A stretch of 64,000 nucleotides of DNA from a bacterium (GTDB taxonomy: Bacteria; UBP15; UBA6099), in the NCBI GenBank assembly GCA_029564595.1, contig JAKQPS010000183.1, positions 1 to 64,000 on the forward strand, given 5' to 3'. Shown here in pieces: positions 1 to 64,000 of the stretch. The position numbers and the translations under genes were made by a program. The notes beneath the pieces are model-generated. The model had not been told where the DNA came from. It made no database searches and saw nothing but the letters and a program-made list of their open reading frames with translations. The stretch's first letter is position 1. The number at the start of each line of letters is the position of its first letter.

Positions 1-27
1 CTCTTGTCAGCGTTGATCGCGATTAAA

Positions 28-45
28 GCGGCGATGAATCGCCGC
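28..45. repeat. Perfect 7-bp hairpin with TGAA loop at the left edge
   Basis: GCGGCGA (28-34) and TCGCCGC (39-45) form a perfect stem around a four-base loop. Neither side has a strong T run, so it is a weak terminator candidate at best. The rest of positions 1-237 shows no convincing gene on either strand. Confidence 0.35.
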
Positions 46-237
46 ACTCCAAAATCAATGCGCCTCGAGAAGATATTTGTTAAGTGAAACGGGGCTTTTT
101 TAGGTTTTACCACTATATGAGTTTCAGGGGGAATCAGGAAAGTTTTTTGAGCACAGGTAAAAATATTAAAAGTGATAGGTAGCGTTGGGGAGAAAAAGCC
201 CGAATTCTAACAAAGGATTTGGAATGAAAGTTCCGGG

Positions 238-657
238 TTAGTCGTTCTGGGGAGGCGTTTCGTTTTGACGCTCCGCGAGTTCCTCGTCGTGCTGTTTGAG
301 CACCGATTCGAGTTTATTGCGGAGGGTTTCTTCTTTGAACGGTTTTAAAAGATAGCCGGACGCGCCGTCGCGGAAAGCCGTTATCACTTTTTCCTTCTTC
401 CCTACGGCGGTCAGCATTATAACCGGGATGTCTCTGGTGTTGGGACTTTCTTTCAGAAGCATAAGAGTGGAGAAGCCGTCGAAACCCGGCATCATAATGT
501 CAAGAAGGATGATGTCGATCCTGTGCTGGTTCGCAATCTCGATGGCCTCATGGCCGTCTCTTGCGGTAAGCACATTGTAGTCGCCCGAAAACACTTCGCT
601 TATCGCCGCGAGCACCACCGGATCGTCGTCGACCGTCAAAAGGGTTTTACGTCCCAT
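238..657 (-). CDS. Single-domain response regulator (CheY-like)
   Basis: A stand-alone receiver domain of about 139 residues. It carries the acidic pocket D10-D12, the phospho-acceptor Asp at about position 53 in the LLDIMMPG motif, the switch Thr at about 83 (MLTAVG) and the conserved Lys at about 105 (LLKPF). No output domain follows, only a short charged, Gln/Asn-rich tail. By family it is phosphorylated by a histidine kinase and acts through protein contact, or relays phosphate. I chose the ATG at 657 because a GGGTGG purine stretch lies just upstream; a GTG nine bases earlier is the alternative. No kinase is nearby, so the partner cannot be named. It is the first gene readable at the left edge and is separated from the next minus-strand gene by about 155 bases. 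Confidence 0.9.
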   Translation of the reverse strand: MGRKTLLTVDDDPVVLAAISEVFSGDYNVLTARDGHEAIEIANQHRIDIILLDIMMPGFDGFSTLMLLKESPNTRDIPVIMLTAVGKKEKVITAFRDGASGYLLKPFKEETLRNKLESVLKQHDEELAERQNETPPQND

Positions 658-812
658 GCCACCCACCCGGAACTGAATATAGTTAATTATATATCCGCGA
701 AAGTCGATTGTCCAAGATAAATTTTCAGCTCATCAAAAACGCCTTGTGAATCAAAAAACAGCAGGTCGCCGGGCTTCAGTCATCCTTTTCAAGCCGTCTA
801 TCGCCGGGCGCG

Positions 813-1148
813 TCACGCGTCCGCTCTTTTGATGACCTTCTGAGCCTTCATCACATCGGCCATGTTGCCTTCGATCCTGATTTTGCCCGTCATGAACGCC
901 GTAGTCGGCTCCACAGAGCCTTCCGCTATGCCCACCCATGTTTCGCAGTCGGTGATTATCGTCGCGGTTGCGTCGTCCACTTCGCCCTGCGCGACCGAGC
1001 AAGAGCCGTTCGATACTGTCATCGCCCAGTTCCCGCCGCCGTCTCCCTCAATCTTGTACGCCACTTTGGCGTCCCAGTCGCCTGCCACTTCAGCGTCGAA
1101 CTGCTCCGGCATCCTTGCAAAGATTTCAGCGCATGTGACCGCCATCAT
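813..1148 (-). CDS. SCP2 sterol-binding domain protein
   Basis: A protein of about 111 residues consisting of a single SCP2-type lipid-binding domain. The recognisable parts are the N-terminal helix (EIFARMPEQFDAE), alternating beta strands with a central substituted-Asp segment (DDATATIITDCETW), and the C-terminal helix motif with FMTGKIRIEGNMADVMKAQKV, which is the most conserved part of the family. The family binds hydrophobic ligands such as fatty acyl chains or sterols; the ligand in this organism is unknown. A purine-rich AGGGGTG precedes two consecutive ATG codons (1148 and 1145), so the exact start is uncertain by one residue. It stands alone, with no obvious operon partner. Confidence 0.85.
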   Translation of the reverse strand: MMAVTCAEIFARMPEQFDAEVAGDWDAKVAYKIEGDGGGNWAMTVSNGSCSVAQGEVDDATATIITDCETWVGIAEGSVEPTTAFMTGKIRIEGNMADVMKAQKVIKRADA

Positions 1149-1274
1149 TCACACCCCTTTAATATTTTAATGGTTGCTAACGGCAGATATCTTAAAAACA
1201 TTTTCGAAAGCGACTGCATCATACCAAACCGGCGGGAAAGATGTCAAGTGAAATAATTCACCAGCGGCAAAGAA

Positions 1275-2327
1275 CTATAGAGAAGTCACGCGCGAAATAT
1301 TCGGCGGATTGTCCGGATCAAGCCCTTTTGCGAGAGCCGCCTTGGCTCCCAGATATTGCATAAAAGGAGCGTATAGCATGCCTCTGTAAAGTTCAGGCGT
1401 TCCGCGCCCTGTCAGTATCGCATAGTCCGCCGAGTCGTCGAAATCCTTTTCTTTTCTGTCGGACATAACCAGAGTCTTCGCGCCCAGCCGCTTTGCCGCT
1501 TTGAGGATTTTCAGTTCAGCGTCCCGGCCCGAGTCCGACATCATGAGAGCGATAAGGCTTGAGGCGTCCGCCGCTGCGCGAGGGCCGTGCAGAAATTCCA
1601 TCGGCGGCATCGCTTCCGTCCTCGCAAGCGCCATCTCCTCAAGCTTCAGCGCGCACTCTCTGGCCACTCCGAGGAACGGCCCTCCGCCCAACACGGTCGT
1701 CCTCTCCACAGCGCATTCATCCAGCAGCCTGTCCGCCACTCTCCGTTGCATCTCGAACGCCGCTCGGCCCTCTTCCGGCAACTGTTCCAGATGATTCACC
1801 GAAGCGTACCTCTCTCCGAGAGCCGCCGCGAACATGTGCGTCACCATCAGCATCGACGTGAACGACTTGGTCATCGTCACGCTTTCCTCGACGCAGTTCT
1901 TCACCGGGAACGCCATGTCGCATTCGGCGCATAACGGGCTTGCGGGATCGCAGCTTATCGCCACGGTGGACGCGCGGTAATTCTTGCGCGCGACGTCAAG
2001 CGCCTGCTCGGTCTCAGGCGTCCGTCCGGACCTCGACATAAACACGAATATGTATTTTCTTTCCTTTTTCAGGTTGTTCCTGTGAAAGTAGCACACTTCC
2101 GAAGACGGCAGCGAAAACGCCATCTCGCCGGTCACCGACCGGAAAGACGACGCGGCGGCGGTGGCGGCGTGCCATGACGACCCGGCCCCGACGAACACCA
2201 CGTCGTCGTATTCTTTCGCCTGAAAATTCTGTTCCACATCCTTTATCAGCAGGTCGATATCATCGACAAGCCCTTTCCAGACATCGAACTGTTCGGCAAT
2301 CTCATTCAGGGTGGCTGTTCCCGGCAT
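1275..2327 (-). CDS. Double-SIS-domain sugar isomerase (GlmS/AgaS-like)
   Basis: About 350 residues with two SIS (sugar isomerase) domains. The first contains FVGAGSSWHAA and the phosphosugar-binding SRSGRTPET motif near residue 100; the second contains GGGPFLGVARECALKLEEM. The C-terminus LDPDNPPNISRVTSL matches the ending typical of GlmS isomerase halves and of AgaS ketose/aldose isomerases. The N-terminal glutaminase domain of GlmS is absent, so it cannot use glutamine alone; amino-sugar deamination or isomerisation is the likely reaction. It is the last gene of a minus-strand run after the GH2 glycosidase and the thymidylyltransferase, which supports a role in processing a released hexosamine or hexose. 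The exact substrate cannot be told from the sequence. Confidence 0.8.
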   Translation of the reverse strand: MPGTATLNEIAEQFDVWKGLVDDIDLLIKDVEQNFQAKEYDDVVFVGAGSSWHAATAAASSFRSVTGEMAFSLPSSEVCYFHRNNLKKERKYIFVFMSRSGRTPETEQALDVARKNYRASTVAISCDPASPLCAECDMAFPVKNCVEESVTMTKSFTSMLMVTHMFAAALGERYASVNHLEQLPEEGRAAFEMQRRVADRLLDECAVERTTVLGGGPFLGVARECALKLEEMALARTEAMPPMEFLHGPRAAADASSLIALMMSDSGRDAELKILKAAKRLGAKTLVMSDRKEKDFDDSADYAILTGRGTPELYRGMLYAPFMQYLGAKAALAKGLDPDNPPNISRVTSL

Positions 2328-2363
2328 GGGCGTCTCCCTTTTCTTTGGTTTCAGGCGTTCGGA

Positions 2364-3428
2364 CTAGAGGAGCGTCGCTTCGCTCTGGTCTCCCAACATA
2401 AAACTCATAGCGCGGGGCGTTCCCGCCGAGCGGGTCACTTTCGCCGCGCGCCCGATAAGACTGTCTGTGATTCTTCCCGCGATATCGGACACCTCGCTGT
2501 CGTCAAGAAGGATGCTGTGCTCGATCTCGCTGTTCACGACCTTCGCGCCCGGCCCGACGGACGTGAACGGCCCGATGTACGAGTTCGACACTTTCGCTCC
2601 GGCCCCTATCACCGCCGGGCCTCTCACCACGCTGTTCTCGATGACCGCGCCCTCTTCCACCGCCACTTTCCCCTCAAGCCTCGAGCAGCCTTCCAGCTTC
2701 ACCTTGCATTCGCAGTCTATCATGTCCAGAATGATGCGGTTGGCCTCCAGCAGGTCTTCCAGCTTGCCGGTGTCTTTCCACCAGCCTTTGATTATGTACG
2801 GCTCCACCGCGTAACCCTTTTCTATGAGCCACGATATCGCGTCCGTTATTTCAAGCTCGCCGCGCCATGAAGGTTTTATCGAGTTGACGGCCTTGAACAC
2901 GTTGGCATCGAACATGTAAACGCCCACCAGAGCTAGGTCCGAGCGCGGCTTTTTTGGTTTTTCCTCGAGCCTGACTATCAGGTTGCCGTTCAGCTCCGCA
3001 ACGCCGAACTGCGACGGGTTTGAAACGCGGGCGAGAAGTATCTGCGAATTCGGCTTGTTCTCGATGAACTGCCCGACCAGTTCGTTTATGCCGTCCCTGA
3101 TGATGTTGTCTCCCAGATACATGACGAAGCGGTCGTCCTTCAGGAAAGGCTCGGCGACCATCACCGCGTGCGCCAGCCCCAGAGGCTCGTCCTGTTCGAT
3201 GTAAGTGATTTTGCAGCCGAAACGGGAGCCGTCCCCCGCCGCCGCTCTGACCTCTTCCTTAGTGTCGCCGACGATGATGCCTATCTCGTTTATTCCGGCT
3301 TTGACTATCGCCTCGATTCCGTAGAAGAGAATCGGCTTGTTCGCGACGGGGATAAGCTGCTTCGCCCTCGTGTAAGTCAAGGGCCTGAGCCTAGTTCCTC
3401 TGCCGCCGCTCAATATAAGACCTTTCAT
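2364..3428 (-). CDS. Glucose-1-phosphate thymidylyltransferase, long form
   Basis: About 354 residues, the usual size of the long (two-domain) RmlA/StrD-type enzymes. The N-terminal nucleotidyltransferase domain opens with the signature GGRGTRLRPLT followed by the catalytic Lys in AKQLIPVANKP, and has the metal-binding YLGDNI loop. Residues from about 245 onward form left-handed beta-helix hexapeptide turns, ending in FMLGDQSEATLL, typical of the family. It joins a sugar 1-phosphate and dTTP (or UTP) to give an NDP-sugar for cell-surface polysaccharide. It lies 10 bases downstream of the GH2 gene and 36 upstream of the SIS gene, so the three are probably one transcript. No dTDP-glucose dehydratase is present in the window, so the true product sugar remains open. 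Confidence 0.85.
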   Translation of the reverse strand: MKGLILSGGRGTRLRPLTYTRAKQLIPVANKPILFYGIEAIVKAGINEIGIIVGDTKEEVRAAAGDGSRFGCKITYIEQDEPLGLAHAVMVAEPFLKDDRFVMYLGDNIIRDGINELVGQFIENKPNSQILLARVSNPSQFGVAELNGNLIVRLEEKPKKPRSDLALVGVYMFDANVFKAVNSIKPSWRGELEITDAISWLIEKGYAVEPYIIKGWWKDTGKLEDLLEANRIILDMIDCECKVKLEGCSRLEGKVAVEEGAVIENSVVRGPAVIGAGAKVSNSYIGPFTSVGPGAKVVNSEIEHSILLDDSEVSDIAGRITDSLIGRAAKVTRSAGTPRAMSFMLGDQSEATLL

Positions 3429-3438
3429 CTTCCGAGCC

Positions 3439-5733
3439 TCATTTCCAGATGATATTGTGCATTAACCAGTCGCCAGCCATGAACAGCTTCTTCGTGGCCT
3501 CCCGGTCGACAATCGTCAAATCGTAGCTGTTGCGCGACAACGCTTTGCCCGCGCGGCTAACCGCGCATTCTATCCGCCAGCCGCCTTCGCCTCTCAACGC
3601 CAGTTCCACCGGTTCGACTTCTATTATACCGTCCCCCGGCATTCTGTCGACATGTCTCTCGACACGGTCGACCTCCACGCCTCCCTTTCCGGTCGCGCTC
3701 ACTGTTATGTCCAGCCCGGAATACTCGACCCGCCTGTCGTTTATCAGGAAAGCCCGCGCTCTCAGCGTCTGGTCAGCCTCGTACGGCCCCAGCGGATACT
3801 CCATTGAAAACAACAGCGGCGAATATATCTCCTTCAATTTCTGATATGCCAGCTTCGGACGCAGATAGTAATCGATCACGCTCCAGCAGACCGACGGCCA
3901 CGGCTCGTTCAACTGCCAGAACATCACCCCTCCGGCCTCGAACCTCCTTCGCCTCATGTGCTCCACCGCCACCTGCAACCCGTGCGCCTGCATCCTCTGC
4001 GTCGCGTCTATGAACGATTCGCAGTCGTAAAAGCCTATCTGTTTGGCGTACCTGAATATCTTCATCAATTGCGCGTCGTGATACGCCCACAGTTCGGCGT
4101 TCCGCCTTTTGACGGAATTCGACAGTATCATCCTGTTTATCGGGTCGTACTCTTCCGCCCTCATCCTGCCGCTAAGCGGGAACTCGTTCAGAGTGTAAGG
4201 GAACTTCGGCTCCACCGGCCACTGGCTCTCCCTTGGAATGAACTCGTCGAGCGACTCCCTGACCGGGACGGACTGCATGCCGAACTCGCTGAGAAAAGAG
4301 GACTGTTCCAACCTGTAGTCGGCGACGTTCGCAAGCCCGTGGAACACCCTCCAGTTGTGGCTTTCGCCTACCGCCGGAGAGCCGCCCCTGAACGGCCTGC
4401 CCCCGCCCCGCTCCCTGACAAGCTTCTCCATCAGGCTTATCAGCCGCCTGTTGAACGTCTGGTTTATCTCGTTGCCCCCGCTGTAATAAACGACGCTGGG
4501 ATGATTGTGCAGCGAGCCGAGTATCCCTGTCGCCTCTTTTCTTAGCAGCCTCCTGAACGCCGCGTCGGCAGGATACGGCTTTCTACCGCATGAGAGCGGG
4601 AACTCTTGCCACACGAGGATTCCGTGTTCGTCGCACAAATCATAGAAAACTTTCTTCTCCCGCAACCCGCCGCCCCAGACTCTCAACATGTTCACGTTTG
4701 CCTGACGGGCCATCTTTATTAGTTTCTCGTAACGCTCTCGGCCCGCCCTGCCCGGCATCGAGTCGCACGGAACCCAGTTGGCTCCCCTTATGTATCTGCG
4801 AGCGTCGTTGATCGCGAACGTCCATCTCTCGTCCGGCCTGTTCTGGTTGGGAAGAAGAGTCACGGAGCGCATCCCGAACCTTGTGTCGGTGTCGTCCAGA
4901 ACCGAGCGCCCCGACTTGCCGCCGCGCAGAGTCGCGGTCAACCTGTACAAATTTGGTTTCCCTTCCTCCCACGGCTGCCACAATTCAGGCTCTTTCATCG
5001 GCAACGATATGATATGCTCCGAGATTCCCGCCGAAGCCTGAATCTTGCGCTCGGTCGTTTTCGTCTCGGATTTGAAGTTGTCCCCTTCGACGGCGAACTC
5101 CGCGGTGATGGCTGTTTCCCGCCTCGAATCCAGCGTCATCCTTACTTGCGCTTCCCAGTAGTCGTCCGTCACCCTGATCGGCTCAACGTCCAACTGGCGG
5201 ATGAAAACATCCCCGGTTCGGATAAGCGTCACCGAGTCCCACAACCCGCAGGTCCTCATGACCGGGGCGAAATCCCAGCCGAAACCCATCTGGCATTTCA
5301 GCGTTTTCTCCCTGTCCGTGAACTGTCCGGCGTACTCGATGTTCACCGCCAGAGAGTTGCGTTTCGCCAACATCTCCGATATCTCGACCACGACGGGGGC
5401 GAACATCCCCTCGTTTTCCTTTATCTTCCTTCCGTTGAAAAAGATGTGCGATTTGTAGTCTATCCCGTCGAACCTCACGAACGTCCTTCCCGGCCCCGGC
5501 GCGGCGTCAATCTCCCTCCTATGCCACCAGTTCCAGTCGTCCACCCACAACGAAAGCTCGTTCTGTTTGCCTATGAACGGGTCCTCTATGAGGCCGTGCC
5601 TGAGCAGGTCCGCCCTGACGTCTCCCGGAACGACTGCCGGCAGCCATCTCGACACCTCGTCCATCCCCTGCCCCTGCATGCACTGACCGATCCGCCATTC
5701 GTCTCCGTCCAGCGATATCTCTTTTCTGGCCAT
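3439..5733 (-). CDS. Glycoside hydrolase family 2 protein (beta-mannosidase-like)
   Basis: A large protein with the GH2 layout: an N-terminal jelly-roll sugar-binding domain (WRIGQ, VPGDVRADLL, DPFIGKQNE, the last typical of beta-mannosidases), an immunoglobulin-like middle domain, and a TIM barrel. Counting from the longest start, the general acid/base is E433 in YYSGGNEIN and the nucleophile is E494 in LSEFGMQS. There is no signal peptide, so a cytoplasmic enzyme acting on imported or recycled oligosaccharide is likely. I prefer the ATG at 5733 (MARKEISLDG) because the family usually begins near there; an in-frame ATG at 5766 with a GAGG upstream is possible. It heads a minus-strand operon with the thymidylyltransferase and SIS genes. 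Confidence 0.85.
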   Translation of the reverse strand: MARKEISLDGDEWRIGQCMQGQGMDEVSRWLPAVVPGDVRADLLRHGLIEDPFIGKQNELSLWVDDWNWWHRREIDAAPGPGRTFVRFDGIDYKSHIFFNGRKIKENEGMFAPVVVEISEMLAKRNSLAVNIEYAGQFTDREKTLKCQMGFGWDFAPVMRTCGLWDSVTLIRTGDVFIRQLDVEPIRVTDDYWEAQVRMTLDSRRETAITAEFAVEGDNFKSETKTTERKIQASAGISEHIISLPMKEPELWQPWEEGKPNLYRLTATLRGGKSGRSVLDDTDTRFGMRSVTLLPNQNRPDERWTFAINDARRYIRGANWVPCDSMPGRAGRERYEKLIKMARQANVNMLRVWGGGLREKKVFYDLCDEHGILVWQEFPLSCGRKPYPADAAFRRLLRKEATGILGSLHNHPSVVYYSGGNEINQTFNRRLISLMEKLVRERGGGRPFRGGSPAVGESHNWRVFHGLANVADYRLEQSSFLSEFGMQSVPVRESLDEFIPRESQWPVEPKFPYTLNEFPLSGRMRAEEYDPINRMILSNSVKRRNAELWAYHDAQLMKIFRYAKQIGFYDCESFIDATQRMQAHGLQVAVEHMRRRRFEAGGVMFWQLNEPWPSVCWSVIDYYLRPKLAYQKLKEIYSPLLFSMEYPLGPYEADQTLRARAFLINDRRVEYSGLDITVSATGKGGVEVDRVERHVDRMPGDGIIEVEPVELALRGEGGWRIECAVSRAGKALSRNSYDLTIVDREATKKLFMAGDWLMHNIIWK

Positions 5734-5959
5734 ATCCTGTGTTCTCCCGGCGAATCCTCCGCGCATCTTTCCTCGCGGACTCCTCGATTCGCTATTGTTT
5801 TACTCCGCCGTCCGGGTCGGTATCCGCCTCAACTTCAACCACACGCCGCACTGCATTCCCGACCGCGCCAATTATATTTTCCGCGCTCTTGCCGTGTCAA
5901 ACGCCGCTGATTCCGCAAAAGACCAATTTTCCTCTCTTTTAACCCTATTCTGCCTGTTC

Positions 5960-5968
5960 TGCTATAAT
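5960..5968 (+). promoter_or_regulatory. Extended -10 promoter candidate for the acyltransferase gene
   Basis: TGCTATAAT, a perfect extended -10 element, lies 66 bases upstream of the acyltransferase start in the roughly 300-base divergent gap between it and the GH2 operon. No good -35 hexamer is seen at 17 bases, which is common for extended -10 promoters. Confidence 0.5.
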
Positions 5969-6034
5969 TTTCATCTGACGAGCGCGACGGAGAGACATCC
6001 CTGCGTCCGCGCGAGATACGAAAGGCCGCAACCG

Positions 6035-6733
6035 ATGACAACGAAAATTGCCGATTTATTCCACCTTGAAGAATTCAGGTTCAAAGACTTTTTTTCAGGA
6101 ATTGAAGCCCCGTGGGAAGCTCTAGCCTCTATCGGCTCATATATAGCTTCTGCGGGAACTCCACGAATCCTCGGCAAGGTGTCCCCCGGCGCGTGGCTCG
6201 AAGGCGACATGATATCCATCGGCGCGGGCAGCGTCGTCGAACCCGGAGCTATGATTATCGGCCCCGCCCTCATCGGCGAAAATTGCGCAATACGTCAAGG
6301 CGCGTATCTTCGCGGCAACGTCATCGCGGGCGACGGCTCGGTCATCGGACACACCACCGAAGTCAAAAATTCCATCTTTCTCAACGGCGCAAAAGCTTCC
6401 CACTTCGCTTATGTCGGCGACAGCATTCTCGGTTCAAATGTCAACCTCGGCGCCGGAACCAAACTCGCAAATTTCAAAGTCGACACTGGCGAACGCTCCG
6501 TATCAGTCCGTTTAGCAGACGGCTCCGCCCTACCCACCGGCAGACGGAAACTCGGAGCCTTAATTGGCGACAACTCCGAACTCGGTTGCAACTCTGTCAC
6601 CATGCCCGGCGCGATTATCGGCAAACGCTGCCTCATCTATCCATGTTCCGTTGTTCGCGGTTATGTGCCTCCCGATACCATTATCAAGCTCCGTCAGGAA
6701 TTCATCGCAACCTCCCGAAAACATCCCGGCTGA
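6035..6733 (+). CDS. Left-handed beta-helix acyltransferase, GlmU C-terminal type
   Basis: About 232 residues made almost entirely of hexapeptide turns of a left-handed beta helix. The stretch from about residue 108 (GHTTEVKNSIFLNGAKASHFAYVGDSILG, given here only in part as GHTTEVKNSIFLNG and YVGDSILG) followed by NLGAGTKLANF is the signature of the acetyl-CoA-binding half of GlmU and archaeal sugar-1-phosphate N-acetyltransferases; the His and the NxGAGT loop are the expected catalytic region. The N-terminal nucleotidyltransferase half is missing, so this is a stand-alone acetyltransferase. I start at the ATG at 6035 because homology begins there and upstream sequence reads as intergenic, with a promoter at 5960-5968. 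The partner uridylyltransferase is not adjacent. Confidence 0.8.
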   Translation: MTTKIADLFHLEEFRFKDFFSGIEAPWEALASIGSYIASAGTPRILGKVSPGAWLEGDMISIGAGSVVEPGAMIIGPALIGENCAIRQGAYLRGNVIAGDGSVIGHTTEVKNSIFLNGAKASHFAYVGDSILGSNVNLGAGTKLANFKVDTGERSVSVRLADGSALPTGRRKLGALIGDNSELGCNSVTMPGAIIGKRCLIYPCSVVRGYVPPDTIIKLRQEFIATSRKHPG

Positions 6734-6755
6734 TTGTCTCAAAAAGCCTTTTAAC

Positions 6756-6791
6756 AATCACAAGTATTCCACAATTGCTGATCTTGTGATT
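6756..6791. promoter_or_regulatory. 9-bp inverted repeat, possible operator
   Basis: AATCACAAG (6756-6764) and CTTGTGATT (6783-6791) are perfect reverse complements 18 bases apart, in the AT-rich gap after the acyltransferase gene. There is no T run after the second arm. It may be an operator or a leader hairpin for the PUR-type gene 165 bases downstream. Confidence 0.35.
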
Positions 6792-6955
6792 ACATCAAAC
6801 GACAAATCAGACACCTGAATATTGATTTAAATCACACAAATATTCCTTTTTTTACTAGCATTTCTTAATTGACACACTACGATATGCTAGCTATATTTTT
6901 ATTTATAGGCGGCGTATGCGGCGTTTTATGGGAAAATTTACTAGTGAGGTGCAGG

Positions 6956-7159
6956 ATGGAGGAGACGACAATCTTCAGCAAGAAAATCATCACAAGGAAC
7001 AAGGCCTTTTTTCTTGATCTTAAAGAGAATCCCAACGGCAAATTCCTGAAAGTGACTGAAAGCAACGGCGAAAAACGCAGTTTCATTTTTATCCCCGAAG
7101 AAGGACTCAAGGAATTCGGCGAATCCATCGGGGAAATCATTAGCGAACACGTCGGCTGA
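6956..7159 (+). CDS. PUR-alpha-like small nucleic-acid-binding protein
   Basis: About 67 residues: METTIFSKK-type opening (MEETTIFSKKI), then KAFFLDLKENPNGKFLKVTES and a closing helix EEGLKEFGESIGEIISE. This strand-strand-strand-strand-helix pattern, with FFLD(L/V)KEN and LKVTES, is that of the bacterial PUR repeat family (annotated DUF3276 in older databases), which binds single-stranded DNA or RNA as a dimer. I take the ATG at 6956 because AGGTG lies just upstream and because homology starts there; a longer reading from 6869 adds a hydrophobic stretch with no ribosome site and is less likely. Function in bacteria is poorly known. Confidence 0.75.
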   Translation: MEETTIFSKKIITRNKAFFLDLKENPNGKFLKVTESNGEKRSFIFIPEEGLKEFGESIGEIISEHVG

Positions 7160-7365
7160 AACAGCGCAAGCGCAATATCACATTTTCTAAAACCTTCGTC
7201 GGTCTTTGTTTATCCAACTTAAAAACACTTCGTTCATTGCGGTTACTATTCATTTCAGACTGCATTTCTCAATGATCCCGGCGCTGTCATCTTCTTAGCC
7301 ATCTCTTCCATCCAATGACCGCTCGCTATTGAGGAGCCATATATGTTCCATTACAATGATTGAGA

Positions 7366-7403
7366 GGCGCGGCGTATTATTAAATCGCAAAATACGCCGC
7401 GCC
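7366..7403. promoter_or_regulatory. 13-bp perfect inverted repeat upstream of the DUF58 gene
   Basis: GGCGCGGCGTATT (7366-7378) pairs perfectly with AATACGCCGCGCC (7391-7403) around a 12-base AT-rich loop, ending 32 bases before the DUF58 start codon. No T run follows on plus, so it is not a standard terminator for that strand. It could be an operator or a 5' leader hairpin. The rest of the 276-base gap (7160-7435) shows nothing else. Confidence 0.5.
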
Positions 7404-7435
7404 CTGCCCGCGGACACTGGAGACAAGCCTAAACA

Positions 7436-8347
7436 ATGCCGAATGGCGATAACAACAAAACGCTATCCCCGGAGTTGATCGATAAAATCGCTCGCATGGA
7501 GTTGACGGCGCGGACCGCCGCCGACGGGCTTCTGGCCGGCATGCACAGATCGAACGCCAAAGGATTCAACGTCGAGTTTCTCGAACACCGGCCTTACAGT
7601 CCGGGCGACGACATCCGGCACATCGACTGGAAAGCGCGCGCAAAAAGCGGAAAGTATTTCATCAAGCTGCGCGAGGAAGAACGCAACATCCAAGCGCACA
7701 TCATCGCGGACGCCAGCGCCTCTATGGACTTCGGAGCCGGAGACTCTTCAAACAAATGGAACCGTTGCGCCCTTCTGGCGTCGTCCGTCGCGTATCTTTT
7801 ACTCAAACAGGGGGACGCCGTAGGGCTGTCGCTAGCCGGAGGGCAAGCGCCTGTGTCCCGCGCGGAGCATCGGGCCTCGCGCGGACAGTTGCACAGGCTG
7901 ATATCCATCCTCGCCGCCGCCCGGCCCGCCGGAGCCGCCTCGCTCGCCGCAGAGCTTGCCGCTTGCGCCGACCTGCTCAAACGACGCTCTTTCGTCATCG
8001 TCTTCTCCGACCTTCTTGAGCCTCCCGAACCTGTCATGGAAAGCCTCAGAGCGCTTCGCGGGCGCGGCAACGACGCCACAATCTTCCACATACTCTCTCC
8101 GGAAGAAACTGATTTCCCGTTCGCAAAGGCGGCTAAATTCATAGACCCGGAATCCGGCGCGTTCATATCGGCGGACCCCTCGGCTGTCAGGGCCGCATAC
8201 ATCAAGGCTCTCTCGTCATTCACTCGCGGTTACCGAGAATTCTGCGCTAGGATGGACATCGACTACGTCAGCGCTCCCACCTCGGCATCCCCTGAAGAAA
8301 CTCTCCTTAAATATCTTGAATCCAGAGGAAGAAGGGCGGGACGGTAG
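7436..8347 (+). CDS. DUF58 domain protein
   Basis: About 303 residues. The DUF58 signature is clear: YSPGDDIRHIDWKARAKSG near residue 60, then a vWA-like core that begins IIADASASMDFG, a degenerate MIDAS-type DxSxS motif, and continues through FVIVFSDLLEP. DUF58 proteins usually sit between a MoxR AAA+ ATPase and membrane vWA proteins, and are thought to help assemble or activate metal-dependent or envelope complexes. Here the membrane partner follows two bases after the stop, but no MoxR gene precedes it. The protein lacks a signal peptide and is probably cytoplasmic or membrane-associated through its partner. Confidence 0.9.
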   Translation: MPNGDNNKTLSPELIDKIARMELTARTAADGLLAGMHRSNAKGFNVEFLEHRPYSPGDDIRHIDWKARAKSGKYFIKLREEERNIQAHIIADASASMDFGAGDSSNKWNRCALLASSVAYLLLKQGDAVGLSLAGGQAPVSRAEHRASRGQLHRLISILAAARPAGAASLAAELAACADLLKRRSFVIVFSDLLEPPEPVMESLRALRGRGNDATIFHILSPEETDFPFAKAAKFIDPESGAFISADPSAVRAAYIKALSSFTRGYREFCARMDIDYVSAPTSASPEETLLKYLESRGRRAGR

Positions 8348-8349
8348 AA

Positions 8350-10458
8350 ATGGCGTTCCTTCAATCCGCCCTTTTGTTCGGATTGGCCATCGTGGCCATA
8401 CCGCTTGCTCTGCATCTTTTTATGAGGCGACGCCTGAAGAGCCTGCCGTTCCCTGCTCTGATGTTGCTGACAGGCTCCAGCCGAAAAAGCATGCGGACAC
8501 TCACCCCTCGCCAGTGGCTCGTGATGCTGTTGAGGATGGCGGCTCTCGCATCTATCGTCGCCGCCGCCGCTCAACCCGTCATCAGGGGTTTATCGCTCCC
8601 GCTCCCCGGCGCGGCTTCCTCTACTACCGTCCATGTCATTCTCGACAACTCTCCGGGCATGAACGCAAAACACAACGGCGTCTCGCTCTTCGAGCTTGCC
8701 AAGGCGGCCGCTGAAAAGATTGTCTCCGTCTCGTCCCGCGAAGACGATGTCAGCCTCGAACTTGCCTGCGAAACCCCGTCCGGCCCCCTGCCCCGCGATC
8801 CAGCCGCCCTTTCCGACTCGATACGAAATTCCACAACATCATATTGCTCTCCTGACTTGGGGCTTATTATCAACCGAGCCGTCCGCTCCATGAGAGATGT
8901 TCGCTCTGTCGAAAAAAAAATCGTCGTTCTCTCCGACTTACGGAGAAACGTTTTTATCGCTCCGCCGCTTGATCGCGCAAAAGGCGACCCCGACATCATT
9001 TTTGTCAATTTATCGCAGGGACTGAAGGTTAACGACCTTTCTATAGCCGAAATCGAAACTCCTCTCTATCCCTCTCCCGGCGAGGAACTGGAAATCTGTT
9101 ACCGCTTGAAGGGCGACGCCCCGGCCGGCGCTGCGCTGAACGTCGAGATGTTCATAGACGCGGATAAAAGAGGCGAGCAATCCGTTCTCATGGACGAAGA
9201 CGGCCATGCCGAGGGTTGCTTCTCCGTCACTCTCGGCGAGTCCGGACACGCCGCCGGCAGAATCGCGGCGCGAGGCGACGGGCTTCCGGACGATATTTCT
9301 AAAAGGTTCATAATATCAGCGCGCGAAAAAATGAAGCTCGCTCTGGTCGCTTCAAAAGAATCGATGAGGGACCCTGAGAGCGGGGCTTTCTATCTCTTTC
9401 GCGGGCTTCGCGCGGCCACAGGAGCGGGAGGCGGAGCGCGCTCCATTGAACTTTCCACCCTCTCCCCGGATGGCGTCGACGCCCGCGCTCTGTCCGACTT
9501 CGACGCCGTCATCATTTTCGACCCCTCCGGCTTGAATCCTAAAGGCCTCGCGGCTTTGGCGGACTTCGTTTCCTCCGGCGGCGGCGCTATCCTGACGGCT
9601 TCTAAATCAATCTCAGCCAACCAAGCTGTGGCTCGCGCTTTATTCTCAAATTCGATTTCAATCTCCGAACGCGCGGGCGACTCCGGCTCCGAAGACGCTT
9701 TTCTCACTGTCGGCGACGTCGATTCCGCTCATCCGATTTTCTCCGCGCTTTCCGGAAAAGTCTTCGCCGCATTCAGAGAAACCCGCTTCAATCCTCATTG
9801 CGCCGTCGCTGCGGTCAATCCTGAAACGTCCTCTCCGGCGGCCTTTTCCGACGGTTCTCCGCTTATCGTCGAAAGAACCGCGCAGGGTGGCGGTGGCGCG
9901 GTGTTTTTTGCCACAGACCTCTCCCCAGCTTCGACTAACTTTCCTCTAAAAACGGCGTTCGTTCCCATTCTTCTCCTTGCCGCAAAACATCTCAGCGACT
10001 CTTCGCAGTCCTCCGAATATGAGTTCATCTACGGACATCGCGCGAGAATTAGAGCGGACGCCGCGGGCGCGCCCGGACTTTCCGTCTTGAATATGGAATC
10101 CGGCGACGAATTCACTTTCGCGGAAATAGAGCGAGGCGGAGGCGTATACTCTCCTGAGAGCGGCGCTCCTCTCCCCCCCGGCTCCTATAAGGCGCTCCAT
10201 CCGGATGACGACCGCGCCCTCGCCGTGTTCGTAATCAATCCGGACGTTTCTTACAAAGCCTCTCGCCCACTGCCTCTTGATGATTTGTTAAAAACATACA
10301 AAAGCTGGAAAGCAAAATCTTTGCCCGCTTCAAGTTTTTCAGGGTCGAACTTCCCCGGCGACATATTCTCAGACAAAGGGGCCGCTCTCTGGTTTCCTTT
10401 GCTGTTCCTGTCCGCCGGGTTCCTGTTGATCGAGACATTTGTTGTCAATAAAAGGTGA
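8350..10458 (+). CDS. BatA-type N-terminal membrane protein with vWA-like and GAT-like regions
   Basis: About 702 residues. It starts with the aerotolerance-regulator (BatA) N-terminal signature: one hydrophobic helix (SALLFGLAIVAIPLALHLF) followed by RRRLKSLPFPALMLL, then a second helix near residue 60. A vWA-like segment follows (HVILDNSPGMNAK), in which the usual DxSxS is degraded to DNSPG. The middle part (about 340-560) looks like a glutamine-amidotransferase-like beta/alpha fold (DFDAVIIFDPSG, LADFVSSGGGAIL). One more membrane helix near the C-terminus (LWFPLLFLSAGFLLIETF) anchors it. It follows the DUF58 gene by two bases, so the pair is co-translated and probably forms one complex. 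The precise role is unknown. Confidence 0.8.
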   Translation: MAFLQSALLFGLAIVAIPLALHLFMRRRLKSLPFPALMLLTGSSRKSMRTLTPRQWLVMLLRMAALASIVAAAAQPVIRGLSLPLPGAASSTTVHVILDNSPGMNAKHNGVSLFELAKAAAEKIVSVSSREDDVSLELACETPSGPLPRDPAALSDSIRNSTTSYCSPDLGLIINRAVRSMRDVRSVEKKIVVLSDLRRNVFIAPPLDRAKGDPDIIFVNLSQGLKVNDLSIAEIETPLYPSPGEELEICYRLKGDAPAGAALNVEMFIDADKRGEQSVLMDEDGHAEGCFSVTLGESGHAAGRIAARGDGLPDDISKRFIISAREKMKLALVASKESMRDPESGAFYLFRGLRAATGAGGGARSIELSTLSPDGVDARALSDFDAVIIFDPSGLNPKGLAALADFVSSGGGAILTASKSISANQAVARALFSNSISISERAGDSGSEDAFLTVGDVDSAHPIFSALSGKVFAAFRETRFNPHCAVAAVNPETSSPAAFSDGSPLIVERTAQGGGGAVFFATDLSPASTNFPLKTAFVPILLLAAKHLSDSSQSSEYEFIYGHRARIRADAAGAPGLSVLNMESGDEFTFAEIERGGGVYSPESGAPLPPGSYKALHPDDDRALAVFVINPDVSYKASRPLPLDDLLKTYKSWKAKSLPASSFSGSNFPGDIFSDKGAALWFPLLFLSAGFLLIETFVVNKR

Positions 10459-10854
10459 TATTAACAAAGGATATTCGTTGGATCTAAATCTATCAAAAGA
10501 CTTTCTAAATGAAGCGGCAAATACTTATCGTGCCGTCATTCAATTCTTTTCTTTTGCCATCATTCCATATTTTTCTTTGCCGTCATTCCCGCGAAAGCGG
10601 GAACCCATTTTCAACAATCCCTTTGCCGTCATTCCATATTTTTCTTTGCCGTCATTCCATATTTTTCTTTGCCGTCATTCCATATTTTCCTTTGCCGTCA
10701 TTCCCGCGAAAGCGGGAACCCATTTTCAACAATCCCTTTTGCCGTCATTCCATTTTCTTCTTTGCCGTCATTCCCGCGAAAGCGGGAACCCATTTTCACA
10801 ACGAAAGCTTTTTCGTCTAGCCTCAAGTTTTTAGAATAATATCGGAGGTCAATA
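10459..10854. repeat. Array of REP-like palindromes and 23-bp spacer units between two genes
   Basis: This 396-base gap holds no gene. It contains about eight tandem units that begin TTTGCCGTCATTCC. Three are full units (10576, 10691, 10761) carrying the palindrome TTCCCGC-GAAA-GCGGGAA, a 7-bp stem closed by a GNRA-type tetraloop, followed by CCCATTTTC. Between them are shorter 22-23 base units (10553, 10622, 10645, 10668, 10739) in which the palindrome is replaced by ATATTTTTC or similar. The same full element occurs once more at 27745-27780. The array is open in some frames but the encoded peptides only repeat the DNA unit. Confidence 0.9.
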
Positions 10855-13641
10855 ATGAATTATCAAACTACGTTCCACAAAAAAAACAACGCGAACGACA
10901 CAAACGCAACGCGGGCAATGAGAAAGTTTTTCGCGTTAATCCCCGCGCTGCTTCTGCTCGCATGCGTCTCCGCCACGGCAGACGCGTCGGACGCGCGTCG
11001 CGTCGTTTTGGAAAACGGCCTGACTGTCATAACGAAAGAAATCAGAACCGCTCCTATAGTCGATTTCGCCGTATGGCAAAAAGTGGGAGCCAGAAACGAG
11101 CCGGAAGGCCAGACTGGCATATCTCACATGCTTGAGCACATGGCGTTCAAAGGCTCGCAGAAATTCCCAGAGCCGGGAGACGCGGACGCCTTAATCCGCA
11201 GGCTGGGCGGAAGCGCCAACGCGGGCACAAGCTCCGATTACACCGTTTATTATTCCACGATGCCCTCCGGCAGCTATGAGGCCGCTATCGAAATAGAGGC
11301 GGACAGGATGCGCGGGCTTCTTCTTCGCGAGGAGGACTTCGCGACCGAGCGGGATGTCGTCGTCGAAGAGCGCAAGATGAGGTACGAGGACAGCGCCACA
11401 GGGCTGTTCTGGGAAGAGATTGACTCGGCGGCTTTTAAGATTCATCCCTATCGCAACCCCGTTATCGGCTGGATGGCCGACATCAAAGCATACGACATCG
11501 ATAAGATAAGAGAGTATTACCGCGCAATGTACGCGCCTGACAACGCGGTGGTCGTGGCTGTCGGCGACTTCGATACAGAGGCGATGCTGAAGAAAATCAG
11601 GGACGAGTTCGGCTCCATACCGCGCGTCGAACGAGCGCCTCGCGCTGTCAGGGTCGAACCGGCCAGAAACGCGGACAAACGCGTCGTGGTCGAAAGCGAC
11701 AAAACAAATCTCGCCTACGTAGTATGGGCGTACAACGCTCCGTCCATAACCGGCGATGACAGCCCGGCGCTTGAAGTCGCGGCGGCGGCTCTAGGCAGCG
11801 GCAGACAATCCCGCCTCTACCGCGCTTTCGTGGAAACCGGTCTCGCCAGTTCCGCCGATGCCGTTCACGCCACTTACACCGACCCATATCTTTTTTACAT
11901 TGAGATCGAGGCTCAGCCCGGAACCGACACAGCAGTCATCGAAGCCGAGCTTGAAAAGATTATCTCCGACATCAGTTCCAATCCCATTTCCGAATACGAG
12001 TTGCAAAAGGCAAAGAACAGATTCGCCGCAGATGAAATATTCTCCAACGAAAGCATCCCGATGTACGGAAGGAAACTCGGCTGGTTTGAGGTAGCATCGG
12101 GCGATTTCGCGAACTTAGACGCATATATGGCAAGAATCAACGATGTGAGCGCGGAAGACGTTTTAAGCGCAACCCGCAAATACTTCGTCAAATCGTCGCG
12201 GACCACAGGCGTTCTTCTTCCTATTAAAGAGAACTCCGGCTCCGTCGAAACATCGAAACGCCCTGTTCGAGGCTCAAGCCCCGGCAGGACGGATGTGTTC
12301 GCTTACGACGGCGGAAACGCTTTTGCGATGAAGGCCGAACACGCGCAAAGCTCTATCGTGTCAGGCCGCGTCAATTTCTCTTCGTCAATAAAAAAACGGA
12401 CGCTTCCGAACGGAATGACAATCATCGTCAGAGAGAACCCGGCGTTCCCGACCGCGCACATCCGAATGGTCGTCAAGGGCGCCGGTTCCGTCGGAGACGC
12501 TCCCGGAAAAAGCGGATTGGCAAAACTGACAGCCCGAAGCCTCAGAAGAGGAACCTCGTCCCGCTCATACGAGGAGATAACCTCCGCGCTCGAATTCACA
12601 GGAGCCGAACTCGAAATCATGGCGGGCGTCGAAACAGCCGTCGCCATAGGCAAGTTCCTCAAGGCCGACCTCGACACTGGCATGTCGCTTCTAGCTGACA
12701 TGATGATTTCCCCCGCGTTTCCGTCTGACGGCGTTGAAATCGAGCGCGCCGTCGCAATATCCGAAGCGGAAGCGGCTGACAACAGCACAAGAGACAGAGC
12801 GTGGAGAGCTTTCAATGAAATTCTGTTTGCAGGGCATCCGTACGGCAATCCCCCGGAAGGTTCGCCGGACGGTCTTGCCGTCGCTTCCATCGACGACATC
12901 AGGTCGTTCCACTCTGCCGCGTACAGGCCGGACGCCGCGATGCTGGTCGTCTCAGGCGATGTGACGATTGAAGAAATCGAAGCTCTCGCCATGAAGAAGT
13001 TCGGCTCATGGACCGCTCCCGTCTCTCCCCTCTGGCGCGCCCCCGCTCCGGCCCCTTTAGCTTCGCCGAATCGCAAACACTCCGAAATGCCCGAAAAAGT
13101 TCAGAACGTCTTCTTCATGGGTTTCCCCACTATGCTTCCCTCCCATCCGGACTATCCGGCGTATCAACTCATGACGAATATCCTCGCGGGCGGCGACCTG
13201 ACATCCCGCCTCTATCAGTCCATCCGCGAAAAAGAGGGGCTTGTCTATTACGTGTACGGCTACGACGCTCCTCGCGCTTACGGCTCAACTTTCCAGATAA
13301 CGGGCGGCGTAGCCCCGGACAAACTGGAAAGAGCCATAGAGCTTGCCGCTCAAGAGATTAAACGAATCCAGACTGAACCTGTGTCGGACATCGAACTCGA
13401 AGACGCAAAAAGCCACGCGGCGGGCCAGCTTCCTCTCGCAATTGAAACCAACGACAAGGCCGCGCGGGTAATAGCCGACTTGGAATACCACGGCAAGCCG
13501 TTTGACACGATTGACAATTACGCGTCGATTATAGATAAAATCACTCCCGATGATATAATGAGAGTTGCGCGCGAAGGGCTTAACTCCGAGGCGGCGGCGA
13601 TAGGCGTCGCCGGGCCGCCCATAAGCGGCGAGCGTTTCTAA
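10855..13641 (+). CDS. Fused M16 (insulinase-like) zinc peptidase, exported
   Basis: About 928 residues with two tandem M16 halves. The N-terminal half has the inverted zinc motif HMLEH (H91, E94, H95) and a downstream Glu in the VVVEERKMRYED helix, so it is catalytic. The C-terminal half (from about residue 510) aligns with the same fold but has GKSGLAKLTARSL where HxxEH should be, so it is the non-catalytic partner, fused in one chain as in PqqL-type proteins. The start at 10855 has a strong GGAGG six bases upstream, but a normal signal sequence only begins at residue 22 (MRKFFALIPALLLLAC); the LLAC could be a lipobox. The enzyme probably degrades peptides in the periplasm. Confidence 0.9.
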   Translation: MNYQTTFHKKNNANDTNATRAMRKFFALIPALLLLACVSATADASDARRVVLENGLTVITKEIRTAPIVDFAVWQKVGARNEPEGQTGISHMLEHMAFKGSQKFPEPGDADALIRRLGGSANAGTSSDYTVYYSTMPSGSYEAAIEIEADRMRGLLLREEDFATERDVVVEERKMRYEDSATGLFWEEIDSAAFKIHPYRNPVIGWMADIKAYDIDKIREYYRAMYAPDNAVVVAVGDFDTEAMLKKIRDEFGSIPRVERAPRAVRVEPARNADKRVVVESDKTNLAYVVWAYNAPSITGDDSPALEVAAAALGSGRQSRLYRAFVETGLASSADAVHATYTDPYLFYIEIEAQPGTDTAVIEAELEKIISDISSNPISEYELQKAKNRFAADEIFSNESIPMYGRKLGWFEVASGDFANLDAYMARINDVSAEDVLSATRKYFVKSSRTTGVLLPIKENSGSVETSKRPVRGSSPGRTDVFAYDGGNAFAMKAEHAQSSIVSGRVNFSSSIKKRTLPNGMTIIVRENPAFPTAHIRMVVKGAGSVGDAPGKSGLAKLTARSLRRGTSSRSYEEITSALEFTGAELEIMAGVETAVAIGKFLKADLDTGMSLLADMMISPAFPSDGVEIERAVAISEAEAADNSTRDRAWRAFNEILFAGHPYGNPPEGSPDGLAVASIDDIRSFHSAAYRPDAAMLVVSGDVTIEEIEALAMKKFGSWTAPVSPLWRAPAPAPLASPNRKHSEMPEKVQNVFFMGFPTMLPSHPDYPAYQLMTNILAGGDLTSRLYQSIREKEGLVYYVYGYDAPRAYGSTFQITGGVAPDKLERAIELAAQEIKRIQTEPVSDIELEDAKSHAAGQLPLAIETNDKAARVIADLEYHGKPFDTIDNYASIIDKITPDDIMRVAREGLNSEAAAIGVAGPPISGERF

Positions 13642-13657
13642 AAGGACGGAACGGAAC

Positions 13658-14737
13658 ATGCGAGACATCTATTCCGTGGTCATGGCGGGCGGGCGCGGCT
13701 CCAGATTCTGGCCCCGCAGCAGAAAGACCAACTCCAAGCAGACTCTCAACATCGTCGGCAGAAACACCATGATTCAGGACACCGTCAACCGTCTCGTTCC
13801 AGTAAACGGCGCGGAAAAAGTTCTGGTCGTCACGAACTCCCTGCTCGAAGGCAAAATTCGCGCCCAACTCCCGATGTTGCCGGACGGCAATATAATTGTC
13901 GAGCCTGAAAGCAGAGGGACCGCCCCCTGCATAGGACTGGCCGCGGTCGTCATTCAACATATTTCTCCCGGCGCGACTATGGCGTGCTTCGCGGCGGATC
14001 ATCTCATAACCGACCTGCCCCGCTTCCATTCCGACGTCATTTTCGCGGCTCAGGTGGCCTCCGAGCTTAATGTTCTTGTCGCGTTCGGAGTCCCGATCAA
14101 GCGCGCCGACCCCGGCCTCGGCTACATCCAAGCAGGCGATATATTAAAAACGTCCGACGACAACCCAGCCAGAAAAGTCGCAAGGTTCATCGAGAAACCG
14201 GACATGGAAACCGCTCTCCGCTTCGCACAGGACCCCGATTACTTCGCCAACAGCGGAATGTTCGTATGGAAAGCCGACACATTCCTGATAGAGGTTGAAA
14301 AGCATCTGCCTGATATGCACGCGGGCCTCATGCGCATAGCTTCGTCAATAGGCTCTCCGACGGAGATCAAAACGATCGCCGACGCGTTCAGAGGTTTCAA
14401 AACAATATCCGTCGATCATGGCGTGATGGAAAAATCCGACAGGGTCGCTATGATTCCGGCGGGTTTCGGCTGGAACGACATCGGAAGCTGGGACTCGCTG
14501 TACGACGTCTGGCCGAAAGACGAAAGCGGCAACGCGGCGATAGGCAGAACGTTGACCATTGACTCGAGCAACAGCCTGATATTCAGCCCCAAAAAACTCG
14601 TCACGACCATAGGCGTGGAAGATTTGATAATCGTGGAGACGGACGACGCCCTGCTCGTCTGCAAAAGAAGCGACGCTCAGAAAGTAAGCGGCGTGGTTGA
14701 AATCCTTCGCGGTAAAAAATGGGAAGAATATCTGTAA
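13658..14737 (+). CDS. manC: Mannose-1-phosphate guanylyltransferase
   Basis: About 359 residues, the size of the single-function enzymes without the phosphomannose isomerase half. The opening motif VMAGGRGSRFWPRSR with Lys in KQTLNIVG is the GTP-binding signature of the family; EPESRGTAPCIG and the FIEKPD motif near residue 178 are also characteristic. It makes GDP-mannose from mannose 1-phosphate and GTP for surface polysaccharide or glycolipid synthesis. It begins 16 bases after the M16 peptidase gene and ends 49 before alanine dehydrogenase, so co-transcription is possible but no function links them. The gene symbol is by family resemblance. Confidence 0.88.
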   Translation: MRDIYSVVMAGGRGSRFWPRSRKTNSKQTLNIVGRNTMIQDTVNRLVPVNGAEKVLVVTNSLLEGKIRAQLPMLPDGNIIVEPESRGTAPCIGLAAVVIQHISPGATMACFAADHLITDLPRFHSDVIFAAQVASELNVLVAFGVPIKRADPGLGYIQAGDILKTSDDNPARKVARFIEKPDMETALRFAQDPDYFANSGMFVWKADTFLIEVEKHLPDMHAGLMRIASSIGSPTEIKTIADAFRGFKTISVDHGVMEKSDRVAMIPAGFGWNDIGSWDSLYDVWPKDESGNAAIGRTLTIDSSNSLIFSPKKLVTTIGVEDLIIVETDDALLVCKRSDAQKVSGVVEILRGKKWEEYL

Positions 14738-14786
14738 ACGAACTAAAACTCCGCTAAGCGGATATACATCAGCTAGGAGAGGCAAA

Positions 14787-15899
14787 ATGATAGTAGGACT
14801 ACCCAAAGAAATCAAAGAAAATGAAAACAGAGTGGGCCTGACGCCGGCAGGCGTGATTGCTCTCAGGCAAGCCGGCCACAAAGTCATCGCTCAGAAGAAC
14901 GCCGGAGCGGGAAGCGGCTTTGAAGATTCGGAATATCACAAAGCCGGAGCTGAAATCGTCGATTCTATCGACGCGGTGTATAAGCGCTCGGAAATGATAG
15001 TGAAAGTCAAAGAACCAATCGAGCGTGAATATACCCTGCTTCGAAAAGGCCTTGTTTTATTCACGTATCTTCATCTGGCTGCCAATAAAAAGCTCACATC
15101 CCGACTGATGGAAAGCGGAGTGTCCGCGATCGGATATGAAACGGTGGAGACGGAAGACGGATATCTGCCGCTATTGGCGCCGATGAGCGACGTCGCGGGG
15201 CGCATGGCCGTCCAGATCGGCTGCAACTGCCTCGAAAAACACAATGGCGGGCGCGGCGTGCTGCTGAGCGGCGTCCCCGGCGTTCCCCCTGCTGATGTCG
15301 TAATTGTCGGCGGCGGAATAGTCGGCATATCCGCAGCGCGCCTTGCTATCGGAGCGGGCGCTCAAGTCACCGTTCTCGACATCTGCACCACAAGGCTTAA
15401 ATACATTAACGATCTCCTTAGCAATCAGGTTATCACCATCAAATCCAACCCGATATCTATAGCAAGATCGGTTCAGTACGCAGACCTGCTTATCGGAGCG
15501 GTGCTCATAACCGGAGCGAAGGCCCCTAAGCTTGTTACCCGCGAAATGGTCAAAACAATGAAAAAAGGCTCCGTCATCGTCGATGTCGCCATTGATCAGG
15601 GCGGTTGCGTCGAGACCAGCAAGGTCACCAGCCACAACAACCCCACCTTCATTTACAACGGCGTCGTTCACTACTGCGTAGGAAACATGCCCGGCTCCGT
15701 TCCCAGAACTTCCACTCTGGCTCTAACGAATGAAACGCTGCCTTACGTTCTAGAAATCGCCCAAAAAGGCTTCTCTGCGGCAGTCAATGAAAACGCCGCT
15801 CTTCGCAAAGGAGTTAACATCCACAACGGTTGCTGCGTCTGCCATGGCGTAGCGGACGCCTTTAACCTTAAATGCCACGAAAACGACATCTTGTATTGA
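14787..15899 (+). CDS. ald: Alanine dehydrogenase
   Basis: About 370 residues, the normal length. The N-terminus MIVGLPKEIKENENRVGLTPAGV is the family signature, with the substrate Arg in NRVGLTP; the catalytic Lys and His lie in VKVKEP and TYLHLA. The Rossmann fold shows VVIVGGGIVGISAARLA near residue 173 followed by VTVLDI. It converts L-alanine and NAD to pyruvate, ammonia and NADH, reversibly, and is cytoplasmic, usually hexameric. I start at 14787, which has AGGAGAGG four to five bases upstream; in-frame codons before it have no homology. It may serve nitrogen assimilation or NADH supply during fermentation. Confidence 0.95.
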   Translation: MIVGLPKEIKENENRVGLTPAGVIALRQAGHKVIAQKNAGAGSGFEDSEYHKAGAEIVDSIDAVYKRSEMIVKVKEPIEREYTLLRKGLVLFTYLHLAANKKLTSRLMESGVSAIGYETVETEDGYLPLLAPMSDVAGRMAVQIGCNCLEKHNGGRGVLLSGVPGVPPADVVIVGGGIVGISAARLAIGAGAQVTVLDICTTRLKYINDLLSNQVITIKSNPISIARSVQYADLLIGAVLITGAKAPKLVTREMVKTMKKGSVIVDVAIDQGGCVETSKVTSHNNPTFIYNGVVHYCVGNMPGSVPRTSTLALTNETLPYVLEIAQKGFSAAVNENAALRKGVNIHNGCCVCHGVADAFNLKCHENDILY

Positions 15900-15915
15900 G
15901 AATAAGGAGAACATA

Positions 15916-16506
15916 ATGTCCGAACCGAAAAATCCCGTGTCAGCAAACGAACAAGGCCCGCCGGAACGCCGACAGACAATCGTCAGAGGAAGAATAACCA
16001 AGATAAACGCCGAGAAAGTCAAAGACGCCCCGATTTCAGGCATCGAACTCGGCGTTGAATTCGACGACGTGAAAGCAAACGGCTCCAACCTCGAAATCTG
16101 GTTCACTTACCACGCGATTTACAAACAGGATGTCGGCAAAATCAGCATGTCCGGATTCCTGATGTTCGAGATGGACGAGCCTAACGTAAAACGGATTGTG
16201 GAAAAATTCCAGAAAGAGAAGGAATTCGACGCGCCGCTCGCCGAAAACATTGTGAACAGCATCAACTACAAGTGCGGGACGGAGGCCATCCTTCCGGCGA
16301 AAGTTCTCGACCTGACCGCGCCGATAGTTCCTCCAAGAATCGGTTTGCGCATTTTGAGAGGCGACGGCGCGGAGGCAAACGCCGGAAAACCGGCGTCCGC
16401 GCCTCAACAGCCTTCCGCTCCCAGAAAGCCGGAGCCGGCGGCGACGACCCCGAAATCAGCCCCTTCTTCTCCTTTCGGCGCAAAAGTCCCGCCGCCTTTC
16501 AAATAG
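15916..16506 (+). CDS. Unknown protein with beta-rich core and Pro/Ala-rich tail
   Basis: About 196 residues; I do not recognise a named family. The N-terminus (1-20) is polar and probably disordered. Residues 22-150 form a compact domain with IVRGRITKINAEKV, then the segment FTYHAIYKQDVGKISMSGFL, and ending in a helix PLAENIVNSINYKCG followed by LDLTAPIVPPRIGLRI. The Y-x-x-D-V-G-x-I-x-x-x-G-x-L pattern and the PIVPPRIG ending recall small SecB-like proteins seen in archaea and some bacteria, but this is only an impression. Residues 155-196 are rich in Pro, Ala and Lys. It follows alanine dehydrogenase by 16 bases with GGAG upstream and precedes a methyltransferase. Confidence 0.7.
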   Translation: MSEPKNPVSANEQGPPERRQTIVRGRITKINAEKVKDAPISGIELGVEFDDVKANGSNLEIWFTYHAIYKQDVGKISMSGFLMFEMDEPNVKRIVEKFQKEKEFDAPLAENIVNSINYKCGTEAILPAKVLDLTAPIVPPRIGLRILRGDGAEANAGKPASAPQQPSAPRKPEPAATTPKSAPSSPFGAKVPPPFK

Positions 16507-16557
16507 GCGTCCTGCGTATGTTTCATCCTGCGCGAGCGGAACGGTCGATTATTAAAA

Positions 16558-17520
16558 ATGATTTCTTCAGAACTTGAAAAAGCTCCCTGCGCGCTCTGCG
16601 GCGGAATCGAGTTCGCCGAGCTTTTTAAAACAAGAGATTATCTTTACGGCGTTCCCGGCGAGTTCTCAATATCCAAATGTAAAAGTTGTTCGCTAGTTTC
16701 CCTCAACCCCAGAATCCCTGAGGAAGATATCGCCTCTCTGTATCCCGACAACTATGAGCCATATTCAATGTCTTTCAGTCAGGAAATGCTGTCGAAACTT
16801 GTGGCGGGACAGGAAGGCCGAAGGATGCTCCTTGAGCGCCATTCGCATAAAGGATTCGCCCTCGATGTCGGCTCCGGAGACGGAAGATTTCTTCTTTGCC
16901 TCAAACAGGCCGGTTGGCGCGTCGCCGGATGCGAGCTTTCTGAAAAATCAGCGGCTTTTCAAAGGGATTCCCTCGCTCTTGATGTAAAGGCAGGCTCTCT
17001 GATTTCCTCTCGCTTCGATTCGGAAATTTTCGACGCCATAACTTTCTGGAGCGTCTTCGAACATCTGTACGATCCGCTGGAAACTCTCGCAGAGGCGAAA
17101 AGAGTTTTGAAACCCGGCGGGGTCATCGCAATGTCCATGCCGAACTTTGATTCTTTGGAGCGCATGTTGTTTCGCTCGAAATGGTTCTGTCTTCAACCCC
17201 CTTTCCATATCTATCACTATTCGCCGAAGATTATGAAAAGAATCGTCGCCGAATCCGGGATGAACATCGAAAAAGTTTACTATTCAACCACTGCCACAAG
17301 TTTGATTAATAGCGCGAAAATCGCTAAAGGCTATTCCATATCTGTTAAAAGCGCTGAAAACGCCAATGAAGCCCCCCCGACCCAAATCTCCGGTTCTGAA
17401 AGCCGCGAAAAACAATTTGCGAAAAAAGCTGTGTTTGATTCTGCGATTGTCCCTGCCCTCCGGTTCGCTGATTTGCTGCATGTCGGAGCGTATACGAACT
17501 ATATCATTAGAAAAACATAG
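16558..17520 (+). CDS. Class I SAM-dependent methyltransferase with N-terminal zinc ribbon
   Basis: About 320 residues. An N-terminal Cys4 motif (CALCGG ... KCKSCSLV, residues about 12-46) probably binds zinc. The methyltransferase core follows with the SAM-binding loop ALDVGSGDGRFL near residue 101, the post-loop acidic residue, and motif VFEHLYDPLETLAEAKRVLKPGG, typical of the Methyltransf_23 group used in polysaccharide and O-antigen sugar modification. A C-terminal region of about 60 residues is less conserved. No strong ribosome site is visible before the ATG. The neighbours (GDP-mannose synthesis a few genes upstream) fit a glycan role, but the substrate is unknown. Confidence 0.85.
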   Translation: MISSELEKAPCALCGGIEFAELFKTRDYLYGVPGEFSISKCKSCSLVSLNPRIPEEDIASLYPDNYEPYSMSFSQEMLSKLVAGQEGRRMLLERHSHKGFALDVGSGDGRFLLCLKQAGWRVAGCELSEKSAAFQRDSLALDVKAGSLISSRFDSEIFDAITFWSVFEHLYDPLETLAEAKRVLKPGGVIAMSMPNFDSLERMLFRSKWFCLQPPFHIYHYSPKIMKRIVAESGMNIEKVYYSTTATSLINSAKIAKGYSISVKSAENANEAPPTQISGSESREKQFAKKAVFDSAIVPALRFADLLHVGAYTNYIIRKT

Positions 17521-17582
17521 TCGGAACCGACGCGCTTTTTGTGTTACAATAGGCTGACAACGACGCCGGGAGGATGCTGATT

Positions 17583-18431
17583 GTGAATAAATTGAGAACA
17601 TGGATATGCGCTGTTGCCGTGTTTGTAGTATTCGGGGCAGTAGCGCTCGCGTATGAACCGATTGAAACAAAACGTCCGAACCTCGATGTTATAAGAGTCG
17701 CGCATCGCGGAGCGGCGAAGTTCGCTCCCGAAAACACTATCCCCGCGATCCAAAAGGCTCTCGAGCTGGGAATGAATTACATCGAGCTTGACGTGCGCTA
17801 CACGACTGACGGGGTTCCGGTGCTGATGCACGACGACACGGTAAACAGGACTACCACAGGCTCAGGCCCGATAAACCGGATGTCGCTTGCGGAAGTCAAA
17901 AAGTTGAGGGCCGTGTTCGGCATGTCCCGCGACAGTTCTTCGGACGTCGAAGTTCCTACTCTGGAAGAGGCTCTTATCGCTATGGGACCCGGCGTCGGCG
18001 CTTATATCGACCAGAAAGAGACGCCGCAACCGATTCTTCTTGAGTTGCTGAAGAAATACGACAAATATCCTCATCTCACCGTCATCGTCGGCGGGGGGCA
18101 GTTCACGGCGGACTTCGTTAAGCTCGACCCGCTTGCTCCCGCCATGCCCGGCATCGGCAGCGTGGATGACATTCAACCGACGCTCGAAAAGTTCCCGAAC
18201 GCCAGAGCCTTCAACACAAGCGCGGCCATCATCACGAACGAACTGGTGGACGCCGCTCACGCTCGCGGAATCATGGTTTTCACCAACACGCTCGGCTGGG
18301 ACGACCGCGAGACTGCCATGAAAAAAGCTATTCTCGCCGGAGTCGACGCGATTCAGACAGACCATCCGGATGTCCTAGTTTCAACTGTGAAAAAATTCAA
18401 AGCCAAAGCCGAATCAATGAAAAAACCATAG
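17583..18431 (+). CDS. Glycerophosphodiester phosphodiesterase, exported
   Basis: About 283 residues. A signal-like N-terminal helix (LRTWICAVAVFVVFGAVALA) is followed by the family signature VAHRGAAKFAPENT (catalytic His-Arg and the ENT Glu), then IELDVRYTTDGVPVLMHDDTVNRTT with the second metal Glu/Asp and catalytic His. The C-terminal half is the shortened TIM barrel found in many bacterial members. It hydrolyses glycerophosphodiesters to glycerol 3-phosphate and an alcohol, probably in the periplasm. I choose the GTG at 17583 because GGAGG at 17569-17573 is nine bases away; the ATG at 17574 touches that site and could not use it. It converges with the MurU-like gene 28 bases away. Confidence 0.9.
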   Translation: MNKLRTWICAVAVFVVFGAVALAYEPIETKRPNLDVIRVAHRGAAKFAPENTIPAIQKALELGMNYIELDVRYTTDGVPVLMHDDTVNRTTTGSGPINRMSLAEVKKLRAVFGMSRDSSSDVEVPTLEEALIAMGPGVGAYIDQKETPQPILLELLKKYDKYPHLTVIVGGGQFTADFVKLDPLAPAMPGIGSVDDIQPTLEKFPNARAFNTSAAIITNELVDAAHARGIMVFTNTLGWDDRETAMKKAILAGVDAIQTDHPDVLVSTVKKFKAKAESMKKP

Positions 18432-18459
18432 AATAAACCCGTAATAGTTTATGTTCGGT

Positions 18460-19464
18460 TCAAGTTGGAATAACTTTATCCTGAAAAACGATAGAGACGC
18501 GGACTATTGCGGATTCGCAAACTACGGAATTCTGCATGACAAGCGAGCGCGAGACAGACGCTCCGGCCCCAACCTTGCTGCCGGCGCAGAGCGCGGCGTC
18601 AGGCCCGATGACAGCCCCCTCCCCGATTTCCGCTCCCTGTTCCACATATACCGGATGGATGAATTGAATCCTTCCTGATTTCGTCTCCGAATTTAACCGC
18701 CGCGAGGATTCTTCAATTTGAGCGTTTGCGGTCTTTTTCATACGAGGCGTTCCGGCTCCGTCAAACGCGTCCGTCCACGCGCGCAGATATGATTTTGGCG
18801 ACCCGATATCGTTCCAGTACGTATCCGTTTCATAAGCGAATATTCTTTCTTCGCGCTCGAACAATTCCGGAATGAACCCTTCTCTAAAATGATAGAAACT
18901 GTTATCGGGGATATATGTTTTGACGATGCGAGGATCATAAATGAAGCAGCCGAGGTTTACTTTGTCCGAAAGAGATTCTCCGGGCCTTGCCGGAATTCCC
19001 CAGAGAGACCTGACGCGGAATTGTGGATCAACGCCGACCGCTCGAATATCCGGCGTGTCATGCCCGGGACCGACGGCGATGGTGAGAGCCGCGCCGTTTG
19101 ATATGTGCGCGCGCATCATGGACTTGAAATCGATTTCCATCAGCGCGTCTCCGTTGACCACAATGAAAGGCTCGTCGCCTAGGGCCGGGAGCGCTTTTCG
19201 TATCCCTCCTGTCGGGCCGAGAAGCGCTGGCTCAAAACTATAATGAATGTTCATTCCGCGAGACCGCGTTCCCAGCGAGGATTTCACCTTGTCGGGGAGA
19301 TGGTGCAGATTGACCACTACGTCGGTTGCTCCGGCTTCGGCGAGCGATTCGAGCGCGTAATCGGCGGTCTGTCTTCCGAAGATGGGCAGCATCGGTTTGG
19401 GGATATGCTCGGTCAAAGGCTTCAGCCTGACGCCCAGTCCCGCGCAAAGAAGCATCGCCTTCAT
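18460..19464 (-). CDS. MurU-like sugar-1-phosphate nucleotidyltransferase
   Basis: About 334 residues. The nucleotidyltransferase core has LCAGLGVRLKPLTEHIPKPMLPI (catalytic Arg and Lys), the metal-binding VVNGDAL and the closing TYWNDIGSPKSYL. After about residue 240 come a few hexapeptide turns (GAVIGPDAALCAGSKVGAGASV), which the short proteobacterial MurU lacks. Its start overlaps the end of an AmgK-like kinase by four bases (ATGA), the same pair that in Pseudomonas and Caulobacter turns recycled N-acetylmuramate into UDP-MurNAc. I therefore infer N-acetylmuramate (or N-acetylglucosamine) alpha-1-phosphate uridylyltransferase; other sugar-1-phosphates are possible because the core motif is shared by many families. 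Confidence 0.75.
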   Translation of the reverse strand: MKAMLLCAGLGVRLKPLTEHIPKPMLPIFGRQTADYALESLAEAGATDVVVNLHHLPDKVKSSLGTRSRGMNIHYSFEPALLGPTGGIRKALPALGDEPFIVVNGDALMEIDFKSMMRAHISNGAALTIAVGPGHDTPDIRAVGVDPQFRVRSLWGIPARPGESLSDKVNLGCFIYDPRIVKTYIPDNSFYHFREGFIPELFEREERIFAYETDTYWNDIGSPKSYLRAWTDAFDGAGTPRMKKTANAQIEESSRRLNSETKSGRIQFIHPVYVEQGAEIGEGAVIGPDAALCAGSKVGAGASVSRSLVMQNSVVCESAIVRVSIVFQDKVIPT

Positions 19465-20492
19465 GGTTGCCTCAATTCCTCGACATAGACTGAAATCGCG
19501 TCAGCCAGCGCCCCAAGTTCACTACGGGCGGACGCCGCCGCTCGCGCTTTGGCAAGACACGGCGCAAAGTATTTCAGATACCTGTTTTTCTTTTTTTCGC
19601 AATCCAGAAAAGCGAACGAGCCTGCGGCCTTCACGCATCTCTGAAACGCCATGTAATCATAAATCATATCGAACTGTTCGCGGTCAGGCTCTTCGCCTGT
19701 TCGCTCTGTGAGACGGTTGAAGTAATATTCCTTCAGAGAATCAACCAGCCCGGCAGGCAGTTCGACATAAGAATCAAGCAGAAGAGAGACAAGATCGTAT
19801 TGAAGAGGACCGAGGCGCGCGTCCTGAAAATCGACCAACCCAAGTTCGCCGTCCGCCGCAACCATGATGTTCCGGCTGTGATAGTCGCGGTGCGTCAGAT
19901 ATCTCGGCTGCGCTGAAAGAGTTTCGGCGATATGCATAAATCCTTCGTTTATGGCCGCGCTTTCCGATTCGCTGAGTTTCGCGTTCTTATATCCGAGCAA
20001 CGCGTGTTCCTTGAAGAAATTAAACTCGAACATGAGTTTATCCACATCGAAAGCCAGTTTGAACGCGACGCATGAATCGTCTTTCAACCGCGTTCCTTCC
20101 AGTTGAATATCTAGCATCAGCTCGACGGCTTTTTTATAAAGGTCTTCAACCGCTATGGGAGACGCGCCGCGAATTGCGTCTTCCAGCGTCGCGTCGCCGA
20201 AATCCTCCATGAGAATAAGTCCGGCGGACAGATCGGCGGCGAAGATATCCGGAACCGGAAGCCCTGCCCGACGCATAAAAGACGCGACATTCAGAAAAGG
20301 CATGTCCGGGTCCGTCTCCGGGCTTCCGAGAACCATGAGCACGGCGGACGCGGGCGCGCCGGATGAAAGTTGCGCGTTTATCCTAATCCTGTGAAAAGAC
20401 CTGTCGGAGGCGTCTCCGGCGAGCCTTTCAAGTGTGTAAGTCGCGGCTCCGTATTTCTCTTCTATCAGTTTTTTTATCGGCGCGTCGTCCAT
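19461..20492 (-). CDS. AmgK-like N-acetylmuramate/N-acetylglucosamine kinase
   Basis: About 343 residues with an aminoglycoside-phosphotransferase fold. Catalytic loop THRDYHSRNIM (Asp at about 203, Asn at about 208) and metal-binding VDFQDARLGPLQYDLVSLLLDSYVE, of which VDFQDA..GP..YDLVSLL..DSY is the mark of the AmgK group rather than of antibiotic kinases. It would phosphorylate the anomeric hydroxyl of MurNAc or GlcNAc. I prefer the ATG at 20492, which lies just after the stop of the upstream isomerase and has GGGGA about 11 bases before it; ATG codons at 20510 and 20534 overlap the upstream gene. It is coupled to the MurU-like gene by a four-base overlap. Confidence 0.8.
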   Translation of the reverse strand: MDDAPIKKLIEEKYGAATYTLERLAGDASDRSFHRIRINAQLSSGAPASAVLMVLGSPETDPDMPFLNVASFMRRAGLPVPDIFAADLSAGLILMEDFGDATLEDAIRGASPIAVEDLYKKAVELMLDIQLEGTRLKDDSCVAFKLAFDVDKLMFEFNFFKEHALLGYKNAKLSESESAAINEGFMHIAETLSAQPRYLTHRDYHSRNIMVAADGELGLVDFQDARLGPLQYDLVSLLLDSYVELPAGLVDSLKEYYFNRLTERTGEEPDREQFDMIYDYMAFQRCVKAAGSFAFLDCEKKKNRYLKYFAPCLAKARAAASARSELGALADAISVYVEELRQP

Positions 20493-20499
20493 AGAATTT

Positions 20500-21327
20500 T
20501 CAATCCCCATGTATTTTGAGAGCGGCGAACACATCGCGGCAGGATTTTAGAAACGACGCCGGGGCCGAATCAGGCCTCGATTCCAGCGTCACGCTTCCGG
20601 AATACTTAATTGCTTTCAGCGCGCCGACGACGGACGGCCAATCCACGGAGCAGCCTTCGCTCATCGGCAACAAGTGGCGGTCACGCTTTCCGTCGTTGTC
20701 TGATATGTGAACGTGTTCGATTAAACTTCCGTAATTAAAAACAGCTCTGGCGGAGTCTTCGCTTATGTGCGCGTGAGCGGCGTCGAAACAAACGCCGGCT
20801 ATCCCGAATGAATTGGCCGCAAGGAATCTCGGCAGACAAACTGACGATGAAAAAGCGGAAGCGACGTTTTCAAGAGCCAGCCTGACGCCCGCCGATTTAA
20901 ATGCCGCAGCGACGGAGGCGATGAACGACGCAAGGTTGGAAGCCGTTTCGCCGTTAAGCGGGTCGTTGTAAGAGCCGCAGTGCGCGACGACGACCGGGGC
21001 GCGGAGAACAGCCGCCGCCTCGACGCACGCCAGCGCCCGCGCTGTCGCTCTCTTCACATTATCCGCGCCGCCTGCGGTAATCGAGACGCGCGCCGCCGCG
21101 CCGCCGCCCGCCGGGTCGATATACGGCATGTGCACAGAGACCGCATTCAATCCCTCTCCGTCTAGCGCCGCGGCAAGCTCGGATACGCTCCCCGAATCCA
21201 TAAAGTCGAAATGAGGAGGGACGCCGTAAACTTCCAGAGCGTCGAAACCAGATTCGCGAATCATGCGGATATCGGAAGCGATAAGTTTGTCATGACCGAA
21301 TAATTGAGTGGAGATCGCGGGACGCAT
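20500..21327 (-). CDS. Xylose-isomerase-like TIM-barrel sugar isomerase/epimerase
   Basis: About 275 residues of the AP-endonuclease-2 / sugar phosphate isomerase superfamily. Seen motifs are MIRESGFDALEVYG, VVAHCGS, LALENVAS, CFDAAHAHIS and HVHISDNDGKRDRHLLPMSEG, which provide the Glu, Asp and His metal ligands expected at the barrel mouth. The family includes sugar epimerases, inosose isomerases and endonuclease IV; the LPMSEGCSVDW ending motif fits the sugar enzymes (GxGxIDW). It is cytoplasmic. It sits directly upstream of amgK-like and murU-like genes and 58 bases downstream of an epimerase, so a role in amino-sugar or sugar salvage is likely; the substrate is unknown. Confidence 0.8.
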   Translation of the reverse strand: MRPAISTQLFGHDKLIASDIRMIRESGFDALEVYGVPPHFDFMDSGSVSELAAALDGEGLNAVSVHMPYIDPAGGGAAARVSITAGGADNVKRATARALACVEAAAVLRAPVVVAHCGSYNDPLNGETASNLASFIASVAAAFKSAGVRLALENVASAFSSSVCLPRFLAANSFGIAGVCFDAAHAHISEDSARAVFNYGSLIEHVHISDNDGKRDRHLLPMSEGCSVDWPSVVGALKAIKYSGSVTLESRPDSAPASFLKSCRDVFAALKIHGD

Positions 21328-21385
21328 CAGGCTTTGACTCGCCGCCCGGCCGGATATATTCCGAATTCCGACGAAGAATCCGGTT

Positions 21386-22327
21386 TCATTCGCGCGCCTT
21401 GTTCCGCGCGGCCTGTTCTTTGAAAAATTTCACAGTCAGCTTCATGCCTTCATCGAGCGGGACTTGAGGCGACCAACCGAGCGTTTCGCCGGCGAGAGCG
21501 TTGTTGAGCACGCTTCTTTTGAGGTCTCCCGCTCTGAAAGGGCCTCTGATCGCGGGAGCGCCGAAACCCGTCGCCGCGCTCAGCAGCGCGTAAACCTCGT
21601 TCACATCCGTGGCTTTCCCTGTTCCGATATTGAAAGCTCCGTTGTGGCCTTTGTCGATAGCGGCGATATTGGCTCTGACGACGTCTCCGACAAACACATA
21701 ATCCCGCAGGCAGGAGCCGTCGCCGTTGATGGTCGGCGTCCTTCCTTCGAGCATCGCGCGGGCGAAAATCGCGACAACCCCGGCCTCGCCGTGAGGGTCC
21801 TGCCTCGGACCGTAAACATTGCCGTACCGCAACGATGTATATTTGAGGCCGTGTTCGACGGAGAAAAACTTCAAGTAGCTTTCCAGCGCCATCTTGCTTA
21901 TGCCGTAGGGCGCGAATGGGCGCAGAGGGAACTGCTCCGTCGCCGGCTCGCCCGGCGTTTCGCCGTATATTGTGCCGCCGGAAGACGAAAATATGAATTT
22001 CCCAACTCCGAACTCCACGCACGACTGGAGCAGGTTGAGGGAGCCTTCGAGGTTGATTCGCGCGTCCTTCACGGGATTTCGCACGGAGTCCGCTACGCTT
22101 ATCTGGGCGGCGAGATGAAAGACGACGTCCGGCCGAGTTTCCTCGAACGCCTCTCTGACTGTCGGGTCGACAATGTCTTTTTTAAAGAACTTCGCCGCCG
22201 GATTCAGGTTCTCCGTTTTGCCTGAAGATAAATCGTCCACCACTGAAACAGACCAGCCGAGATTTATAAGGGCATCGGCGAGATTGGAGCCGATGAACCC
22301 GGCTCCTCCCGTGACGATTGCTTTCAT
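21386..22327 (-). CDS. NAD-dependent sugar epimerase (UDP-glucose 4-epimerase-like)
   Basis: About 313 residues of the extended short-chain dehydrogenase family. The NAD site is VTGGAGFIGSNLADAL at the very start, the catalytic set is S-S-S-G-G and YGISK (Tyr and Lys), and the substrate-binding RYGNVYGPRQDPHGEAGVVAIF is typical of GalE-like and related NDP-sugar epimerases. It probably interconverts UDP-glucose/galactose or the N-acetyl forms. It is the third gene in a closely spaced minus-strand row after the GH31 and ispH genes, and 58 bases before the TIM-barrel isomerase. The exact sugar is not decidable from sequence. Confidence 0.85.
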   Translation of the reverse strand: MKAIVTGGAGFIGSNLADALINLGWSVSVVDDLSSGKTENLNPAAKFFKKDIVDPTVREAFEETRPDVVFHLAAQISVADSVRNPVKDARINLEGSLNLLQSCVEFGVGKFIFSSSGGTIYGETPGEPATEQFPLRPFAPYGISKMALESYLKFFSVEHGLKYTSLRYGNVYGPRQDPHGEAGVVAIFARAMLEGRTPTINGDGSCLRDYVFVGDVVRANIAAIDKGHNGAFNIGTGKATDVNEVYALLSAATGFGAPAIRGPFRAGDLKRSVLNNALAGETLGWSPQVPLDEGMKLTVKFFKEQAARNKARE

Positions 22328-22414
22328 CTGATGGCGCTCCCTTCGAGGCCCGGCGGCGCCGGGCTTTTTGAGCGTCGCGTCCGCAACGTCTCGGCGCGGC
22401 TCACAATGAACATT

Positions 22415-23281
22415 CTATATCCCCTCAGCGACAGTTTCCAGTTTTCTTACGACTCTGTCTATAGATTCAGGAGGGGTCGAAGCGCCTGCGGCGACGCCGA
22501 TGGAACCTGCTCCCGCGACGTGTTCAGGCAGAATCTCGTCCGCCGTCTCCACGAGAAAAGCGCGCGCGCCCGCTGCGACGCACACGTCGAACAAGCGCGA
22601 AGTGTTGGCGCTCGCGCGCCCCCCGACCACTATCATCAAACCCGTTTCGCGCGCGACTTTCTCCGCGCTCTCTCTGGCTTTCCGCATCCAGTCGCACAGA
22701 GTGTCGTGGATTTCAATTTCCGGAATTCGCGCTGACAGCGCGGCTGCGATTTCGGCGAATTCCACCCTGTCGAAAGATGTCTGAGCTATCAGGGCGGCGG
22801 GACGCCCTTCAGGCGGCTTCGCGACGCGTGCTTCTGCGGCGGCAGCGAAAACGCCGCCTTTGCGGGCGCATACGCTCGAATGCGTCGCCGTCTCCGAATG
22901 CGCGGCGTCGCCCGCTATGTACACTACCGCCCCTCGCTGATTCAGAGCGCGTATCTTTTCATGAATACCGGCGACGAACGGGCATACGGCATCCACTATC
23001 TTGGCTTCCGCCGCCCGCAATGTCTCTATCTCGCCGGGCGTTGCCCCGTGAGCGCGCAACACAACCGTCGCCCCCGGCGGAATGTCAGAAACTCCGACGG
23101 CGACTTTTATCTTCATCTGTTTCAGCGTTTTCAACGCTTCGGGATTGTGAAGCAGAGGGCCAAGCGTGTACACATGGCGTCCCGTTTCAGCGGCCGAGGC
23201 CGCAAGCTCCATAGCGCGTTTCGCCCCGCCGCAGAATCCTGAGTGGCCGGCGACAATTATTTTAATCTTATCTCCGCCCAT
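22415..23281 (-). CDS. ispH: 4-hydroxy-3-methylbut-2-enyl diphosphate reductase
   Basis: About 288 residues, last step of the MEP isoprenoid pathway. The three iron-sulfur cysteines are present (GFCGGAKRA near residue 17, VDAVCPFV, HDTLCDWMRKAR), with the substrate His in LLHNPEAL and the ending motif GGRASANTSRLFDV that matches the usual S-x-N-S/T-x-R-L. Two conserved spots deviate: the usual SAHG is RAHGAT, and the usual HPE (catalytic Glu loop) is HSE in AHSETATH. It needs reduced ferredoxin or flavodoxin and works in the cytoplasm. It is placed between sugar genes with 36- and 87-base gaps, an unexpected setting. Confidence 0.88.
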   Translation of the reverse strand: MGGDKIKIIVAGHSGFCGGAKRAMELAASAAETGRHVYTLGPLLHNPEALKTLKQMKIKVAVGVSDIPPGATVVLRAHGATPGEIETLRAAEAKIVDAVCPFVAGIHEKIRALNQRGAVVYIAGDAAHSETATHSSVCARKGGVFAAAAEARVAKPPEGRPAALIAQTSFDRVEFAEIAAALSARIPEIEIHDTLCDWMRKARESAEKVARETGLMIVVGGRASANTSRLFDVCVAAGARAFLVETADEILPEHVAGAGSIGVAAGASTPPESIDRVVRKLETVAEGI

Positions 23282-23317
23282 AATCGCCTCCTGCGCGTAC
23301 GCGGTTCAAATCAAGTC

Positions 23318-25738
23318 TTACGATATCTCGATACGGACAGGCTTTATTTTTTCGGGATAACCCACACAGAGAGTTTTTGTTTCAGCGATGTAGTTCCAGC
23401 CATCGTCGGGAGCTTCCGCGCCTGAAGACTCCATCCATCCCTCGTGAACCTGTTTTCCGTTGAGAAGAATCTTTGAGGGAAATCCGGGCAGCCCTCTGAG
23501 TTTGACGACCACGCGTGTCCTATCCGGCCGAATTCCGGCCACGACGGGTTCCGCTTCGAAGATCGCCGTCCCGTCTTTTTCCGCATATGTATATTTAATT
23601 TTGTTGAAAGCGCCGGATTCGTGAGCGAACGTTTCGCCGTCGTCCTCATAGTAAAGAAGAGACGCTGGCGCTCCGTGTTCGATGTTGAGAATCAGCGGAT
23701 CGGCGGGTTTCATCCCGATGTGGCTCATCTCGACAGTCGTCGGGATAATCGAACCCGACCTTATGTAAATAGGAATAACGTCAAGCGGCGCGGAAACCGT
23801 TTTTCTGCGGCTGCCCGGCATCCTCTCGCCTGTGTGGAAATCGATCCATTCACCGGGCGGGAAATAAATATCCCTGCTCTCGGCGCCCGGCTTCATCACA
23901 GGAGCGACCATAAGCGAAGAGCCGAACATAAACTGGTCGTCGAGTCCGAAGCACGGCTCGTCGTTCTGAAATTCTAGAGCGAGCGGCCGCATCGGCGGCA
24001 TCCCAGTCGTGGAGCTTTCATAAAACGCGCCGTATATATAAGGCATAAGCCTGTAGCGCAGTTTGATATGCTCGCGGGCGATTTTTTCGACGCGCGGTCC
24101 GAAGCTCCACGGCTCCTGTCTTCTCGACAGCAGCATTGAGTGCGCTCGGCAGAACGGATAAAAGACCCCAATCTGTATCCATCTGGCAAACAGTTCCGGA
24201 GAGCAGTTTCCGTGGAAACCGCCGATGTCGGCCCCGACGAAAGGAACGCCTGACAATCCCAGCGAGCAGAGCATCGGAACGCTGAGACGCAGGTGTTCCC
24301 ATGAGCTTGTGTTGTCGCCCGTCCATATCGCCGCGTATCTCTGAATCCCGGCGTATCCCGCGCGCGTCAGCAGGAAAGGCCGTTTGCCGGGCCGCGCGGC
24401 CAACTGCCCCTCGCGCGTCGCCATCGCCTCGGCAAACCCGTAAATATTCCTTACTTTCTTGTGGGGAACGCGACGGCCGTGCTCGACATGCGCTAGGTCT
24501 TCCGTCGACACCCTTTTAATATGCGGCTTTATGTTCACGCTAGGCTCGTTCATGTCGTTCCATACGCCTGCTGCCCCGTATGTTTTTACAAAGTCAGCCA
24601 CCCTGCCCGCCCACCATTTTCTAACGTCGGAGCGGATGAAATCCGGAAAAACCGTCTCGCCCGGCCAGACCACTCCCTTGAAATATTTTCCGTCGGCCCG
24701 GCGGCAGAAGAAATCTCCCTGAACGCCTTCCTCGTAAACGTCGTACCCCGGCTCGTTCTTCACTCCGGGATCGACAATCGTCACCATCTTGAACCCGTCT
24801 TCGAGCATTGAGGCGGACATCCCCGCCGGGTCGGGAAATCTCTTCCCGTTCCAAGTGAAAACCCTGTAACCGTTCATGTAATGAATATCGAGATGAATCA
24901 CGTCGCACGGGATGTCCAAGCTTCTGAATTTCGACGCGATTCCCCTGACGCTCTGTTCGTTTTTGTAACTCCAGCGCGACTGATGAAACCCAAGAGACCA
25001 CTTCGGCGGCAAAGGAGAGAGGCCCGTCAGCCATGCGTATCTCTCCACGACTTTCTTCATGTCCGGGCCTGCGATGAAGTAGTAATTTATCGGCCCGCCT
25101 TCGACGTTGTGCGTCCAGCATTTGCCTTTCGCCGCGCCCATGTCGAAATGACATTTCCAAGAGCTGTCGAAGAACATCCCATAAGCCGCGCCGCTGGAAA
25201 CGCCTATGAAAAACGGAATGGACACGTAAAGCGGGTCGCTTCCGGTTTTATTGAAGGGGTGGTCGGTGTTCCACATCGACATCTTCCGGCCCCTCCTGTC
25301 GAGGCCGAAAGCTTTTTCGCCGAAGCCGTAGAACCTGTCGTCTTTTCCCGCGCGGCGGCGCAGCCACGAGCCGCTGTCGTCCCACCACACGCCGCCCTCG
25401 TCCTCTTCTTCCGTCAGGCATCTTCCGGCTTTGTCCTGAATCCTGATTTTGAACGGGTCTTTGTTTATCACAATGGTGAGAGCCGAGGACTCAAGCGTCC
25501 ATTCCAGATCGTCGGAGGAGTAAGAGAATTCAACAGCGTCGGGTTTTGGCTGAACCACCGCCCAAGACGGCTCTTCGGCGGAGTCTTCCCGCCAAATCCT
25601 GACCCTGACAATTTCGGGAGACATGAAGGAGACGCGCGCGCCGCCTGTCGAGAGCGCGACGCTTAATCCTCTCGAATCCGTCCGCGCTTTCTCGACCCTG
25701 CCGGGAACCGCCCTGTTTCTTCTTCCGCCGGATGCCAT
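23318..25738 (-). CDS. Glycoside hydrolase family 31 (alpha-glucosidase-like)
   Basis: About 806 residues with the GH31 domain order: N-terminal beta-sandwich (to about 240), TIM barrel with inserts, and C-terminal beta domains. The nucleophile is D395 in GVWNDMNEPS and the acid/base is D475 in IWTGDNTSSW. RFYGFGEKAFGLDRRG and the HLDIHYM strand are also family marks. There is no signal peptide, so it is probably cytoplasmic and acts on alpha-linked glucose or xylose units such as maltodextrin or glycogen fragments. The ATG at 25738 has GGGAGG eight bases upstream. It is the first gene of the minus-strand run that continues through ispH, the epimerase, the isomerase and the AmgK/MurU-like pair. 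Confidence 0.9.
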   Translation of the reverse strand: MASGGRRNRAVPGRVEKARTDSRGLSVALSTGGARVSFMSPEIVRVRIWREDSAEEPSWAVVQPKPDAVEFSYSSDDLEWTLESSALTIVINKDPFKIRIQDKAGRCLTEEEDEGGVWWDDSGSWLRRRAGKDDRFYGFGEKAFGLDRRGRKMSMWNTDHPFNKTGSDPLYVSIPFFIGVSSGAAYGMFFDSSWKCHFDMGAAKGKCWTHNVEGGPINYYFIAGPDMKKVVERYAWLTGLSPLPPKWSLGFHQSRWSYKNEQSVRGIASKFRSLDIPCDVIHLDIHYMNGYRVFTWNGKRFPDPAGMSASMLEDGFKMVTIVDPGVKNEPGYDVYEEGVQGDFFCRRADGKYFKGVVWPGETVFPDFIRSDVRKWWAGRVADFVKTYGAAGVWNDMNEPSVNIKPHIKRVSTEDLAHVEHGRRVPHKKVRNIYGFAEAMATREGQLAARPGKRPFLLTRAGYAGIQRYAAIWTGDNTSSWEHLRLSVPMLCSLGLSGVPFVGADIGGFHGNCSPELFARWIQIGVFYPFCRAHSMLLSRRQEPWSFGPRVEKIAREHIKLRYRLMPYIYGAFYESSTTGMPPMRPLALEFQNDEPCFGLDDQFMFGSSLMVAPVMKPGAESRDIYFPPGEWIDFHTGERMPGSRRKTVSAPLDVIPIYIRSGSIIPTTVEMSHIGMKPADPLILNIEHGAPASLLYYEDDGETFAHESGAFNKIKYTYAEKDGTAIFEAEPVVAGIRPDRTRVVVKLRGLPGFPSKILLNGKQVHEGWMESSGAEAPDDGWNYIAETKTLCVGYPEKIKPVRIEIS

Positions 25739-25961
25739 TCGCGAGACCTCCCCGCCGCCTTAGTTGCCGTTCAGCCTTGCCGCCGCGACCGACGCGCCGA
25801 GACCGCATGAACCGATCCAAAATCCCCGCCGCGACGATAAATTATCTATTTCAAATATATCACCGCGCCGCATTACGCACAAGCCGCGAGCGGCGCGTTT
25901 CCGTTGACACGCCGGATTCGCGGTGATAGAATCCGTCTCGTTCCGTTGGAGGTTTTTCCCT

Positions 25962-26747
25962 ATGGAATTCGAAGATGTAATATATGAAAAAAACGAAGGC
26001 CGGGCGAGAATTTCCATCAACAGGCCGAAGGCTCTCAACTCTTTCCGCTCCCGCACGCTTGATGAACTCACGGAGGCCTTCACGGACGCCTCTCAAGACG
26101 CGAGCGTCGGCGCGGCGGTTCTGACCTCGGAAGGCGGAAAAGCATTCTGCTCCGGCGGCGATATCGCAGAGATGCTCGAACTCTCTCCCGCCTCCGGCCG
26201 GGTGTTCGTTTTAAAACTGTTCAATCTTTTCTCTCTCATCCGCCAGTGCCCGAAACCGGTCATTGCCGCAGTCGACGGATACTGCCTCGGTGGCGGAAAC
26301 GAAATAAATCTGGTTTGCGACCTGACGATAGCCACCGAGAAGTCGGTGTTCGGACAGGTCGGCCCGACCGTAGGCAGCACGCCCGTTCTCGCCGGAACAC
26401 AGATTCTTCCCCGCCTCGTCGGAGATAAAAAGGCGAAAGAAATTATTTTCCTTTGCGGCAGATATTCCGCGCGGGAAGCCCTCGAAATGGGCTGGATAAA
26501 TAAAGTCGTCCCCGACGGCTCTCTGGAAGAGGAAACACAAGCATGGGTGTCGCGCATCCTCGAAATGAGCCCGCAGTCGCTGAGAATATCCAAGACTTCG
26601 CTCAATTTCGAGAGCGACCTGCTGCACTCTTCCTACATGCACGGCATCGAAATGCTGTCGGCAACATACGGAAGCGAAGAGTTGAAAGAGGGAATGACGT
26701 CGTTCATGGAGAAACGGAAACCTGACTTCAACAGATTCAGGAAATAG
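25962..26747 (+). CDS. Crotonase-family protein, MenB/BadI-like
   Basis: About 261 residues. The two oxyanion-hole segments are present (AFCSGGDIAEM and YCLGGGNEINLVCD). The region GQVGPTVGS...LVGDKKAKEIIFLCGRYSAREALEMGWINKVV closely follows the pattern of 1,4-dihydroxy-2-naphthoyl-CoA synthase (MenB) and of the ring-opening hydrolase BadI, more than that of beta-oxidation enoyl-CoA hydratases. Start at 25962 is fixed by GGAGG nine bases upstream. No other menaquinone gene is nearby; the next gene is a 3-hydroxyacyl-CoA dehydrogenase, so a CoA-thioester degradation role (cyclic or branched acyl) is a fair alternative. Confidence 0.82.
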   Translation: MEFEDVIYEKNEGRARISINRPKALNSFRSRTLDELTEAFTDASQDASVGAAVLTSEGGKAFCSGGDIAEMLELSPASGRVFVLKLFNLFSLIRQCPKPVIAAVDGYCLGGGNEINLVCDLTIATEKSVFGQVGPTVGSTPVLAGTQILPRLVGDKKAKEIIFLCGRYSAREALEMGWINKVVPDGSLEEETQAWVSRILEMSPQSLRISKTSLNFESDLLHSSYMHGIEMLSATYGSEELKEGMTSFMEKRKPDFNRFRK

Positions 26748-26795
26748 CGGGCGCGGCCCGAAATCCGGTCTGAAAAATCTATATGGAGGAATAAA

Positions 26796-27659
26796 ATGGC
26801 AGCGAAAGACATCAAGAAAGCGCTCGTTATGGGAGCGGGAACGATGGGCAACGGCATCGCGCACGTGATGGCGATGAGCGGTAGGGAAGTCATCCTGAAA
26901 GACGTGAGCGACGCGTTTCTGGAGCGCGGCATCTCCACCATCAGCGCGAACTTAGAGCGGATGGTCAAGAAAGACAAGCTGACGGCGGACGAAATGAAAG
27001 CCACGCTCGCGCGCATCAAGGGCGTAACGTCCTACGAGGGGGCCGATAGTTGCGATATAGCAATAGAGGCGATCAACGAGGACATCAATCTGAAGAAACG
27101 CGTGTTCGCCGAGTTGGACGGGATTCTTCCCGCCGGCGCTATCCTCGGAACCAACACGTCATCTCAATCAATAACAGCCATCGCCTCCGCCACGAAGAGG
27201 CCGGAGAACGTCATCGGCGTGCATTTCTTCAATCCCGTGCCGGTGATGCAGCTCATAGAGATAATCAAAGGCTTCGTGACCAGCGAAGAGACCGTTACGA
27301 CCGTGCGCGACCTTTCGATTGAACTAGGCAAAACGCCGATAGTCGTCAACGATTTTCCGGGGTTCGCCACCAGCCGGTTCATCATGGTAATGATAAACGA
27401 GGCCATTCAAGCTTATTCAGAGGGAGTCGGCTCGGCTGAAGATATCGACACGGGCATGAAACTCGGAATGAACCACCCCATGGGGCCGCTCGCGCTCGCA
27501 GACCTCATCGGCATCGACGTTTGCCTCAACGTTATGGAAACTCTTTACAACGGATACAACGATCCGAAATACAGGCCGGCCCTGTTGATGAAAAAGATGG
27601 TCGTCGCCGGACTCCACGGCAGAAAAACCGGACGCGGCTTCTACGATTATTCAAAATAA
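26796..27659 (+). CDS. 3-hydroxyacyl-CoA (3-hydroxybutyryl-CoA) dehydrogenase
   Basis: About 287 residues, the size of the single-function bacterial enzymes. The NAD site is [16 protein letters not shown], the catalytic His lies in [13 protein letters not shown] and the conserved Glu-Asn segment in GTNTSSQSI and [11 protein letters not shown]. The C-terminal helical domain has [16 protein letters not shown] and the ending GRGFYDYSK. It oxidises (S)-3-hydroxyacyl-CoA to 3-ketoacyl-CoA, or runs backward in butyrate formation. It follows the crotonase by 48 bases with GGAGG upstream, and the pair would catalyse successive steps. No thiolase or acyl-CoA dehydrogenase is in the window. Confidence 0.92.
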
Positions 27660-27676
27660 CAATTTTGCCGGCAACG

Positions 27677-27714
27677 AAAAAGCGGCGCGCTTATCGGGCG
27701 CGCCGCTTTTTTTA
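27677..27714. terminator. Strong bidirectional terminator between convergent genes
   Basis: AGCGGCGCGC (27681-27690) pairs perfectly with GCGCGCCGCT (27698-27707) around TTATCGG, with A4 before and T7 after, so it can stop transcription from both the dehydrogenase (plus) and pnp (minus). Confidence 0.92.
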
Positions 27715-27744
27715 ACTCGTTATAAGAGCGGCATTCTCCTATCC

Positions 27745-27780
27745 TGCCGTCATTCCCGCGAAAGCGGGAACCCATTTTCA
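27745..27780. repeat. Solo copy of the REP-like palindrome
   Basis: A single full unit with the same TTCCCGC-GAAA-GCGGGAA palindrome and CCCATTTTC tail as the array at 10.58-10.80 kb, in the convergent gap between the dehydrogenase and pnp genes, just beyond the terminator. Confidence 0.9.
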
Positions 27781-27822
27781 TGCATTAGCAATACTGCTCG
27801 CTCTACTAGAATCAACCGAACG

Positions 27823-29946
27823 TCAGAGAGGATTATTGTCCGGGTCCAAAGCTCCGGGCACATCCTTCATCGTCAGGTTCACCCTGTTCATGTCGTCTAT
27901 CTCGCGAACCTTCACGCGGACTTTCTGTCCGACTGAAAGAACGTCTTCCACCTGATTGATGCGGGTGGGAGCGATCTGGCTGATATGCACGAGGCCGTCG
28001 GTTCCGGGCAGCACTTCGACGAAAGCTCCGAAGTTGACGATCCGCCTCACAATGCCTTCGTAGATTTTGCCGACTTCCACTTCGGCCACAAGGTCTTCGA
28101 CCATCTTGCGCGCGGCTTCGCCGGCGGCGGCGTCCGCGGTGTAGATGAGAACGCGTCCGTCGTCTTCGATGTCCACCTTCACGCCTGTTTCGTCAGTGAT
28201 GCGGCGGATGGTCTTGCCTCCGGGGCCTATCACTGTTCCGATCTTCTCGATGTCGATCTTGATTATGATGAGCCTCGGCGCGTACGGGGAAACATCCGGT
28301 CTCGGGCTGCTTATCGCGTCGTTCATCTTTCCGAGTATGGTCATGCGGGCGACGCGCGCCTTTTCCATCGCTTCCTTCATCAGGCCCGCGGTAACGCCCT
28401 TCACTTTGATGTCCATCTGAACCGCTGTGATGCCTTTGCTGGTGCCGGCCACCTTGAAATCCATGTCGCCGAGGTGGTCTTCCACGCCCTGAATGTCCGT
28501 GAGCACGTGGTGAGCGCCCGACTCCTCTATGACTAAGCCCATTGCGATGCCGGCCACCGGGCTTTTAAGCGGCACTCCAGCGTCCATCAGAGACATCGAG
28601 CTGGCGCACACGCTGGCCATCGAGCTTGAGCCGTTGCTTTCCAGCACTTCCGATACCACGCGTATCGCGTACGGGAACTCTTCCTCGTTGGGAATCATCC
28701 CCGCTACCGCGCGCTCGGCGAGCATGCCGTGTCCGATGTCTCTCCGGGACGGGCCGCGCATCATGCGAACTTCGCCGACGCTGAACGGCGGGAAGTTGTA
28801 CTGATGCATGTACTGTTTCTCGATGTCGTTGCTGATGCCGTCGATGCGCTGGGCGTCGCGGGGCGAGCCGAGCGTTACCGCGCTGAGCACCTGAGTCTGG
28901 CCTCTTGTGAACATCGCCGAGCCGTGCGTGCGGGGCAGAAGCGCGACATCGCAGGTTATCGGGCGGATTTCATCCTTGCTTCGTCCGTCCGGCCTGACAC
29001 CGTCCTTGCAGATTCTCTCTCGCATAAGACGTTTCTCTAGGCCTTCCAGAACATTTTTGACCTCTTTGACCTTCGCTGAATCGACGGCCTCGCCGTCGGT
29101 GGCGAATTCCGCCACAGCCTGCTCGACCAGCGCCGCGATATCCGCCTCGCGCTCCGTCTTCATCTTTCCGTCCAGAGCGGCTCGGATCCTCGGCTCCGCG
29201 AACTCTTCCACCTTGCGGGCAAGCTCTTCGTCCGGGACCGGAGCGACGAACTCTACCTTTGCTTTGCCGATATGAGATGCGATTTCCCTCTGCAGGGCGA
29301 TAAGCTTGCTTATCGGCTCGCGCGCGAACTCCAGAGCTTCGAGGAAATCCGCCTCGGAGATTTCTTTCATTTCTCCCTCGACCATCATCACGGACTGTTC
29401 GTTCCCAGCGATGACTATGTCGATGTCGCCTTCCTCCTGTTGCGCGAAAGTCGGGTTGACGATGAACTTTCCGTCCACCCGGCCAACGCGAACGGCGGCC
29501 ACAGGGCCGTCGAACGGTATCTCGGATATCGAAAGCGCGGTGGACGCTCCGACAAGCCCCAGCACGTCTATCGGATTTTCCATGTCCGACGACAGCGCGA
29601 GGCAAACCACCTGCACTTCTTTTTTGAAACCTTTGGGGAACAGAGGCCTGATGGCCCTGTCCACGAGGCGGGCGCTGATTACCGCGTGATCCGACGCGCG
29701 CCCTTCCCTTTTGATGAACCCGCCCGGAATCTTCCCGGCGGCGTACATCTTTTCCTCGAAATCAACCATCAACGGGAAGTAGTCGATGTCCCTGTCGTTC
29801 TTAGATAGAGTGGCGGTCACAAGCACGACGCTGCCCGCGTATCTGACCACGACCGCGCCGCTTGCCTGCCTTGCCATCTTTCCCGTTGATATCTGAAGCT
29901 CATGTTCTCCCAGTTGGAGTTTGGCTTCATACTGTGTGCTTTCCAT
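27823..29946 (-). CDS. pnp: Polynucleotide phosphorylase
   Basis: About 707 residues in the normal order: first RNase PH-like domain (1-140), linking helices, second catalytic RNase PH domain (FTRGQTQVLSAVTLGS and the RMMRGPSRRDIGHGMLAERA core), KH domain (GPGGKTIRRITDETGVKVDIEDDG, about 560-610) and S1 domain (KIYEGIVRRIVNFGAFVEVLPGTDGLVHISQIA). It degrades RNA from the 3' end with phosphate and can add tails. It is the last gene of the nusA-pnp block, following rpsO after a 304-base gap that holds a terminator hairpin and room for a leader, where PNPase commonly regulates its own message. Confidence 0.97.
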   Translation of the reverse strand: MESTQYEAKLQLGEHELQISTGKMARQASGAVVVRYAGSVVLVTATLSKNDRDIDYFPLMVDFEEKMYAAGKIPGGFIKREGRASDHAVISARLVDRAIRPLFPKGFKKEVQVVCLALSSDMENPIDVLGLVGASTALSISEIPFDGPVAAVRVGRVDGKFIVNPTFAQQEEGDIDIVIAGNEQSVMMVEGEMKEISEADFLEALEFAREPISKLIALQREIASHIGKAKVEFVAPVPDEELARKVEEFAEPRIRAALDGKMKTEREADIAALVEQAVAEFATDGEAVDSAKVKEVKNVLEGLEKRLMRERICKDGVRPDGRSKDEIRPITCDVALLPRTHGSAMFTRGQTQVLSAVTLGSPRDAQRIDGISNDIEKQYMHQYNFPPFSVGEVRMMRGPSRRDIGHGMLAERAVAGMIPNEEEFPYAIRVVSEVLESNGSSSMASVCASSMSLMDAGVPLKSPVAGIAMGLVIEESGAHHVLTDIQGVEDHLGDMDFKVAGTSKGITAVQMDIKVKGVTAGLMKEAMEKARVARMTILGKMNDAISSPRPDVSPYAPRLIIIKIDIEKIGTVIGPGGKTIRRITDETGVKVDIEDDGRVLIYTADAAAGEAARKMVEDLVAEVEVGKIYEGIVRRIVNFGAFVEVLPGTDGLVHISQIAPTRINQVEDVLSVGQKVRVKVREIDDMNRVNLTMKDVPGALDPDNNPL

Positions 29947-30127
29947 TAAAAAATTCCCTTCCGGAGCTCCCGCTCCATGTCACGTTTTTCTCCCCCGTCT
30001 GTCACATGTCCGGACGGCGCGACCCGCGCCGCCCTCATCATCACAAAAAAGGATTGCTTGACCCGCATTATTCGCTAACGCGGGCCAAATTTTCGTCGCG
30101 ATGCGCGGATTCCGGCTGATTTCTAGG

Positions 30128-30159
30128 CAAATTAATAAACCACCCTAATGCTCGGGTGG
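30128..30159 (-). terminator. rpsO terminator / pnp leader hairpin
   Basis: On the minus strand CCACCC-GAGCATTA-GGGTGG is followed by TTTATTAATTT, a terminator-like hairpin downstream of rpsO. The rest of the 304-base rpsO-pnp gap (29947-30250) holds a second, weaker GC-rich hairpin near 30061-30087 (CCCGC/GCGGG) and no gene. Confidence 0.7.
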
Positions 30160-30250
30160 CCGCCGTCGATTGCGCCGGACTCCATGCCATAGGCCTTCTC
30201 AAAAAACGAACCGCAAGGCGACGGACGGCCCCATTGGCCGCCGCTCCAGC

Positions 30251-30520
30251 CTACTTGCGGAGTCCGAGTTCTTTGATGATCTTCTCGTACCGTCTGGCGT
30301 CCACCCTTGCAAGGTAATTCAGCAGCCTCCGCCTCTTGCCAACCATCTTCAGCAATCCGCGTCTCGAACTGTGATCCTTTTTGTTCTTCTTCAGGTGTTC
30401 CGTCAGAAGGGTAATCCGTTCCGACAGAAGAGCGATCTGCACTTCCGGAGAACCCGTGTCTGATTCGTGCGACCGGAACTTTGTCATGATCTCGCTCTTC
30501 CGCTCAACGCCCAGTGTCAT
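30251..30520 (-). CDS. rpsO: Ribosomal protein S15
   Basis: 89 residues, the canonical length. The conserved core [26 protein letters not shown] (given in part as [16 protein letters not shown]), then [24 protein letters not shown] and the ending [12 protein letters not shown]. It binds 16S rRNA in the platform of the small subunit. The start at the ATG 30520 has GGGAGG eight bases upstream; a GTG nine bases earlier touches that site and is rejected. It lies between ribF and pnp, the usual order. Confidence 0.98.
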
Positions 30521-30565
30521 ATGTGTCACCTCCCTTCCTTATATAGTCAGCATATTGTAGGTACA

Positions 30566-31492
30566 TTAATATTTTTCCGCAAGCTCGATGTCTTTCGCCA
30601 ACTGCTCCGCCAAAGCCTTCGCGTCACCGTACTTCCTCTGAGGCCTCAGCCTGCGCGTGAACTCCACTTTCAGTTCCTTCCCGTAAAGGTCGCCGTTGAA
30701 GCCAATCAGGTGCGCCTCTATAACCCTGTCCGGGTTTTTGAGCGGTATGGTCGGGCGCGAGCCGATGCTCACCGCCGCCTTCACCGTCTCCCCTCCCGTA
30801 TCGCACATCGCCGCGTAAACCCCGTCTGCAGGCACGAGCTTCTTTGGGTCAACCTTCAGGTTGGCCGTCGGAAACCCCAGCTTCTTCCCTATTCCTATTC
30901 CTTTCACGACCTCGCCTTTCATCGCGTAAGGCCTTCCAAGCATCCCCTCGGCGGCCGTCACTTCGCCTTTCAACAGCAGTTCCCTGATGGCTGTGCTGCT
31001 GACGGATTTGTTGTCCGTCCTCACCACGTCTATCCGCTCTACAGTGAACCCTTTTTCCGCCCCGATCTTTTTGAGCAGTTCCACATCCCCGCGCTTCCCG
31101 CTTCCGAAGCGGGTGTCGTAACCGGCTATAATCTGTTTTGCCCCAAGTCTGCGAACCAGCATCTCGTCGACAAACTTCTCAGCGGGCATCTGCGCCAACT
31201 CCGCGTTGAACGGCGCGAACAATATGTACGAAAGCTTGAAGTCCTTGAGTATCTCTATCTTTTCTTCCTTCGTCGTCAGAAGCTGAGGAACCTTGTCGGG
31301 AGCCAGAAGCTCGCTAGGATGAGGATCGAAAGTCACAAGCCCGGAAACCTGCACTCCGGGATCATAGAACATTCCGACCCTGTCCAGAATCCTGCGGTGT
31401 CCCAGATGAACGCCGTCGAAAAAACCGAGCGTCAAAGTTACGTTCATCCCTTGTTGCGACGGAACTTCTTCAAACGAATTAAAGACATGCAT
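30566..31492 (-). CDS. ribF: Bifunctional riboflavin kinase / FAD synthetase
   Basis: About 308 residues. The N-terminal nucleotidyltransferase domain has LGFFDGVHLGHRRIL, the (H/G)xGH-type signature, and SSTAIRELLLKGEV; the C-terminal flavokinase domain has GIGIGKKLGFPTANLKVDPKKLVPADGVYA and the Mg-binding Pro-Thr-Ala-Asn. It phosphorylates riboflavin to FMN and adenylates FMN to FAD. It lies between truB (14-base gap) and rpsO in the conserved block. Confidence 0.96.
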   Translation of the reverse strand: MHVFNSFEEVPSQQGMNVTLTLGFFDGVHLGHRRILDRVGMFYDPGVQVSGLVTFDPHPSELLAPDKVPQLLTTKEEKIEILKDFKLSYILFAPFNAELAQMPAEKFVDEMLVRRLGAKQIIAGYDTRFGSGKRGDVELLKKIGAEKGFTVERIDVVRTDNKSVSSTAIRELLLKGEVTAAEGMLGRPYAMKGEVVKGIGIGKKLGFPTANLKVDPKKLVPADGVYAAMCDTGGETVKAAVSIGSRPTIPLKNPDRVIEAHLIGFNGDLYGKELKVEFTRRLRPQRKYGDAKALAEQLAKDIELAEKY

Positions 31493-31506
31493 CTCGACAA
31501 GCCTCT

Positions 31507-32208
31507 CTATCGCGCAAGATAATCAATCGGCAAAAGCAGACTCGCGGCTTCCGGGCCGCAGAAAACTTCCGGCGCATGCGCCGACTCGATATCAAACGGG
31601 CCGACCGCAGTTCTGACAAGAAAGGAAAGAGTCGCCGGAGCGCCCAGCGCGGCCCCGATGTCCTCTATGAGAGTCCTCACATAAAGCCCGCCGCCGGACA
31701 CCGCCTTGAATCTCGCCCTCGCTCCGCCGTCTGTCTTTTCGAATCCCAGCATCTTCAGGTCGTAAACCATAGCCTTGCGGGGCTTCCTCTCCACCGTCTC
31801 GCCTTTCCTGTGAAGTTTGTACAGCCTTTCCCCGCCAACTTTCACCGCCGACGCCATAGGCGGCGTCTGCTCGATTTCGCCTGTGAAATCAGGCAGAATC
31901 CGTTCAATATCGCATTGGGCCAAATCAATTTGTATCCTTTCGACAACAACGCCGTCGAAGTCGCCCGAATCGGTTTTCACTCCGAAAACCGCCTCGGCGA
32001 TATATGTTTTTTTCGTGTCCGCAGACACCTGTTGAGACAACCGGGTGGCTGAATTGACCATACACACGAGCACGCCGCATGCGACCGGGTCGAGCGTTCC
32101 GCCATGCCCTATCTTTGAAGGTTTGAGTCTACGCTTGATATAGGCGACGACATCGTGAGAAGTCATGCCGGGCGGTTTGAACACGTTCAGGAATCCGCTT
32201 TCAGTCAT
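31507..32208 (-). CDS. truB: tRNA pseudouridine(55) synthase
   Basis: About 233 residues, somewhat short because the C-terminal PUA domain is lacking or reduced. The catalytic Asp is in GHGGTLDPVACGVLVC; FKPPGMTSHDVV and KKTYIAEAVFG are other TruB marks, and the substrate Arg lies in VRTLIEDIGAALGAPATLS. It makes pseudouridine 55 in the T loop of tRNA. Its start overlaps the end of the DHH phosphoesterase by eight bases, so they are translationally coupled. Confidence 0.95.
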   Translation of the reverse strand: MTESGFLNVFKPPGMTSHDVVAYIKRRLKPSKIGHGGTLDPVACGVLVCMVNSATRLSQQVSADTKKTYIAEAVFGVKTDSGDFDGVVVERIQIDLAQCDIERILPDFTGEIEQTPPMASAVKVGGERLYKLHRKGETVERKPRKAMVYDLKMLGFEKTDGGARARFKAVSGGGLYVRTLIEDIGAALGAPATLSFLVRTAVGPFDIESAHAPEVFCGPEAASLLLPIDYLAR

Positions 32209-33199
32209 CGCGGCCTTCCGTGTTTTTCAGAGCGCGCGCCGCAGCGCAAACCTCTGCCACGACTTTCTGCTCCACGAGTGAAAGCGGCCCGTCCATGCGA
32301 ATCCCGGCGGCGAACTTATGTCCGCCCCCTCCGAATTTCGCGCAGATTGCCCCCACGTCTATCCTGCCGGACGACCTCATGCTGACGCGCGCTCTTCCAT
32401 CCTTCGATTCGCTGAACGATATGTGCGCCTCGCAACCCTTGTACGCTCCGAGCGTCTCCACTATCCCGTCCGAGTCCTCGTCTTCCGCGCCAAGTTCTTC
32501 GTATGTTTTTCTGTCCGCCACCGACCAGCTTACCGCGTTGTCCTCGGCGGTCTTCATGTTCACCAGCGAGTATCCCAGCAGCTTCAGCCTCTCGAACCGC
32601 CGCCGGTTGAACACATTCACCGCTATCTCGTGCGGATTAGCTCCACGCGCCACGAGGTCCGCGCATATCCTGAATACTTCGGGCGTTGTGTTCGAGTGCA
32701 GAAACCTTCCCGTGTCATACATGATTCCGGTGTACAGACATTGAGCCAGTTCTAAAGGCATCCCGATGTTCTCCGCCTCGATAAACTTGGCGAGTATCTC
32801 GCACGTCGATGCCGCGTTCGAGTCGATGATGTTCAGATTTCCGAAACCGCCGTTGGTAACGTGATGGTCTATCACCACAACAAAAGGCGAAGATTTCAGC
32901 AGAGGCAGAAGCTCGTCGCCGATGCGTTTAGGCCCGCCGCAGTCCACCAGAATCGCCACATCCGCCGGGGGGGCGCCATCAGCCGCTTTCTTTTCTATCA
33001 GTTCCGCTCCGGGCAGAAACATAAAATTATCCGGAACGCCGTCCCTTGAGTACAGCTTTATATCCTTCGCGCCGAGCGACATCGCTATGATGCGCGTCGA
33101 AAGCAGCGCCCCTATGCTGTCGCCGTCCGGATTGATGTGTCCGAACACTGAAAACGATTTGGCCTCGGAAAGTATTTTTTTAAGCGATTTGAAATCCAT
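32201..33199 (-). CDS. DHH/DHHA1 phosphoesterase, NrnA-like
   Basis: About 332 residues. The DHH domain has FGHINPDGDSIGALLST, VDCGGPKR and the namesake VVIDHHVTN; the C-terminal DHHA1 domain has SMRSSGRIDVGAICAKFGGGGHKFAAG. The family hydrolyses short oligoribonucleotides (nanoRNA), pAp and in some members c-di-AMP or pGpG. In this genome with no orn visible it may be the nanoRNase. It lies between rbfA (24-base gap) and truB (eight-base overlap), a very common position for the gene. Confidence 0.93.
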   Translation of the reverse strand: MDFKSLKKILSEAKSFSVFGHINPDGDSIGALLSTRIIAMSLGAKDIKLYSRDGVPDNFMFLPGAELIEKKAADGAPPADVAILVDCGGPKRIGDELLPLLKSSPFVVVIDHHVTNGGFGNLNIIDSNAASTCEILAKFIEAENIGMPLELAQCLYTGIMYDTGRFLHSNTTPEVFRICADLVARGANPHEIAVNVFNRRRFERLKLLGYSLVNMKTAEDNAVSWSVADRKTYEELGAEDEDSDGIVETLGAYKGCEAHISFSESKDGRARVSMRSSGRIDVGAICAKFGGGGHKFAAGIRMDGPLSLVEQKVVAEVCAAARALKNTEGRDD

Positions 33200-33223
33200 G
33201 CTTGAAGCGCCGGACGCCTTTCG

Positions 33224-33598
33224 TCAGGCTTCCTCCTCTGGAGGCATCTCAGGGTCGGATTCCCTCGCGCGCCTTATCACGTCGCACACCCTGACTCCGC
33301 GCTCTATGCTGTCGTCTCTGAAAAATCGGAGAGATGGAACTCTTTTGATTGATATCTCCGGCCTTATTTGCTTGTAGATGAAACCGGCGGCGCTGTTCAG
33401 CCCGGCGACCGCCGCGTCCTTCTGCGATTCGTCTCCGAACGAAGACACGAACACCTTCGCTTGGCGCAGGTCGGACGATATCTCGACATCGGTAATGGAA
33501 ACAAAACCTATGCGAGGGTCTTTCAGTTCCTTCCTTATCACTTCGCTGATGGTCTGAGTCATCAGAGCAGAAAGTCTTTTCAATCTGTTGGGAATCAT
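33224..33598 (-). CDS. rbfA: Ribosome-binding factor A
   Basis: About 125 residues, the typical size from the chosen ATG at 33598 (MIPNRLKRLSALM). Core motifs are ISEVIRKELKDPRIGFVSITDVEIS and QAKVFVSSFGDE, then KQIRPEISIKRVPSLRFFRDDSIERG near the end. It binds the 30S subunit during late maturation and cold adaptation. In-frame starts further upstream (to 33688) would add a basic extension but have no ribosome site; the site before 33598 is itself weak. The 200 bases between this start and DUF503 hold nothing else I can see. Confidence 0.93.
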   Translation of the reverse strand: MIPNRLKRLSALMTQTISEVIRKELKDPRIGFVSITDVEISSDLRQAKVFVSSFGDESQKDAAVAGLNSAAGFIYKQIRPEISIKRVPSLRFFRDDSIERGVRVCDVIRRARESDPEMPPEEEA

Positions 33599-33798
33599 AG
33601 CCAACCGTCCGGCTTTAACCCGGATTCGCCTATAAAGCCGGCGAACCGGGGCGATTTTCATAGCGGCGAACTGCTTCGTTGCCGCCACATTTTTTTGTTC
33701 ATGAACCCTGCGTTCTATTCACTGCAAAAATGCGTCTTGCGCCTCGCGTTTCATCCGCTCTGAACAATCGCTCCCGAATCCCAACGTCGGATTCGGCT

Positions 33799-34080
33799 TC
33801 AAATAAATTCTAGGGAGGCGTCGATCACCTCGATATCTCCCCTGCTTTCGATGTATTGGAGAGCGCGCGCCATTTCCTTTTCGATAAAAAGCCTGTCCGA
33901 GCTTACGCCCGCTATCCCTATGGCGGCCCTTTGCCACATGTCCTGATGCCCGACCTCCGACACAGCCACGTTGAACTTGTTTCGGATGTTGTCTTTCAGG
34001 CTGCGCAGGACATGCCTTTTCTCTTTCAAAGAGTTCGCGCCCGGTATCTTTATGTCGACTTTCAGCGCGCCGACTATCAT
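33799..34080 (-). CDS. DUF503 family protein
   Basis: About 93 residues, the whole length of the DUF503 family. Seen are MIVGALKVDIKIPGANSLKEKRHVLRSL, with the LKEKR motif, and a ferredoxin-like beta-alpha-beta pattern with VAVSEVGHQDMWQRAAIGIAGVSSD. The family is nearly always located between infB and rbfA in Gram-positive and deep-branching bacteria, and is thought to act in ribosome or RNA metabolism, but its function is not established. It lies 35 bases downstream of infB. Confidence 0.9.
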   Translation of the reverse strand: MIVGALKVDIKIPGANSLKEKRHVLRSLKDNIRNKFNVAVSEVGHQDMWQRAAIGIAGVSSDRLFIEKEMARALQYIESRGDIEVIDASLEFI

Positions 34081-34115
34081 GCCGCATCAGCGCCTTTCAG
34101 GCCGCGTTCGCCAGC

Positions 34116-36641
34116 TCAGATTATCTCCCGCTCCTTCTGAATCAGCGAGTACACTTCTATCTGGTCTCCCTCTTCGTACGCCTCGAACCCTTCCAGCGTC
34201 ACGCCGCACTCGTATCCCTGCGCCACGCTCTTCACGCTGTCCTTGAAACGCCTCAGCGAAGACACTTTCGTCTTTAGTATTTCGTTGCCGCCCCTGATGA
34301 GCCTCGCTATCATTCCCGTCTTCAGCTCGCCCTCGGTGACCATGCAGCCCGCGATGTTTCCGAACTTCGACGAAGCGAACGTCTGCCTCACTTCCGCCCT
34401 GCCGCTGAAATGCTCGTCGAATTCGGGAGCGAGCATGCCCGCCATCGCCAGTTTCACATCGTCTATCAGCTTGTATATGATGTCGTAGAACCTTATCTCA
34501 ACTTTTTCGGAATTGGCGCGGGCGCGCGCGTCGGGTATCACGTTCACGTTGTACGCCACGACAATCGCGTTCGCCGCCGCCGCCAGCATGATGTCCGTCT
34601 CGTTCACGTCTCCCGCCGCCACGCGGATCACGTTCACTCGCACCTGCTCGTGCTTGATCCCCTCCAGCGCCTGCACTATCGCCTCGACAGAACCTTGCAC
34701 GTCGCCTTTCAGCACCACTTTCAATTCCTGCAGACTGCCGGATTTCATCCTGATGAACAGGTCTTCAAGAGTTATCCGGCTTTCGTATTTCATCTTCTCT
34801 TCGCGGTTCTTGAACTCCCTCTTCGCCGCGATTTCCCTAGCCGTCTTTTCGTCCTCAATCGCGAAAAACTGATCTCCGGCCTCCGGCATTTCATGAAGCC
34901 CGTGAACCTCCACAGGCATGGACGCAAACGCGGACTGCACTCTTTCGCCGAGGTCGTTCTCCAACGCGCGCGCCTTCCCGTACGTCCTTCCTGCCACCAT
35001 ATAGTCCCCGACGTTCAGCGTTCCGTTCTGAACCAGAACCGTCGCCACCGGGCCTTTCCCCTTGTCCAGCTTCGCCTCTATGACAGTTCCTATCGCCCTT
35101 CTCTTCGGGCTGGCTTTCAGTTCCATTATGTCGGTGACGAGGAACACCATGTCCAGCAGGTCCTCGATTCCCTGTTTCTGAAGAGCGGACACCTCGACGA
35201 ACACAGTGTCGCCGCCCCAGTTTTCGGGAACAAGCCCTTTGTCGGAAAGCATCTGGCGCACCCTGTCCGGGTTGGCCTGCGGTTTGTCTATCTTGTTTAT
35301 CGCCACGAGGATCGGCACTTTCGCGTCCCGCGCGTGGTCGATGGCCTCTATCGTCTGCGGCATCACGCCGTCGTCCGCCGCCACCACCAGCACCGCCAGA
35401 TCCGTCACCTTCGCGCCCCTCGCCCTCAACTGCGTGAAAGCCGCGTGGCCGGGCGTGTCCAAGAACGTTATTTTTCTTCCGTTGTGAGTTATCTGATACG
35501 CGCCTATATGCTGCGTGATCCCGCCGAACTCCGTGGCCGTCACGTCCGTGTGCCGGATGGCGTCGAGCAACTTTGTCTTCCCGTGGTCGACGTGTCCGAG
35601 CACCGTCACCACCGGGGCGCGCTCTATCTTCTCTCCGGCCTCTTCTTCTTCATGAATGGCGGCCAGCTCTTCTTCCGTTTCCGGCCCCGCGTCCTTTATG
35701 TCATGGAACACCTTGCATTCGTAACTGTCCGCCACCAGCTTGATTATGTCCAAGTCCAGACTCTGGTTGAGCGTAGTCATCAACTGCAATTCCTTCATAA
35801 GGTACATGATGATGTCGGAAGATTTCGCTCCCAACTCGTGCGCCAACTCCCGCACCGTCATCGGCCCGGAAACTCGTATCCTCTTTCTGAGAACCGGCTT
35901 CTGTTCCTCTTCCGTCTGACCCGCTCCGCGTTCTTTCTTCGAGCGTTTTTTGATAAATGTTGTTTTCGTTATACCCCGGCGGTCCTTCTGCAATCCTTTT
36001 TGCTTGATCGCGTCCAGCCTTTTCGCCGGGCTTGCGTACATATCGACGGGTTTTTCCTTCTTCTCGACGTCCGTTTTGGGAAATTTCGGCCCGCCGAGTT
36101 TTTTTATCTTGTCCTTCTTGTCTATTTCGAGCTTGAGCGCCGGCACAATGACTTCCGGCTCCGCCAGTTCCGGCGGTATATCCGGCGCGTCTTCAATCTT
36201 CGGCGCTTGTTGAACGGGAGGCTTGACCGCCTGAACTTGAGGCTTTTGAACTGGTTTCGATTCCGGCCTCGCCTCTGCGGGAGCGGTCTTATGCTCCGGA
36301 GCTTTGGGCGCGGGAGGCGGCGGCGCTGCAGCCGGCGCGACGGGCTTTCTCTCAGGAGGCGGAACCGGACGCGGCGCGACCGGCTTCTGACGCGGCTCTT
36401 CATATTCAGGATCATCTTCCGACCGCGGCTTCGGCGGCGAATCTATGAATTCCTCTTCCGGCTCTTCAAACAAATGAAGCCCCATCTGTCGCTTCACTTG
36501 GTTGATCGCTTCATCGTCGACAGCGTTGAATATGTTGTCAACGCGAACGCCCATGAACTTCAGCTTCCGCAAGAGATCGTTCGTCGAAAGCCCAAGCTCC
36601 TTCGCGTATTCGTAAATTCTTTTCTTTTTCGCTTTTGCCAT
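34116..36641 (-). CDS. infB: Translation initiation factor IF-2
   Basis: About 841 residues. An IF2N domain at the start ([18 protein letters not shown]), a Pro/Ala/Lys/Glu-rich disordered linker (about 65-180), a second IF2N-type domain ([21 protein letters not shown]), then the GTPase with G1 [16 protein letters not shown]2 [13 protein letters not shown]3 DTPGHAAFT and G4 NKIDKP, and C-terminal domains II-IV. In G1 the usual Ser after GKT is Lys (GKTK), a minor change. It places initiator tRNA on the 30S subunit. It follows nusA after a 201-base gap that has no room for the ylxR gene often found there. Confidence 0.97.
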
Positions 36642-36842
36642 TATTCTGTTCAGCCCCCCGAAGCCGCCCCTTGGAGCGGCCTTTCAATCTGCTTCGTCAT
36701 GTCGTCATCGCGCGGTCCGCCTTCCTAGGCCCCGGCGTTCGCCACGCAGTTCTCATCCGCCGGCGCTTTATTTCCTCAAGTCCGGATTCTTCATCCGGCT
36801 CTATCAATATTTGCTGCAAAACGCTCTTATACCGCGCTCTTC

Positions 36843-38306
36843 TCAGTCCTCTTCAACCGCCGCTTCGCCTTCTTCAGCAGAAACTTCTTCTGTGTCTGAA
36901 GCGCCTTCAACACCGGTCGCTTCCTCTTCAACCGCCGCTTCGCCTTCCGCGTCCGAAGTTCCCTCGACATCCGAAGCCTCTTCAGCCGCCTGCGGAGTTT
37001 CTTTTCTTTCAGCGGTTATCGATTCCGGAGCCTGCGGCGGCGCATGTCCTTCCTCCAGCAGCTTCACTCCGTTTTCTTTCATTTTCTCCTTAATCTCTTC
37101 AAGCGACTTGTCTCCGATTCCCGGCAGGCCTGTAACTTCGCCCTCCGTCATCTTTGCAAGATCGTAGATATATTTCAGTCCGGCTTCCGCAAGAAGGTTG
37201 GATGTTCTGGTGGACAGCCCAATGCCTTCCAGCGGCTTCGACAGCAAATCGGACACGCGAAGCTCCTGCGTCAGCCGCTCTTTTTCCGTGTCGCTCAATA
37301 TGTCTATCTTCCATGTCGTCAGCTTGTTCGCGAGGCGGGCATTTTGTCCCTGCTTTCCTATCGCAAGCGAAAGCTGATTATCCGGCACGATGACCTCCGC
37401 GCTGTGGTCGTCGAATATCTCCACCGAGATAACCTGCGCCGGGCTGAGCGCGTGCGCTATGAACTGCGCCGGCTCGTCGCTCCACGGTATGATGTCTATC
37501 TTCTCTCCGTTAAGCTCGTTGACGATGTTCTTCACCCTGCTTCCCTTGTACCCTACGCACGCCCCCACCGGGTCCACTTTCTCCTGCGTGGACACAACCG
37601 CCATCTTGGTCCGGTATCCGGCCTCTCTGACGATTTCCTTCACCTGCACTATTCCCTGCGCTATCTCCGGAACTTCTATCGAGAACAGCTTCTTGACGAA
37701 TTCGGGATCGCTCCTCGAAAGTATTATCTCGTTGTCCTTCGTGCCTCTGCGCACTTCCTTCACAAGCACTTTTAGCCGCCGGCCTATGCTCGGCTTCTCT
37801 CCGGGGATTCTTTCTTCGCGGGGCAGAAGTCCGTCTATCCGGTCGAAACTCACTATTATTCCGTTGCTCGTTATCCTGCTGACGATGCCCGTTATTATCT
37901 GCGTCTCTTTGTCGGCGAACCTGTCGAGCTGCATATTGCGTTCCATGTCGCGGACGCGCTGTACGATTAGCTGCTTAACTGTCTGGATGCCGATTCTGCG
38001 GAAGTTGCGCAGTGTCGCGGCGGTCTCCACAAGCTCGCCTACCTCGACTTCGTCGTTCACTCGCTGCGCGTCTTCAAGCGATATCTCCAGCGCCGGGTTC
38101 CTCACTTCTTCCACGACTTCCCTGACGCGGTAGATGTTGAGCCGTCCGGAGTCCACGTCAAATTCGACCCGGATAGACTGCAATCCTTCCGACTCCTGCT
38201 GATACGCCTTAACGAGAGCGTCCTCGACGATTTCCTGAATCAATTCCGGCGGCAGTTCGCGCTCGCGTTCAATCTGCCTGATCGCAAGTAAAAAGTCCGA
38301 TGTCAC
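36843..38306 (-). CDS. nusA: Transcription elongation/termination factor NusA
   Basis: About 487 residues: N-terminal RNA-polymerase-binding domain, S1 domain (KETQIITGIVSRITSNGIIVSF), two KH domains (VGACVGYKGSRVKNIVNELNGEKID; NQLSLAIGKQGQNARLA) and a helix-hairpin-helix segment (LPGIGDKSLEEIKEKM). After about residue 420 comes an acidic, low-complexity tail with two near-identical EGEAAVEE(E/D) blocks, encoded by a DNA repeat at about 36847 and 36928. Translation starts at GTG (38306), with AAGGAGC upstream. rimP, its usual first neighbour, is missing; instead a terminator-like leader lies just before the gene. Confidence 0.97.
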   Translation of the reverse strand: MTSDFLLAIRQIERERELPPELIQEIVEDALVKAYQQESEGLQSIRVEFDVDSGRLNIYRVREVVEEVRNPALEISLEDAQRVNDEVEVGELVETAATLRNFRRIGIQTVKQLIVQRVRDMERNMQLDRFADKETQIITGIVSRITSNGIIVSFDRIDGLLPREERIPGEKPSIGRRLKVLVKEVRRGTKDNEIILSRSDPEFVKKLFSIEVPEIAQGIVQVKEIVREAGYRTKMAVVSTQEKVDPVGACVGYKGSRVKNIVNELNGEKIDIIPWSDEPAQFIAHALSPAQVISVEIFDDHSAEVIVPDNQLSLAIGKQGQNARLANKLTTWKIDILSDTEKERLTQELRVSDLLSKPLEGIGLSTRTSNLLAEAGLKYIYDLAKMTEGEVTGLPGIGDKSLEEIKEKMKENGVKLLEEGHAPPQAPESITAERKETPQAAEEASDVEGTSDAEGEAAVEEEATGVEGASDTEEVSAEEGEAAVEED

Positions 38307-38385
38307 GGCCGTGCTCCTTTAATTTCTTTTTTTCGCCCGCTTCCGGGAATCCCGTTCCCGGTCCGCGTTTTTCCCCTATCAACAA

Positions 38386-38450
38386 AAAAAGTGGGCTGAA
38401 CCCACTTTCGGCGGGTCGGCCCGCTCGCATACCGACGGGCCGTTTTGCAA
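38386..38450 (-). promoter_or_regulatory. Terminator-like leader (rimP-leader type) upstream of nusA
   Basis: On the minus strand AAAGTGGG-TTCAG-CCCACTTT (38388-38408) is followed directly by a run of seven T in all, a full intrinsic-terminator shape, 80 bases before nusA. Just upstream is a second GC-rich stem (GGCCCGTCGGT...ACCGACGGGCC on plus) at about 38410-38441. No gene lies upstream on this strand to be terminated, so it probably acts as an attenuator in the nusA leader. Confidence 0.7.
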
Positions 38451-38585
38451 TATTATAGACACCTGCTCCTCTTTTGTAAACTCCGCGCTCATTATTTATT
38501 GATTACCATTTACTATATAGCGTTTTTTAAACTTTTCACTAAAAACCTTTCTATTTGCTCAATCTTTATGGAATAATTTTCGTCG

Positions 38586-39515
38586 ATGATTGTGGCATTA
38601 AGGAAAATAGTAAAAACCGCTTTCGCGTTGATCTTCGCTATCGCTTTCGCGCTGGTCCTTTTGGCTCTGTATTCCATTTATTTAGAGCCTCGATGGGTCG
38701 AAGTCACGCGCCACGACGTTCTATTCGAAAACTATCCTGCGGACTCCCCGCCTCTGAAAATTCTCCTCATGGCGGATTTCCACTGCGGGCCTTACATGCC
38801 CGTCGAGCGCTTGCGGCGCTTCATCGACATCGCCAATAAACAGTCCGCCAACGCCGCTTTGCTCGACGGCGATTTCGTCAGCTACTCCGAAAAAAACGCC
38901 GACGCCTGCGCCCTCGAACTTTCCCGCCTAAAAACCACGCTCGGCTCCTTTGCCGCTCTCGGCAACCATGACTACTGGGAAGACGCCGGCTATGTCGCGG
39001 ACGCCCTCAGAAAAAACGGCGTCGACGTCGTCGTCAACGGAAACCGCCGCTTGGCGGACGGCGTATGGCTCGCCTCCATCGACGACGAGTGGACCGGCCA
39101 TCCCAATCCCGACAAGGCTTTCAGAGGCATCCCGCCCAGCTCCGTCCGCATCGCCCTCACTCACAGTCCGAAGCTCTTCCCGGCCCTCAGAGACCGGGAC
39201 TGCCTCGCTCTCTCCGGACACACTCACGCCGGTCAGATTGACATCCCCGGCATCCCCAGAAATCAGCTTCCCGGACTTCTCAACTCGCGCTACCTCAGAG
39301 GATGGTACTTCGACGGTAATTCCAGATTGTACGTCAATCGCGGCCTCGGCATGGTTAATCCTCCTATGAGATTCCGCGCCAGACCAGAAATTTCAGTCTT
39401 CACAATCAGCCGCGGAACCCCCGATGTCTCCCGCATGAAAGCAAACGAACCTTTCGACCCCGACGCCCCGATTAGAAAGTTCTCTTTCCGCTTGATGAGA
39501 TTCATCACCCGCTGA
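38586..39515 (+). CDS. Membrane-anchored metallophosphoesterase
   Basis: About 309 residues. One N-terminal membrane helix (KTAFALIFAIAFALVLLALYSIYL), then a calcineurin-like phosphoesterase domain with all metal-binding motifs in order: LMADFHCGP, LDGDFVSYS, LGNHDYW, LTHSP and SGHTHAGQID. This matches the YkuE/YaeI group of phosphodiesterases associated with lipids such as UDP-diacylglucosamine or phosphatidylglycerol-related substrates; which applies here is not clear. It starts a plus-strand unit on its own, divergent from nusA with 279 bases between, and ends in a strong terminator. Confidence 0.88.
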   Translation: MIVALRKIVKTAFALIFAIAFALVLLALYSIYLEPRWVEVTRHDVLFENYPADSPPLKILLMADFHCGPYMPVERLRRFIDIANKQSANAALLDGDFVSYSEKNADACALELSRLKTTLGSFAALGNHDYWEDAGYVADALRKNGVDVVVNGNRRLADGVWLASIDDEWTGHPNPDKAFRGIPPSSVRIALTHSPKLFPALRDRDCLALSGHTHAGQIDIPGIPRNQLPGLLNSRYLRGWYFDGNSRLYVNRGLGMVNPPMRFRARPEISVFTISRGTPDVSRMKANEPFDPDAPIRKFSFRLMRFITR

Positions 39516-39563
39516 CGTCTCCCCTGCATCGTTTTTATAAAAAATTCGCCGCATCTAATCAAA

Positions 39564-39616
39564 GCCGATTTTATTTTGAACGAAGTTCAATAAAATCGGC
39601 GATTAAGATTTTTTTT
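39564..39616 (+). terminator. Strong terminator after the metallophosphoesterase
   Basis: GCCGATTTTATT(TT)GAAC pairs with GTTCAATAAAATCGGC (16 bp with one two-base bulge, loop GAA), followed after ten bases by T8. Its symmetry could also stop the minus-strand mutase transcript. Confidence 0.85.
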
Positions 39617-39625
39617 GGAAGGGGC

Positions 39626-39663
39626 GCGGGGAAACCTATTTTTGCAAAAAATGGTTTCCCCGC
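39626..39663. repeat. Second long hairpin next to the terminator
   Basis: GCGGGGAAACC (39626-39636) pairs with GGTTTCCCCGC (39653-39663), and the stem continues with T/A pairs to a TGC loop. It lies 22 bases before the 3' end of the mutase gene on minus, so may be its transcript 3' end. Confidence 0.6.
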
Positions 39664-39685
39664 ACATTCTTATAAGAATTATTTA

Positions 39686-41359
39686 TCAAGGAGCGCGGAA
39701 CACTCCGAACACATCCCTGAACACGCCGCAGATTTCGCCCAGAGTGGCGTCCGCCCGCGCCGCTTCCAGTATCGCGTCAAACAGCGGCGCGTCGGGCGTT
39801 TCAGCCAGTTTCCTGAGAGCGTCAAGAGAAGCGGCCGCCCTCCCTCCGTCTCTCTCCGCGCGCAACTTCTCCAGATTCGCCTTTTGTTCCCTTTCAGCCT
39901 GTTCGCTGACACGCAACAGTATATGCTTCTTCTCGCCTTTGGCTTGGAACTTGTTTACGCCGACCACCACCCGGCGGCCCGACTCCACATCCTTCTGCCA
40001 CCTGTACGCCGCGTCTTGTATCTCTTTTTGCATCCATCCCTTTTCAATCGCTCCCACAGCCCCGCCCATCCCGTCTATCTTCTCGATATACTCCATCGAA
40101 ACGCGCTCTATCTCGTCGGTGAGGCTTTCGATGAAATAGGAGCCGGCCAAGGGGTCGATGGTGTCCGCCGCCCCGCTTTCGTGAGCTATTATCTGTTGCG
40201 TGCGCAGAGCGACGCGGACCGCGTCCTCGCTAGGCAGCGCCAGCGCCTCGTCCCATGAATTCGTGTGCAGCGACTGCGTCCCGCCAAGCACGGCCGCAAG
40301 CGCCTGCAGCGTCACACGCGCCACATTGTTGTCCGCCTGTTGCGCCGTCAGCATCGACCCCGCCGTCTGCGTGTGGAACCTCATCATCATCGACGTCGGC
40401 TTCTTCGCTCCGAAACGCTCCTTCATTATCTTCGCCCACAGCCTCCGCGCCGCCCTGTACTTCGCTATCTCCTCGAAAAAATTGTTGTGCGCGTTGAAAA
40501 AGAAACTCAGCCTCCCCGCGAACTGGTCCACATCCAGCCCCGCGTCTATGGCCGACTGCGCGTACGCTATCCCGTCAGCCAGCGTGAACGCGACCTCCTG
40601 TGCCGCCGTCGATCCCGCCTCCCGGATGTGATACCCGCTTATGCTTATCGTGTTCCACTTCGGCACGCTCGCCGCGCAATATTTGAACACGTCGGTTATC
40701 AGCCTCATAGACGGCTTCGGCGGGAAGATGTACATCCCCCTCGCGGTGTATTCTTTCAGAATATCATTCTGGACAGTCCCGTTGAGAGCGCCCGGAGCCA
40801 CGCCTTTCCGCTCCGCCGCGACGATGTACATCGCAAGCAGAACGTTCGCCGGCGCGTTTATCGTCATCGACACGCTTATCTTTGAAAAATCCAGCCCGTC
40901 GAAAAGAGCCTCGATGTCCCGCGCTGAATCGACCGGCACGCCCGTCTTTCCGACTTCCCCTTCCGCCAGCGGATTGTCCGAATCCATTCCCAACTGAGTC
41001 GGAAGGTCGAACGCAACACTGAAACCCGTCTGCCCCTGCTCCGCCAAATACCTGAAACGCTCGTTGGTTTCTTTCGCCGAAGAGAACCCCGCGTACTGCC
41101 GCATCGTCCAGAACCGGCCTCTGTACATCGTGGGCTGAACTCCGCGCGTGAACGGATATTCCCCCGGAAATCCCACATTGTCGATATACTCTTCATCCGT
41201 CGGCGCGTCGCTCGGACAATACAGCCTTCCCACTTCTATTCCGGACGTCGTTTCAAAACCGCTCTCCCTCTCGGGGAACTTCCCCGCCGATTTGGCCACA
41301 GCCCCGTTTTCCCATTCTTCCTTCTTCTCGCGAATCGTTTTGCGGATATCGTCGCCCAT
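39686..41359 (-). CDS. Methylmalonyl-CoA mutase family, large (catalytic) subunit alone
   Basis: About 557 residues: only the substrate-binding TIM-barrel part, as in the split enzymes of archaea and many anaerobes. Motifs include [25 protein letters not shown] near residue 75, [14 protein letters not shown] and the [15 protein letters not shown] region. The B12-binding small domain (DxHxxG) is absent and no separate small-subunit gene is within the window, so it must be supplied from elsewhere. It isomerises methylmalonyl-CoA and succinyl-CoA, or a related acyl-CoA pair such as ethylmalonyl- or isobutyryl-CoA. The ATG at 41359 has AAGGAG eight bases upstream; a longer reading to 41401 is less likely. 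Confidence 0.93.
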
Positions 41360-41514
41360 CGATTTGTCTCCTTTTTGCGTCCGACAACGTTCATCGGCCA
41401 ATTCCCTGCCATGCTGATTCTTATCTGATTCCTAATAATACCATATCGCGTTTGAACGACGCCCTTTATTTATTTTTTCTGTTCGAGTCCGCGAAAAATC
41501 GTTAAAATAGATTG

Positions 41515-42165
41515 ATGCCGTATTCAAGGAAACATCATCTCGAAATCGAAGCAGGCGCTGGAAAAGCCCTTCAAGGGATAGACTTGCCCGCAAGAGCGCG
41601 GACTCTCGGATTTCGAATTGTCGAAAAGCCGGACGCCTCAAAACAAATCATCGTCGACTATCTGGGCCGCAGGGTCTATCTAGACCCCGCAACCCTGAAA
41701 ACAGCCGACGCCGGCGGACGCCCTCTCCCACTCCAGATGAGGACCATCCTTTTCCACTATCTGCTAAACGAGACCGCCGCGCCCCTCGCAGGCGAATTCA
41801 TCCCTCTCAGAAAAATCCCGGAAATGATGAACTACGCCGAAGTCATAAGACGCCGCTCGGAAATCTTTCTGATTAGAGCTTTCGGAAAAAATCCGGAGCT
41901 TCTCTTCGACATCATTCCCGAAGTGGACGGCGCGCGTGTGGACATCGGCGACGCCGCCGTCAGGCTTTTCCCCCTTCCTCTCGTCCCTATGCTAGTGGCG
42001 ATTCACGGCGAGGACGAGGGCATCCCCGCCGAAGCTTCCGTCATGTTCGACCGCTCGGCTCCTTCCTTGCTTCACCTCGAAGACCTTGTGGTCATCGCCG
42101 AGCTTGTTTCTCATAAACTCGTCAATTTGACCGCGTCCGAGAAAGCGTCGAGGCCCGTTTCATGA
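41515..42165 (+). CDS. DUF3786 domain protein
   Basis: About 216 residues, the whole length of the DUF3786 family. Features are the LDYLGRRVYLDP-type motif (here IIVDYLGRRVYLDP), LPLQMRTILFHYLLN, the FIPLRKIPE segment, and the late ALVAIHGEDEG-like strand (MLVAIHGEDEGIPAEASVMFDRSAP). The family is found mainly in anaerobes, often beside corrinoid or iron-sulfur proteins; its function is not known. The ATG at 41515 follows a TTG that could also be used. The gene overlaps the next by four bases (ATGA), so it is coupled to a PhnD-like binding protein. It is divergent from the mutase gene, with 155 bases between. Confidence 0.8.
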   Translation: MPYSRKHHLEIEAGAGKALQGIDLPARARTLGFRIVEKPDASKQIIVDYLGRRVYLDPATLKTADAGGRPLPLQMRTILFHYLLNETAAPLAGEFIPLRKIPEMMNYAEVIRRRSEIFLIRAFGKNPELLFDIIPEVDGARVDIGDAAVRLFPLPLVPMLVAIHGEDEGIPAEASVMFDRSAPSLLHLEDLVVIAELVSHKLVNLTASEKASRPVS

Positions 42166-43118
42166 CCCTAAAATCTGATTTGCACGCCAGACGTATTCTT
42201 TTGCGCCCGTCAGTTTTCAGCGTCTCGTTTTTCGCGGCTCTTTTTTTGCTTTTATCTATCTCCGCTCTTTCATCCGATAAATCTGAAAAACAGCCGTCAT
42301 TAGTGTGCGGCGTCAGATTCAGCGACTCCGGCAGGCACGATGTCTTTGTGAAATCTATGGTCTCCAATTTTTTTTCCCGCATCGCCGAAAAAAAAGGCGT
42401 CGACGTCGAAGTCAGATGGTACACTGACGACGAGAGCCTGTTCAGGGACCTCCGATCAGGCGAGCTGAACTTTTTCTATTACCATAAAAAAATAGTTCCC
42501 GGCCCTCTCGAAAGCGCCTCGTTCCATCCGTGGTTGAGATACGAATTCCTCGGCTCGTTCAAGGACAAAGCGTGCTTATACGTCAGAAAAAACGGAGACA
42601 TCAAAAAACTGTCCCGACTCGAAGGAAAAACAATCGCGACCCAGCCCGAACTTAACGAATACGCTTCGCTGCGAAACATCATCGGCAAAAAGCCTCAGGA
42701 CTTCTTCTCTTCGACCCTGCTTAACGGAGACGCAGAGGAATCGCTCGCTCTTTTGCTGAACGGCGACGCTGACGCCGCTTTCGTTTTTAAGTCGAACGTC
42801 AGCTTCATGAAAATCTCAAACAATCATTCAATCAACGCAATCAGGGAATTATCGTGCTCGTCGCCTCTCGAATTCCCGCCTGTTCATATCGTCGACGGAA
42901 CGCCTGCGGAGATTGCCGACAGCATAAGGAAAATGGCGGTCTCCGCCCACGAAAGCGAAGACATGGCCGATTTCAGGCCCTTGTTCAAAACATACGGTTT
43001 CAGATTCGCCGACGCTGAAAAAAAAGATTTTTTCAACATAGACAAATTCTTGGCCGAGCTTGAATCAAAAGGTTGGAACGCCGATTTCGAAGAGTGGTTG
43101 TCTTCGGTCGAGCATTAA
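42162..43118 (+). CDS. PhnD-like periplasmic substrate-binding protein
   Basis: About 318 residues. An N-terminal hydrophobic segment (VSFFAALFLLLSISALSS, residues about 20-37) is a signal peptide or anchor after a long positive n-region. The mature part looks like the phosphate/phosphonate-binding (PhnD, SBP type 2) fold: LVCGVRFSD, the RDLRSGELNFFYYH segment that usually reads ALxxGxxDxxxxg, LSRLEGKTIATQ and LLNGDADAAFVFKS. No ABC ATPase or permease accompanies it; instead it is coupled by a four-base overlap to the DUF3786 gene and precedes a histidine-rich protein by 42 bases. It may therefore be a sensor or a metal-ligand binder rather than a transporter part. Confidence 0.72.
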   Translation: MTLKSDLHARRILLRPSVFSVSFFAALFLLLSISALSSDKSEKQPSLVCGVRFSDSGRHDVFVKSMVSNFFSRIAEKKGVDVEVRWYTDDESLFRDLRSGELNFFYYHKKIVPGPLESASFHPWLRYEFLGSFKDKACLYVRKNGDIKKLSRLEGKTIATQPELNEYASLRNIIGKKPQDFFSSTLLNGDAEESLALLLNGDADAAFVFKSNVSFMKISNNHSINAIRELSCSSPLEFPPVHIVDGTPAEIADSIRKMAVSAHESEDMADFRPLFKTYGFRFADAEKKDFFNIDKFLAELESKGWNADFEEWLSSVEH

Positions 43119-43160
43119 ATATAACGGGCCTGACGCTCGTCTGGCCCATCGGAGGGTGAA

Positions 43161-43559
43161 ATGAAAGACAAACACGAACATTCGCATTGCCATGAGCACG
43201 AGCATTCTCACAGTCATGCTCACGAGCACGAACACTGCCATGAGCACGAGCATGATAGCGAAGGCGGCCATCAGCACGACCATGCTCACGAAAATCTGCA
43301 TGAGGGCGGCTGCGCTCGCTCTCATGAACATTCATCCGGGAGCGCTGACGCCTCGGCGTCCTCGGACGAAAACAAAAAACTCAAGATTCGCATCGAGCGC
43401 TGGATGGAACACAACAGGGAGCATCAGGAATCTTTGGAGGAATGGGCTGCGAAAGCCCGCGGCATGGGCCTTTCGGACGCGGCAGACTCTCTGGCTAAAT
43501 CAGCCGAGGCAATGGCCGCCTCGGTGTCCGAACTGAAAAAAGCTCTCGCGGCGTTCTGA
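43161..43559 (+). CDS. Histidine-rich metal-binding protein
   Basis: About 132 residues. The first 57 contain about 21 His and three Cys, arranged as H-x-H repeats (HEHSHCHEHEHSH and so on), clearly a metal-buffering segment for Ni, Co, Zn or Cu. The C-terminal half is a charged helical domain (IRIERWMEHNREHQESLEEWAAKARGMG and a final coiled helix) of a type seen attached to His-rich tails of metal transport proteins. There is no signal peptide, so it is cytoplasmic. A strong GGAGGG precedes the ATG. Its place after a DUF3786 and a binding-protein gene suggests a metal handling role for the cluster. Confidence 0.8.
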   Translation: MKDKHEHSHCHEHEHSHSHAHEHEHCHEHEHDSEGGHQHDHAHENLHEGGCARSHEHSSGSADASASSDENKKLKIRIERWMEHNREHQESLEEWAAKARGMGLSDAADSLAKSAEAMAASVSELKKALAAF

Positions 43560-43671
43560 TTGTCGCGCGGCCTGAGTTTATCCCGCATTCGCCCGCGCGC
43601 CTCCGGCGCTATATAATTACTTTCGCGCCCGGCCGCTCCTCCATAATATCAATCCGGGCGCGCGGATCGAC

Positions 43672-44694
43672 ATGATTAAACTGTCTTTCAAAATATTCGC
43701 CGTACTCACTGTCGCCTTTTTCATCCTCGCTGCAGGCGTTTTTATCGCGGTCAAAACCAACCCGCCCGAATACATCGTCAGCGACGTCATCGTGGACGGC
43801 GTCTATCCAACCGCGCGCGAACACCTCAAAGGCAAATTCATAAGGATGCTCTTGGACCTCGAAAGCGGCAAAGACATACAAGAGTTCGAAATCACCGAAA
43901 TCGAGGCGAACGCCCACATCCGCCAGATGTTCGACAATTTCATAACCCCCAGCGGAATGCCCATCGCCACCGACCCTTACCTCTTCATGAGCCCGGGCAA
44001 GCTGAAGTTGCGTTTTGACATTCCTTTCGGCAACATGATGGAGTTCATCGGAAATAAAATGGACGACATGGCTCTGGACGACAACCTCAAGGCCATAGCG
44101 ACCGATAAAGGCTCCCGCTCCAAGATGACTATAACCGTCATCGTTCGGGTCTATTGGGTCGAAAAGGAGAGCCGCCCTTTCTTCTATCTTGAAAAAATCT
44201 ACATCGGCGCGCTCCCGGTCGCCGTCCCGCTGGCTCTCGCGGAATACCAACAGCAGTTCAACGACAATATTTGGGGCGGATACGAGCGGAACATGTCCAG
44301 CATCCCCGTCTACATCAAGAAAATCGAAGCGCGCGAGAAAATCTTCCGCTTCGACCTCGAGCCGCGAGTGACTCCCGAATACTCTTTCGCCCGCCAGTCC
44401 GAAAAGTTCCTTCAGGCCAATCCGGAACTGGGGCGCGCTATGGATAGCAAAAACTGCCTCTACGGCTGCACTCAAGAGGAATGGGACGCTCTTCAGAAGT
44501 ATCACTCCGAACTGAAGACTCTCGGAGCGCGGGATATCAAAATGACGGACGCCGTGCGCGCTCAGGCTATGGTAAACATGATGAAGAGAAGAGACGCCGA
44601 ACGCAGGGAGAACCCTTTCGAGCGCCGCAAGGAATACGAGCCTGAGACCGAACCGGACGTCATTATCTATCCTGAACGTTACGAAGGAATGTGA
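43672..44694 (+). CDS. Unknown membrane-anchored protein
   Basis: About 340 residues; I recognise no family. Residues 5-28 (SFKIFAVLTVAFFILAAGVFIAV) form one membrane helix, leaving the rest probably in the periplasm. The remainder is a mixed alpha/beta region with many charged residues, a segment with two Cys close together (NCLYGC, about 262-267), and a highly charged C-terminal tail (RRDAERRENPFERRKEYEPETEPD). There is no strong ribosome site before the ATG. It ends the plus-strand group that begins with the DUF3786 gene, after a 112-base gap, and precedes clpC by 132 bases with its own promoter. Confidence 0.65.
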   Translation: MIKLSFKIFAVLTVAFFILAAGVFIAVKTNPPEYIVSDVIVDGVYPTAREHLKGKFIRMLLDLESGKDIQEFEITEIEANAHIRQMFDNFITPSGMPIATDPYLFMSPGKLKLRFDIPFGNMMEFIGNKMDDMALDDNLKAIATDKGSRSKMTITVIVRVYWVEKESRPFFYLEKIYIGALPVAVPLALAEYQQQFNDNIWGGYERNMSSIPVYIKKIEAREKIFRFDLEPRVTPEYSFARQSEKFLQANPELGRAMDSKNCLYGCTQEEWDALQKYHSELKTLGARDIKMTDAVRAQAMVNMMKRRDAERRENPFERRKEYEPETEPDVIIYPERYEGM

Positions 44695-44766
44695 GCCGGC
44701 CGCCCCCCCGTCGCCCTTTATTTCATTGCCCGGCCCTTTATTGTGGAAATGTTGTTTGTCATTAAC

Positions 44767-44772
44767 TATAAT
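44767..44772 (+). promoter_or_regulatory. -10 promoter element for clpC
   Basis: A perfect TATAAT 54 bases upstream of the clpC start. TTGTGG at 44741 is the nearest -35-like hexamer but the spacing (20) is long. No CtsR or CIRCE-type operator is seen. Confidence 0.45.
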
Positions 44773-44826
44773 TAGCGCAGGCTCGGCGTTCCGCCGGACT
44801 TACTACAACTAATGGAGATTCTCAAA

Positions 44827-47298
44827 ATGTGGGATAAATTCACAGAGCACGCTAGGAAAGTGATAATTCTTGCGCAGGGCAAAGCAGAAGAGTTGAACCA
44901 CAACTACGTTGACACCGAGCACGTGCTGTACGCGCTGATACAGGACAGGGAGAGTTTCGCTGTGAAAGTCGCCCTCGGCCTCGGCGTCGATGTGGATTCG
45001 CTAATGAACGCGCTGACGGATATGTTCGTGCCCGAGCGCAAAGGCCGGGCGCGCGAAATCGCTTTCACTCCCAGTTCGAAAAAAGTCCTCGAACTCTCCT
45101 TCGAGGAGGCGCGGGGTCTGGGCCACGCCCACATAGGAACCGAACACCTGCTCCTCGGCCTAGTCAGAGAAGGCGAAGGCGTCGCCGCCAAGATGCTCAT
45201 CGAACGCGGCATGGCTCTCGACAAGGCGCGCCAGCAGGTGATTAACCTCCTCGAAGGCGAATCCGCCCCCATGCCCGCGCAAAGCAAGAAAAGAAAATCC
45301 AAGGCCTCCTTCCTCGACGAGTTCAGCCGCGACCTCACCGAACTGGCCAGAGACACCAAGCTCGACCCCGTTGTTGGCCGCGACCTCGAAATCGAGCGCG
45401 TAATCCAGATTCTCAGCAAACGCACCAAAAACAACCCGGTGCTGATCGGCGACCCCGGCGTCGGCAAAACCGCCATCGTCGAAGGTCTCGCCCAGCAGAT
45501 CGTCAAACGGGAAGTCCCTTCCATCCTTTACGACAAGAGGGTGCTCTCCCTCGACCTTGCCGGACTCGTGGCCGGCACTAAATACAGAGGGGAATTCGAA
45601 GAGCGCCTCAAACGCGTCGTCAACGAGATTTATCAGTCCAAAGGCGACATCATACTGTTCATAGACGAGCTTCACACCATAATCGGAGCCGGGGCGGCCG
45701 AGGGAGCCATCGACGCCTCCAACATCCTCAAACCCGCGCTCGCCCGCGGCGAGCTTCAGTGCATCGGAGCCACCACCTACGACGAGTTCAAAAAACACAT
45801 CGAGAAAAGCGCCGCGCTCGAACGCCGCTTCCAGCCCGTCTTCGTCGAAGAACCCACCATCGAGGAGACCATCAGCATCCTCAAGGGCCTGCGCGACAGA
45901 TACGAAACCCACCACCGCGTCGTCATCACCGACGAGGCGCTTGTCGCCGCGGCGCAACTTTCCAGCAGGTACATTCAGGACAGGTTCCTCCCCGACAAAG
46001 CCATCGACCTTATCGACGAGGCGTCCTCCCGCGTAAGGATTAAACACACAGCCGCCCCCGCTGACCTCAAGAGCCTCGAAGACGAGCTTGCTTCCCTGCG
46101 AATCGAGAAGAACGCCGCAGTCATGGGACAGCAGTTCGAACTCGCCGCCTCCCTCAGAGACAAAGAGCGAGAGCTTGAAAACCGCATCAAAGAGAAATCA
46201 AACGACTGGCGCGCTTCCTCCGGCGTCCAGCAGCTCACAATCTCCGAAAATGAAATCTCGGACATCGTTTACATGTGGACGTCCATCCCAGTCTCAAAAC
46301 TCAAAGAGGAAGAGACCGCCAAGTTGCTGGAAATGGAAAACACGCTCAGGAACCGCGTCGTCGGTCAGGACCAAGCCATAGTCACCGTCGCCAAAGCGAT
46401 AAGGCGGCACAGGGTCGGGCTTAAAGAGCCTAAACGCCCTATGGGTTGCTTCATTTTCGCCGGCCCGACGGGCGTCGGAAAAACCGAACTCGCAAAAGCC
46501 CTAGCCGAATTCCTCTTCGGAGACGAAAAGGCAATCGTCCGCATCGACATGTCGGAATACATGGAAAAAGCGTCCACCTCGCGCCTCGTCGGTGCGCCCC
46601 CCGGCTACGTCGGCTACGACGAAGGCGGCCAGCTCTCAGATGCCATTCGGAGAAAACCGTACTCCGTCGTCCTCCTCGACGAGATTGAAAAGGCCCACCC
46701 CGAAGTGTTCAACATCCTCCTCCAGATTATGGAGGACGGGATGCTCACGGACTCGCACGGAAGAAAGGTCAGCTTCAAGAACGCCATAGTCATAATGACC
46801 TCCAACGTGGGCGCGGAGCTTATCAGCAACGCCAACCCCGTCGGCTTCAGACGCGCCCAGCCCGACCTCATGAACCCCGCCGAGCTTGAGCGCGAATACG
46901 AGCTTATGAAGGAAAACATACTCAAGGAAATGAAGAAAACCTTCAGGCCCGAATTCCTCAACAGAGTGGACGAACTGATGGTGTTCCGCGCTCTGTCCAA
47001 AGAGGACATCAGAGCCATCGTCGATCTATTCATCGGGATGCTCAGAGACCGCGTCGAATCAAAGGGGCTGAAACTCGAAGTGAGCGACGAAGCTCTCGAG
47101 TTTATTGCCAAAGAGGGATACGACCCTGTCAATGGAGCGCGCCCCGTCCGCAGGCTCGTTCAGCGATATATAGAAGACCCGCTTTCGGAGAAGCTGCTTC
47201 TGTGCAGGTACTCCGAGGGCGAGACGTTCCACGTGAGCCGCGTGAACGACGAAATCGTAATCAGCGGGTCCGTCTGCGACATCAAACTGCCAAGCTGA
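44827..47298 (+). CDS. clpC: ATP-dependent Clp protease ATPase subunit ClpC
   Basis: About 823 residues: N-domain repeats ([21 protein letters not shown]...; [21 protein letters not shown]), first AAA+ with [16 protein letters not shown] and [13 protein letters not shown], a UVR-type middle segment ([22 protein letters not shown]), and second AAA+ with [16 protein letters not shown] and [15 protein letters not shown]. It unfolds substrates for ClpP or refolds them alone. The ATG at 44827 is chosen because GGAG lies nine bases upstream and the family begins with [12 protein letters not shown]; the ATG at 44812 is part of that ribosome site. clpP is not in the window, and there is no mcsAB or ctsR neighbour. 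Confidence 0.96.
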
Positions 47299-47434
47299 CG
47301 CGCGCCCAGCGCCTCCGCGTTGCTTTTTTTTTCAGCCCATCCCGGCGGGATGCGCCGCGTTGCATGTCGGCATCTACCTTATAACGGATTGCCCGATACG
47401 GAGACGAATTTCTCGCTGTTAAAACGCTCAATCT

Positions 47435-47456
47435 AACGGCAATGTTGCCGTTTTTT
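47435..47456 (+). terminator. Intrinsic terminator downstream of clpC
   Basis: ACGGCAA-TG-TTGCCGT followed by a T run (six T including the stem end). It lies 138 bases beyond the clpC stop. Confidence 0.7.
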
Positions 47457-47639
47457 GAAGCGCCAAAAAGCACCATGCAAATATACTGCTAATTTCTATT
47501 AATATTGGCTTTGTTATTGCATTATTTCGTTTTACTACATTCTTGTCATCGTTTTTCTCCCCAAATATGTGAGAACGGCTTATCATCGTTACAATAATCA
47601 TAATTCATTGTCATTAAAGCGTTATTTCGTGGATAACTC

Positions 47640-47685
47640 TTGACTTGTGTTCATATCTTGCATAATAATTATGCATAGCTTATGC
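47640..47685 (+). promoter_or_regulatory. Promoter with overlapping palindromic operator for the toxin-antitoxin pair
   Basis: TTGACT (47640-47645), a 17-base spacer and TAATAA (47663-47668) form a good promoter. The perfect palindrome TGCATAATAATTATGCA (47659-47675) covers the -10 element, and a second, overlapping inverted repeat GCATA-GCT-TATGC (47673-47685) follows. This is the usual arrangement for autorepression by an antitoxin or toxin-antitoxin complex. Confidence 0.7.
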
Positions 47686-47737
47686 GACATCAATTTTTTT
47701 GCGACATTATTTTCGACAAAATAAATGGGGTTTAACC

Positions 47738-47944
47738 ATGCGGACAACGATAGAAATTCCTGAAGACTTGATCAAAGAGGTCATGAAAATTTCCAGAACG
47801 AAGACAAAAACCGCCGCGGTTCGGGTCGCCCTCGAACAGTTCGTCATGAACAAGAGGATGAACAGGCTGCTTGACTACAGGGGTAGAATCCCGCTTGACT
47901 CCGGCCCCAGCGCAATAAGCAGAAAGCCGGGCGCGCGCGGATGA
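47738..47944 (+). CDS. VapB-type antitoxin
   Basis: About 68 residues. The N-terminal ribbon-helix-helix type segment (MRTTIEIPEDLIKEVMKISRTKTKTAAVRVALEQFVM, given in part as MRTTIEIPEDLIKEVMKI and KTAAVRVALEQFV) is the DNA-binding part of VapB/DUF2191 antitoxins; residues 40-68 are the toxin-binding tail with LLDYRGRIPLD. The start at 47738 has ATGGGG seven bases upstream. It overlaps the toxin gene by four bases (ATGA) and lies 62 bases after a palindromic operator. Confidence 0.85.
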   Translation: MRTTIEIPEDLIKEVMKISRTKTKTAAVRVALEQFVMNKRMNRLLDYRGRIPLDSGPSAISRKPGARG

Positions 47945-48345
47945 ACCCGATCCTCGTCACCGCGTCCGCGTGGTCCAGATACTTTTCCAGAGAACGAAGC
48001 ACATTGAAAAACGCCATCGCCGAGGCTATCAGGCTGGGCGTGGTGTGCGTCAACGGCCCCATCATATCTGACCTTGTATCGAGGGCGATAGACCCGATTG
48101 ACGCAAGAGTTCTTGCTCGCGCAATGTCGGACGTCCCCATTCTGGAGCCGGGCATGGATACATGGGCGCGCGCCGGAACGCTCAGACGCGATCTGTCATT
48201 GTTGCTTAACCGCGACATCGGCCCGGACGCCGCCTTCAACTCCGCCTGCTCCATCGACTTATCCGTCGCCATCCTGTCCGTCAACCCGCTGTACATCGAC
48301 ATCTACAACAACGCCCCTATAGACATTTTTTACATGGTATTATGA
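47941..48345 (+). CDS. PIN-domain (VapC-like) toxin with altered active site
   Basis: About 134 residues, normal VapC length, in a coupled toxin position after VapB. The opening strand ILVTASAW corresponds to the PIN motif ILVDTSVW, but the first catalytic Asp is Thr at position 7. The second acidic residue (normally Glu) is Asp44 in IISDLV, the third fits Asp96 in GPDAAFNSA, and the last, usually LxTxDxxF, is Asn115 in LSVNPLYI. With two of four metal ligands lost, RNase activity is doubtful. It may be a decayed toxin kept for regulation, or a divergent member using other residues. Confidence 0.7.
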   Translation: MNPILVTASAWSRYFSRERSTLKNAIAEAIRLGVVCVNGPIISDLVSRAIDPIDARVLARAMSDVPILEPGMDTWARAGTLRRDLSLLLNRDIGPDAAFNSACSIDLSVAILSVNPLYIDIYNNAPIDIFYMVL

Positions 48346-48467
48346 TTTGTTGCTAAGCGCGAATCAACGCTTCCTTGATATGGCTGCCTAAATGAGGTGA
48401 TTATGTTGTGTGCGGAATACTCCGCGACGCATTAATGCTATCTCTTTAATGCTATGAAAACAACGCT

Positions 48468-49478
48468 TTATTTTTCGACGATGGTCTCCTGGATTTTCAT
48501 GCCGAAGTGACGGGCGGTGTCTTCGGTGTGGGCGAGGACGAGGTCGCCGGGTTTGAGGGCGACGACGGAGACGGGGGAGCCGTCGGGGCGGACGAGTCTG
48601 ATGGTTTCGGCGTTCTGGAGGACGAGCGACACGGGGCGCGCGGGCGCGCCATCGGCGGGGCATGTCTCGGCTTCGACGAGCATGAGGGGTCTGCGCTCGA
48701 CTTTTGCGCGCCCTACGACAGCGGTTTCGCCGCCCCCGTCGTGATTGACGATAAGCATCTCGTCTCCGGCTTTAATTTCGGAGAGGTATTTCGTGCCGCC
48801 GCCGGCGACGCGGACGTACGCGTGGACGGCTCCGGCGTTCACCCTGAATGGCCGGGCTGCGACGTACGGATTGTCCACGCTTTCAGAATGGACGAGGAAC
48901 ATGGCGGAGCCGGAGTTGCCGACCAGCATCCCCTGCCCCGGTTTCATGTTGGTGCAGGTGTCCACGCAGACGCGGTCGCCCATGCCAAGCTGCCGGACGG
49001 CGGTTATCTTCGCCTCGACGAGGCCGAGCTTCTCCGATTCCAGTTTGATGGCGCGGGCGGTCTTTTTAATCTCGTTGATGTCGTCCGTTTTGAGGAGGAC
49101 GCCGCGAACGCCTTTTTCGAGAATGGTCACGGCGGTTTTTGCGGCTTCGGCGCAATCGACTGCGGCGATGACGCCGTCCGCCTGCGCGATGATGTTTTCG
49201 AGAGGGATAATCGTCCAGTCGGAAGAGCTGACGATGACGGTTTTAGATTTTCCGAGGCGCGCGGCTTCCACTTCGTCGGCCTTCGTGTCGATGGAAATCT
49301 CGACCACGTCGTCGCCGAGTATGAGGTCGCCGTCCGGAGCGACGATAGTGATCAGGCCGAGTTCGCGCGCTTTGTCGGCGAAGCCCTCCGGGATGAGAAC
49401 GGCGTCCGCGCCGCTTTCTAGCGCGGCGGTCATTTTCTTTTTGTCCCACGGTCTGACGTCAACCCAGAAAAGTTTCAT
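48468..49478 (-). CDS. 3-dehydroquinate synthase II (archaeal type)
   Basis: About 336 residues of the MJ1249-type family. It begins MKLFWVDVRPWDKKKMTAALESGAD, as in archaea, and has GVLLKTDDINEIKKTA, GDRVCVDTCTNMKPGQGMLVGNSGSAMFLVHSE and the ALVHAYV/GGGTKYLSEIKAGDE region. It turns 2-amino-3,7-dideoxy-D-threo-hept-6-ulosonate into 3-dehydroquinate by NAD-dependent oxidative deamination and cyclisation, replacing AroB. GGGAG lies six bases before the ATG at 49478. It follows the ADTH synthase gene by 82 bases, so both steps of the alternative (DKFP) entry to aromatic amino acids are in one operon. Confidence 0.93.
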   Translation of the reverse strand: MKLFWVDVRPWDKKKMTAALESGADAVLIPEGFADKARELGLITIVAPDGDLILGDDVVEISIDTKADEVEAARLGKSKTVIVSSSDWTIIPLENIIAQADGVIAAVDCAEAAKTAVTILEKGVRGVLLKTDDINEIKKTARAIKLESEKLGLVEAKITAVRQLGMGDRVCVDTCTNMKPGQGMLVGNSGSAMFLVHSESVDNPYVAARPFRVNAGAVHAYVRVAGGGTKYLSEIKAGDEMLIVNHDGGGETAVVGRAKVERRPLMLVEAETCPADGAPARPVSLVLQNAETIRLVRPDGSPVSVVALKPGDLVLAHTEDTARHFGMKIQETIVEK

Positions 49479-49560
49479 GATAATCTCCCGTAGGCGGAAA
49501 CAAGTCCGCCGAGATGGCGAATAGTTGACCGGCGCGCGGCCCGGTGGCCGGAGGCGGCGG

Positions 49561-50373
49561 TTACTTCTTTTTCTTCGAGCCGCTTTTAACGATGTCCAAA
49601 GCGTCTTTGACGGAAGCATTGCGATGGACAATGGCGCTGATGGCGGCGGTGATGCGAGTGGTGTCCGCGGCTTGGAAGACGTTGCGTCCTATGGAAACGC
49701 CCGCGCCGCCGGCGTCGATGGAGCCTTTCACCATAGTGAGCACCTGAGCGACGGTGTTCATCTTTTCGCCGCCCGCGATGACGACGGGGATGGAGCTGCC
49801 CTCGACGACTTCGCGGAACGTGTCCGGGCTGCCAGTGTAATTCACCTTGACGATATCGGCTCCCAGTTCGGAGGCGACGCGCGCGGCGTGCTTGACGAAT
49901 TTCACATCATATTCGTTCTTAATTTTTTCGCCCCGGCAGTACATCATGGCGAGCAGAGGCATACCCCAGTCCATGCAGGCGAGAGAGACTTGTCCGAGAG
50001 CCTCAAGCATCTTGGACTCGTGTTTGGCGCCGAGGTTGCAATGGATGGAAACGCCGTCCGCCCCCATTTTGATACTGCGCTCGACGTTGCTGACAAGGAC
50101 TTTGTCGTTCGGGTCTGGGTTGAGGGAAGTGCTGGCGGACAGATGGAGGATGAGTCCGATGTCTTTTCCATAGCCCCTGTGGCCGTGAAGCGGGAGGCCG
50201 AGGTGTCCGAGCACGGCGTTGGCCCCGCCGTCTGCGACCGAGTTGACGGAAGCCCCCATATCGATAAGCCCGGCGATCGGGCCGACGGAGACGCCGTGAT
50301 CCATCGGGACGATAACCGTCCTCATCTTTTCCCTGTCCATCAGTCTTTCGAGTCTTACTTTTTTGCCTATCAT
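49561..50373 (-). CDS. 2-amino-3,7-dideoxy-D-threo-hept-6-ulosonate (ADTH) synthase
   Basis: About 270 residues of the DhnA/fructose-bisphosphate-aldolase class I group. It has IVPMDHGVSVGPIAGLID, the MADGGANAVLGHLG-like segment, the Schiff-base Lys in ADIVKVNYTGS, and VVIAGGEKMNTVAQVL and GGAGVSIGRNVFQA near the end, as in MJ0400. It condenses aspartate semialdehyde with a 6-deoxy-5-ketofructose 1-phosphate-derived unit. Placed directly upstream of DHQ synthase II. Related DhnA aldolases exist, but this pairing makes the ADTH role nearly certain. The C-terminus ends in five basic residues (GSKKKK). Confidence 0.93.
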   Translation of the reverse strand: MIGKKVRLERLMDREKMRTVIVPMDHGVSVGPIAGLIDMGASVNSVADGGANAVLGHLGLPLHGHRGYGKDIGLILHLSASTSLNPDPNDKVLVSNVERSIKMGADGVSIHCNLGAKHESKMLEALGQVSLACMDWGMPLLAMMYCRGEKIKNEYDVKFVKHAARVASELGADIVKVNYTGSPDTFREVVEGSSIPVVIAGGEKMNTVAQVLTMVKGSIDAGGAGVSIGRNVFQAADTTRITAAISAIVHRNASVKDALDIVKSGSKKKK

Positions 50374-50618
50374 TTTCGCTCCTCCTGAATATGAAATATC
50401 AAAAACAAAAATTTTCGCCTGTGTTGGTGGGTGAAGGATTAAGTTGTGATTATCTGCTAAAGTAACGCATCACGCTTCAAGGATAGACGCGGACGGAGCC
50501 GATGTAAAGTGGGAATTCAAAAAAAAATGCGAAGAAGGCCGCGCGGCGTGTACAATAATATGAAACAATAATAAACATCATGGCGGGGCGGTCGGGCGAG
50601 GGATAAGAGGAGACTTCG

Positions 50619-51485
50619 ATGCGAAAAACAGCGGTTTTGACAATAGCAGTTGCGGCGATCGTCATAGCGGGCGGAGCGGCGCGGGCGGACGTCCCCGTTC
50701 TGGACATTACTCAATATCAAAGCGGCGGCGGCGCGATATCCGAGAGCGCGCCAAAGACGACTGTCTTGCTGTCAGGGAAAATCAACCACGCCGGACATCC
50801 CAGCTATCAGGCAGTCGTGCCGGGAGTGACGGTTTGGATCGCCGAGCTGCCCGACTCAGCCGAACTCGAAGTCAAATCGGATGAGGCGGGATGGTGGAAG
50901 TTGAAAGTCCGGAAGCACGCGGGAGTGGACGCGGAGCTTTCCCCGGTGTACGAGAAGACAGGCTGGATAACGACGAAATCGAACGCGATAAGAGTGGGCG
51001 ATTCAGACGTTGCGGACCTGTCGATACAATATATCGACCCTGTGTTTTTCAAGCTGATAATCCGTCCGCTGGTGGAGATGCTGATAATCAAGGAAAAGTC
51101 GCCGAAGGGCGCGGACAAGAGATTGAAGAACGCGATAGTGGCGACAATCGGGAAGAAGTGGGCGAGCATACACGATGACAGGCTTCCGCACGGCGACCCC
51201 GGAGCAGTGTCCGAGCCTATGCCGGGAGCGATAGGCCCGGTGTATTTCGACAAGCATGTGAGGCCGGATCCGAGCCTGTCGGAGACCTCGGTGGACGGAG
51301 GGGTGACATGGATAAACGCGCCGCCGGGGGAATACGTGGCTGGGGCGTCCAAGGAAGGCGTCGAGTATGAGAAGGTGAAATTCATCGTTTCGCCCGGCGA
51401 CGCGAAGAATGGAATCGTGCTGTACATAGCGTCGCCGCCGCATTCGATACAGGGGAGCAACGAGTCTGCGCCGGGGAAACCATGA
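50619..51485 (+). CDS. Secreted protein of unknown function
   Basis: About 288 residues. A clear signal peptide (MRKTAVLTIAVAAIVIAGGAARA with cleavage after ARA) leads into a beta-rich domain (VLLSGKINHAGHPSYQAVVPGVTVWIAEL) that resembles the carboxypeptidase-regulatory fold, with a second such region near the C-terminus (GEYVAGASKEGVEYEKVKFIVSPGDAKNGIVLYI). The middle (about 145-190) is helical and basic. I do not recognise a family name. GAGGAGA precedes the ATG. It ends 137 bases upstream of the PilZ-ABC gene; a direct repeat lies between them. Confidence 0.7.
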   Translation: MRKTAVLTIAVAAIVIAGGAARADVPVLDITQYQSGGGAISESAPKTTVLLSGKINHAGHPSYQAVVPGVTVWIAELPDSAELEVKSDEAGWWKLKVRKHAGVDAELSPVYEKTGWITTKSNAIRVGDSDVADLSIQYIDPVFFKLIIRPLVEMLIIKEKSPKGADKRLKNAIVATIGKKWASIHDDRLPHGDPGAVSEPMPGAIGPVYFDKHVRPDPSLSETSVDGGVTWINAPPGEYVAGASKEGVEYEKVKFIVSPGDAKNGIVLYIASPPHSIQGSNESAPGKP

Positions 51486-51522
51486 AAGAGGATGCCGCGC
51501 GGGCGCTCATGCGCGGCCATGT

Positions 51523-51568
51523 GATTTTAAGCAAACGGCATCGCGGCTGGGCGATTTTAAGCTAAAAT
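51523..51568 (+). promoter_or_regulatory. Promoter region with 30-base-spaced direct repeats
   Basis: GATTTTAAGC occurs at 51523-51532 and again at 51553-51562, exactly 30 bases apart (about three helical turns). The second copy abuts a TAAAAT -10-like element at 51563-51568, 54 bases upstream of the PilZ-ABC start. This looks like a two-site binding region for a regulator. Confidence 0.5.
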
Positions 51569-51622
51569 AGACATATTGAAAAAAGCGCGGCATAAGCCGC
51601 TGATGACCGGAGTTCGAGCCGA

Positions 51623-52876
51623 ATGAGAAAAACAACTTTGAAGGAACTGCCGGAGGAAAGACGGGAATATCTCCGAATCGAAGACGTGCTGGACGTCGAG
51701 GTGGAAAGGCCGGACGTTGACGCGCCGGCGCGCACGGCGTCCAGCCTCGACATGTCCGCCGGAGGAATAAGGCTTTCAGGGAACCAGCCTGTGAAGCGCG
51801 GGGACATGGTGTGGACGCGATTCAGCGTTCCGACCCCGGAAGGCGACAGAGTCATCGAGTCGCTGTGCGAAGTGAGGTGGGCGTCCGAGGGCGACGCCGA
51901 ATCAACGAACAAGTATCTTTTTGGAGTGAGTTTCTACGACATCGAGCCGAGCGACAGGGAGTTGCTGTTAAGGCACGTATTTTCCAAGCATTACGGGATA
52001 GAAAGAAGCGGAGGCCCGGCGGTCGTGGCGATGGACCTGCGGGGAAAGAACTACGGGGTCGAATCGCTGCGGGGCGTATCGCTGGAAGTCGCGGCTGGAG
52101 AATCCGTGGCTCTGCTGGGGCCGGCGGGAGCGGGGAAATCGACTCTCATCCGGATACTGGCCACATCCCAGAAGCCGACGTCCGGTTCCGCGAAAGTGAT
52201 GGGGTTCGATCTGGCGACGCAGAAGAAGGAAGCCAGACAAACGATAGGCTATATGCCGCGCGAGGACGCGCTGTACGACAAGCTGACGGCGACGGAGAAT
52301 CTGAGATTTTTCGGGCGCGCCCACAAGCTGCACGGAAGAAGACTGGCGGACAAGATAGCGGAAGCTCTGGCGTTCACGAACCTGCTGGAGAAAGCCGGGG
52401 AGCCTGTCAGAAAGCTCAGCCCCGGCATGAGAAGAAGGCTGTCTCTTGCCTGCGCGATAGTGCACCGCCCGAAGCTGTTGCTGATGGACGAGCCGGTGGA
52501 CGGAGCAGGCCCGGCCCTCAGAGAAGAATTCCACAACTATCTAAGGCAACTCAAGGATATAGGCGTTTCGATAATAATGTCCACGCGGGAAGCCGCGGAA
52601 GCGCTGGAGAGCGACCGGGTGGTGTTCATGATAGACGGGCGGGCTCTTGCGGACGATTCGCCAGAGAATCTAATGAAGCTCGGTTTCGCCACAGTCAAGC
52701 TCACGGTCGGCGGAGAGAGCCGAGAGCACAGGGTGCAGGATTACACGACGGCCCTGCCCGCGATACTCCGCGAACTGGGCGGGGACGCCTCGCGGCTCGA
52801 AAAGGTGGAGATTTGCGAAAACACGCTGGACGACATCATCCGGGACCACTTCCTACCGGGGGGCGACGCTGAATGA
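51623..52876 (+). CDS. PilZ domain fused to an ABC transporter ATPase
   Basis: About 417 residues. Residues 11-120 form a PilZ domain with both c-di-GMP motifs: RxxxR (R14-R18 in RREYLR) and DxSxxG (D43-G48 in DMSAGG). Residues 132-350 form an ABC-2-type ATPase: Walker A GPAGAGKST (166-174), signature LSPGMRRR (265-272), Walker B LLLMDE with Glu290. Three catalytic loops differ from the norm: the Q-loop Gln is Arg213 (GYMPRED), the D-loop Asp is Gly296 (DGAGP), and the switch His is Arg322 (MSTRE). A C-terminal regulatory-like tail follows. It overlaps the permease gene by four bases. The sequence suggests a c-di-GMP-controlled transporter with slow or altered ATP hydrolysis; no such system is known to me. 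Confidence 0.88.
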   Translation: MRKTTLKELPEERREYLRIEDVLDVEVERPDVDAPARTASSLDMSAGGIRLSGNQPVKRGDMVWTRFSVPTPEGDRVIESLCEVRWASEGDAESTNKYLFGVSFYDIEPSDRELLLRHVFSKHYGIERSGGPAVVAMDLRGKNYGVESLRGVSLEVAAGESVALLGPAGAGKSTLIRILATSQKPTSGSAKVMGFDLATQKKEARQTIGYMPREDALYDKLTATENLRFFGRAHKLHGRRLADKIAEALAFTNLLEKAGEPVRKLSPGMRRRLSLACAIVHRPKLLLMDEPVDGAGPALREEFHNYLRQLKDIGVSIIMSTREAAEALESDRVVFMIDGRALADDSPENLMKLGFATVKLTVGGESREHRVQDYTTALPAILRELGGDASRLEKVEICENTLDDIIRDHFLPGGDAE

Positions 52877-53685
52877 CATTCAGCATCATCGACAACGCGG
52901 TCTCAATAGCGAAAAGGATTTTTAAGGAAATACCGCGGGACAGGATGTCCGTCCCGCACCTTTTTATATTTCCCGCGCTCGCGATTTATATAGTAAAAAT
53001 ATTCGCGGACGGGATATCATACGCCGACCCTGCGGACGGACTGGCTCCGAGGGAGACTCTTGCGGCGGGCTTCGCGTGTTTCGTCGTTCACATCAGCGCG
53101 TTCGGATTCTGCGCGAGAGTGTTCGTGAGAGAGCGGATAGGCGGAGCGCTTGAACGCGTCCAAGCCATAGGAGTATCGCCCGCGTCGGTCGTGACCGGGT
53201 ACGTATGCGGATTCGCGCCGTTCGTGCTGGTTCAATCCCTAGCTGTGGCGGCTGCGTCGGCGCTGATTTTCGGAGTTTCATTTCGGGGAGCGGCGTGGGC
53301 GGTTCCGGCGTCCGCGTTTTTGCTCGGAGTGGTGTCGGTGGCGATGTCGATGTTCACATCCGGGGCCGCCAGACGCGGAACGGAGGCGTTCGCGGCGATA
53401 CCGTTGATTCTCCCGCCCGCGCTGCTGTTGGGCGAAGTGATATTTCCGCTTGAAGCCCTGCCCGCTTGGCTGAACGCCTTGAGTTACGCGTTTCCCATGA
53501 GATACGCGATCGAGCCTTTGAACGCGGCGATAACATGCGAGATGGCGGGATGCCCGGCCCGCGATTTCTTCGGACTAATCGTTTATGGAATAGCAATGTT
53601 CGCGCTGGCGACGGTTTTCTTCAGGCATAGAGAGGCGGCTCCGAGGGCCGTTCACAGGATGTCCCGAAAAAGTGACGGAGGATGA
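52873..53685 (+). CDS. ABC-2 type permease
   Basis: About 270 residues with about six membrane helices: one near 30-48, others around 60-80, 108-130, 140-160, 173-190 and 230-250. FVRERIGGALERVQAIGVSPASVVTGYV after the second helix is the conserved ABC-2 coupling segment that contacts the ATPase, and the PLILPPALLLGEVIFPLEALPAWLNALSYAFPMRYAIEPL segment (given in part as GEVIFPLEALPAWLNAL and FPMRYAIEPL) is the ABC-2 signature near the last helices. It is coupled to the PilZ-ATPase (ATGA overlap) and most likely exports a lipid, polysaccharide or drug-like molecule. The DNA start ATG is also the end of the ATPase gene. Confidence 0.88.
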   Translation: MTFSIIDNAVSIAKRIFKEIPRDRMSVPHLFIFPALAIYIVKIFADGISYADPADGLAPRETLAAGFACFVVHISAFGFCARVFVRERIGGALERVQAIGVSPASVVTGYVCGFAPFVLVQSLAVAAASALIFGVSFRGAAWAVPASAFLLGVVSVAMSMFTSGAARRGTEAFAAIPLILPPALLLGEVIFPLEALPAWLNALSYAFPMRYAIEPLNAAITCEMAGCPARDFFGLIVYGIAMFALATVFFRHREAAPRAVHRMSRKSDGG

Positions 53686-53688
53686 CTC

Positions 53689-54204
53689 GTGGCGACGACC
53701 GGCAAAGAGAATGTCGTGCTGGCTTTCGGCTCAAATCTGGGAGACGGAAAAAAGAACATTGAGTCCGCTATGGCCGCGTTGGAGGAAAACGGGGTAGCAA
53801 TCGTCAGCAGGTCCTCATTTTACAAAACAAAACCGATGGGCAATCCTAACCAGCCGGATTTCATAAACGCCGCCGCTCTGGTTGCGACCGAGCTTTCGTC
53901 CCGCTCGCTGATGAAACTATGCAAGAGAGTCGAGGCGTCAATGGGGAGAGACAGCGACGCGCCGAGGTGGTCCGCGCGCCCGATAGATATAGATATCTTA
54001 TTATATGGAAACCACACGATAGACACGCCCGACCTGATAATCCCTCACCCCAGAATGGGAGAGAGGATGTTCGCGCTCGCCCCGGCGGCGGAGGCGGCCC
54101 CGCACTTCATGATGCCCGGCGGAGTGACGCTCATAGACTTTTTCAACTCCCGGCTCGAACGCATAGATTTTTCAAAACAAACTGTTGAAAAACTTCCCTG
54201 CTGA
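53689..54204 (+). CDS. folK: 2-amino-4-hydroxy-6-hydroxymethyldihydropteridine pyrophosphokinase
   Basis: About 171 residues. It has AFGSNLGDGKKNIESAM, RSSFYKTKPMGNPNQPDFINAAAL and the key RDSDAPRWSARPIDIDILLYG (normally RWGPRTLDLDLLLYG), with IPHPRMGERMFALAPAAE. The Mg-binding Asp-x-Asp is present. It transfers pyrophosphate from ATP to the pterin in folate synthesis. Translation starts at GTG (53689), three bases after the permease stop, with GGAGG seven bases upstream. It may be co-transcribed with the ABC genes before it, although its role links to the cofactor cluster after it. Confidence 0.93.
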   Translation: MATTGKENVVLAFGSNLGDGKKNIESAMAALEENGVAIVSRSSFYKTKPMGNPNQPDFINAAALVATELSSRSLMKLCKRVEASMGRDSDAPRWSARPIDIDILLYGNHTIDTPDLIIPHPRMGERMFALAPAAEAAPHFMMPGGVTLIDFFNSRLERIDFSKQTVEKLPC

Positions 54205-54280
54205 TGTTAATCTATGATTGAAAAACGAATTAATAATTGGTTTTAAATTGATTCGATTTTTCAACTGCTTGGAGCGTCAA

Positions 54281-54338
54281 GCCCGAGACAGGAACATCAA
54301 TGAAGCTAATATTTGATGCCTTCCCATCTCGGGGGGGC
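54281..54338 (+). promoter_or_regulatory. Structured leader RNA upstream of panB
   Basis: CCCGAGA (54282-54288) pairs with TCTCGGG (54327-54333); a symmetric CA/CA internal loop; GGAA (54291-54294) with TTCC (54321-54324); a CC bulge on the 3' side; CATCAA (54295-54300) with TTGATG (54313-54318); a 12-base loop. The 3' side ends GGGGC then ATTTTTG, like a terminator, just before the panB ribosome site at about 54350. The design recalls the pan RNA motif seen before pantothenate genes, but I could not test it. Confidence 0.6.
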
Positions 54339-54360
54339 ATTTTTGATTAGGGAGACTGAC

Positions 54361-55212
54361 ATGAAAGTCACAGTCGGCGAACTGACGGAAATGAAGCGCA
54401 ACGGCGATAAGATATGCATGTTGACCGCTTACGACACACCGACGGCCAGACTGCTGGACGAAGCGGGAGTAGATGTGCTGCTCGTCGGCGACTCCCTCGG
54501 CAACGTGGTTCTAGGCTACAAAGACACTCTCCCGGTTACGATGGATCAGATGATACACCATGCGGCGGCGGTGGTTCGCGGGGTGGAGCGCGCGCTCGTG
54601 ATTTTCGACATGCCGTTTATGAGCTATCAGGCGAGCGTCGAGGAAGCTGTCCGCAACGCCGGACGCGCCATCAAGGAAACAGGCTGCAACATGGTCAAGC
54701 TCGAAGGCGGAGGCAGATTCGCGGATGTCGTCCGCGCTATGGTGGACAGCGGCATACCTGTCTGCGCCCACCTCGGCCTCACTCCTCAGTCGGTGAACAT
54801 CATCGGTTACAAAGCTCAGGGCAAACAATACGAAAAGGCAAAAGAGATAGAAGACGACGCGCTGGCTCTGCAAGCGGCGGGAGCCTCGATGGTCGTGCTC
54901 GAATGCGTGCCGTGGATGCTCGCAAAACATCTGACGTCCATTCTGGAAATGCCGACTATCGGCATAGGCGCAGGCCCGGACTGCGACGGACAGGTTCTTG
55001 TGCTACATGACATGGTCGGACTCTCCGGGCGCAAGCCGCCGAAGTTCGTAAAAACTTTCGTCAACGCCAACGCCCTTATCTCAAAAGGCGTGAAGCAATA
55101 CGTCAAAGAAGTCAAAACATCCGCGTACCCGACGACGGAACACTCATTCACAATTCAGGAATCTATAGTGAAGAGGCTGAAGGCGGCGGCGAAGAACAGG
55201 AAGAAGAAATAG
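54361..55212 (+). CDS. panB: 3-methyl-2-oxobutanoate hydroxymethyltransferase
   Basis: About 283 residues. It has MLTAYDTPTARLLDEAGVDVLLVGDSLGNVVLGY near the start (metal-binding Asp), PFMSYQASVEEAVRNAGR, KLEGG, HLGLTPQSVNIIGY and ECVPWMLAKHLTSILEMPTIGIGAGPDCDGQVLVLHDM (given in part as PTIGIGAGPDCDGQVLVLHDM without its first residues). It makes ketopantoate from ketoisovalerate and methylene-tetrahydrofolate. AGGGAG lies eight bases before the ATG. It begins the pantothenate operon and follows a leader RNA. Ends in a basic tail (KNRKKK). Confidence 0.96.
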   Translation: MKVTVGELTEMKRNGDKICMLTAYDTPTARLLDEAGVDVLLVGDSLGNVVLGYKDTLPVTMDQMIHHAAAVVRGVERALVIFDMPFMSYQASVEEAVRNAGRAIKETGCNMVKLEGGGRFADVVRAMVDSGIPVCAHLGLTPQSVNIIGYKAQGKQYEKAKEIEDDALALQAAGASMVVLECVPWMLAKHLTSILEMPTIGIGAGPDCDGQVLVLHDMVGLSGRKPPKFVKTFVNANALISKGVKQYVKEVKTSAYPTTEHSFTIQESIVKRLKAAAKNRKKK

Positions 55213-55244
55213 CGCCCCGGAACATTCGCGGGCTGGCGGAGCTG

Positions 55245-56087
55245 ATGATTCAAAGAATAAGCGCAATTGAGGAAATGAAGGCTGTGGCGGCCGGGCTTCG
55301 CCGCGACGGCAAATCCATAGGCCTCGTTCCCACTATGGGATATTTCCACGAAGGCCACACGTCGCTTATGCTCCGCAGCGCCGCAGATAACGACGACACC
55401 ATAGTCACGTTGTTTGTGAACCCGACCCAGTTCAGCCCGTGCGAGGACTTGGAGAAATATCCCAGAAATCTCGAACGCGACACCAAGTTGGCCGATGAAG
55501 CCGGAGCTAGCTTCCTTTTCACTCCGGACAACGCTTCGATGTACCCGGCGGGATACAAGACTTATGTAACCGTCGAGGGATGGTCGTCGCGGCTGTGCGG
55601 AATCTCGCGTCCCATCCATTTCCGAGGCGTGACCACGGTGTGCGCGAAACTGTTCAACATCTGCGCGCCGGACCGCGCGTACTTCGGAATGAAAGACGCG
55701 CAACAGTTGCTAATAATCAAAAAGATGGTTAGAGACCTGAACATGAATCTCGAAATAGTCGCGATGCCCACGGTCAGGGAATCCGACGGGCTGGCCATGA
55801 GTTCGAGAAACGTCTACCTGAATCCGGAGCAGAGGAAGGCGGCGACGCTAATCAGCGCCGGATTGACGGAGGCGAAAAAACTTGTCGAAGCCGGAGAGAC
55901 GCGGGCGGAAAAAGCGCTCGAAGCCGCGCGCGCGAAACTCGCCGAATCTCCGCTCATAAAAATAGATTATTTAGAGGCCGTCAGCGAAGACACGCTTGAG
56001 CCGACGCAGGACGTCGGACCGGGAACGCTGATAGCGGTCGCCGCCTATCTCGGCGCGACCCGCCTCATCGACAATCTGTCGTTCTGA
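55245..56087 (+). CDS. panC: Pantothenate synthetase
   Basis: About 280 residues. Motifs include VPTMGYFHEGHTSLMLRSA (HIGH-like), FVNPTQFSPCEDLEKYPR, the FRGVTTVCAKLFNICAPDRAYFGMKDAQQLLIIKKM (in part FRGVTTVCAKLFNICAPD) and TVRESDGLAMSSRNVYL (KMSKS-like). It joins pantoate and beta-alanine with ATP. It is 32 bases downstream of panB and 13 upstream of panD, so the three act in order. The adenylate-forming residues are all present. Confidence 0.97.
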   Translation: MIQRISAIEEMKAVAAGLRRDGKSIGLVPTMGYFHEGHTSLMLRSAADNDDTIVTLFVNPTQFSPCEDLEKYPRNLERDTKLADEAGASFLFTPDNASMYPAGYKTYVTVEGWSSRLCGISRPIHFRGVTTVCAKLFNICAPDRAYFGMKDAQQLLIIKKMVRDLNMNLEIVAMPTVRESDGLAMSSRNVYLNPEQRKAATLISAGLTEAKKLVEAGETRAEKALEAARAKLAESPLIKIDYLEAVSEDTLEPTQDVGPGTLIAVAAYLGATRLIDNLSF

Positions 56088-56100
56088 AGGGAGAAAGGCC

Positions 56101-56511
56101 ATGTTCAGACATTTCTGCAAATCGAAGATTCACAGAGCGAAAGTGACGGGAGCCGATCTCAATTACATCGGCAGCATCACGCTCTGCACTGACCTGATGA
56201 AAGCCGCGGACCTGATGCCTTACGAAAAGGTGCAGGTCGTTGACATAACGAACGGGGCGAGGCTGGAGACATACGTCATCCCATCCCCCAACGGGGCGTC
56301 CGGCGACATCTGCCTGAACGGAGCGGCGGCGCGCCTCATAAGCAAAGACGACCTCGTCATCATCATCTCCTATTGCATGATAGACGACAAGGAACTCGCT
56401 TCGTTCAAGCCGAAAGTGGTGTTTGTGAACGAAGACAACGCGATAATCGAGCTTCGCGAGGAAGAGCCGGGCTTCACCACGCATCTTGAGCTTATCAGCA
56501 ACTCGAAATAA
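56101..56511 (+). CDS. panD: Aspartate 1-decarboxylase
   Basis: About 136 residues. Gly24-Ser25 (in YIGSIT) is the self-cleavage site that creates the pyruvoyl group, and K9 and R54 regions (SKIHRAKVTG; NGARLETYV) match the known active site. IISYC and KPKVVFVNEDN end the core. It makes beta-alanine from aspartate and completes pantothenate synthesis together with panB and panC. It is preceded by AAGGGAG. Fourteen extra C-terminal residues extend past the usual end. Confidence 0.97.
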   Translation: MFRHFCKSKIHRAKVTGADLNYIGSITLCTDLMKAADLMPYEKVQVVDITNGARLETYVIPSPNGASGDICLNGAAARLISKDDLVIIISYCMIDDKELASFKPKVVFVNEDNAIIELREEEPGFTTHLELISNSK

Positions 56512-56585
56512 ACCGTCGCGAAAGAATAAAAGCCCGCGGACGAAAAACCCGCGAGGCAAATCTCACACAGGGTGGGTTTCGACAG

Positions 56586-57494
56586 ATGACTGAAAATCTT
56601 GTAGAAAATATTCTAGAGCTTAAAGAGAAACGCAACGCGGTAATTCTGGCTCACAACTACCAGCTTCCGGAGATACAGGACATCGCCGATCACACCGGAG
56701 ACAGCTTGGAGCTGGCGCGCAAGGCGACTCAGATCGACTGCGAAGTCATCGTTTTCTGCGGAGTGAGTTTCATGGGCGAGACGGCCCACATACTCTCTCC
56801 CGAAAAAACGGTGCTGCTCCCCGACCCCGCCGCCGGATGCCCGCTCGCGGACATGGTGGACATCCACGAGCTGCGCTCCATGAAACAGGAGCATCCCGGA
56901 GCGACCACCATCTGCTACGTCAACTCCTCCGCCGAGGTGAAGGCCGAAAGCGACATTTGTTGCACTTCGGCAAACGCCGTGAAGGTCGTGCAGTCCCTCA
57001 ACGGAGCCAGCCCGATTATCTTCGTGCCCTGCAAGTTCCTCGGCGGATACGTCTCGCGCATGACGGGCAAAGACCTCGTTCTGGCGAGAGGGTACTGCCC
57101 CACCCACCGAAGGATTCTCAGGGAAACGATAGTCAAGCTGAAAGAGGAGATGCCGGACGCGGTGGTGATGACGCATCCGGAGTGCGCCTCCGACGTGCTC
57201 GAAGTTTCCGACTACGTTTGCAGCACCAGCCAGATGTTCCGCGCTGTCGAGGAATCCGGCGCGCGCAGGTTCATCGTGGGAACGGAACTTGGAATGCTTC
57301 ATCCGCTGAGAAAACGATATCCGGACAGGGAGTTTTTCCCGACGTCTGACAAAGCCGTTTGCCCGAACATGAAGCGGACAACTCTGGAAAAAGTCCTGTG
57401 GGCGCTCGAAAAGATGCAATACAAAGTGGAGCTTGACCCCGAAATAAGGGCGCGCGCGCTCAACTCTCTCGAACGGATGCTCGAACATGTCTGA
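56586..57494 (+). CDS. nadA: Quinolinate synthase A
   Basis: About 302 residues. It has VILAHNYQLPEIQDIADHTGDSLELAR, the three cluster cysteines in AGCPLAD, HPECASDV and KAVCPNMK, and the VNSSAEVKAESDICCTSANA segment. The canonical PDxxLG reads PCKFLGGYV, so the Asp is Cys, an unusual change in a conserved spot. It condenses iminoaspartate with dihydroxyacetone phosphate to quinolinate and needs a 4Fe-4S cluster. Its end overlaps the nadX start by eight bases. It begins 74 bases after panD. Confidence 0.96.
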   Translation: MTENLVENILELKEKRNAVILAHNYQLPEIQDIADHTGDSLELARKATQIDCEVIVFCGVSFMGETAHILSPEKTVLLPDPAAGCPLADMVDIHELRSMKQEHPGATTICYVNSSAEVKAESDICCTSANAVKVVQSLNGASPIIFVPCKFLGGYVSRMTGKDLVLARGYCPTHRRILRETIVKLKEEMPDAVVMTHPECASDVLEVSDYVCSTSQMFRAVEESGARRFIVGTELGMLHPLRKRYPDREFFPTSDKAVCPNMKRTTLEKVLWALEKMQYKVELDPEIRARALNSLERMLEHV

Positions 57495-58299
57495 ATCCAA
57501 ACTTCCGCGCGTCGGCATAGTCGGCTGCGGCGCTATCGGCTCTCACGTGGCGCGCGCAATTGACTGCGGCGAAATCAAAGCCGTCGTGTCGGGACTCTGC
57601 GACATGGACTCTGCGGCGGCCGAAAAATTATCTTGCTCTCTTAAAACAGCCCCGGCTTCGACTAGCGTTGAAGACCTTGTCGCTTCCAGCGAAATAATCA
57701 TCGAATGCGCGGCCGGTTCCGCGGTGGAGAAACTTGCGGAGCTTTGCGCCGCAAGAGGCGTAACCCTCGTGGTCATGAGCGTCGGCGGACTGAAACCCGA
57801 ACATTTCGCGCTATTTGAGAATAGTCCCGCCGTCCTTCACATACCTTCCGGGGCAGTGGCTGGAGTGGATGGCATTCTGGCCTGCGCGGGCGGGCAGGTT
57901 ACGTCCATAAGCCTAACGACGCGCAAACCGCCCCAAGGCCTCAAGGGGGCGGCGGCGCTGGACGAAATGGGCGTCTCGCTCGACGGGCTGACGGAGCCTC
58001 TGGTGGTTTTTGAAGGCCCGCCTTCAGAGGCTATCAAAAAATTCCCGAAGAATATCAACGTCTCCACCACCCTAGCTCTTGCCAGCGGCGCGGGAGATTC
58101 AATGACAGTGAGAATCGTGGCGGACCCGGCGATAGACACGAACATTCACGAGGTCAGGCTGGAATCGCCGTATGTCAACTTGTTCGTCAAACTTGAAAAC
58201 AGGCCGTCGCCAGACAACCCGAAAACAAGCGCCCTTGCTTTTATGTCGGCTGTGGCGGCTCTTAAAAAACTGACTTCGAAAGTTAGAATCGGAACATGA
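57487..58299 (+). CDS. nadX: L-aspartate dehydrogenase
   Basis: About 270 residues. The NAD(P) site is VGIVGCGAIGSHVARAI near the start; the catalytic His is in DTNIHEVRLES, and the IPSGAVAGVDGIL and TLALASGAGDSMTVRIVADP segments are typical. It oxidises aspartate to iminoaspartate without oxygen, replacing L-aspartate oxidase (NadB), as in Thermotoga. Overlaps with nadA (eight bases) and nadC (four bases) show tight coupling, likely passing the unstable imine between enzymes. Confidence 0.95.
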   Translation: MSESKLPRVGIVGCGAIGSHVARAIDCGEIKAVVSGLCDMDSAAAEKLSCSLKTAPASTSVEDLVASSEIIIECAAGSAVEKLAELCAARGVTLVVMSVGGLKPEHFALFENSPAVLHIPSGAVAGVDGILACAGGQVTSISLTTRKPPQGLKGAAALDEMGVSLDGLTEPLVVFEGPPSEAIKKFPKNINVSTTLALASGAGDSMTVRIVADPAIDTNIHEVRLESPYVNLFVKLENRPSPDNPKTSALAFMSAVAALKKLTSKVRIGT

Positions 58300-59147
58300 A
58301 CATACCGGCTCTTGAAGACTACATCGACATAGTCGAACGCGCCCTCAAGGAAGACATCGGTCACGGAGACGTTACCACCGACTCGCTGGAGCTTGGCGAC
58401 AGGCGCGGAGAAGCGCGCATCGTCGCGAAAGAAGACGGCATAATCGCCGGGTTGTTCGTCGCAGAGACGGTTTTTAGGAAACTCGACCCGAAGATATCGT
58501 TTGAGAAGCATGTCGAAGAAGGAACGCGCGTAAGGCGCGGGGATTTGCTGGCTGTCGCCAAGGGGCGCGCCTCCGCTCTGTTGTCTGCTGAAAGAGTGGC
58601 TCTCAACTTTCTTCAGCGCATGTCCGGCATAGCCACTTTCACTTTCATAATGACGCGCAAAGTGGAAGGCTCGAAGGCGAAAATATACGACACGCGGAAA
58701 ACCGTGCCGGGCCTCCGCGTCCTTGATAAATACTCTGTGCGGGCGGGAGGCGGACTGAACCACAGGGTCGGCCTCTACGACGCCGTTCTTCTCAAAGAAA
58801 ACCATGTCGCCATGGCGGGAGGAGTGCGCGCCGCCGTTGAACGCGCCCGCGCTCATACTCGAGGCGCTCTCAAAATCGAAGTCGAAACGCGCTCCGTCGA
58901 CGAAGCGCTCGAAGCGGTCGAGGCGCGCGCCGACATTATCATGCTCGACAACATGTCTCTCGACGACATGGAAAAAGCCGTCGCTCTTATAGACGGCCGC
59001 GCGGTGGTGGAGGTGTCGGGCAACGTAAACACGCTCACCGCTCCGCATATCGCCGGTCTAGGCGTGGACATGATATCGGTGGGAGCTTTGACTCACTCGC
59101 CCGACGCGCTGGACATCAGCATGTTGTTCAATATATCTGACGATTGA
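58296..59147 (+). CDS. nadC: Nicotinate-nucleotide pyrophosphorylase (quinolinate phosphoribosyltransferase)
   Basis: About 283 residues. It has EDIGHGDVTTDSL, AERVALNFLQRMSGIATFT, the KIYDTRKTVPGLRVLDKYSVRAGGG segment (in part DTRKTVPGLRVLDKYSV), and NVNTLTAPHIAGLGVDMISVGALTHS at the end. It converts quinolinate and PRPP to nicotinate mononucleotide. It shares the ATGA overlap with nadX and precedes coaX by 36 bases. This completes the three-step de novo route to NAD precursors within one transcript. Confidence 0.97.
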   Translation: MNIPALEDYIDIVERALKEDIGHGDVTTDSLELGDRRGEARIVAKEDGIIAGLFVAETVFRKLDPKISFEKHVEEGTRVRRGDLLAVAKGRASALLSAERVALNFLQRMSGIATFTFIMTRKVEGSKAKIYDTRKTVPGLRVLDKYSVRAGGGLNHRVGLYDAVLLKENHVAMAGGVRAAVERARAHTRGALKIEVETRSVDEALEAVEARADIIMLDNMSLDDMEKAVALIDGRAVVEVSGNVNTLTAPHIAGLGVDMISVGALTHSPDALDISMLFNISDD

Positions 59148-59183
59148 CTCGCGCGACGCGAAGCCGTATTTAGGAGGGTATGT

Positions 59184-59960
59184 ATGCTGCTGGCTCTTGA
59201 TGTGGGAAACACCAACATCGTCATCGGAGTTTTCGACGGCGGCGACCTGAAAACTCATTTCAGGGTTTCCACCGCACAGAACCGCACCGCCGACGAGTAC
59301 GGCCACTCTATCATTTCGCTTCTCGGCTACTCCGGAATAAAACAGAACGACGTCACAGACGTGATTATTTCGACCGTCGTTCCGCCCATCACTGACACGC
59401 TAAGAGAAATGGCTCACAGATACTTCAACTCTGAAGCCATCTTCGTAGGCCCCGGAATTAAAATCGGAATGAACATCAAATACGAAAATCCTAAGGAAGT
59501 CGGGGCGGACAGGATTGTGAACGCGGTGGCGGCGATAGCGCTGTACGGCGCGCCTGTCATCGTCGTGGATTTCGGAACGGCGACTACTTTCTGCGCCATC
59601 AACGACAAATCAGAATATCTCGGCGGCTGCATCGCGCCGGGAATAGGAATCTCTATAGAAGCGTTGTTCAGGGCTGCGGCGCGGCTGTCTCGCGTCGAGG
59701 TGCGCAAACCCGACAACCTCATTGGCAGAAACACGGTCGAAAGCATGCAGTCCGGCATTTATTACGGATTCGTCGGCCAAGTTGACGAAATTTCGCGACG
59801 GATTAAAAAAGAGCTGGGCGGCAACCCGAAAGTAATCGCGACCGGAGGCCTCGCCTCTCTCATCGCGGCTGACTCCGCGACAATCGACGAGGTTCAGCCT
59901 CTGCTCACACTTGAAGGCCTTCGGCTTATCCACAAGCGCAACCGCCCAAGCGCAGTGTGA
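59184..59960 (+). CDS. coaX: Type III pantothenate kinase
   Basis: About 258 residues of the ASKHA fold: LLALDVGNTNIVIGVFDGGD (phosphate 1), GADRIVNAVAAIALYGAPVIVVDFGTATTFCAI (phosphate 2, in part VVDFGTATTFCAI) and GGCIAPGIGISIEAL, then ATGGLASLIA. It phosphorylates pantothenate as the first step to CoA, is not inhibited by CoA, and needs a monovalent cation. AGGAGGG precedes the ATG. It ends the cofactor cluster, joining the pan and nad branches. Confidence 0.97.
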   Translation: MLLALDVGNTNIVIGVFDGGDLKTHFRVSTAQNRTADEYGHSIISLLGYSGIKQNDVTDVIISTVVPPITDTLREMAHRYFNSEAIFVGPGIKIGMNIKYENPKEVGADRIVNAVAAIALYGAPVIVVDFGTATTFCAINDKSEYLGGCIAPGIGISIEALFRAAARLSRVEVRKPDNLIGRNTVESMQSGIYYGFVGQVDEISRRIKKELGGNPKVIATGGLASLIAADSATIDEVQPLLTLEGLRLIHKRNRPSAV

Positions 59961-60073
59961 CGCATGTCCGCATTTTTTTTGCTATGCCGCGCCGGCATAT
60001 TGCGCTTATCTATCCTCAATTCCTTGTTTTCTACGCTAGTTCTTAATTGGCATATTCCAGATTCTTGCGACAT

Positions 60074-60113
60074 GACAAAAAGAAAACGGGCGGGAGACCA
60101 GCGCCGCCCGCCC
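60074..60113 (-). terminator. carB terminator
   Basis: On minus GGGCGGGCGG...CCCGCCC (with loop around CGCTGGTCT) is followed by GTTTTCTTTTTG. It lies 24 bases beyond the carB stop; the gap before it (59961-60073) has nothing else. Confidence 0.8.
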
Positions 60114-60136
60114 AAACATCTGTTATCTATTGATAA

Positions 60137-63100
60137 TCACTTCACATCTTCGTGGTAGGACTGCAACGATCTGACATCTAGGAGGTCGTTCTTTGCGGCG
60201 AGAATGCCTTGAGCGGCGGCCTTGCCTGCGTCGGTCGTGGTGAAATACGGAATCTTGTATTTAATGGCCGTCTTTCTGATGTAGCTGTCGTCATACATGC
60301 CATCTTTGCCGATGGGAGTGTTGATGACGATGTTGATTTCGCCGTTCTGAATAGCGTCTACGATGTTCGGCCTACCCTCATGGACTTTCTTAATTTTGTC
60401 GCAGGGAACGCCTTTAGAGGCAAGGAAGTCCGCTGTTCCAGATGTGGAAACGATCTTGAACCCGGCGTTTGAGAGGTCTTTTGCTGCGGGCAGGATGCGT
60501 TCTTTGTCGCCGCCTGCGACTGTTATCAGAGCGGCGCCCGCGAGAGGAAGTTTATTTCCTGCCGCCTCCTGAGATTTGAAGAAAGCGAGGGGGAAGGAGT
60601 CGGCAAGGCCGAGGACTTCGCCGGTTGAGCGCATTTCCGGGCCGAGCACGGGGTCGACTTCGGGGAACATATTGAACGGAAAAACCGTTTCCTTGACGCC
60701 GAAGTGAGGATAAACGCGCGGGGCGGTGTCCATGTTTTTGAGTTTTTCGCCGAGGGCCACTTTTGTGGCGATGCGCGCCATGGAGACGCCGGTGACCTTT
60801 GAAACGAGAGGAACTGTGCGGGACGCGCGGGGATTGGCTTCTAGGATGTAAACGACGCCGTCCTTTATCGCGTATTGAATGTTCATGAGGCCGACAACTT
60901 TGAGTTCGATGGCGATGCGGCGGGTGAATTCTTCGAGAACGCCGATGAGTTCGGGTGAGATTCCGATGGGAGGGATGACGCATGCGCTGTCGCCGCTGTG
61001 GATGCCTGCCGCTTCGATGTGCTCCATGATGGACGGCACATAGACCTGCTCGCCATCGGCGATGGCGTCCACTTCGCATTCGAGGGCGTCTTCGAGGAAC
61101 TTGTCGATGAGCATGGGGGCTTCTGGCGTAATCTCGATAGCTCCGCAGACGTAGCGTTTTAGCATTTCTTCATCGTAAACGATTTCCATTCCGCGCCCGC
61201 CGAGAACGTAGGACGGCCTGACGACCACAGGGTATCCGATGCGGTTCGCGGCGGCGATTGCTTCTTCCAGATTTACTGCGGTTCCGGCGTTGGGCATGGG
61301 AACGCCGAGTTTTTTCATTACTTCGCCGAAGAGTTCCCTGTTTTCCGCGAGGTCGATGCTTCTTACGGAAGTGCCGAGGATTTTCGCGCCCGCCTCTTCG
61401 AGTTGGGAGGCGATATTGAGAGGAGTCTGGCCGCCGAACTGGACAATTATCCCTTCCGGTTTCTCTTTGTCGTATATGCTCAGCACGTCTTCGACAGTGA
61501 GCGGCTCGAAATAAAGTTTGTCCGACGTGTCGTAATCGGTAGAGACCGTTTCCGGGTTGCAGTTGACCATGATGGTTTCGTAGCCCATTTCTCTGAGGGT
61601 GAGGGTGGCGTGAACGCAGGTGTAGTCGAACTCGATGCCCTGCCCTATCCTGTTCGGGCCTCCGCCTAGAATCATGATTTTCTTGTTGCCGGACACCGGG
61701 ACTTCGTCTGGGGCGTTGTAAGTGGAATAATAGTAAGCCGCGTTCTCCACGCCGCTTACCGGGACAGCGTTCCAAGCCTGCTTGAGTCCGAGAGCGAGCC
61801 TTTTTTCGCGAATGTCCTTCTCTTTGACGCCGAGCAGTTTGGAAATGTATTTGTCGCCGAAGCCGTCCTTTTTGGCTTTGACGAGCAAATCGTCCGGCGG
61901 CAAGTTTCCTTTGTGCTTGAGCAATTCTTCTTCTAGTTCAACAAGCTCCTTCATCTGTTCGATGAAGTAATGTTTGATGTGCGTGATTTTGAAAAGCTCA
62001 TCGACGTCCGCGCCTTTGCGAAGAGCTTCATACATCAGGAACTGGCGCTCTGAAGTCGGTTCAGCGATTGCTTTCTTGATGTCGTCGAGTGACATCTCGT
62101 TGAAGTTTTTGGCGAAGCCGAGACCGTGTCTGCCATTTTCTAGAGAGCGAATGGCCTTGAGGAAGGCTTCCTTGTAGGTTTTGCCGATGCTCATTACTTC
62201 GCCGACGGCGCGCATCTGAGTGCCGAGTTTGTCCACTGAGCCGGGGAATTTCTCGAATGCCCAGCGGGCAAATTTGACCACAACGTAGTCGCCGGAAGGA
62301 GTGTATTTGTCGAGCGTCCCGTCGCGCCAGTAAGGGATGTCTTTGAGAGCGAGGCCGCCCGCGAGTTTAGCTGAAACAAGAGCGATGGGAAACCCCGTGG
62401 CTTTCGATGCGAGAGCTGACGAGCGGGATGTTCTGGGATTGATTTCGATGACGGTAACGTCGCCGGTCTGCGGGTTGTGGGCGAACTGCACATTCGTGCC
62501 GCCGATGACGCCTATGCTCTCGACTATGCGGTAGGAGTAATCCTGAAGCCTGTCCTGAAGCTCTTGGGAGATGGTGAGCATGGGGGCGGTGCAATAGCTG
62601 TCGCCTGTGTGAACGCCCATAGCGTCGACGTTCTCAATGAAGCAGACGGTTATCATGTTGTTGTCGGAGTCGCGGACGACTTCGAGTTCAAGCTCTTCCC
62701 AGCCGAGAACGGATTTTTCGATGAGGACTTGGCCGATGCGGCTGAATGACATGCCGCGAGCGGCGATGGAGCGGACTTCGTCGAATGTGTAAGCGAAGCC
62801 GCCGCCCATGCCGCCCATAGTGTATGCGGGACGGATGACGACGGGAAGCCCGATTTCGCGGGCTATCTCGACAGCCTCATCCACGCTGGTGGTGGTTCTG
62901 CTGGGAGGCAGGCCGATGCCGAGTTTTTCCATCGTGTTTTTGAATTCGGTGCGGTCCTCGCCGCGTTTGATGGCGTCTTCCTTGACGCCGATGATCTGGA
63001 CGCCGTATTTGTCGAGGATGCCGCTCTGGGCGAGTTCGGAGGACAGGTTCAAACCTGTTTGGCCGCCTAGGTTCGGCAGCAGCGCGTCCGGGCGTTCCTT

Positions 63101-63337
63101 GGCGATGATTTTCTCCAGAGTTTCCAGAGTAAGAGGCTCGATATAGGTGATATCTGCCATTCCGGGGTCAGTCATTATCGTCGCCGGATTCGAGTTGACG
63201 AGAACAATCTCGTAACCGAGCTGACGAAGCGCCTTGCACGCCTGCGTGCCTGAGTAGTCGAACTCGCAGGCCTGCCCGATGATTATCGGCCCTGAGCCGA
63301 TTATCAATACTTTATTAATGCCGGGAATCTTTGACAC
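60137..63337 (-). CDS. carB: Carbamoyl-phosphate synthase large subunit
   Basis: About 1066 residues, the normal length: two homologous ATP-grasp halves (each with GGGFAYTFDEV/GRGMEIVYDEE regions, VIEINPRTSRSSALASKATG and ILEANPRASRTVPLVSKVTG), the oligomerisation domain between, and the C-terminal MGS-like allosteric domain (KKVHEGRPNIVDAIQNGEINIVINTP). It makes carbamoyl phosphate from bicarbonate, ammonia (from CarA) and two ATP. Translation starts at GTG (63337) with TGGAGG seven bases upstream. carA is not in the window; ileS is the upstream minus-strand neighbour. Confidence 0.98.
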   Translation of the reverse strand: MSKIPGINKVLIIGSGPIIIGQACEFDYSGTQACKALRQLGYEIVLVNSNPATIMTDPGMADITYIEPLTLETLEKIIAKERPDALLPNLGGQTGLNLSSELAQSGILDKYGVQIIGVKEDAIKRGEDRTEFKNTMEKLGIGLPPSRTTTSVDEAVEIAREIGLPVVIRPAYTMGGMGGGFAYTFDEVRSIAARGMSFSRIGQVLIEKSVLGWEELELEVVRDSDNNMITVCFIENVDAMGVHTGDSYCTAPMLTISQELQDRLQDYSYRIVESIGVIGGTNVQFAHNPQTGDVTVIEINPRTSRSSALASKATGFPIALVSAKLAGGLALKDIPYWRDGTLDKYTPSGDYVVVKFARWAFEKFPGSVDKLGTQMRAVGEVMSIGKTYKEAFLKAIRSLENGRHGLGFAKNFNEMSLDDIKKAIAEPTSERQFLMYEALRKGADVDELFKITHIKHYFIEQMKELVELEEELLKHKGNLPPDDLLVKAKKDGFGDKYISKLLGVKEKDIREKRLALGLKQAWNAVPVSGVENAAYYYSTYNAPDEVPVSGNKKIMILGGGPNRIGQGIEFDYTCVHATLTLREMGYETIMVNCNPETVSTDYDTSDKLYFEPLTVEDVLSIYDKEKPEGIIVQFGGQTPLNIASQLEEAGAKILGTSVRSIDLAENRELFGEVMKKLGVPMPNAGTAVNLEEAIAAANRIGYPVVVRPSYVLGGRGMEIVYDEEMLKRYVCGAIEITPEAPMLIDKFLEDALECEVDAIADGEQVYVPSIMEHIEAAGIHSGDSACVIPPIGISPELIGVLEEFTRRIAIELKVVGLMNIQYAIKDGVVYILEANPRASRTVPLVSKVTGVSMARIATKVALGEKLKNMDTAPRVYPHFGVKETVFPFNMFPEVDPVLGPEMRSTGEVLGLADSFPLAFFKSQEAAGNKLPLAGAALITVAGGDKERILPAAKDLSNAGFKIVSTSGTADFLASKGVPCDKIKKVHEGRPNIVDAIQNGEINIVINTPIGKDGMYDDSYIRKTAIKYKIPYFTTTDAGKAAAQGILAAKNDLLDVRSLQSYHEDVK

Positions 63338-63494
63338 GACGGAACCTCCATAGCGGTGACTTTATCCCGCGACTCTCACATTAATAGGCGCGGGTAGTAG
63401 TTATAATGCGGCCGTTTTTAGAGGCCAAGAGAGTGTATCACGCGGAGGGCGGAGTTTTCAATATGTCCGCGCGAATAAAGACGGCAGGGCCGCT

Positions 63495-64000
63495 TCAGTT
63501 GCTCACCGAAAGTTTTACGCCGCAAGCCACGCCGTCTATGTCGAATCTGGCGGCGTCCGCGTCGGCGTCCTGCAACAAGCAATCGAGAGAGACGGCGAGC
63601 GTTTCTTTCATTATGTACTCGGCCAGCGCGGGGTCGCCGAAAATCTCGTTCAGGTCCGGCCCGCAGGAATACGCGATATTGATGCGGGCGGCGTAATCGA
63701 GGTCCATTTCCTTGCGGAGGTTCTGGATTTTGTGAACAAGCTCGCGCGCCCTGCCCGCTCTTATCAATTCCGGAGTCAGCCTCATGTCGAGAGCGACGGT
63801 CTCCCCGACTAGATAGTCTGGCGAGGGAGTTTTCACCTGTTCGAGGTCGCCCTCGACGAACTCGAATTTGGAGCCGCCGATTTCGACATCCAGACGGCCA
63901 TCGTTGAAGTAGGACGGGCAAGCTCCGGCGTGGTCTTCGAGCGTCTTGAAGTATTCCTCAATGGCTTTTAAGTCTTTTCCGTACTTCGGCCCGAGTTTTT
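63495..64000 (-). CDS. ileS: Isoleucyl-tRNA synthetase, C-terminal part (cut by window edge)
   Basis: The minus-strand frame is open from the stop at 63495 to the window end. Reading in from the edge gives KLGPKYGKDLKAIEEYF, the typical start of the C-terminal region of long IleS, then FEFVEGDLEQ, DYLVGETVALDMRLTPELIRAGRARELVHKIQNLRK and LSCGPD-like strands, as in the IleS family with the DUF5915-type end. The N-terminal catalytic part with HIGH and KMSKS lies beyond the window. It is 157 bases upstream of carB, with no terminator visible between them, so co-transcription is possible. The C-terminus has no zinc-ribbon cysteines. Confidence 0.9.
   Translation of the reverse strand, partial: KLGPKYGKDLKAIEEYFKTLEDHAGACPSYFNDGRLDVEIGGSKFEFVEGDLEQVKTPSPDYLVGETVALDMRLTPELIRAGRARELVHKIQNLRKEMDLDYAARINIAYSCGPDLNEIFGDPALAEYIMKETLAVSLDCLLQDADADAARFDIDGVACGVKLSVSN

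Follow-up and report, generated by a model that had tools for sequence, protein, structure and literature searches.

The window, i.e. the whole stretch of 64,000 nucleotides that was analysed, lies on contig C108 of a 4.4-Mb draft genome (G000) whose closest relatives are metagenome-assembled genomes (MAGs) from the candidate phylum UBP15, including ADurb.Bin236 and UBA6099. The segment considered here comprises four genes on the forward strand and a mutase gene placed divergently beside them:

39686-41401, minus strand: methylmalonyl-CoA mutase large (N-terminal) subunit, divergent from P0001
41515-42165, plus strand: P0001, DUF3786 protein (PF12654), 216 aa, cytoplasmic, without cysteine
42162-43118, plus strand: P0002, PhnD-like extracytoplasmic binding protein (PF12974), 318 aa, with an N-terminal signal/anchor segment
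43161-43559, plus strand: P0003, His-rich protein, 132 aa, with a His-rich N-terminal part and a C-terminal helical domain
43672-44694, plus strand: P0004, unrecognised anchored protein, 340 aa, with a single N-terminal membrane anchor

Coordinates, reading frames and order of the four genes agree with the original prediction, as do the four-base overlap of P0001 and P0002 (ATGA at 42162-42165), the 42 bases between P0002 and P0003 (43119-43160), the 21 histidines within residues 1-57 of P0003, the anchoring of P0004 by one N-terminal hydrophobic stretch and the identity of the divergent neighbour (MM_CoA_mutase, Pfam E 6e-225). An in-frame TTG at 41512 provides an alternative upstream start for P0001. 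Within the genus, dN/dS amounts to 0.05-0.32 for P0001-P0004 and the mutase gene, from which it follows that all five are real genes under purifying selection and not chance reading frames. An Rfam search of the window gave no match, and a scan for promoters and terminators returned counts no higher than chance. Further along the window (48468-50373, minus strand), a 3-dehydroquinate synthase II gene stands beside a DeoC/LacD-type aldolase gene, the combination with which the shikimate pathway begins in archaea, here encoded by a bacterium; on contig C138 of the same bacterial genome (L087, 4982-6919), a threonyl-tRNA synthetase carries the archaea-specific editing domain PF08915.

The segment had been read as a system for sensing, scavenging or inserting a metal or corrinoid precursor, with the recurrence of its gene order in other genomes as a check. 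Order, overlap and spacing are indeed identical in four UBP15 genomes of one genus (G000 and three others) with a dS of about 0.1-0.2 among them, which would be in line with a genus-level system in which the PhnD-like receptor captures or senses a metal or corrinoid precursor, P0004 relays, P0003 buffers, and the DUF3786 protein uses the metal or precursor for corrinoid enzymes including the mutase; that nickel and corrinoid metabolism covers two of the four families (see below) speaks for it as well. However, the arrangement does not persist in the remaining three genera of the taxonomic order (G004, G005 and G006). DUF3786, P0004-type and mutase homologues are located there on separate contigs or about 48 kb apart, P0003 homologues were found in just G005 and G006, again on different contigs, and a P0004 homologue was not found in G006. 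The genes surrounding these homologues are unrelated ones, namely PhoH/SpoIIE, alpha-N-acetylglucosaminidase (NAGLU) or a thymidine-phosphorylase-type gene in the case of DUF3786, and TldD/PmbA genes next to the P0004 homologues in both other UBP15 genera that have them. Likewise, none of 32 DUF3786 loci fetched from other genomes has a PhnD-like gene or a gene for the P0003 hairpin domain nearby, 112 bases separate P0003 from P0004, and the paralogues of P0002 stand beside cyclases or kinases rather than metal genes. A common genus-level system thus appears fairly unlikely to us. Outside the genus the homologues are scattered, which for the four-gene order is the outcome that had been named beforehand as a refutation. 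The four genes as a single sensing, scavenging or insertion system are unsupported, and the segment is probably a genus-specific neighbourhood, not one dedicated metal-sensing machine. What stands of the metal/corrinoid idea is the association of the P0003 domain with NikR, CbiMNQO and CooT and of DUF3786 with the corrinoid/acetyl-CoA synthase (ACS) pathway. The suggested link to the mutase is likewise lineage-specific, the mutase-DUF3786 adjacency being conserved within the genus only.

P0001 matches DUF3786 (PF12654) with an E value of 8e-35 and 120 bits versus a gathering score of 27. When genomes serve as the units of counting (386, some of them related), DUF3786 is present in 36, and 31 of these encode CdhC, which occurs in 42 genomes overall (p 3e-31); the association persists when UBP15 is left aside (24 of 29 DUF3786 genomes, p 7e-25) and when families are collapsed (22 of 25 DUF3786 families with CdhC). 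Since such co-occurrence could also stem from a shared anaerobic lifestyle instead of direct function, we have placed weight on operon position and fusion. In five genomes (0.09 expected), DUF3786 lies at most 5 kb from CdhC. It is found between AcsE and RACo within the ACS operon of two genomes (G044, G189), adjoins AcsE in G267 and RACo in G051, and in G323 is located downstream of AcsE and followed by an ORF with a CooC-like beginning (assigned by sight). Two further genomes (G266, G241) encode DUF3786 fused to PF04060, the Fe-S domain that opens the corrinoid protein subunit CdhD/AcsC. Throughout these neighbourhoods, the identification of CooC, CbiQ, CbiN and part of the ACS subunits relied on visual inspection of the sequence, and representatives of CdhD, AcsE, RACo, CooT, CbiM and NikR were Pfam-checked. 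P0001 shares the full-length PF12654 domain with the Wood-Ljungdahl-operon proteins but differs from them in that its gene, as is the case for UBP15 DUF3786, sits outside the ACS operon and in lacking the N-terminal PF04060 domain. Based on the operon positions and the PF04060 fusion, our best guess is that the corrinoid Fe-S protein, or the step that activates it, may be where DUF3786 acts. A PDB sequence search with P0001 returned no credible relative, and its predicted structure, based on an alignment of near-identical sequences only, reached a pLDDT of 44, too low to be of use.

P0003 is composed of its His-rich part and a helical C-terminal domain of about 65 residues (about 70-132) with the signature R-W-x2-H-N-x2-H, and neither a Pfam nor an NCBIfam model matched the protein, this hairpin domain included. 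In the alignment of hairpin domains, two histidines and a tryptophan are invariant, and a tryptophan and the asparagine nearly so (W-x2-HN-x2-H). The domain is present in 14 of the 386 genomes, eight of them, a small sample, being outside UBP15. In G129 its gene comes immediately behind NikR-CbiM-CbiQ-CbiO, in G266 behind CbiM-N-Q-O, and in a Nitrospirae MAG (L117, 9155-10189) the C-terminus of CbiO is fused to the domain via a His-rich linker. The latter arrangement, a His-rich linker and then a helical domain, has the same order as P0003 and brings to mind the His-rich C-terminal extensions of CbiO/NikO in Ni/Co ECF systems, from which P0003 differs as a free protein. CooT lies 29-59 bp from the hairpin gene in G033, G093, G098 and G365 (the last two representing one family); the hairpin gene stands alone in G241 and G144. 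Of eight genomes searched in the phylum of G098, five gave a match; three of these were new and share an orthologous locus after MutS. CooT was found in every checked hairpin genome of at least 90% completeness, and, with partly related genomes again as units, CdhC in 12 of 14 hairpin genomes (p 4e-11) and DUF3786 in 13 of 14 (p 6e-14; 9 of 10 after family collapse). The anticipated co-occurrence with corrinoid and nickel enzymes hence holds for DUF3786 and for the His-rich family alike. G000 itself encodes a CODH/ACS operon (C131), CooT (C59) and a CbiMNQO-type transporter whose CbiO is without a His-rich tail. Around the UBP15 CooT genes, no further nickel gene was recognised.

These features recall CooJ of R. 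rubrum, a His-rich, nickel-binding protein required for CODH-dependent growth at low nickel (PMC6006190). P0003 is likewise small and His-rich, with a His-rich and a helical part, its homologues adjoin CooT and occur in CODH/ACS genomes, and the combination of CODH and CooT expected of a CooJ genome exists in G000. The CooJ motif is said to have been described as H-[WF]-x2-H-x3-H in the 2019 structure paper of Alfano and colleagues. Most relatives of P0003 carry this pattern, the first histidine being kept in 10 of 12 aligned hairpin homologues, whereas arginine replaces it in the genus of P0003 (R-W-M-E-H-N-R-E-H in P0003 itself). Further differences are the N-terminal location of the His-rich half in P0003 versus its C-terminal location in R. 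rubrum CooJ, and the position of the P0003 gene outside any cooS operon. PDB sequence searches with the hairpin yielded no credible relative, the matches being mostly designed or coiled-coil proteins, and those of single sequences and profiles contain no CooJ entry. In view of the arginine, the reversed halves and these PDB searches, in which a direct match to CooJ could not be shown, we designate P0003 as CooJ-like instead of classing it with CooJ proper; it looks like CooJ with its halves swapped. One may object that several metals bind to His-rich tracts, that P0003 lacks the first motif histidine and that in UBP15 no nickel genes adjoin P0003-type genes, such that P0003 might serve general storage or detoxification of zinc or copper and the context from other phyla would not be transferable to UBP15. 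We consider this highly improbable, since unrelated phyla repeatedly show a specific helical domain, beyond the His tract, in the company of NikR, CooT and CbiMNQO. The best-supported metal is nickel, in connection with CODH/ACS, over cobalt for the mutase, bearing in mind that for transporters of the CbiM type Ni and Co could not be distinguished from the sequences considered here.

P0002 belongs to the fold family of PhnD (PF12974, Phosphonate-bd, E 1e-16) and is, like PhnD, predicted to be secreted. Assignment to the PhnD equivalog (TIGR03431) was rejected, at 26 bits versus a cut-off of 261. A Ser-Thr-Ser stretch binds the anion in PhnD; P0002 has ELNEYAS in its place and no transporter encoded beside it, and it appears to be a distant PhnD relative at most, without phosphonate hallmarks. 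A PDB sequence search with P0002 revealed no credible relative. As stated originally, P0002 has no ABC partners, there being no adjacent permease or ATPase genes, though a partner encoded elsewhere may exist; the sole ABC genes in the scanned neighbourhood are an ABC-2-type pair 8.5 kb downstream (window 51623-53685), which encodes first an ABC ATPase whose N-terminal domain is PilZ (c-di-GMP-binding), then an ABC-2 membrane protein. The PhnD-like family has 8 matches in G000 and 26 in G004, and two cysteines conserved across the family would suit a disulfide outside the cytoplasm. Four contigs of G004 (C181, C118, C101 and C44; L064-L067) harbour divergent PhnD-like genes arranged in tandem, two to seven per array, with little else on C181 and C118 and with one array ending in a sensor-HAMP-cyclase gene; such transporter-less arrays of binding-protein genes are unusual. 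Several paralogues adjoin either a histidine kinase or a membrane protein in which a periplasmic sensor region and HAMP are combined with a class III cyclase, a membrane signalling enzyme being present next to those at L067, L075, L076, L083, L085, L088 and L089. The following UBP15 loci each pair a PhnD-like gene with a cyclase or kinase gene:

L075, 4924-7677: PhnD-like gene and cyclase/kinase gene
L076, 4458-7679: PhnD-like gene and cyclase/kinase gene
L083, 1410-4550: PhnD-like gene and cyclase/kinase gene
L085, 6472-9233: PhnD-like gene and cyclase/kinase gene
L088, 5441-8433: PhnD-like gene and cyclase/kinase gene
L089, 6538-9541: PhnD-like gene and cyclase/kinase gene

These pairs constitute a possible receptor family, and the location of the paralogues beside cyclases and kinases suggests that the PhnD-like family may serve reception rather than transport. 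The arrangement resembles receptors of the NspS-MbaA type, where a transporter-less secreted binding protein likewise stands beside a membrane signalling enzyme, with the differences that in UBP15 the partner is a class III cyclase or a histidine kinase and that P0002 itself has no adjoining membrane signalling enzyme. Together with the ATGA overlap, which all four genomes of the genus retain, the signalling enzymes next to the paralogues could be taken to mean that DUF3786-PhnD alone is the real unit, its receptor signalling a C1 or corrinoid substrate, and that P0003 and P0004 are bystanders. Yet the pair is missing from other genera, and P0002, alone on a long branch within its family, is the fastest evolving of the five genes (dN/dS 0.19-0.32), a behaviour that fits a free receptor and not a locked partner; a two-gene unit of this kind seems distinctly improbable.

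P0004 matched no Pfam or NCBIfam family, and its predicted structure, again built on near-identical sequences only, has a pLDDT of 38, likewise too low for use. Residues 262-267 (CLYGCT, with C262 and C266) are invariant in six of six homologues.

Taken together, we think it rather likely that the segment is a genus-specific neighbourhood of a CooJ-like protein, an ACS/corrinoid accessory, a transporter-free receptor and a separate fourth gene. P0003 would be a cytoplasmic nickel-binding protein whose His-rich arm may buffer Ni(II) imported by the CbiMNQO-type transporter of G000, and whose W-x2-HN-x2-H domain would most likely dock or offer the metal for CODH/ACS maturation. P0001 could assist the acetyl-CoA synthase/corrinoid branch, its most likely target or partner being the corrinoid Fe-S protein or the reductive activation of that protein. 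P0002 might belong to a phylum-specific family of secreted receptors for solutes that function in the absence of a transporter and of which some appear to pair with membrane cyclases or kinases; its translational coupling to DUF3786 presumably arose in this genus. As for P0004, a separate gene with an envelope function is probable. A more far-reaching joint reading, which we regard as clearly unlikely, would make DUF3786 an unrecognised accessory for maturation or reactivation of the ACS/corrinoid Fe-S protein across phyla and the hairpin a widespread but so far undescribed module for Ni delivery, which occurs as part of CbiO or as a free protein that may or may not carry a His-rich arm, with the secreted receptor in this genus reporting metal or corrinoid supply.

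CooJ genes have been missed by both NCBI prediction and eggNOG (PMC13056359), and the CooJ-like hairpin domain described here, having neither a Pfam nor an NCBIfam model, is invisible to both model sets. The analysis connects two families that lack characterisation with nickel and corrinoid chemistry in the Wood-Ljungdahl pathway, and a DUF that accompanies ACS/RACo operons across many phyla could account for an unassigned step in the making or reactivation of the enzyme.
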